Origin: an uncultured Alphaproteobacteria bacterium
Lineage (GTDB): Bacteria > Pseudomonadota > Alphaproteobacteria > HIMB59 > GCA-002718135
Direction: 5' to 3'
Assembly: GCA_902619055.1 (NCBI GenBank)
Contig: CACNCW010000006.1
Location: 1-27,407 of the forward strand
DNA length: 27,407 nucleotides
Positions 1 through 27,407 of the stretch are shown here, one piece after another (position 1 is the first letter of the stretch; each line of letters begins with the position of its first letter). The position numbers were made by a program, and so were the translations under genes. A model generated the notes under the pieces. The model searched no databases and had not been told where the DNA came from. It was given only the letters and a program-made list of their open reading frames with translations.

Positions 1-565
1 AAATATAAAAAATTCCAGCAATTCCAATTGCATATCCAAAATCTCCAACTCTGTTTACAACAAATGCTTTTATAGCAGCTTTATTTGCTGAATCTTTATG
101 GTGCCAAAAACCAATTAATAAATATGAGGCTAGCCCAACACCTTCCCAACCAAAGAACATTTGCAACAAGTTATTACTTGATACAAGAACAAGCATAAAA
201 AAAGTAAATAAGCTTAGATAACCCATAAATCTTATTTTTGATGGATCTTCTTCCATATAGCCTATTGAATATAAATGAACACAAGCAGAAACAGTTGTAA
301 CCACAATGAACATCACAGCAGTTAAAGTGTCTAATCTAATTGACCAATCAACAATAAAGTTTCCAGAAGTGATCCAGTTAAGAATAAAAATTATTTCAGT
401 TTCCTTATTATTAATAAACTGAATGAATATTATCCAAGAAAATAAAGTACAAAGAAAAAGTATTGAAGTTGTTGATATTTGATAAACCTTATAGTTAAAC
501 TGTTTACCGAGTAAAAAACAAAAAAGAAAACCAAGTAGAGGTAAAAATATAATTGAGGTTGCCAT
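1..565 (-). CDS. nuoL: NADH-quinone oxidoreductase subunit L, N-terminal part (cut by window edge)
   Basis: This is the first 188 residues of the large antiporter-like membrane subunit of respiratory complex I, which takes part in proton pumping at the far end of the membrane arm. Reading the minus strand from the ATG at 565 gives MATSIIFLPLLGFLFCFLLG, then the family blocks DWSIRLDTLTAVMFIVVTT, HLYSIGYM and GWEGVGLASYLLIGFW followed by HHKDSANKAA, all typical of NuoL. Hydrophobic segments alternate with short loops, as expected for multiple membrane helices. The start lies three bases after the nuoK stop, so it is the next gene of the nuo operon. The gene runs off the left edge; nuoM and nuoN are expected beyond it but are not visible. 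Confidence 0.95.
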   Translation of the reverse strand, partial: MATSIIFLPLLGFLFCFLLGKQFNYKVYQISTTSILFLCTLFSWIIFIQFINNKETEIIFILNWITSGNFIVDWSIRLDTLTAVMFIVVTTVSACVHLYSIGYMEEDPSKIRFMGYLSLFTFFMLVLVSSNNLLQMFFGWEGVGLASYLLIGFWHHKDSANKAAIKAFVVNRVGDFGYAIGIAGIFYI

Positions 566-568
566 CTA

Positions 569-874
569 CTATCCCTTAAGCTGATTAATTTTATTTACTT
601 CTATTGATCCTAAATTTCTAAAAAATACTACAAGTATGGCGAGTCCAATTGCTGCTTCCGCGGCTGCAACAGTAAGTGTAAGCATTGCGAAGATCTGCCC
701 TGAAATATCATTAATATACGCTGAGAAAGCAATAAAATTAATATTTACCGACAATAAGATGAGTTCTATAGACATTAAAATTATAATTAAATTTTTCTTA
801 TTTAAAAATATTCCTAAAACACCTAAGGTAAAAATAATTGCGCCAAGAAAAAGATAGTGTTCAAGAGTAATCAT
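569..874 (-). CDS. nuoK: NADH-quinone oxidoreductase subunit K
   Basis: Small antiporter-like membrane subunit of complex I (101 aa, the usual length). Three hydrophobic helices are evident. The two conserved membrane glutamates that matter for proton transfer in the family are present: Glu37 in [10 protein letters not shown] and Glu73 in [12 protein letters not shown]. It starts three bases downstream of the nuoJ stop and ends three bases before nuoL, so it is co-transcribed with them. The opposite-strand frame at 636-857 is only its shadow. Confidence 0.97.
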
Positions 875-877
875 TAA

Positions 878-1489
878 TTAAATTCCTTCACCTATGTTTA
901 CTTTTTTCTTTTCTATAGCTGTTGATGCATCAACTGTATTTTGAGAATCTATATTTTGCCTTTTAACACCACCTTTATCTCTTAATGTAAGTGTAATAGA
1001 GCCAATCATTGCGACTAATAAAATTATCCCACATATTTGAAATAAATAAAAATATTCAGTGTAGAGTATTTGCCCAATCATTTTTGTATTTTCCACTTCA
1101 TTAACTATAGGTTGTAGTGGTGTTTGATTGTTATAAATATTAGACGATATATCTGTTAAAAAAAGTATTCCAAGTTCAATTACTAGAACTATACCTAATA
1201 ATGCTCCAAAAGGTAAATATTGCAAAAAACCCTCTCTCAACTTTACAAAATTTATATCAAGCATCATTACAACAAAGAGAAAAAGGACGGCAACAGCTCC
1301 AACATATACAACGACAAGAATCATTGCCAAAAATTCAGCACCTAATAAAACAAAGAGTCCTGATGCGTTAACAAAGCTTAAAATTAAGAACAAAACTGAA
1401 TGAACTGGATTTTTTGCACTTATTACCATTAGAGCAGAAAGAACTGCAACAGATGAAAAAAGATAAAATGTTAATGAATAAAGAATCAT
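878..1489 (-). CDS. nuoJ: NADH-quinone oxidoreductase subunit J
   Basis: Membrane subunit of complex I (203 aa) that lies next to NuoK in the membrane arm. The N-terminal half carries the family pattern of hydrophobic helices with NPVHSVLFLILSFVNASGLF and GAEFLAMILVVVYVGAVAVL followed by FLFVVMMLD. About 35 residues after the last helix are hydrophilic and lysine-rich (…EKKKVNIGEGI), a variable tail in this family. The start is two bases after the nuoI stop; the stop is three bases before nuoK. Confidence 0.96.
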   Translation of the reverse strand: MILYSLTFYLFSSVAVLSALMVISAKNPVHSVLFLILSFVNASGLFVLLGAEFLAMILVVVYVGAVAVLFLFVVMMLDINFVKLREGFLQYLPFGALLGIVLVIELGILFLTDISSNIYNNQTPLQPIVNEVENTKMIGQILYTEYFYLFQICGIILLVAMIGSITLTLRDKGGVKRQNIDSQNTVDASTAIEKKKVNIGEGI

Positions 1490-1491
1490 TC

Positions 1492-1971
1492 TTATCTATA
1501 TTTTCTATCGAGATGAATATTTTGAGCAATTTCTTGCTCCCATCTATCTCCATTTTCTAAAAGTTTATCTTTATTATAAATTAATTCTTCTCTTGTTTCA
1601 GTGGCAAATTCAAAATTTGGTCCTTCTACTATCGCATCAACTGGGCAAGATTCTTGACATAAACCACAGTAAATACATTTAGTCATATCTATATCATATC
1701 TTGTTGTTCTTCTGCTTCCATCCTCTCTTGGCTCTGCTTCAATTGTAATTGCCTGAGCAGGACATACTGCTTCACAAAGTTTACATGCGATACATCTCTC
1801 TTCCCCACTTGGATATCTTCTCAAAGCATGCTCGCCTCTAAAACGTGGGCTTAATGGACCTTTTTCGTGAGGATAATTTATTGTAACTTTAGATTTAAAT
1901 ATGTATTTGAAAGTTAAAAATAGCCCTTGGAATAATTCAAATAAAGTAAAAGATTTAATTAATTTATACAT
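1492..1971 (-). CDS. nuoI: NADH-quinone oxidoreductase subunit I (two 4Fe-4S clusters)
   Basis: Ferredoxin-like subunit of the complex I peripheral arm carrying clusters N6a and N6b, which pass electrons towards NuoB and quinone. Both CxxCxxCxxxCP motifs are intact: [12 protein letters not shown] (Cys60, 63, 66, 70) and [12 protein letters not shown] (Cys99, 102, 105, 109). The family block [20 protein letters not shown] is present. I chose the ATG at 1971 (MYKLIKSF, 159 aa), which overlaps the nuoH stop as TAATATG and matches the usual alphaproteobacterial N-terminus. An upstream ATG at 1992 would add MTCCQIN inside nuoH and looks spurious. Confidence 0.96.
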
Positions 1972-1972
1972 A

Positions 1973-2974
1973 TTAATTTGGCAGCATGTCAAAATATACT
2001 AAAAAACCAGAAGTTGCCACAACCCAAAACAAAGAAAACGGTAGAAAAACTTTCCATCCAAGTCTCATTAACTGATCATATCTATATCTTGGGAAAGTTC
2101 CTCTAACCCAAATAAATAAAAATAATATAAATATTACTTTCACAGTAAACCAGATTACTCCAGGAACAACATTTAATGGGTATACATCAAATGGAGGAAG
2201 CCATCCGCCTAAAAAAAGAATGACAGTCATAGAAGACATTAAAATCATACTAGCGTATTCACCTAAAAAAAATAATACAAATGAAGCAGATGAATATTCA
2301 GTAAAAAATCCTGCAACAAGTGTTGATTCATCTTCAGGAAGATCAAAAGGTAATCTATTTGTTTCAGCTAACGCAGATATAAAAAAAATAATGAACATAG
2401 GTAATAATGGAATTGCAAACCATACAGTCTGCTGAGCTAAAACTATCTTTGATAAATTTAAAGAACCTACACATAATAATACTGTAATTATTACAAATCC
2501 AATAGATACTTCATATGAAACCATTTGAGCAGCTGATCTTAATGCTCCTAGAAAAGGATATTGAGAGTTACTAGCCCATCCAGCCATTATTATTCCGTAT
2601 ACTCCAAGAGATGATACTGCAAACAGATACATGATACCTACGTTAATATCAGAGACTACCCATCCTGGAGCAAAAGGTATTACTGCCCAACCTGCTAAGC
2701 TAAGTACCATTGTTATTATGGGTGCTAAAATAAAAACAATTTTATTTGATCCACTAGGTATAATATTTTCTTTAGTAATAAGTTTTAATGCATCAGCAAA
2801 GCTTTGTAATATACCAAAAGGCCCTACTATATTTGGACCTCTTCTTAATTGAATTAATGCTAAAACTTTTCTTTCAGCATAAACTAAAAAAGCTACAGAT
2901 ATTAAAACTGGCACAACAACAGCAAGTATTTGGGCAATGATTATTAACCCTGTAATTAATATATCATAAGTCAT
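1973..2974 (-). CDS. nuoH: NADH-quinone oxidoreductase subunit H
   Basis: Membrane subunit of complex I (333 aa, about eight helices) that joins the peripheral and membrane arms and forms part of the quinone chamber. Recognisable blocks are [22 protein letters not shown] (here [20 protein letters not shown]), the acidic quinone-loop motif [20 protein letters not shown], and the C-terminal [17 protein letters not shown]. It begins seven bases after the nuoG stop. Nothing is missing compared with the family. Confidence 0.97.
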
Positions 2975-2981
2975 CTAATTA

Positions 2982-5021
2982 TTATGCAGCCTTATTTAAA
3001 ATATCTTTAGTACATTTTGCCATTGTTTCAGAAGATCTAGAAATAGAATCATTCATATAAAAATTTTCAATGTTATATTTAATTTTAATATTCTCAATTT
3101 TATTATTTTTAGCAAAAGTTATTTCGCCAATAGAATTAACTTGATTTAAGAGAGCAAATTGACCATAGGTACTGGTAAGCTCATTTCGAAGTTCCCCAAG
3201 ATTATTAAAATTTAAATTCTTTTCAAATAAGTCACTCAAAACTCTAAAAATTTTCCACTCCTCTTTTGCTTCACCTAATGGATTATGACACTTAGTTGTT
3301 TGAATCACTCTACCTTCAATATTCATATAAGTAGAACTTTTCTCAGTATATGCAGGTGTTGGTAAAATTATATCAGCTATAGATGCTGAAACATCTCCAT
3401 GATGACCAAGATAAACAACAAAAGCATTTTCAAATGTTGAAAAATTTATCTCATCTAATCCCATTAAGAAAACAACAGGCTTTGTTTTATCAATATGTTT
3501 TTTTAATTGTTTATTGTAATCATTATCAAATTTTTTATTATAAAATTTCAAATCTAATGCTCCTACTCTAGAAATATCTTGATTAAGAATATTTAATGGA
3601 TTTGTATTTTTATTTTTTTGAATTTTTTTCGCAATTAATCCTGAAGTTTCTAATATTTTTTTTCCATGATCATTATTTATTGCTGAAGTACCTAATATTA
3701 TAAGTGGGTTTTTTGCAGATTTTAAAACTTTATTGAATTCAGATTTATTATTAGATAATTTATTAAGGTAATCTAAAGAATCAGATAAATGATTATAATC
3801 GTAGGTAAGATCTAATTTAGGACCTATAAGACCAATTTTGCAGTTATTTTCAATATATGCCTTTCTAATTCTAGCGTTTAGTACCGCCGCTTCCCATCTA
3901 GGGTTGGATCCGATTAAAAGAATAGCATCAGCCTTTTCAATTTCTTGAATTGTTGAATTAAATTTATAACTTGAAGATAAATTATCGATAATTTGTGTAT
4001 TATCAAATCTGCAATCATAGTTTTTTGATTTTAGTGAATTACTAAATTTTTTTGCGGAATATAAAGTTTCAATGTCAGTAAACTTACCAGATAGGAATAC
4101 AGTATTTTCTTTACCTCTTTTTGTAATTTCTTTTTTTATTAATTCAAATGCATTATCCCATGAAGATTTTTGGAGTTTTTTATTAGATTTAGAATATACA
4201 TTATCCAATCTTTGACTTGAGAGTCCATCAACTGCAAATCTAGATTTATCACTTATCCATTCTTCATTGGTTTCTTCATTTATTCTAGGAAGAGCTCTTA
4301 AAACTTTTTTTCCTCTTGTATCAATCCTTATACTTGAGCCTATACCATCGAACACATCAAATGTTTCTGTCTTGGTTAGCTCCCATGGTCTAGATTTAAA
4401 CGCATATGGTTTACTTGTTAATGCACCTACGGGGCATAAATCAATTACATTTCCAGATAATTCTGACTCAATAGTTTTTTCTAAGTACGTCGTGATCTCA
4501 GCATTTTCACCTCTGCCAAGTAATCCTATATCATCAACACCCGCAACTTCTGTAGAAAATCTTACACATCTTGTACAATGTATACATCTTGTCATAATTG
4601 TTTTAACAAGTGGTCCCATATTTTTATTTTGAACTGCTCTTTTATTTTCTTCATATCTAGTTTTATCAAAACCATAATACATCGCTTGATCTTGAAGATC
4701 ACATTCTCCTCCTTGATCACAAATAGGGCAATCCAATGGATGATTAATTAAAAGAAACTCCATTACACCTTTTCGAGCTTTTTTAACTGTTTCTGTTTTT
4801 GTTTTTATAACCATTCCATCTGTAGCTGGCATGGCACATGATGCAATAGGTTTTGGAGCCTTTTCCATTTCTACTAAACACATTCTGCAGTTTCCTGCTA
4901 TTGAGAGTTTTTCATGATAACAAAATCTTGGAATTTCAGTTCCTGCTTGTTCACAAGCTTGCATTACAGTCATGCCGTTTTCAAATTCGTATTCTTTATT
5001 ATCAATTGTTATCTTTGGCAC
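2982..5021 (-). CDS. nuoG: NADH-quinone oxidoreductase subunit G
   Basis: Large iron-sulfur subunit of the complex I peripheral arm (679 aa). The N-terminal 2Fe-2S ligands (Cys34, 45, 48, 62), the His/Cys cluster ligands (His94, Cys98, 101, 107, in HPLDCPICDQGGECDLQDQA) and the third set (Cys146, 149, 152 and Cys196) are all present. The extra N7-type motif of E. coli NuoG is not seen, so the subunit is of the mitochondrial or alphaproteobacterial type. The C-terminal two thirds is a degenerate molybdopterin-oxidoreductase fold and is lysine/asparagine-rich. The start codon is GTG at 5021, overlapping the nuoF stop by one base (TAGTG). Confidence 0.96.
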   Translation of the reverse strand: MPKITIDNKEYEFENGMTVMQACEQAGTEIPRFCYHEKLSIAGNCRMCLVEMEKAPKPIASCAMPATDGMVIKTKTETVKKARKGVMEFLLINHPLDCPICDQGGECDLQDQAMYYGFDKTRYEENKRAVQNKNMGPLVKTIMTRCIHCTRCVRFSTEVAGVDDIGLLGRGENAEITTYLEKTIESELSGNVIDLCPVGALTSKPYAFKSRPWELTKTETFDVFDGIGSSIRIDTRGKKVLRALPRINEETNEEWISDKSRFAVDGLSSQRLDNVYSKSNKKLQKSSWDNAFELIKKEITKRGKENTVFLSGKFTDIETLYSAKKFSNSLKSKNYDCRFDNTQIIDNLSSSYKFNSTIQEIEKADAILLIGSNPRWEAAVLNARIRKAYIENNCKIGLIGPKLDLTYDYNHLSDSLDYLNKLSNNKSEFNKVLKSAKNPLIILGTSAINNDHGKKILETSGLIAKKIQKNKNTNPLNILNQDISRVGALDLKFYNKKFDNDYNKQLKKHIDKTKPVVFLMGLDEINFSTFENAFVVYLGHHGDVSASIADIILPTPAYTEKSSTYMNIEGRVIQTTKCHNPLGEAKEEWKIFRVLSDLFEKNLNFNNLGELRNELTSTYGQFALLNQVNSIGEITFAKNNKIENIKIKYNIENFYMNDSISRSSETMAKCTKDILNKAA

Positions 5022-6295
5022 TAGGCTACTCTTCTATTTCTTTCTTTAATTCTTTTTTCAATTTCAGGTCTAAAGTGTCTAAACAAACCTTGAATAGGCC
5101 AAGCAGCAGCATCACCTAAGGCACAAATAGTATGACCTTCAATTTGCTTAGTCACATCTAAAATTTTATCAATATCTTGATGTTCAACATTTCCATGAAC
5201 CATTTTTTCCATCATTCTGTACATCCATCCAGTACCTTCTCTGCAAGGTGTACATTGACCGCAGCTTTCATGTTTATAAAAATGTGATAATCTAGCTATT
5301 GCTTCAACAATATCTGTTGATTTATTCATTACAATAACAGCAGCAGTTCCTAATCCACTTTGAACTTCTTTTAGGCTATCAAAATCCATTTTAACTGTAT
5401 CGCAAATAGACTTAGGTAATAAAGGCACACTTGCACCTCCAGGAATTACAGCTAATAAATTTTCCCAACCACCAATTACACCACCTGCATGTTTTTCAAT
5501 CAGTTCTTTTAATGGTATCCCCATTTCTTCTTCTACATTGCATGGATTATTAACGTGTCCTGAAATACTAAAAATTTTTGTACCTGTATTGTTGGCACTT
5601 CCTAAATCAGCGAACCATTTTGAACCACGTCTTAAAATAGTTGGTGAAACGGCAACTGTTTCAACATTTGTAACTGTTGTTGGACATCCATATAAACCTG
5701 CGCCAGCGGGAAACGGAGGTTTTAATCGAGGTTGGCCTTTTTTACCCTCTAAACTTTCAAGTAAAGCAGTTTCTTCACCACAAATATATGCTCCTGCTCC
5801 TCTGTGAAGATAAATATCAAAATCCCATCCTGTACCACATGCATTTTTACCAATTAAATTATTTGCGTAGGCTTCATCTATTGCTTTTTGTAAATTAGAA
5901 GATTCAGAATAATATTCACCCCTTATATAAATATAACAAGTATGTGCATGCATAGCAAAGGCCGCAACTAAACAACCTTCTAAAAGAAGGTGTGGGTCGT
6001 TTCTCATAATCTCTCGATCTTTACATGTGCCTGGCTCTGACTCATCTGCATTAACAACTAGGTAATGATCTTTTCCAGAGTCTTTTGGCATAAATGACCA
6101 CTTAAGTCCCGCAGGGAAACCTGCTCCTCCCCTTCCTCTTAATTGACTTTTTTTAATTTCCTCAACAATTTTTTCGCTACCCATTTTAATAAGTTCTTTA
6201 GTATTTGACCAAATACCTCTTTTTTTGGCACCTTCTAATTTCCAGTCTTCAAAACCGTATAAATTTTTAAAAATTTTATCTTTTTCCTTAAGCAT
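5021..6295 (-). CDS. nuoF: NADH-quinone oxidoreductase subunit F (NADH/FMN-binding)
   Basis: Subunit of complex I that oxidises NADH and holds FMN and cluster N3. The nucleotide/FMN glycine-rich block [14 protein letters not shown] is near residues 53-66, followed by [13 protein letters not shown]. The 4Fe-4S ligands are SCGQCTPC (Cys345, 348, 351) plus Cys391 in HTICALGD. I chose the ATG at 6295 (MLKEKDKIF, 424 aa), overlapping the end of nuoE by eight bases. An in-frame ATG at 6331 would add 12 residues lying inside nuoE and without family likeness. Confidence 0.96.
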
Positions 6296-6887
6296 CAAAT
6301 TTTCTTTCAGGTTGTGATGATTTTCTACCAATTTGTGAACCTACTTTTATTGATTTATTATCTTTTAAATCTTGAAGTATTTTTTTAAAACTCTCTTCAT
6401 CTAAATCTTCATAATAATCATCATTGATCTGGACCATAGGAGCATTACAACATGCACCTAAGCATTCAACTTCAACAACTGTAAATATTTCATCATCACT
6501 TGTCTCACCAATATTAGTTTCGCAAACTTCTTGTGCAACTTTAGACAGTTTATCACTCCCTCTTAACCAACAAGGTGTCGTTCTACAAATTTGGACAAAA
6601 TTTTTACCAATAGGTTCTAAATTAAACATCGAATAAAAAGTGGCGACTTCCAACACTCTTATATAAGACATACTTAGAGTTTCAGCTACTTTTTCCATTG
6701 AGTTTTTACTTAGCCATCCATTATTTTGTCTTTGTGCTAAATCAAGTAAAGGAATAACTGCGCTTTGAATACGTTTTGATGGATATTTTTTTATTATTTC
6801 AGAGATTTTTTTAAAATTTTCTGATGACCATTCAAAATTATCATTAATTTTTTTATATACTTTATTATTTGTACCAGGATGATGCAT
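6288..6887 (-). CDS. nuoE: NADH-quinone oxidoreductase subunit E (2Fe-2S)
   Basis: Thioredoxin-fold 2Fe-2S subunit (cluster N1a) that works with NuoF (199 aa). The four ligands are in [10 protein letters not shown] (Cys101, Cys106) and [10 protein letters not shown] (Cys142, Cys146). The helical N-terminal domain contains the family block [18 protein letters not shown]. The ATG overlaps the nuoD stop (TAATG). The C-terminus ends with a short basic tail ([12 protein letters not shown]). Confidence 0.96.
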
Positions 6888-8065
6888 TATCTATCTATCT
6901 CTCCAAAAACAATATCTAAGCTACCTAGTATAGCAGCTATGTCAGCCATTAAGTGGCCCTTAGATAAATGATCCAATGTTTGAAGGTGTGCAAAACCTGG
7001 TGCTCTTATTTTACATCTATATGGTTTACTAGATCCATCAGAAACAAGGTAAACGCCAAATTCACCCTTGGGAGCTTCTACTGCACTATAAACTTGACCA
7101 GCGGGAACACGGTAACCTTCAGTGAAAAGTTTAAAATGATGAATTAAAGCTTCCATTGATTTTTTCATTTGATTTCTTTTAGGAGGTGTAATTTTATTAT
7201 CCTCAATTGATATTGGACCTGGTTTGATTTTATTTAAACATTGGTTAATAATACTAATGCTTTGTCTCATTTCCTCTATGCGAACCAAATATCGATCAAA
7301 ACAATCACCCTTTTTTCCAACAGGAACTTGAAAATCAACTTGATCATATGCGTCATAAGGTTGAGATCTTCTTAAATCCCATGCTACACCTGCACTTCTT
7401 AATACAGGACCCGAACACCCCCATTCAATTGCTTCTGACTTTGAAATTATTCCTATATCAACTGATCTTTGCCTTAAAATTCTGTTATTGGTAAGCAAGC
7501 TTTCAAGATCATCAATAAATTTTGGAAGTGTTTTAAAATGTTCAAATAATTTTTCTTCCATTCCTTCTGGCATATCCTGATGAACGCCGCCAGGTCTAAA
7601 ATAGGCTGCATGAAATCTTGCCCCAGATACTGCTTCATGAAACTCCAAAAGCTTTTCCCTTTCTTCAAAACACCATAAAAAAGGTGTCACTGCACCAATG
7701 TCAGCAGCATAGGCAGGTATATTTAATAAATGATTTAGTATTCTAGTAATTTCAGCAAAAATAACTCGAATATATTTAGCTCTTTCAGGAACATTGATAC
7801 CTAGTAGATTTTCAGTTGCCAATGCAAAAGCATGTTCTTGACACATTGGTGAAACGTAATCAAGTCTATCAAAATAAGGGACAGCCTGAAGATAAGTTTT
7901 ATATTCAATTAATTTTTCTGTCCCCCTATGTAACAATCCGATGTGTGGTTCTGCTCTTTGAACTACTTCACCTTCAAGTTCGACTACTAAACGTAAAACA
8001 CCATGCGCAGCCGGATGTTGAGGGCCAAAGTTAATTGTAGTTGTATTAAGCTCTACTTCTTTCAT
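6887..8065 (-). CDS. nuoD: NADH-quinone oxidoreductase subunit D
   Basis: The 49-kDa-type subunit that forms the quinone pocket of complex I together with NuoB (392 aa). Diagnostic blocks are [20 protein letters not shown] at the N-terminus, [20 protein letters not shown], the region [18 protein letters not shown], and the C-terminal DIVFGEIDR. nuoC and nuoD are separate genes, as in most alphaproteobacteria and unlike the E. coli nuoCD fusion. The start immediately follows the nuoC stop. Confidence 0.97.
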
Positions 8066-8647
8066 TTATTTTTTACCACTAGATTTCTCATCACCAAAAA
8101 GTTTGTTTTCCATTCCTTCCCAAGGAGATTCACTATCGAAATTTCTAAATTCTTGAGTTAACTTTACAGGCTCATATATTACTTTTTTTTCAAGGTCATC
8201 GTAGCGAACTTCTGTATGTCCTGTTAAGGGAAAATCTTTGCGCAACGGATAACCTTCAAAATTGTAATCCGTCATTATCCTTCTTAAATCAGGATGGTTA
8301 ATAAATTCAATTCCAAATAAATCATAACATTCTCTTTCATACCAATCCGCAGATTTGTGAATATTTGTTATTGATTCTATGTTTTCATTTTCTTTAATAA
8401 AAGTTTTAAGAATAATTTTTTTATTTTTTGTTAAACTTTGCAAAATATAAATCAAATCAAATCTAAATTCTCTTGAAGGATAGTCTACAGCTGTAATATC
8501 TAATAATTGATTGAAATTAAGCTCAGTGTTATCTCTTAATTTGTTAAAAATTTTTATAATATTATTTTTTTCAAATTCTATTTCTAACAAATTCTTATTC
8601 TCTAAAACATTATTTATGCCATCTATTTTAGTAAGAAATTTAATCAT
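8066..8647 (-). CDS. nuoC: NADH-quinone oxidoreductase subunit C
   Basis: The 30-kDa-type subunit of the peripheral arm (193 aa). The family signature is in the C-terminal half: ADWYERECYDLFGIEFINHP, then LRRIMTDYNFEGYPLRKDFP. The N-terminal half is lysine/asparagine-rich and poorly conserved, as usual. It starts six bases after the nuoB stop and abuts nuoD without a gap. Confidence 0.96.
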   Translation of the reverse strand: MIKFLTKIDGINNVLENKNLLEIEFEKNNIIKIFNKLRDNTELNFNQLLDITAVDYPSREFRFDLIYILQSLTKNKKIILKTFIKENENIESITNIHKSADWYERECYDLFGIEFINHPDLRRIMTDYNFEGYPLRKDFPLTGHTEVRYDDLEKKVIYEPVKLTQEFRNFDSESPWEGMENKLFGDEKSSGKK

Positions 8648-8653
8648 ATAAAA

Positions 8654-9166
8654 TTATCTTTTAAATTTATTTTCTCTTCTAATTTTTTTCTGTAATTGCA
8701 ATATACCGTAAACTAATGCTTCTGCTGTTGGGGGGCATCCTGGTACGTAAACATCAACGGGAACTATCCTATCACACCCTCTAACTACAGAATAAGAGTA
8801 GTGATAATATCCACCACCATTTGCACATGAACCCATTGATATTACCCACCGAGGTTCAGGCATTTGATCATAAACTTTTCTTAAAGCCGGTGCCATTTTA
8901 TTTGTTAGCGTTCCAGCAACAATCATTACATCAGATTGTCTAGGACTACCTCTTGGTATAACTCCATAACGATCTAGATCATATCTTGCCATATAAGAAT
9001 GTATCATTTCTACTCCACAACATGCCAATCCGAATGTCATAGGCCATAAGGAACCAGTTCTAGCCCAGGTAAGAATTTTATCATAGCTAGCAACTAAGAA
9101 ACCCTTAGAGGATAATTCTGTATTTAGAGTATCATCAACAATTTTTTTTGCTTCATCTACTCCCAT
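8654..9166 (-). CDS. nuoB: NADH-quinone oxidoreductase subunit B (cluster N2)
   Basis: Subunit that carries cluster N2, the last electron donor to quinone. The four ligands are the adjacent cysteines in [10 protein letters not shown] (Cys49, Cys50), Cys114 in [13 protein letters not shown] and Cys144 in [12 protein letters not shown] (numbering for a 170-aa protein). I prefer the ATG at 9166 (MGVDEAKK), which overlaps the nuoA stop by ten bases. The in-frame ATG at 9187 would add MEKRCFR, encoded deeper inside nuoA, and is less likely. Confidence 0.96.
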
Positions 9167-9522
9167 TCTAAAGCACCTTTTTTCCATTCATAAATAAAAC
9201 CAATAGTTAAGACAGTCAGGAAAATCATCATTGACCAAAAACCAAACAATCCAATTTTACCAAGTGTTATTGCCCACGGAAATAAGAAGGCAACTTCTAA
9301 ATCAAAGATAATAAATAATATTGCTACTAAATAAAATCTCACATCAAATCTTCCACGAGCATCGTCAAAAGCCTCAAATCCACACTCATAAGCAGACAAT
9401 TTTTCTTGATCTGGCTGAGAGTCTCCAACTACAAAAGATAATAAAGTCATTCCAACAGCCAATGCCAAAGCTATGAAAATAAAAATTAATATTGGTAAAT
9501 ATTCAAATAGAAACTCTGACAC
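9157..9522 (-). CDS. nuoA: NADH-quinone oxidoreductase subunit A
   Basis: Small membrane subunit (121 aa, three helices) and first gene of the nuo operon. The conserved loop [20 protein letters not shown] and the following [20 protein letters not shown] are diagnostic; the C-terminus ends [11 protein letters not shown] as in alphaproteobacteria. The start is GTG at 9522; no ATG fits. No clear ribosome binding site precedes it (only GTGAGA). The 100 bases between it and tRNA-Asp hold a possible promoter (see 9540-9568) and a small 5-bp hairpin at about 9576-9590, to which I assign no role. Confidence 0.96.
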
Positions 9523-9539
9523 TATAATCTCACAATTAA

Positions 9540-9568
9540 ATTAGTAATGTATTTAACGATTTATTCAA
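9540..9568 (-). promoter_or_regulatory. Candidate promoter of the nuo operon
   Basis: On the minus strand TTGAAT (9568-9563) and ACTAAT (9545-9540) are separated by 17 bases, a fair sigma-70-type pair (4 of 6 matches in each box). Transcription would start about ten bases before the nuoA GTG. In such AT-rich DNA chance matches are common, and read-through from the tRNA genes is an alternative. Confidence 0.3.
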
Positions 9569-9622
9569 CAATAACAACGTGTCTCGTTGCGACTTTAATA
9601 CACAAAAAAACACTGAGAAAAG

Positions 9623-9699
9623 TGGCGCGAGAGACGGGATTCGAACCCGCGGCCTCTGCCGTGACAGGGCAGCGTTCTAACCAGCTGAACTACTCCCGC
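9623..9699 (-). tRNA. tRNA-Asp (GUC)
   Basis: The minus strand folds into a 77-nt cloverleaf: acceptor GCGGGAG/CTCTCGC, D-arm TTCAGCTGGTTAGAA, anticodon loop with GTC, T-arm GCGGG-TTCGAAT-CCCGT, discriminator G and encoded CCA. It lies three bases after tRNA-Val and about 100 bases before nuoA. Just after the CCA a weak 4-bp hairpin (CACT/AGTG) followed by seven T on the minus strand (9604-9624) may end the transcript. Confidence 0.97.
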
Positions 9700-9702
9700 G
9701 CA

Positions 9703-9778
9703 TGGTGGGTGTTGAGAGACTTGAACTCCCGACCCTCTCGGTGTAAACGAGATGCTCTACCAACTGAGCTAAACACCC
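9703..9778 (-). tRNA. tRNA-Val (UAC)
   Basis: A 76-nt cloverleaf on the minus strand: acceptor GGGTGTT/AACACCC, D-arm GCTCAGTTGGTAGAGC, anticodon TAC in loop TTTACAC, T-arm GGGAG-TTCAAGT-CTCTC, discriminator A and encoded CCA. It is read together with tRNA-Asp, from which it is separated by three bases. Its 5' end lies only nine bases beyond the HU terminator hairpin. Confidence 0.97.
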
Positions 9779-9782
9779 AAAT

Positions 9783-9813
9783 AAAATCGGCTGTTAAATT
9801 TATTTAACAGCCG
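9783..9813 (-). terminator. Hairpin terminator after the HU gene
   Basis: An almost perfect inverted repeat (9788-9799 with 9802-9813, 12 bp, two-base loop) whose base is GC-rich (CGGCTG/CAGCCG). On the minus strand it is followed by ATTTTATTT, an interrupted U tract. It lies 19 bases after the HU stop. Read on the plus strand there is no U tract after it. It probably separates HU mRNA from the tRNA-Val/tRNA-Asp transcript, with leakage or processing possible. Confidence 0.75.
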
Positions 9814-9832
9814 GTGCAAGGAAAAAAGATAA

Positions 9833-10108
9833 TTAATTGTTTACTGAATCTTTTAAAGCTTTTCCTACAGTAAATTTAGGTCTTTTGGATGCTGGTATTT
9901 GAATTGATTCACCTGTTCTAGGATTTCTACCAGTCGTTGCTTTTCTGTGGCTCACGCTAAAATTACCAAAACCTACAATACTAACCTTTTCATCTCTTTT
10001 TAAGGAATTAGTAATTGCATCTAGAAAGCTTTCAATAGCTCTAGTTGCGTCAGATTTAGATAGTCCTGCGGAAGATGCTACAGATGCGATAAGATCATTT
10101 TTATTCAC
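9833..10108 (-). CDS. hup: DNA-binding protein HU
   Basis: Histone-like nucleoid protein (91 aa) that bends DNA as a dimer. The full family pattern is present: MNKNDLIASVASSAGLSKSD at the N-terminus, VSIVGFGNFSV, the arm motif RNPRTGESIQIPASKRPKF and KALKDSVN at the end. The start is GTG at 10108, with a strong ribosome binding site AAGGAG (10121-10116) seven bases upstream, one of the few clear ones in this region and fitting for an abundant protein. It follows lon as in many alphaproteobacteria. Confidence 0.97.
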   Translation of the reverse strand: MNKNDLIASVASSAGLSKSDATRAIESFLDAITNSLKRDEKVSIVGFGNFSVSHRKATTGRNPRTGESIQIPASKRPKFTVGKALKDSVNN

Positions 10109-10136
10109 TTTTAATCTCCTTTATTAATTTTTACTG

Positions 10137-10164
10137 ATAATTCTTTGTTTTTTCTACAAGTCAA
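10137..10164 (-). promoter_or_regulatory. Candidate promoter of hup
   Basis: In the 136-base gap between lon and hup the minus strand carries TTGACT (10164-10159) and, 16 bases later, AATTAT (10142-10137). Five of six and four of six positions match sigma-70 boxes. It would give a leader of roughly 20 bases with the AAGGAG site. A palindrome TTTCCCGGAAA sits upstream at about 10180-10190 and has no loop, so it is not a terminator. Confidence 0.45.
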
Positions 10165-10244
10165 CATTATTATTTAAAATTTCCCGGAAACTAAGGAATT
10201 TAACAATTAAATGGCTAAATTACTAATTTTCTTCAAAAAAAATA

Positions 10245-12611
10245 TTAATGTGTACTCGTTGTATTTTGATTATTTTTTATTTGAGATTCGGTTAAATTTA
10301 ACGGAATTATTGGTTTAGTTAATGTGTGCTCGAGAATTGAAAAAGCATCAGAAACAGGTATTATCTTAATTCCCTTGATAACTTCTTTATCGAACTCAGA
10401 TACTTCTCTAAAATTTTCCTGCGGTATCAGTACTTTTTTTATTCCTACTCTACTAGCAGCATATATTTTTTCTTTTAAACCACCGATAGGAAGCACACGT
10501 CCTCTAAGTGTAATTTCTCCAGTCATTGCAACATCTCTTTTGACTTTATTATTAGTCAGTGATGACACTAGAGAATTAAAAATTGCAATGCCTGCACTTG
10601 GACCATCTTTAGGTGTAGCGCCTTCAGGAACATGAATATGAATATCATAATTTTCAAAATCTTTTGGATTTATACCTAAACTAACTGATTTAGATTTAAC
10701 ATAAGAAGTGGCAGCCTGAATTGATTCTCTCATTACTTCACCTAACTTACCTGTAATTGTCAGTTTACCTTTTCCAATTGATAAAATAACTTCAACTGAT
10801 AAAATTTCTCCACCAACTTCTGTCCACGCCAAACCATTAGTAACACCAACTAAATTCTTCTTTTCAATTTCGCTAGATCTGTATTTTGCTACTCCTAAAA
10901 GATCTTGTAAAGATTTGTCATTTAAATTTACTTTTTTCAATCTTGAGGTTTCTAACTTTTTTACAGTTTTTCTGCAAACCTTAGAAATTTCTTTTTCAAG
11001 ACTTCTGACTCCAGCTTCTTTAGTATAATTTCTGATTATTAAATTTAAAACTTTAGAATTAAATGAAATTTCAGATTTTTTTATTCCATGATTTTTAATT
11101 TGTTTTGGAACCAAATATCTTTTTGCAATTTGGTTTTTTTCTTTTTCTGTGTAACCAGGTATTCTTATGACTTCCATTCTATCAAGAAGAGCAGGTGGAA
11201 TATTAAGTGTATTAGCTGTGCATACAAACATTACATCTGATAGATCATAGTCAAGCTCTAAGTAATGATCGTTAAATTTACTATTTTGTTCAGGATCAAG
11301 AACCTCTAGAAGTGCAGAAGAAGGATCACCTCTCCAATCAGAACCGAGTTTGTCAATTTCGTCTAATAAAATAAGTGGGTTAGAAGATTTTGATTTTTTC
11401 ATTGCTTGAATAAATCTTCCTGGCATTGATCCAATATATGTCTTTCTATGTCCTCTAATTTCAGCTTCATCTCTTACACCACCAAGAGACATCCTCACAA
11501 AACTTCTTCCAGTAGAATTTGCAATAGATTTCCCAAGAGAAGTTTTCCCAACTCCTGGAGGCCCTACTAAACATAGTATTGGACCTTTAAGTTTGTTAGT
11601 TCTTTTTTGTACTGCTAGGTATTCGAGAATTCTTTCTTTAACTTTATCTAGACCGTAGTGGTCATTCTCTAAAATAGTTGATGCTTTATTAATATTTTGA
11701 GAGATTGGATCAGGGTTATTCCATGGAATAGAAGTTACCCAGTCCAAATAGTTTCTAATTACAGTTGCCTCAGCTGACATAGGGCTCATATTTTTTAATT
11801 TTTTAATCTCTGAGGTACATTTTTCTTTAGCTTCTTTAGATAAATTGTATTGATTTAGTTTTTTCTCAAGTTCAGCAATTTCATCCAAATCTTCATTTTC
11901 TCCCAATTCTTTTTGAATTGCTTTCATTTGTTCATTTAGATAATATTCTTTCTGCGTTTTCTCCATTTGTCTTTTAACACGACCTTTGATTTTTTTTTCA
12001 ACTTGGAAAGAGTCTATTTCAGATACTAAGTAACCGTAGATTTTATTCAGTCTTTCTTCTGTATTTATAATTTCTAAAATTTCTTGCTTTTGAGATAAAG
12101 AAATTGAAATATTGGATACTATTATATCAACAATTTTATCAGGATCATTCAATATTTTTACATTATTAATTACATCCTGTGAAACTTTTTTGTTAATTTT
12201 TTGAAATTCAACAAATTGTTCAATGATAAGTTTTTGTAATGCTTTTATATGTGAATTTTTTTTTGCTTTTTGATTAATTTCAGTAATTGAAGCGGTTATA
12301 AATTCTTTATTAAAATTTATTTTATTAACTTTTGCTCTTTGTATACCTTCAACTAATACCTTAAGAGTGCCATCTGGAAGTTTTAATAGTTGAATAATTT
12401 TTGCAACAGTTCCAAATGAATATAGGTTCTCCTTATCAGGGTTATCAACTTTAGAATTTTTTTGAGATAGCAAAAAAATTTTTTTATCACCAGTCATAAC
12501 ATGGTTAAGAGCGTTTACTGATTGCTCTCTTCCAACAAATAATGGCGCTATCATATTAGGAAACACTACTATGTCTCTAAGAGGAAGAACAGGAATTATA
12601 TTTTTCACCAT
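10245..12611 (-). CDS. lon: ATP-dependent protease Lon
   Basis: Cytoplasmic AAA+ serine protease (788 aa, normal length) that degrades damaged and regulatory proteins. The N-terminal substrate domain begins IPVLPLRDIVVFPNMIAPLF. The AAA+ module has Walker A GPPGVGKTSLGKS and Walker B LILLDEIDKLG. The proteolytic domain has Ser672 in PKDGPSAGIAI and Lys715 in GGLKEK, the catalytic dyad 43 residues apart as expected. It is 30 bases downstream of clpX and probably in the same transcript. No ribosome binding site is visible. Confidence 0.97.
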   Translation of the reverse strand: MVKNIIPVLPLRDIVVFPNMIAPLFVGREQSVNALNHVMTGDKKIFLLSQKNSKVDNPDKENLYSFGTVAKIIQLLKLPDGTLKVLVEGIQRAKVNKINFNKEFITASITEINQKAKKNSHIKALQKLIIEQFVEFQKINKKVSQDVINNVKILNDPDKIVDIIVSNISISLSQKQEILEIINTEERLNKIYGYLVSEIDSFQVEKKIKGRVKRQMEKTQKEYYLNEQMKAIQKELGENEDLDEIAELEKKLNQYNLSKEAKEKCTSEIKKLKNMSPMSAEATVIRNYLDWVTSIPWNNPDPISQNINKASTILENDHYGLDKVKERILEYLAVQKRTNKLKGPILCLVGPPGVGKTSLGKSIANSTGRSFVRMSLGGVRDEAEIRGHRKTYIGSMPGRFIQAMKKSKSSNPLILLDEIDKLGSDWRGDPSSALLEVLDPEQNSKFNDHYLELDYDLSDVMFVCTANTLNIPPALLDRMEVIRIPGYTEKEKNQIAKRYLVPKQIKNHGIKKSEISFNSKVLNLIIRNYTKEAGVRSLEKEISKVCRKTVKKLETSRLKKVNLNDKSLQDLLGVAKYRSSEIEKKNLVGVTNGLAWTEVGGEILSVEVILSIGKGKLTITGKLGEVMRESIQAATSYVKSKSVSLGINPKDFENYDIHIHVPEGATPKDGPSAGIAIFNSLVSSLTNNKVKRDVAMTGEITLRGRVLPIGGLKEKIYAASRVGIKKVLIPQENFREVSEFDKEVIKGIKIIPVSDAFSILEHTLTKPIIPLNLTESQIKNNQNTTSTH

Positions 12612-12641
12612 ATTATATAAATGTCTATATATTGATTAAAA

Positions 12642-13907
12642 TCAAGAGTTATTGGACATTAATTTTTGATTATTTTCTTTATTAGAATATATCAAAATCG
12701 GATTAGATTTTTTTGCAATTACTTCTTTATTTATTACTACTTTATATAAATCTTTTTGATCTGGAACTTTGTACATAAGATCCATTAACACCCCTTCGAT
12801 TATAGACCTTAAACCTCTTGCGCCGGTATTTTGAGATACTGCTAACTTTGCAATTTCTTTTAAGGCATCTTCTTTGATTTCCAATTTTACTCCATCCATT
12901 TTCATAAGAGATTCAAATTGCTTTACAATAGCGTTTTTTGGCTGAGTCATTATTTCAATTAGCATATCCTCGTTTAATTCACTTAAAGTAGTTATTACTG
13001 GCAATCTTCCAATAAATTCTGGTATCATTCCAAATTTTAATAAATCTTGGTTCTCAAGTTCTTTAAGTGATGCTCCAATAGTTTTTTTTGGCTCTAAATC
13101 TAATTTAGAATTAAAACCTATTGCAGTACCTTTTAAACGATAATTTATGATCTCTTCTAACCCTGAAAATGCACCTCCACATATGAAAAGTATGTTAGAA
13201 GTGTCTACCTGTAGGAACTCTTGCTGAGGATGTTTTCTTCCTCCTTGTGGTGGAACACTGGCTATTGTACCTTCCATAATTTTAAGAAGAGCTTGTTGAA
13301 CTCCTTCTCCAGAAACATCTCTAGTAATTGAAGGATTATCACTTTTTCTTCCAATTTTATCAATTTCGTCAATATACACTATACCTTTTTGTGCACGTTC
13401 AACATTATAATCAGACGCTTGCAATAATTTAAGAATTATATTTTCAACATCCTCTCCAACGTATCCTGCTTCTGTTAAACTTGTTGCATCAGCAACTGTA
13501 AAAGGAACATCTAGAATTTTTGCTAATGTTTGAGCTAATAATGTTTTACCAGTTCCAGTTGGACCAACTAAAAGAATATTTGATTTTGAAATTTCGATAT
13601 TATCATTTTCTAAATTAGAAGATAATCTTTTATAATGATTGTAGACTGCTACAGAGAGTATTTTTTTTGAATCTTTTTGACCTATAACATAATCATTTAG
13701 AAATTTATTAATTTCTGAGGGCTTCGGTATATCTTTTTTAATCTTGAATTTATTATTTTTATTATCTTCTTTAATGATGTCCATGCATAATTCTACGCAT
13801 TCATCACATACAAAGACAGTTGGTCCAGCTATTAACTTTTTAACTTCTTTTTGATTTTTGCCACAAAAAGAGCAAAACAATGAATCTTTATCATTTTTTT
13901 TATTCAT
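12642..13907 (-). CDS. clpX: ATP-dependent Clp protease ATP-binding subunit ClpX
   Basis: Unfoldase that feeds substrates to ClpP (421 aa). The N-terminal zinc-binding domain has CSFC/CDEC (Cys12, 15, 34, 37). Walker A GPTGTGKT is at 115-122; Walker B reads [11 protein letters not shown]. The pore loop GYVGEDVEN and the IGF-type ClpP-contact segment ([10 protein letters not shown]) are present. The ATG overlaps the clpP stop (TAATG), indicating translational coupling of the two partners. Confidence 0.97.
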
Positions 13908-14518
13908 TACTTCCTGGCCTTTACAACTTTGTCTATCAAACCAAATTTAATTGCTTCATCAGCGGAGAAATACTTATCTCTTTCCATGATACTTGAAATC
14001 TCCGATAATTTTTTTCCTGTATGTTTTGAATAAATTTCATTTAATTTCAATTTTGTTTTTTTAATTTCATTAGTTTGTATTTCAATATCTGTAACCTGTC
14101 CTTGCATACCGCCACTAGGTTGATGAACCATAATTCTTGAATTTGGAAGAGAAAATCTCATTCCTTTTTCACCGGCAGTTAAAAGCAGAGATCCTGCTGA
14201 TGCTGCTTGTCCTATACAAATAGTCATAATTTTTGAAGAAACATATTGCATAGTATCATAAATAGCTAATCCAGACCAAACGATACCACCTGGGGAATTA
14301 ATATAAAAAGAAATCTCTTTTTTTGGATTTTCAGACTCTAGAAATAATATTTGAGCGCAAATTAAACTTGCAACATTATCATCAATAGGGCCAGTTAAAA
14401 AAATTATTCTTTCTTTTAACAATCTTGAATATATGTCATAAGACCTTTCGCCTCTTGATGATTGCTCAACAACCATTGGTATAAGATTATTTGTAATATT
14501 ATCTATAGGATCTATCAT
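13907..14518 (-). CDS. clpP: ATP-dependent Clp protease proteolytic subunit ClpP
   Basis: Serine peptidase subunit forming the double-heptamer proteolytic chamber (203 aa). The catalytic triad is visible: Ser107 in GQAASAGS, His132 in MVHQPSGG and Asp181 in MERDKYFSA. The N-terminal part includes the loop [20 protein letters not shown] typical of the family. The start overlaps the trigger factor stop by four bases (ATGA). Confidence 0.98.
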
Positions 14519-15867
14519 TTTTTTGTATCTTTAATATCAAATGTTTTAACTTCAAGTTTTTTATAATCATCCTCATCTAATTTTATAACATTTGTTTTCG
14601 ATTTGGAAATAATTGAATCAATTACTTTTTGCTCAATAAGAGGTGCTCGAATCGTATCTAGCGATGATGGATTTTTTTCGAAATACTCCATAATTTGCTT
14701 TTCTTGACCGGGATATTGGCTAGTATATTCTAGTATACCCTTGTTAATTTCTTCTTCAGATACAACAACTTTTTCTTCTGAAGCAATATGTTGCATTAAT
14801 AAACCAAGCTTAACCCTTCTTTCTGAAATTTTTTTATATCTTTTTTTAAGATCTTCATCTTTTAATAGCTTGTCATCCTCATCTAAACTGCCTTCTTTTT
14901 TAGCTTGCTCTAAACGATTCCATATTTGATTAAAGTCATCTTCTAGTACTCCGTCAGGTAATTCAAATTTATAATTATTATCTAAAAGATCCATCAATTC
15001 TTTTTTTTCTATTTGTTTTATTCCTTGCTCATATTGAGTTTTCATATTACTTACAAGAAATTCTTTAAGATCTTTTTCTGTTTTAAATCCATTTTTATCT
15101 AAAAACTCTTTTGTAAGTTCAAATTTAATTTTTTCTTCAATTGAAATTATTTCAAAATTAAAAATCGTTTTTTTAAATTTATCATCTTTAAGAACTTTGG
15201 ATAAGTTGATTTTTAATTCAATTTTATCTCCAGCTTTTACTTTTTTTTCAATCAATTCTTTATTTAAACCTGGAAGTATTCCATCATCAAAACCCAAATC
15301 AATGGGAAAATTTTTTTGAGATTTTAAATATTCTGGAAGGCCTTCTTGTGAGGAGTCAAAATTAACAATAACCTTATCAGTATTTTTTACTTGTCTTGAA
15401 CTTTCAATTTTTTTAAAGTTTTTTTGTGAGGCAATAAAATTCTTAAATTGATTTTCTTCTACTTTTTTACTTAATTTAATTTCATACTTATTAATTTTAA
15501 GATCTTTAAAATCTTTGAGTTTAATTTCTGGTTTTAAATCAAATTTTAAATTTATAGTTATTGGTTTATTTTTTTCATAGTTACTTAACTCAACCTTAGG
15601 AGCTCTAAATAGAGAAAACTTTTTTTCATCAATTAATTTTTTTGTATTTATATCTATCACTTTTTGAATTACTTCATTTAAGACATTATCTTCATATTTT
15701 TTTTTAACAATATTTAGTGGAGCTTTACCTTTTCTAAAACCAGGAATATTTACAGTAGGAAGCAATTGATTTATTTTATTATCAACTTCAATATCAATTT
15801 CTTCATAAGGAATTTCTAAGGAGAATTCCTTATAAAGTTTTGTTGATTTTAATTCTTTTGTATTCAT
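14515..15867 (-). CDS. tig: Trigger factor (ribosome-bound chaperone)
   Basis: Chaperone that binds nascent chains at the ribosomal exit (450 aa, normal length). The ribosome-docking signature is in [19 protein letters not shown] near residues 40-58. A peptidyl-prolyl isomerase-like middle domain (about 150-240) is followed by a long helical C-terminal arm rich in lysine and glutamate. Overall conservation outside the N-terminus is low, as usual. It is the first protein gene of the tig-clpP-clpX-lon series, 16 bases after tRNA-Leu. Confidence 0.95.
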
Positions 15868-15883
15868 AATTATTCAAACCTGA

Positions 15884-15968
15884 TGGTAGGCCGGAAAGGA
15901 CTTGAACCTTCACACCTCGCGGCACTAGAACCTAAATCTAGCGTGTCTACCAATTCCACCACCGGCCC
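15884..15968 (-). tRNA. tRNA-Leu (UAG)
   Basis: An 85-nt class-II tRNA with a long variable arm on the minus strand. The acceptor GGGCCGG pairs with CCGGCCT (one terminal G-U), the D-arm reads GGAATTGGTAGAC, the anticodon loop holds TAG, the T-arm is GAAGG-TTCAAGT-CCTTT, and ACCA is encoded. It lies directly upstream of tig, from which it is 16 bases away, so a tRNA-mRNA joint transcript is possible. Confidence 0.97.
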
Positions 15969-16034
15969 TATTATTATTAGCCTTTTATGTACAATAAATT
16001 AAAAAACAATAGAGAAAATTAACTAAATCGCATA

Positions 16035-16112
16035 TGGGGCGAACGATGGGATTCGAACCCACGGCATCAGGCACCACAAGCCTGCGCTCTAACCAACTGA
16101 GCTACGTTCGCC
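16035..16112 (-). tRNA. tRNA-His (GUG), with encoded G-1
   Basis: A 78-nt cloverleaf on the minus strand: anticodon loop TTGTGGT with GTG, acceptor GCGAACG/CGTTCGC, an extra 5' G (G-1, at 16112) opposite C73, and encoded CCA. G-1:C73 is the classical identity element for histidyl-tRNA synthetase, encoded here in the gene. Confidence 0.97.
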
Positions 16113-16165
16113 ATATAACTTAATTAAAAAGTTTAATTTTTATATTAAATCGCTATATCAAAAAT

Positions 16166-17323
16166 ATGGAAGTTTCAAAAAGAATATTTGATTTAGAAAC
16201 AGAAACAGCATTTTCTATTCTTGCTAAAGCTAATGATCTCAAAGCTAAGGGGAGAGATATTATTAATTTAGGCATTGGACAACCTGATTTTCCAACACCT
16301 ATAAATATTCAGGAAGCTGCTATTAAAGCAATCAAAGATGGTTATCATGGATATACTCCGTCAAATGGCATACCTGAATTACGAGAAGCAATTTCTGAAC
16401 TAGTATTCAATAAATACGGGGCAAATATTCAATCAGAAAATGTTTTAATAACTCCTGGAGGCAAACCTGTAATTTTTATTTCAGCACTATTATTAGGAAG
16501 TGAGGACAAAGAAATAATTTTCCCTGATCCTGGTTTTCCAATTTATAGATCTATGATTAAATATAGTGGTGCAAAACCTGTGCCATTGCAACTTTCGGAA
16601 AATGATAATTTCGAAATTAATACTCAACAATTAAATGAATTAATTACTGATAAGACCAGTTTGATAATAATAAATAATCCAAACAATCCAACAGGATCAT
16701 ATATGAATAAGAAAAAAATTACTGATCTTGTTAATTTATTAGAGCAGTACCCAAACGTATCCATTTTGAGTGATGAAATTTACAGTAATATTATTTTTAA
16801 TAATGAACAAATGCCATCATTATTAGAATACGAAAGTATAAGAGATAGATTAATAGTTCTTGAAGGATGGAGTAAAACATATTGTATGACTGGATGGAGA
16901 TTGGGATGGAGTATTTGGCCGAATACATTAATCGAACATGCCAATAAATTATGTGTTAATTACAATTCATGCGCCACATCTATTTCACAGTATGCTGGAT
17001 TGGAAGCAATAAAAGGCTCACAAAAAGAAATATTAAAAATTGTTAGTGAATTTGAAAAAAGAAAAGAATACGTTTTCAGTGAATTGAATAAATTAGACAA
17101 AATATCATGTTTTGAACCAGGCGGTGCTTTTTATGCATTTCCAAATATTACTAAAACTGGATTAGATGGAAATAGATTTTCAGAAGTAGCACTTCAAGAA
17201 AAAGGTGTTGCTTTAGTACCCGGTTCAAGTTTTGGTGATAATGCAAGCGAATTTGTAAGAATAAGTTTTGCTAATTCTTTAGAAAACATTAAAGAAGCCA
17301 TTAAAAGATTATCAACAATATGA
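16166..17323 (+). CDS. PLP-dependent class I/II aminotransferase (AspC-like family)
   Basis: Fold-type I aminotransferase (385 aa) that moves amino groups between amino and keto acids, usually with glutamate as one partner. The PLP-binding residues are visible: Asn174 in NNPNNPTG, Asp203 and Tyr206 in LSDEIYSN, the Schiff-base Lys237 in EGWSKTYCMTGWRLGW and the carboxylate-binding Arg365 in FVRISFA. The N-terminus has the usual GIGQPDFPTP. Exact substrate (aspartate, alanine or other) cannot be read from sequence. Its stop overlaps the PII start (ATGA), so it is translationally coupled to the nitrogen sensor. It is transcribed divergently from tRNA-His; the 53-base gap is AT-rich without a clear promoter. 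Confidence 0.92.
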   Translation: MEVSKRIFDLETETAFSILAKANDLKAKGRDIINLGIGQPDFPTPINIQEAAIKAIKDGYHGYTPSNGIPELREAISELVFNKYGANIQSENVLITPGGKPVIFISALLLGSEDKEIIFPDPGFPIYRSMIKYSGAKPVPLQLSENDNFEINTQQLNELITDKTSLIIINNPNNPTGSYMNKKKITDLVNLLEQYPNVSILSDEIYSNIIFNNEQMPSLLEYESIRDRLIVLEGWSKTYCMTGWRLGWSIWPNTLIEHANKLCVNYNSCATSISQYAGLEAIKGSQKEILKIVSEFEKRKEYVFSELNKLDKISCFEPGGAFYAFPNITKTGLDGNRFSEVALQEKGVALVPGSSFGDNASEFVRISFANSLENIKEAIKRLSTI

Positions 17324-17661
17324 AAAAAATAGAAGCAATTATTAAACCTTTTAAACTTTCTCAAGTAAAAGAGGCGCTACATGAAATTGGGATATCTGGA
17401 ATGACTTTAATTGATGTCAAAGGCTTTGGTAGACAGCGAGGATCGACTGGAGGGATGGATGCTAATGATAATTATGATGATGAATTTTTAGCCAAAATGA
17501 AATTAGAGGTAATTGTTGAAGATAACCAAGTCGATGAAGTTATAGAATCAATAAAATCTAGTGCATATTCTGGAAAAATTGGAGATGGTAAGATTTTTGT
17601 ATCTAATATAGAGCAAGTATTAAGAATAAGAACTGGTGAAAAAGACAGTGATGCTGTCTAA
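17320..17661 (+). CDS. glnB: Nitrogen regulatory protein PII, with atypical T-loop
   Basis: Trimeric sensor of ATP/ADP and 2-oxoglutarate (113 aa). The body is well conserved: MKKIEAIIKPFKLSQVKEAL, GFGRQRG with Gln39, and the nucleotide-binding end GKIGDGKIFVSNIEQVLRIR followed by TGEKDSDAV. The T-loop is not: where E. coli GlnB has GHTELYRGAEYMVDFLPK, this protein has GSTGGMDANDNYDDEFLAK, one residue longer, without the ELYRGAEY block. Met46 stands at the Tyr46 position, and Tyr52 is offset by one from the uridylylated Tyr51. Partner recognition or covalent control may therefore differ. The gene overlaps the aminotransferase by four bases and lies upstream of glnA, the usual alphaproteobacterial glnB-glnA order. 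Confidence 0.95.
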   Translation: MKKIEAIIKPFKLSQVKEALHEIGISGMTLIDVKGFGRQRGSTGGMDANDNYDDEFLAKMKLEVIVEDNQVDEVIESIKSSAYSGKIGDGKIFVSNIEQVLRIRTGEKDSDAV

Positions 17662-17702
17662 TTTCTCTTTACTTTTGTTTAAAAGCAAGTAATTAACTTA
17701 TA

Positions 17703-17753
17703 ATCGTTCAACTCTTTTAGAGTCGGAAGTAGGCATTGTGCCGAAGGAACGCA
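17703..17753 (+). ncRNA. Glutamine riboswitch aptamer 1 (glnA RNA)
   Basis: Matches the conserved core of the glnA glutamine-binding RNA. P1 pairs CGTTC (17705-17709) with GAACG (17747-17751). P2 is ACTCT/AGAGT (17711-17715 and 17719-17723). The invariant CGGAAGTAGG core follows P2. P3 is GGCA/TGCC (17732-17735 and 17739-17742), then CGAAGGAACGC. Known members bind L-glutamine and control glutamine synthetase or related genes; here glnA lies downstream. Confidence 0.92.
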
Positions 17754-17767
17754 TGCAAAAGTTATAA

Positions 17768-17820
17768 ATCGTTCAACCTATTCTGTAGGTCGGAAGTAAG
17801 CCTAAAGCTGAAGGAACGCG
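17768..17820 (+). ncRNA. Glutamine riboswitch aptamer 2 (glnA RNA)
   Basis: A second copy, 65 bases after the first. P1 is CGTTC/GAACG (17770-17774 and 17814-17818). P2 is ACCTA/TAGGT (17776-17780 and 17786-17790). The core CGGAAGTAAG follows, P3 is AGC/GCT (17799-17801 and 17807-17809), and then GAAGGAACGC. P2 and P3 differ in sequence from copy 1 but keep pairing, so the two copies show compensatory changes. Non-helical core bases are kept. Confidence 0.92.
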
Positions 17821-17854
17821 CATCAAAAGCAGATTTCATAACTAGAGCATGATT

Positions 17855-17900
17855 TAACCGGGTAACGCTGGATGGCATACCCTTTTGTTGAAGTAAGGAG
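17855..17900 (+). promoter_or_regulatory. Likely expression platform and ribosome binding site of glnA
   Basis: Between aptamer 2 and glnA a hairpin GGGTA/TACCC (17860-17864 and 17878-17882) is followed by TTTT. Directly after it, CCTT (17881-17884) can pair with AAGG (17895-17898) of the strong Shine-Dalgarno AAGGAG (17895-17900), six bases before the ATG. The two pairings share C17881 and C17882 and exclude each other. This could be a translational switch; the hairpin with only four U is a poor terminator. The mechanism is inferred. Confidence 0.5.
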
Positions 17901-17906
17901 ATAGAT

Positions 17907-19337
17907 ATGAAATTAAAAAGCTTGACTCCAAAAGATTTAATGTCTGAAATTAAAGATATGGGCATTAAGATGGTTGATATGCGCTTTACTGATATACCAG
18001 GAACAACTCAACATTTTACAATACCAATTAAATTTTTAGACGAAGATATATTTTCTGATGGACTTGGTTTTGATGGATCTTCAGTAAGAGGTTTCCAAGA
18101 AATTCAAGATAGTGATATGATTGTTTTGCCAGATGCAACTACTGCATACATTGATCCATTTTTTTCAGAAAAAACCTTAGCATTACATTGCAATATTAAG
18201 GATCCTGTAACTTTAGTTGATTATAGTCGTGACCCAAGAAATATTGCTAAAAAAGCAGAAGCCTATTTAAAATCATCTGGTATTGGTGACACAGCATTTT
18301 TTGGACCAGAAGCAGAATTTTTTGTCTTTAATAATGTTCAGTTTGATTCTGGATCAAACTTTGCATTTCATGAAGTTGATTCTGTTGAAGGTACTTGGAA
18401 TAGTGGTGCTGATGAAAATCCCAACTTAGGACATAAACCTAGACATAAAGAGGGTTATTTTCCTTTACCACCAGTAGACACACTGCAAGACGTTAGAACT
18501 GAAATGGTAATGACAATGCAAGACATAGGTCTTACTGTTGAAGCACACCACCATGAAGTTGCAACAGGTGGACAATGTGAAATTGATTTAGAATTTTCAC
18601 CACTCTTGAAGATGGCTGATGATATGATGAAATATAAGTACGTTGTTAAAAATGTTGCTAGACAACATGGAATGACAGCTACATTTATGCCTAAACCTTT
18701 ATTCGAAGATAATGGTTCAGGTATGCACGTTCATCAAAGTGTTTGGAAAGACGGTGACACATTAATGTATAAAGAGGGTAACTATGCTAACCTAAGTGAT
18801 TTAGCTCTAAATTATATTGGCGGTATACTTAAACATGCACCTGCTCTTTTAGCTTTTTGTGCTCCTACTACTAATTCTTATAAAAGATTGGTCCCAGGCT
18901 TTGAGGCTCCGGTGAACATTGTTTACTCTCAAAGAAATAGAACTGCATCTGTTAGAATTCCTGCTTATTCTCAAAGCCCTAAAGCAAAAAGAATGGAATT
19001 TAGATGTCCAGATCCAAGTGCAAATCCATATTTAGCATTCTCAGCAATGTTAATGGCAGGATTAGATGGAATTAAAAATAAAATTAATCCTGGCGATCCA
19101 ACAGACATAAATCTCTATGCTGCTAGCGACGAAGTTTTGTCTAAAATTCAATCTACGCCTGGATCTTTAGCTGAATCTCTTGAAGCTCTTGAGAAAGATC
19201 ATGCATTTTTATTAGAGGGTGATGTATTCACCAAAGATGTAATTGAAACTTATATTAGCTATAAAAAAGAGAGTGAGGTTGACCCAATTAATATTAGACC
19301 TCATCCACACGAGTTTAAATTATACTACGACGTGTAG
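17907..19337 (+). CDS. glnA: Glutamine synthetase, type I
   Basis: Makes glutamine from glutamate, ammonia and ATP; cytoplasmic dodecamer (476 aa). Signatures: DGSSVRGF near 57, the metal/substrate blocks [11 protein letters not shown] and [10 protein letters not shown] (217-223), the ATP-site block [16 protein letters not shown], and [13 protein letters not shown]. The protein has GSI-beta length. The adenylylation tyrosine is present (Tyr404) but its setting is NLYAASDEV and not the usual [17 protein letters not shown] replaces the AAAQHELG of typical alphaproteobacterial GlnA, and the C-terminus [13 protein letters not shown] also resembles deltaproteobacterial and cyanobacterial enzymes (from memory of the family). 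The leader carries two glutamine aptamers, so feedback control by glutamine is expected. An intrinsic terminator follows. Confidence 0.97.
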
Positions 19338-19357
19338 AATTATACTTGTCTCTATAA

Positions 19358-19385
19358 AGAAAACCGCCTTAGGGCGGTTTTTTTT
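19358..19385 (+). terminator. Intrinsic terminator after glnA
   Basis: Perfect stem AAACCGCC/GGCGGTTT (19361-19368 and 19373-19380), loop TTAG, followed by a run of T to 19385. It starts about 20 bases after the glnA stop and separates glnA from parE. It is the clearest terminator in the window. Confidence 0.93.
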
Positions 19386-19421
19386 ATGTTTTTAGAACAA
19401 CACTTTTGATAAGAAATATTT

Positions 19422-21356
19422 GTGGCTAAAAAATCAACTTATAATGCCAAAGATATTGAAGTACTTGAGGGTCTTGAGCCAGTTCGTACAAGACCGGGTA
19501 TGTATATTGGAAGCACAAATCAAGATGGTCTTCATCATTTAGTTAACGAAGTACTAGATAATAGTATAGATGAAGTTTTAGCTGGTCACGCAACCGATAT
19601 AAGTTTTCAATATAAAAAAAATGGTTCGATAAAAATAAAAGATAATGGAAGAGGTATTCCAATTGATTTTCATCCAAAATATAAAAATAAAAGAGCACTT
19701 GAAGTAGTTTTAACTACACTTCACGCAGGTGGTAAATTTAACAGCAATGCTTACAAAACTTCTGGTGGATTACACGGGGTTGGGATTTCTGTTGTAAATG
19801 CATTAAGTTCTTTATTACAAGTTCAGGTATTCAAGGATGGAAAAGTGTACAGACAAGATTACTCAAAAGGAAAGGTTAAGACAAAAATAAAAATTGAAAA
19901 ATGTAGCAAAAAATTAAAAGGTACAGAAATTTCTTTTATCCCAGATGAAAGCATATTTGAAGAAACACAATTTGTTCCGAAAAAATTATATAATTTTATA
20001 AATATGAAATCAGTATTAGTTGGAGGCACAACTATCAACTTTGAAATTGATAAAGAATTAATAAAAGATAAAACCCCTAACAAAAAAAGTTTTTTTTATA
20101 AAAAAGGAATTGAAGATTTTTTTCAATTAGAATATGCAAACAACTCTAAATTATTTGAAAAAAATTTTTTATTAAAATCAAATATTAAAGATAATGAAAA
20201 TTTTGAAACTTTAATTTCATTTAATACAAATGAAAATTCTAGTTTAATGTCATATTGTAACACTATTGAAACACCAGATGGCGGCTCTCATGAAAATGGA
20301 ATTCGTAATGGAATTCTAAAAGCTATAAAACTTTATGGTCAAAAAAATCAATTCTCAAAAATCAGTAATATCAATCACAGTGATATTTTTGATTACTCTA
20401 ACGTTATTATTTCAATCTTTATTAATGATCCAAGTTTTGAAGGTCAAACTAAAAAGAGAATAATAATGCCAAATTTACAAAAAGAAATTGAAACAAAAAC
20501 ACAACAAGAATTTTTATTATGGTTAAATGCAAATAAGAAAAATTCAAAAATACTTTTAGATAATTTAATTGAAAGAGCTCTTCAAAGAACTGATTTATCA
20601 AAAATTAAAGAGTTAGATAGAAAAAGTATTAAAGAAAGAAATCGTCTTCCAGGTAAATTAGTAGATTGTTCGAGTAAATCAATAAAAGATTCTGAAATAT
20701 TTATTGTTGAAGGCGACAGTGCTGGAGGTTCTGCGAAGCAAGCAAGAAATAGAGAATTTCAAGCAATACTTCCTTTAAGGGGAAAAATATTAAATGTTTA
20801 TAATGTTGGGCTATCTAAAATTGCTGATAACAATGAAATACAAAACCTTATACAATCTTTAGGTTGTGGTATTGGAAAAAACTTTGAAATTTCAAAACTT
20901 CGATATGAGAAAATAATTTTAATGACTGATGCGGACGTAGATGGTTCACATATTGCAACTCTACTTATTACTTTTTTTTATAAATATATGAAAAGTTTAA
21001 TTGATGAAAATAAACTATATCTAGCAATGCCTCCTTTATTTAAAATTTATAACAAAAATAAATCTTTTTACGCATATGATGAAAAAGAGAAAGATCAATT
21101 AATTAAAAAAGAATTTAAGTCTGACAATTATAACATTACAAGATTTAAAGGTTTGGGTGAAATGCCAGCTGATCAATTGAAAGAGACTACAATGGATCAA
21201 AACAAAAGAAATCTAATATTGATTAACTCTGAAAAAGCTAAGAAAGATATGAAGAATACCGAAAGTTTATTCGAAACCTTAATGGGAAAACAAGCAGAGT
21301 TACGTTTTAAATTTATTCAAAATAATGCTAACTTTATTAAAAATTTAGACGTCTAA
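19422..21356 (+). CDS. parE: DNA topoisomerase IV subunit B
   Basis: ATPase subunit of topoisomerase IV, which unlinks daughter chromosomes (644 aa). The GHKL ATPase has EVLDNSIDE, DNGRGIPID and GGLHGVGISVVNAL; the TOPRIM part has VEGDSAGGSAKQARNREFQA and MTDADVDGSHI. The N-terminus YNAKDIEVLEGLEPVRTRPG, EGDSAGGSAKQARNR (QGRDR in most GyrB) and the C-terminal GLGEMPADQLKETTMD favour ParE over GyrB, as does the absence of the long GyrB insert. The start is GTG at 19422; the only nearby ATG upstream (19386) is soon stopped. The ribosome binding site is weak. Confidence 0.9.
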   Translation: MAKKSTYNAKDIEVLEGLEPVRTRPGMYIGSTNQDGLHHLVNEVLDNSIDEVLAGHATDISFQYKKNGSIKIKDNGRGIPIDFHPKYKNKRALEVVLTTLHAGGKFNSNAYKTSGGLHGVGISVVNALSSLLQVQVFKDGKVYRQDYSKGKVKTKIKIEKCSKKLKGTEISFIPDESIFEETQFVPKKLYNFINMKSVLVGGTTINFEIDKELIKDKTPNKKSFFYKKGIEDFFQLEYANNSKLFEKNFLLKSNIKDNENFETLISFNTNENSSLMSYCNTIETPDGGSHENGIRNGILKAIKLYGQKNQFSKISNINHSDIFDYSNVIISIFINDPSFEGQTKKRIIMPNLQKEIETKTQQEFLLWLNANKKNSKILLDNLIERALQRTDLSKIKELDRKSIKERNRLPGKLVDCSSKSIKDSEIFIVEGDSAGGSAKQARNREFQAILPLRGKILNVYNVGLSKIADNNEIQNLIQSLGCGIGKNFEISKLRYEKIILMTDADVDGSHIATLLITFFYKYMKSLIDENKLYLAMPPLFKIYNKNKSFYAYDEKEKDQLIKKEFKSDNYNITRFKGLGEMPADQLKETTMDQNKRNLILINSEKAKKDMKNTESLFETLMGKQAELRFKFIQNNANFIKNLDV

Positions 21357-21359
21357 TTT

Positions 21360-22841
21360 ATGAAAAAATATTTTTTGGTAATAGATCAAGGAACAACAAG
21401 TTCAAGAATTGTGCTGTATAATAAAAGATTTGAAATATTCGATATTGTCCAAAAAGAATTTGAACAATATTTTCCCAATGAAGGATGGGTAGAACATAAT
21501 GCAACAGAAATTTGGGATGATGTAATAAATTTAATTTCAAAAATATTAAAAAAAAATAAGTTAAATTCAAAAAATATAATTTCAATTGGAATTACTAATC
21601 AACGAGAAACAACAGTTTTATGGAATAAGAAAACTGGGAAACCAGTTTACAGAGCAATAGTTTGGCAAGATAGAAGAACGGCTAATCTTTGTGAAAAATT
21701 AAAGAGAAAAGGAATTGATAAAAAAATTCAACAAATAACTGGTCTAGAGCTTGATCCTTATTTTTCTGCAACTAAAATTAAATGGATTATTGATAATGTT
21801 AAGGAAGTAAATAAGAATTTAAAGAATAATAATTTACTTTTTGGAACAATAGACACCTGGCTATTATGGAATTTAACCAAAGGAAAATCTCACCTAACAG
21901 ATATATCAAATGCTTCAAGAACCATGATTTTTGATTCTCAAAAAGAGAAGTGGTCTGACAAAATTTTAAAAATATTTAATATTCCAAAAAATATCTTACC
22001 AACTGTAGTCGAAAATGCATATGATTTTGGCTCAACTAAATTATTTGGTGGTAAAATACCAATTGGAGGCATGGCTGGAGACCAACAGTCAGCAACAATT
22101 GGTCAAGCTTGTTTTAAAAAAGGGCAATCAAAAAGTACATATGGTACAGGCTGTTTTCTTCTTATGAATATTGGAGAAAAATTTAAATTATCTAAAAATA
22201 GATTACTAACAACTGTTGCTTTTAAAATTAATGGTAAAAAAATGTTTTGCTATGAAGGAAGTATTTTTGTAGCAGGCTCTGCCATACAATGGCTTCGCGA
22301 TAATTTAAAATTTATAAAAGATTCTAGTGAAACTGATAAATTGTATAAAAAAGCTAATAAAGATGAAAGTTTATTTTTTGTCCCAGCCTTAACTGGACTT
22401 GGCGCCCCATATTGGAACCCTAATGCAAGAGGAACATTTTTTGGGATCACTAGAAATACGTCTAAAGAAGATATCATCAAAGCAACTTTAGACAGCCTAT
22501 CTTTTCAAACTTATGAATTAATTGAGTGTATGGAAAAAGATTCTAAGACAAAGATTAGTGAAATAAGAGTTGATGGAGGTATGGTTAAAAATAATAGCTT
22601 TCTACAAAGTTTAGCAAATATTTCTCAGATTAAAATTATTAGACCAAGTAATGTTGAGACTACTTCACTTGGCGCAGCATATCTTGCAGCAATTCAATCT
22701 GGATATTTAAAAAATACAAGCCAAATAAGTAAACTTTGGAAAAAAGATAAAACAGTAAAAGCAAATATTAACAAATCCATTTCAACTTCTAGTATTAGTA
22801 AGTGGAAATCAATTATAAATGCAGTCAATAATTTTTATTAA
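21360..22841 (+). CDS. glpK: Glycerol kinase
   Basis: Phosphorylates glycerol to glycerol 3-phosphate (493 aa, normal length; FGGY family). The N-terminus IDQGTTSSRIVLYNKRF is the phosphate-binding region. GITNQRETTVLWNKKTGKPV, the catalytic GGMAGDQQSATIGQACF, STYGTGCFLLMN and VPALTGLGAPYWNPNARG are all glycerol kinase blocks. It begins three bases after the parE stop and is probably co-transcribed with it, an odd pairing with no functional link. No glpF, glpD or regulator is adjacent. Its 3' end overlaps the convergent amidotransferase gene by 17 bases. Confidence 0.96.
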   Translation: MKKYFLVIDQGTTSSRIVLYNKRFEIFDIVQKEFEQYFPNEGWVEHNATEIWDDVINLISKILKKNKLNSKNIISIGITNQRETTVLWNKKTGKPVYRAIVWQDRRTANLCEKLKRKGIDKKIQQITGLELDPYFSATKIKWIIDNVKEVNKNLKNNNLLFGTIDTWLLWNLTKGKSHLTDISNASRTMIFDSQKEKWSDKILKIFNIPKNILPTVVENAYDFGSTKLFGGKIPIGGMAGDQQSATIGQACFKKGQSKSTYGTGCFLLMNIGEKFKLSKNRLLTTVAFKINGKKMFCYEGSIFVAGSAIQWLRDNLKFIKDSSETDKLYKKANKDESLFFVPALTGLGAPYWNPNARGTFFGITRNTSKEDIIKATLDSLSFQTYELIECMEKDSKTKISEIRVDGGMVKNNSFLQSLANISQIKIIRPSNVETTSLGAAYLAAIQSGYLKNTSQISKLWKKDKTVKANINKSISTSSISKWKSIINAVNNFY

Positions 22842-23646
22842 GATTTAACCAATTTGAAAGTTCTAAAGAATGGATTTCTTCATCAACTACATCATCATAT
22901 ATATGTAATTCTTTCTTCTCAAGATTATCAGGGTTTTGTAAAATCATTTTTTCGTTTTCAAATTCTGATAAATTTTCATATACTTTTTGTTCCAACAAAA
23001 TATCTTTTCTCATTTCCATAAGTCCGGCCATCCATTTTGAATTAAATTCTGGATGGTATTGCACTGCCCAAACACTTGATTGATTTACTTCAAAGCTTAT
23101 AGATTGGAATTGACTGATCTTATTCGAAGCTAGTACCTTAGTTTCTTTTGGAAGCTTTTCTGCTTCATCATAATGCCAACATAGTGCATTAAATGATTTT
23201 TTTTTATTCTTATACATAGGGTGAACTTCACCATCTTGATTTAATGTAATATTTTTGGCTAAAACTGCTTCAAGGCCATTGGGATTTTTTCTTACTTTAC
23301 CTCCTGCGGCAGTTACTAAAACCTGAAGCCCCCAACAACTACCAAATATTTTATTCTTTTTTTTAAATAATTCTTTAGCTAAATCTATTTGATTAGTTAT
23401 GGATTTTGTCATGTTATATATATTAAGTAAGCTTCCTGTCCAAGCAACCGCTTCGAAATCGTCAAGACTTATACCTAAAGGAAGATAATTATTATGAACA
23501 GCAGGATGAATTGTTGTAATATTGATAGTTGAACTAGAATATTTTTTTAAAATTTTTTCATATACTTGAAATTGAGTATCCATACCCAATTTTGTATATC
23601 TATCAGAAGCTTCTTTTTCATTTCCATCGACTAATAATATGTTCAT
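22825..23646 (-). CDS. Class I glutamine amidotransferase (GMP synthase-like domain protein)
   Basis: Stand-alone class I glutamine amidotransferase domain (273 aa). The nucleophilic elbow GSCWGLQ and the HxE pair in VQYHPEF are intact, as are NALCWHYDEAEKLP and the N-terminal MNILLVDGNEKE. Such proteins hydrolyse glutamine or gamma-glutamyl compounds, or pass ammonia to a partner; no partner synthetase is adjacent, so the substrate is unknown. About 50 residues after the catalytic domain form an acidic, charged tail. The gene is divergent from the IolE-like gene (43-base gap) and converges on glpK. Confidence 0.85.
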   Translation of the reverse strand: MNILLVDGNEKEASDRYTKLGMDTQFQVYEKILKKYSSSTINITTIHPAVHNNYLPLGISLDDFEAVAWTGSLLNIYNMTKSITNQIDLAKELFKKKNKIFGSCWGLQVLVTAAGGKVRKNPNGLEAVLAKNITLNQDGEVHPMYKNKKKSFNALCWHYDEAEKLPKETKVLASNKISQFQSISFEVNQSSVWAVQYHPEFNSKWMAGLMEMRKDILLEQKVYENLSEFENEKMILQNPDNLEKKELHIYDDVVDEEIHSLELSNWLNLNKNY

Positions 23647-23689
23647 ATTTATCTTTATTTTTCATCTATCATGAAATATGTAAAACTTC

Positions 23690-24583
23690 ATGAAAATTAA
23701 ACTTGGTATCGCGCCTATTGCCTGGAGCAATGATGATATGCCAGAACTAGGAGGTGACACTCCTATTGAAAAATGTTTAGAGGATGCAAGCACATCTGGA
23801 TTTTCAGGTATTGAATTAGGTGGAAAATTTCCAAGAAATCCTGGAATAACAAAATATCTCTTAGAAAAATTTAAATTAAAAATGCCAGGTGGTTGGTATG
23901 GAGCAATGCTTAGAGAAAGAAGTGTAAAAGAAGAATGGATAGCACTCCAAGATCATTTAAATTTATTAAAGTTAATTAATGCGGATGTTTTTGTTTTTGC
24001 TGATGTATCTGATTCAATCCAAGGCGATCAATCAAAAGCTCTTAGTAAAAGACCAATACTTGAAAAAGATGAATGGGATAGCTATTGCAAAAAAATCAGT
24101 GAATTATCTGATATGCTGATGGATGAAGGAATGCCAATGTCGTATCATGAGCATATGGGAACTATTATACAGTCCGAGGAAGATGTAGATCGATTTATGG
24201 ATATGACAAATCAAAATACATTTTTGCTTTACGATACTGGACACTTAATGTTTGCCAAAGCAAATTACGAAAGAGTATTAAAAAATTATATTTCCCGAAT
24301 TAACCATGTTCATTGTAAAGATATTAGAAAAGATGTTTTTTTAAAATCTATTAAAGATGACTTAAGTTTTAGAGAGTCTTTTTTAGATGGTGTTTTCACT
24401 GTTCCAGGAGATGGTTGCATCAATTACGATCCATTAATAAAGATACTATATGAGGCAAAATATCAGAAATGGTTAATTATTGAAGCTGAGCAGGATCCTA
24501 AAAAAGCAAATCCTCTTGAATATGCAAAATTAGGACATAATTACTTGCATAATATAATAACAAAAAATGGGTATATTCTTTAA
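23690..24583 (+). CDS. iolE: Inosose dehydratase-like TIM-barrel protein (IolE family)
   Basis: Xylose isomerase-like TIM barrel (297 aa) resembling IolE, which dehydrates 2-keto-myo-inositol in inositol catabolism. The N-terminus LGIAPIAWSNDDMPELGGDT, GFSGIELGGKFPR, GWYGAMLRER, and the metal-site blocks SYHEHMGT, YDTGHLMFA, NHVHCKDIR and IIEAEQDP follow the family closely. No other iol gene is in the window, so the physiological substrate is not certain and a related inosose or sugar epimerase role is possible. The coding end overlaps the following cytochrome gene by 17 bases. Confidence 0.85.
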   Translation: MKIKLGIAPIAWSNDDMPELGGDTPIEKCLEDASTSGFSGIELGGKFPRNPGITKYLLEKFKLKMPGGWYGAMLRERSVKEEWIALQDHLNLLKLINADVFVFADVSDSIQGDQSKALSKRPILEKDEWDSYCKKISELSDMLMDEGMPMSYHEHMGTIIQSEEDVDRFMDMTNQNTFLLYDTGHLMFAKANYERVLKNYISRINHVHCKDIRKDVFLKSIKDDLSFRESFLDGVFTVPGDGCINYDPLIKILYEAKYQKWLIIEAEQDPKKANPLEYAKLGHNYLHNIITKNGYIL

Positions 24584-25016
24584 AATAACGATAAGTACTT
24601 TAATTTCATTCTTTCCTTTATATGTTTTAGCTCACAAAGTAACTTTAGAGAACAAATCATTAGAAAAGATTGTTAACGAAAGAATGGCAATAATGCAAAA
24701 AATTAAAAGCACATCATCGAAACTTTACAGATTAATAAATTCAGATCAATATGAAGAAATGTTGGAGCTTAATGAAACTCTTCTTCATTCAGCATCTGAA
24801 TTTAAAGATTTTTATCCTGAAAATAGTCAAGCAGAAGGAGCTAGTGATAATATTTGGAGTGATCGTGAGACATTTAATGAATATAACCAAAACTTTGTAG
24901 ATGATATCGAAATGATATCTTTAAGTATAGAATTAGAAGATAAAGAGATGATAAGTGATGCTATTAAAGCAATGGCAGCAAATTGCAGCACTTGTCATAA
25001 AAAATTTAGAAATTAA
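24567..25016 (+). CDS. Class II c-type cytochrome (c'/c556-like), secreted
   Basis: Small periplasmic haem protein (149 aa). A signal peptide of about 22 residues (hydrophobic ITISTLISFFPLYV, cut after VLA) is followed by a four-helix-type sequence with a single CSTCH haem site close to the C-terminus (CSTCHKKFRN), the class II layout. Met residues in ERMAIMQKIK near the mature N-terminus could supply the sixth ligand as in c556. The start lies inside the end of iolE (17-base overlap) and no other in-frame start would keep the signal peptide. Its electron partner is unknown. The stop overlaps the convergent permease stop by four bases. Confidence 0.88.
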   Translation: MGIFFKITISTLISFFPLYVLAHKVTLENKSLEKIVNERMAIMQKIKSTSSKLYRLINSDQYEEMLELNETLLHSASEFKDFYPENSQAEGASDNIWSDRETFNEYNQNFVDDIEMISLSIELEDKEMISDAIKAMAANCSTCHKKFRN

Positions 25017-25723
25017 TTATTTAATCTTAAGTGTGGATTATATTTCCATTCTAAATATTTAACAAATTGAACCATTAGAAAATTTAAAAAAAGATAAAGA
25101 ATTCCTGCAGCAATAAATGCTTCAACAGGTGCAAATGTTTTAGCCATTATCTTTCTAGCAATACCTGTCATTTCCATGTATGTTGTCAGACTAACTAAAG
25201 AGGTTGCTTTAACCATTAGTATTAATTCATTACCGTAAGACGGTAAAACTTTTCGTATTGCAATAGGTAGAATAATTTTTCTTAAAAGTAAAAATTTCCC
25301 AAACCCAAGAGATAGGCCTGATTCAACCTGACTTTTCTCAATTGATTGAATACCACCTCGAAAAATTTCTGCTCCATATGCAACATTATTAATTGTAAGT
25401 GCTATTACCCCACACCAAAAAGGTTCTTTTAATGCATACCACAAAAAACTTTCTCTAATAAATTTTACAGAACCTAAACCAAAATAAATTAAATATATTT
25501 GAACAAGTAAAGGCGTTCCTCTAATGACAAAAATATAACTAGCAATTGTTCTTGATAATAATATAATTTTAGAAACTCTTCCTAGAGCAAATAATAATGC
25601 TAAGACAAAACCAATTGGTAATGAAATTAATAATAATAAAATTGTATTATCTAAGCCAGATAGGACCAAAAAGAAATTTTTATAAATAAGGGAATTTTGA
25701 ATACTATTTAAAAATTCAATCAT
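25013..25723 (-). CDS. Polar amino acid ABC transporter permease (HisM/OccM type)
   Basis: Integral inner-membrane permease of a histidine/opine/arginine-type uptake system (236 aa, about five helices). The EAA-loop region SGLSLGFGKFLLLRKIILPI and the downstream LILMVKATSLVSLTTYMEMT, as well as YIFVIRGTPLLVQIYLIYFG, are typical of this family. It starts four bases inside the end of the other permease gene and is the second gene of that pair. The ATPase and periplasmic binding protein are not in the window, so the substrate cannot be given beyond polar amino acid or opine. Confidence 0.92.
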   Translation of the reverse strand: MIEFLNSIQNSLIYKNFFLVLSGLDNTILLLLISLPIGFVLALLFALGRVSKIILLSRTIASYIFVIRGTPLLVQIYLIYFGLGSVKFIRESFLWYALKEPFWCGVIALTINNVAYGAEIFRGGIQSIEKSQVESGLSLGFGKFLLLRKIILPIAIRKVLPSYGNELILMVKATSLVSLTTYMEMTGIARKIMAKTFAPVEAFIAAGILYLFLNFLMVQFVKYLEWKYNPHLRLNN

Positions 25724-26427
25724 GTCGAAAATCCTTTTGAATAATTTACTTCTAGCGTTTTAAAAACCCTGCCAGAGATTGTTGTTAAACATAAATACAA
25801 TATTGCGGCTGTTATTAAGAAAGTTAAAGGTGAATGCTCAACGTTAGAAGATATTCTAGATTGACGCATAATTTCAACAAGACCAGTTACGGAAATAAGG
25901 GATGTATCTTTAAGAGTTATTTGCCATACGTTTCCTATTCCCGGTAAAGCATGTCTTATAACTTGGGGCGAAATAACTTTTAAAAAAATACTAAATTTAT
26001 TCATACCCAGTGCTCTTGCAGCTTCTATTTGACCCTTAGATATAGCCAAATAAGAAGCTCTTAAAACTTCACTGGAATATGTAGCTGATATTACTGCAAT
26101 AGCTATTGTCGCAATTGTTAGTGCGTTTAGTTCTATATATTTATTATATCCAAATACTTTAGCGATACTCATAACAACAGCATTCCCACCAAAGAAAATT
26201 AAATAAATAACCAATAGTTCAGGAACACCTCTAATTACTGTTGTATAAAAATTTGCAATAAATCTTGTTATTTTGTTTTGTATCATCTTTGCCCAAACTG
26301 TAATAATTGCTAAAAAAAGACCTAACCCCATTGATAAAATACTTACCAGTAGAGTCATTAGTGTTGCTATAAGAAACTCATCGCCCCACCCTGCATCCCC
26401 AAATACAAGCTTATCAAATTTGAACAT
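25720..26427 (-). CDS. Polar amino acid ABC transporter permease (HisQ/OccQ type)
   Basis: Partner permease (235 aa) of the same transporter. VIRGVPELLVIYLIFFGG, the EAA loop GQIEAARALGMNKFSIFLKV and NVWQITLKDTSLISVTGLVE are family blocks. The reading frame is open further upstream but holds no ATG, GTG or TTG there, so the ATG at 26427 is the start. It lies 59 bases after the GT9 stop, and a 7-bp inverted repeat sits just before it (see 26428-26464). Confidence 0.92.
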   Translation of the reverse strand: MFKFDKLVFGDAGWGDEFLIATLMTLLVSILSMGLGLFLAIITVWAKMIQNKITRFIANFYTTVIRGVPELLVIYLIFFGGNAVVMSIAKVFGYNKYIELNALTIATIAIAVISATYSSEVLRASYLAISKGQIEAARALGMNKFSIFLKVISPQVIRHALPGIGNVWQITLKDTSLISVTGLVEIMRQSRISSNVEHSPLTFLITAAILYLCLTTISGRVFKTLEVNYSKGFST

Positions 26428-26464
26428 ATAAAATAAAACAAGTAATGATGAAAAATATACTTGT
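26428..26464 (-). terminator. AT-rich inverted repeat before the permease genes (weak terminator or operator)
   Basis: On the minus strand ACAAGTA (26464-26458) and TACTTGT (26444-26438) form a perfect 7-bp stem with a 13-base loop, followed by TTTATTTT up to the permease ATG. The form fits an intrinsic terminator of the upstream GT9 gene, but only two G-C pairs are present, and an operator or a leader hairpin is equally possible. Confidence 0.35.
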
Positions 26465-26486
26465 CTAGCTTCTAATATATGAAATT

Positions 26487-27407
26487 TTAAATCAGAACTT
26501 TTTCTATTTCTTCGATCACTCTAGAGACAGGTATTTTATTGATATTTCTAGAGTTAAAATCACTCGAGGATATTGAAAATATATTGGAATTTTCAGGAGT
26601 AAATTTTGTAGAATTTTTGGGTCCAAAGAGTTTAATTAATGGACAGTATCCAGTAGATAACATATGACTAACACCACTATCGTTCGAAATGGCTAATTCT
26701 AAATATTTAGTTGTAGCCATAATAATTTCTATATTATGATATCCAGAAATATGATCTTCAATAAATATAGAAAGAGGATAAAGATTTTTAAACTTTTCCT
26801 TTAAATATAATTCATCAGGTCCAATAAAAAAAACTATAGTCTTATTATTTCTTTCAAGATAATTGCATAGGTCTATGTATTTATCTAAAGGCCAAATCTT
26901 ATTTTTTTCACCAGCTCCAGGAGCAACACCTACGTAGTTTTTATGTTTTGGTAAAATCTTACTTATTAATACATGGAGATTTGCATTTATTGGAATTTTA
27001 AAATCATTTTTATTTTTTTTTATAACTATTAAATCTAATAGATCTAAAATATAGTTTAAATAGTACCTTCTTATCTTATTATTTTTAATTTTTTTAGTGG
27101 AAAAAAAACCATTAGCAGATCCAGAAATAAAATCTTTATGTTGAATTCTTTTTAATGCTACAGTTCTAATTACTGATTTTTGAGTATCTAGAATATAATC
27201 AAAATATTCATTTTCTAACTTATATCTTTTAGATATTTTATTCCAAAAAAATGGACTAAGATCTGCTTGATCGAGTATCTCATCAATATAATTAGATGCA
27301 ATAAATTTAAGAGTATTCGAATAAACAGTTTTACCCTTATTAGTAAGCCAATATAATTTATAATCTGGAAGTCTCGATTTGATTTCGTGAAGAAGTTGTA
27401 ATTTTAT
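26487..27407 (-). CDS. Glycosyltransferase family 9 (heptosyltransferase-like), C-terminal part
   Basis: C-terminal 306 residues of a GT9 enzyme; such enzymes add heptose or related sugars to the lipopolysaccharide core at the inner membrane. The frame is open to the right window edge. VGVAPGAGEKNKIWPLDKY matches the nucleotide-sugar region (GAxxxxKxWP) and ISNDSGVSHMLSTGYCPLIK with LFGPKNSTKFTP matches the family NDSGxMHxAxxxGxPxxxLFGP block. A start at 26720 would leave out the first motif, so the gene certainly begins beyond the window. The N-terminal acceptor domain is only partly present. It is followed by two permease genes with no obvious link. Confidence 0.88.
   Translation of the reverse strand: MKLQLLHEIKSRLPDYKLYWLTNKGKTVYSNTLKFIASNYIDEILDQADLSPFFWNKISKRYKLENEYFDYILDTQKSVIRTVALKRIQHKDFISGSANGFFSTKKIKNNKIRRYYLNYILDLLDLIVIKKNKNDFKIPINANLHVLISKILPKHKNYVGVAPGAGEKNKIWPLDKYIDLCNYLERNNKTIVFFIGPDELYLKEKFKNLYPLSIFIEDHISGYHNIEIIMATTKYLELAISNDSGVSHMLSTGYCPLIKLFGPKNSTKFTPENSNIFSISSSDFNSRNINKIPVSRVIEEIEKVLI

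Follow-up and report, generated by a model that had tools for sequence, protein, structure and literature searches.

Two glutamine riboswitch aptamers in a row, set between the gene for PII and the gene for glutamine synthetase, raise the question of whether they report glutamine separately or as one sensor, and of how they stand to the GlnD-PII-GlnE cascade with NtrBC, which has the same job of reporting glutamine to glutamine synthetase and ammonium transport. The window, by which we mean the whole stretch of 27,407 nucleotides from an uncultured alphaproteobacterium that was analysed, holds such a pair. An earlier note, made from the letters, had recognised it and proposed steep or two-threshold sensing in place of NtrBC control. 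The arrangement described there is real, but tandem copies, PII, glnA and ammonium-transporter targets and a marine setting had already been published (excerpts of PMC2864571 and PMC9481103), and the second of these excerpts files 157 doublets of glutamine riboswitches as pseudo-cooperative.

The tandem arrangement alone is not new; what goes further is a proposed helix, P0, that would pair the inter-aptamer linker with a downstream element, a family-wide distribution, and a contrast in GlnD and GlnE between two sister families. Among the open-licence full texts of PMC, no paper was found that describes P0 for tandem glutamine riboswitches or links them to GlnD, and the word riboswitch is absent from two papers on the HIMB59/AEGEAN-169 group, which we take, from GTDB naming, to be the family of the window. 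With P0, tandem glutamine riboswitches would come to look less like "two in a row" and more like a joint sensor.

Two glutamine aptamers between glnB and glnA

The covariance model RF01739 matched the plus strand of the window twice (cmscan; gathering score 35), each match spanning the whole model, and the two aptamers start 65 bases apart in the gap between the PII gene and glnA (Table 1). Both copies carry the P1 strands CGTTC/GAACG and the core CGGAAGTA...GAAGGAACG; P2 and P3 are unlike between the copies and still pair. The class, the tandem of full aptamers, the divergent helices and the position next to PII had all been read correctly in the earlier note, as had the alphaproteobacterial host, since the closest glnA genes are carried by records of uncultured Alphaproteobacteria, mostly single-cell genomes (one is Pelagibacteraceae bacterium AG-337-I02). 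The conserved feature is longer than the stretch first described, running past 17820 up to the glnA start codon at 17907.

Table 1. Features of the glnB-glnA region of the window
Feature	Position	Strand	Details
glnB (PII), upstream gene	17320..17661	+	PF00543, 115 bits; T-loop GSTGGMDANDNYDDEF, without ELYRGAEY
Glutamine riboswitch aptamer 1	17703..17755	+	RF01739, 64.3 bits, E 2.6e-12, model positions 1-53 of 53
Aptamer 1, parts		+	P1 17705-17709/17747-17751; P2 17711-17723; core 17724-17731; P3 17732-17742
Inter-aptamer linker, proposed P0 5' strand	17752..17769	+	CATGC 17752-17756; loop AAAA; GTTAT 17761-17765; AAAT 17766-17769
Glutamine riboswitch aptamer 2	17768..17822	+	RF01739, 62.8 bits, E 6.9e-12, model positions 1-53 of 53
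Aptamer 2, parts		+	P1 17770-17774/17814-17818; P2 17776-17790; core 17791-17798; P3 17799-17809
Conserved downstream element, proposed P0 3' strand	17833..17851	+	ATTT 17833-17836; bulged C 17837; ATAAC 17838-17842; TAGA; GCATG 17847-17851
Hairpin GGGTA...TACCC before the ribosome-binding site	17860..17882	+	sequence varies by lineage; hairpin kept in most
Shine-Dalgarno-like AAGGAG of glnA	17895..17900	+	read from the sequence; 7 nt before ATG
glnA, type I glutamine synthetase	17907..19337	+	TIGR00653, 665 bits, cut-off 429

Membership in the glutamine-I class (RF01739) is indicated by scores above the gathering value, by P1, by an invariant core, by covarying P2 and P3 helices and by a nitrogen-metabolism gene downstream. 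The outer four pairs of P2 and the three pairs of P3 are canonical in both aptamers of all 77 distinct glnA leaders (77/77), and at most of the outer P2/P3 pairs both sides have changed in some of these leaders; the inner pairs are less regular. The locus differs from the class as described in the proposed pairing of linker and element, in one platform for two aptamers and in its recurrence within one alphaproteobacterial family. Some core letters are shared with the Glutamine-II riboswitch (Downstream-peptide, RF01704), but membership there was rejected, the best match (16 bits) falling short of the gathering score of 33. A terminator-like hairpin of seven pairs (17643-17659) overlaps the 3' end of glnB, and given this hairpin glnA may be separately transcribed.

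Kinship was reckoned from the nearest genome (G001), whose order comprises 162 genomes. RF01739 scored over its cut-off in 106 of the 162, all of them among the 110 genomes of one family (f1, hereafter the riboswitch family), and in none of the 52 genomes of its sister family (f2); a search of related genomes was among the checks named in the earlier note. Seven members of the riboswitch family stand apart, four without RF01739 (G005, G046, G105, G110) and three with it but with no exact copy of the downstream element (G063, G074, G102); none of their assemblies holds a full-length close glnA, and that of G105 holds a cut one. In a class-wide sample of 386 genomes, six matched RF01739, two from the riboswitch family and four from a third family (f10) with one copy each. 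At the level of loci, 71 of the 80 closest glnA genes have two aptamer cores and the element before them, one more is cut by the contig end with the element visible, and the other eight, the most distant ones with 63-67% identity, have neither cores nor element.

Eighteen genomes searched in full carry 2 to 8 RF01739 matches each. In 42 regions read, tandems stand before glnA, before a circularly permuted ATP-grasp gene (PF14403) and before PF00909 ammonium transporters whose start resembles a signal peptide, and single aptamers stand before a different PF00909 transporter. Parsing gave 129 distinct leaders (tandems: 77 glnA, 19 transporter, 23 ATP-grasp; singles: 7 transporter, 3 from f10), counts of distinct sequences rather than of independent lineages, many coming from the same organisms in two collections. 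In several of the seven single-aptamer transporter leaders (L164, L166, L172, L175 and others) a U/C-rich stretch 3' of the aptamer could pair by its letters with either the core GGAAGUA or the ribosome-binding site, and it looks like an OFF-type platform. The gene downstream of such single aptamers is preceded in genome G006 by a degraded glutamine aptamer (L182; 31 bits, below cut-off). In front of the ATP-grasp gene sits a short leader ORF (MVKKLDNKK...) whose end coincides with or adjoins the start codon (L183, L145 and other ATP-grasp leaders), a layout that suggests translational coupling of the two.

Proposed pairing of the linker with a downstream element

The linker between the aptamers is 18 nt long, and the window's linker is among only a few sequences found in the 119 distinct tandem leaders. 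Downstream of aptamer 2 lies an element that reads TTTCATAACTAG[AC]GCATG in glnA leaders and TTTCCATAGCTA[ACG]GCATG in the other tandem leaders. In their letters, linker and element are complementary: CATGC is matched by GCATG, an internal loop follows, GTTAT is matched by ATAAC or ATAGC, and beyond a bulged C or CC, AAAT is matched by ATTT. The duplex of the window has an energy of -9.8 kcal/mol, a value as low being reached in 2 of 2000 shuffles. Fourteen distinct combinations of linker and element were compared: in register 133 of 140 cells pair, compared with 22-49 of 140 when the strands are slid by 1-3 columns, and out of 2000 shuffles of linker and element 2 to 21 give an equally good pairing.

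There is counter-evidence, in that in 6 of the 14 combinations the linker is equalled or surpassed by some other stretch of the leader as a pairing partner of the element. The strands of P0 are nearly invariant, which leaves few true compensatory changes, and seven of the 140 cells are not canonical. Between target classes the change is from A to G opposite U (U-A/U-G), and one sub-lineage combines a linker ending in GTTTGAATT, GTTAGAAAT or GTTTGAAAT with the element flank AAC instead of AGA, keeping the duplex. With P0 not imposed, the energy model formed P0 no more than partly in glnA leaders, even when both aptamers were present, with values for P0a of 0.32 with both aptamers, 0.15 free and 0.56 with aptamer 1 alone.

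The second line of evidence is the company that the element keeps. It is present in all 119 distinct tandem leaders, exactly in 114 and with AATCC instead of TTTCC in the other five, all from ATP-grasp leaders, and in none of the 10 single-aptamer leaders. Exactly two aptamers lie upstream of it in 117 of 118 distinct contexts, the remaining one being cut by the contig end. In a whole-genome search, the element pattern occurred in 103 of the 110 genomes of the riboswitch family and in none of the 52 of the sister family, and a reversed control pattern occurred in none of the 162 genomes of the order. A search of Rfam at E up to 5 returned no family for the element beyond RF01739 and a sub-threshold Glutamine-II match. 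Complementarity of linker and element, and the co-occurrence of element and tandem, are thus features of these leaders as read from their letters.

P0 would join both aptamers into one composite sensor in the glnB-glnA gap. Its 5' strand runs on from the P1 helix of aptamer 1 and into that of aptamer 2 with no spacer, and the three helices would be able to stack; we infer that glutamine stabilises P0 and that the aptamers act jointly. Because the 18 nt between the aptamers are too few to hold an expression platform, control would be exerted once, downstream. No platform proper to each aptamer was found, the linker having neither a terminator nor a ribosome-binding site in its sequence. This anatomy, with a short linker that pairs downstream, suggests one joint sensor and not the two-threshold sensing proposed earlier. 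In outline the locus resembles the tandem glycine riboswitch, with two adjacent homologous aptamers, a short linker, an extra helix formed by the linker and, as the anatomy has it here, a single platform following the pair. It is unlike the glycine system in that the aptamer is unrelated and the linker here would pair with the 3' side; the linker of the glycine riboswitch pairs with the 5' leader. Overall we consider it probable that two glutamine-I aptamers joined by P0, with one platform downstream, make up a composite RNA sensor that may replace sensing by GlnD, PII and GlnE.

Expression platform and direction of control

The sequence TTTCAT within the element is the complement of the glnA start, ATGAAA, and in glnA leaders the element would pair alternatively with the linker, as P0, or with the start codon. 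In folding calculations, the start codon was closed through the element beyond all 40 element shuffles in 10 of 13 glnA leaders; two others stood at 1 of 40 shuffles, and one (L169) stood at 19 of 40, with no effect. When both aptamers and P0 were imposed, the mean unpaired value of the start codon rose from 0.21 to 0.73, with an increase in 46 of 48 leaders, and in the same state the openness of the Shine-Dalgarno stretch fell by more than 0.1 in 23 of the 48 leaders and rose in 4. On this folding support, the element would close the start codon in the absence of P0, the codon would be open once P0 and both aptamers are formed, and control would most likely be exerted on translation of glnA. 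For the glnA leaders, an exchange of strands between P0 and start codon is a fair hypothesis. In transporter leaders the effect on the start codon was mostly absent (most of five tested). A start region that fits the element as well as these do is no rarity: among 36 control genes, 5.6% equal the mean for glnA and 22% fit the element as well as ammonium-transporter leaders do; figures for the ATP-grasp start region are unsafe, as the assumed start may lie downstream of the short leader ORF. A general role of the element as an anti-ribosome-binding-site strand, weakly supported outside glnA, is not claimed.

Taken at face value, the folding would have glutamine switch glnA ON, a direction to which we give even weight for and against. 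The usual regulatory logic has glutamine feed back negatively on glutamine synthetase and on ammonium transport, and against it ON control of glnA would be physiologically odd. A composite sensor working in the OFF direction, in which the bound state hinders translation, for example through a U/C-rich strand freed from the unliganded core to the ribosome-binding site, agrees with this logic and is a serious contender that we place a little below an even chance. With the aptamer imposed, the ribosome-binding site was less open in 6 of 7 single-aptamer transporter leaders in folding, as OFF control would have it; opposed to it is the predicted opening of the start codon of tandem glnA leaders in the P0 state, although the response of the Shine-Dalgarno stretch tempers that objection. 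According to excerpts of Weinberg et al. (PMC2864571), earlier experiments suggest that such elements downregulate genes under nitrogen depletion, which fits the ON direction.

A different reading keeps the aptamers apart, as two independent glutamine riboswitches in series that are pseudo-cooperative, the element being the platform of aptamer 2. Published tandems are classed as pseudo-cooperative (excerpt of PMC9481103), and the existence in phages of tandems with linkers of about 8 nt and without the element implies that tandem aptamers need no P0. We nevertheless consider this unlikely for the family studied here, where the linker is too short for a terminator or a ribosome-binding site, is conserved as strongly as the element and is complementary to it, and where the element is never found with a single aptamer. 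Less credible still is a separate site, whether bound by a protein or a small RNA or serving as core of a further ligand-binding RNA, to which the complementarity of the linker would be secondary. The element is near-invariant also at unpaired positions (the bulged C or CC and the UAG/UAA loop), which P0 does not explain, and it belongs to no Rfam family, but pairing with the linker best accounts for its one-to-one co-occurrence with tandems and its absence from single-aptamer leaders and elsewhere in the searched genomes.

The hairpin before the ribosome-binding site folds as a hairpin in most rows, with weak z-scores in many of them, and is followed by a U-run in some lineages only. Transcription attenuation by this hairpin as a glutamine-controlled terminator is improbable, and as a general terminator the hairpin was rejected: TTTTG follows it in the window and runs of five or six T follow it in some lineages, but there is no T-run in lineages L081, L088 and L163, which share the tandem unit, and a terminator scan did not flag it.

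Protein nitrogen sensors and the two sister families

The composite sensor joined by P0 would sit in a family whose protein sensors have changed. GlnD was found in 0 of 20 genomes of the riboswitch family and in 20 of 20 of the sister family (18 over the cut-off), and GlnE in 0 of 20 and 17 of 20, respectively; most of these genomes are incomplete single-cell assemblies, and incompleteness does not explain 0 of 20 against 20 of 20 for GlnD. PII is encoded once in 10 of 11 genomes of the riboswitch family and is lacking in the eleventh (G110), compared with two copies in 3 of 4 sister genomes and one in G157. The T-loop ELYRGAEY is present in sister-family glnB (4 loci) and in four second PII copies of that family. 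In the riboswitch family it occurs in none of 40 distinct strings (39 from 126 loci, plus the window), three of which even lack the tyrosine, and the T-loop of PII has thus diverged from the uridylylation consensus. At the adenylylation site of glutamine synthetase, two sister-family enzymes read NLYDLPPEE and 87 loci of the riboswitch family read NLYAAS, these 87 being the loci caught by the pattern, all of them near relatives of the window, with other lineages of the family not caught.

The earlier note had placed the riboswitch in the stead of NtrBC control. The NtrC/sigma-54 route is indeed absent: rpoN was found in none of 40 genomes from the order and was recovered in the E. coli and Caulobacter controls, and NtrC passed its cut-off in 0 of 60 genomes, a test that is weak by itself, since the cut-off is strict and a single control genome out of 14 reaches it. 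In G001 the nearest protein to NtrC has its best fit with NtrX, at 399 bits, below that model's cut-off of 600. The loss of GlnD and GlnE is nevertheless the more telling one, because the sister family, which has no riboswitch, is also without NtrBC.

Both sister families keep the order glnB-glnA. One has GlnD, GlnE, a canonical PII and a gap of 40-44 bases; the other is without these and has a gap of 245 bases with the tandem riboswitch. Unlike the GlnD-PII-GlnE cascade, sensing in the riboswitch family would then be by RNA, and RNA may stand in for that cascade there, having taken over glutamine sensing from it. That a cooperative, P0-locked two-aptamer riboswitch replaced GlnD, PII uridylylation and GlnE throughout this family of abundant ocean bacteria, and controls glutamine synthetase, ammonium transporters and the ATP-grasp operon, possibly with glnA switched ON, is a larger claim that we put forward tentatively. 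The loss of GlnD and the gain of the riboswitch come from a single comparison of two sister families and so count as one event, and the two are not tied in general, because family f10 keeps GlnD in 3 of 4 genomes despite its single riboswitch and SAR11 IIIa genomes are reported, in an excerpt of PMC10030771, to be without glnD. If the reading holds, nature would here have put an RNA sensor in the place of a conserved protein signalling cascade, and the contrast of the two families makes directly testable how protein regulators are exchanged for RNA in streamlined bacteria of the ocean.

In f10, three distinct single-aptamer leaders, from four loci, were parsed before a CP_ATPgrasp gene (Pfam on one). 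In these leaders (L185-L188) a hairpin CTCTTTC...GAAAGAG lies over the ribosome-binding site.

Glutamine riboswitches also occur in viruses. Single copies have been reported in marine phages (excerpt of PMC9004378). The P0 element gave one exact match in phages (L140) and 33 stretches with a looser pattern, one of them L140 again, all judged to be chance or unrelated coding sequence; the 3' core GAAGGAACG of the riboswitch was not seen upstream of these matches in the stretch checked, and the match in L206 lies at a contig edge and is unreadable. Tandem glutamine aptamers lie in 11 stretches of viral contigs (L238-L248), mostly before short ORFs or no clear ORF, and one of these, L243, has a longer linker with a hairpin of its own and precedes a glutamine-synthetase-like gene.
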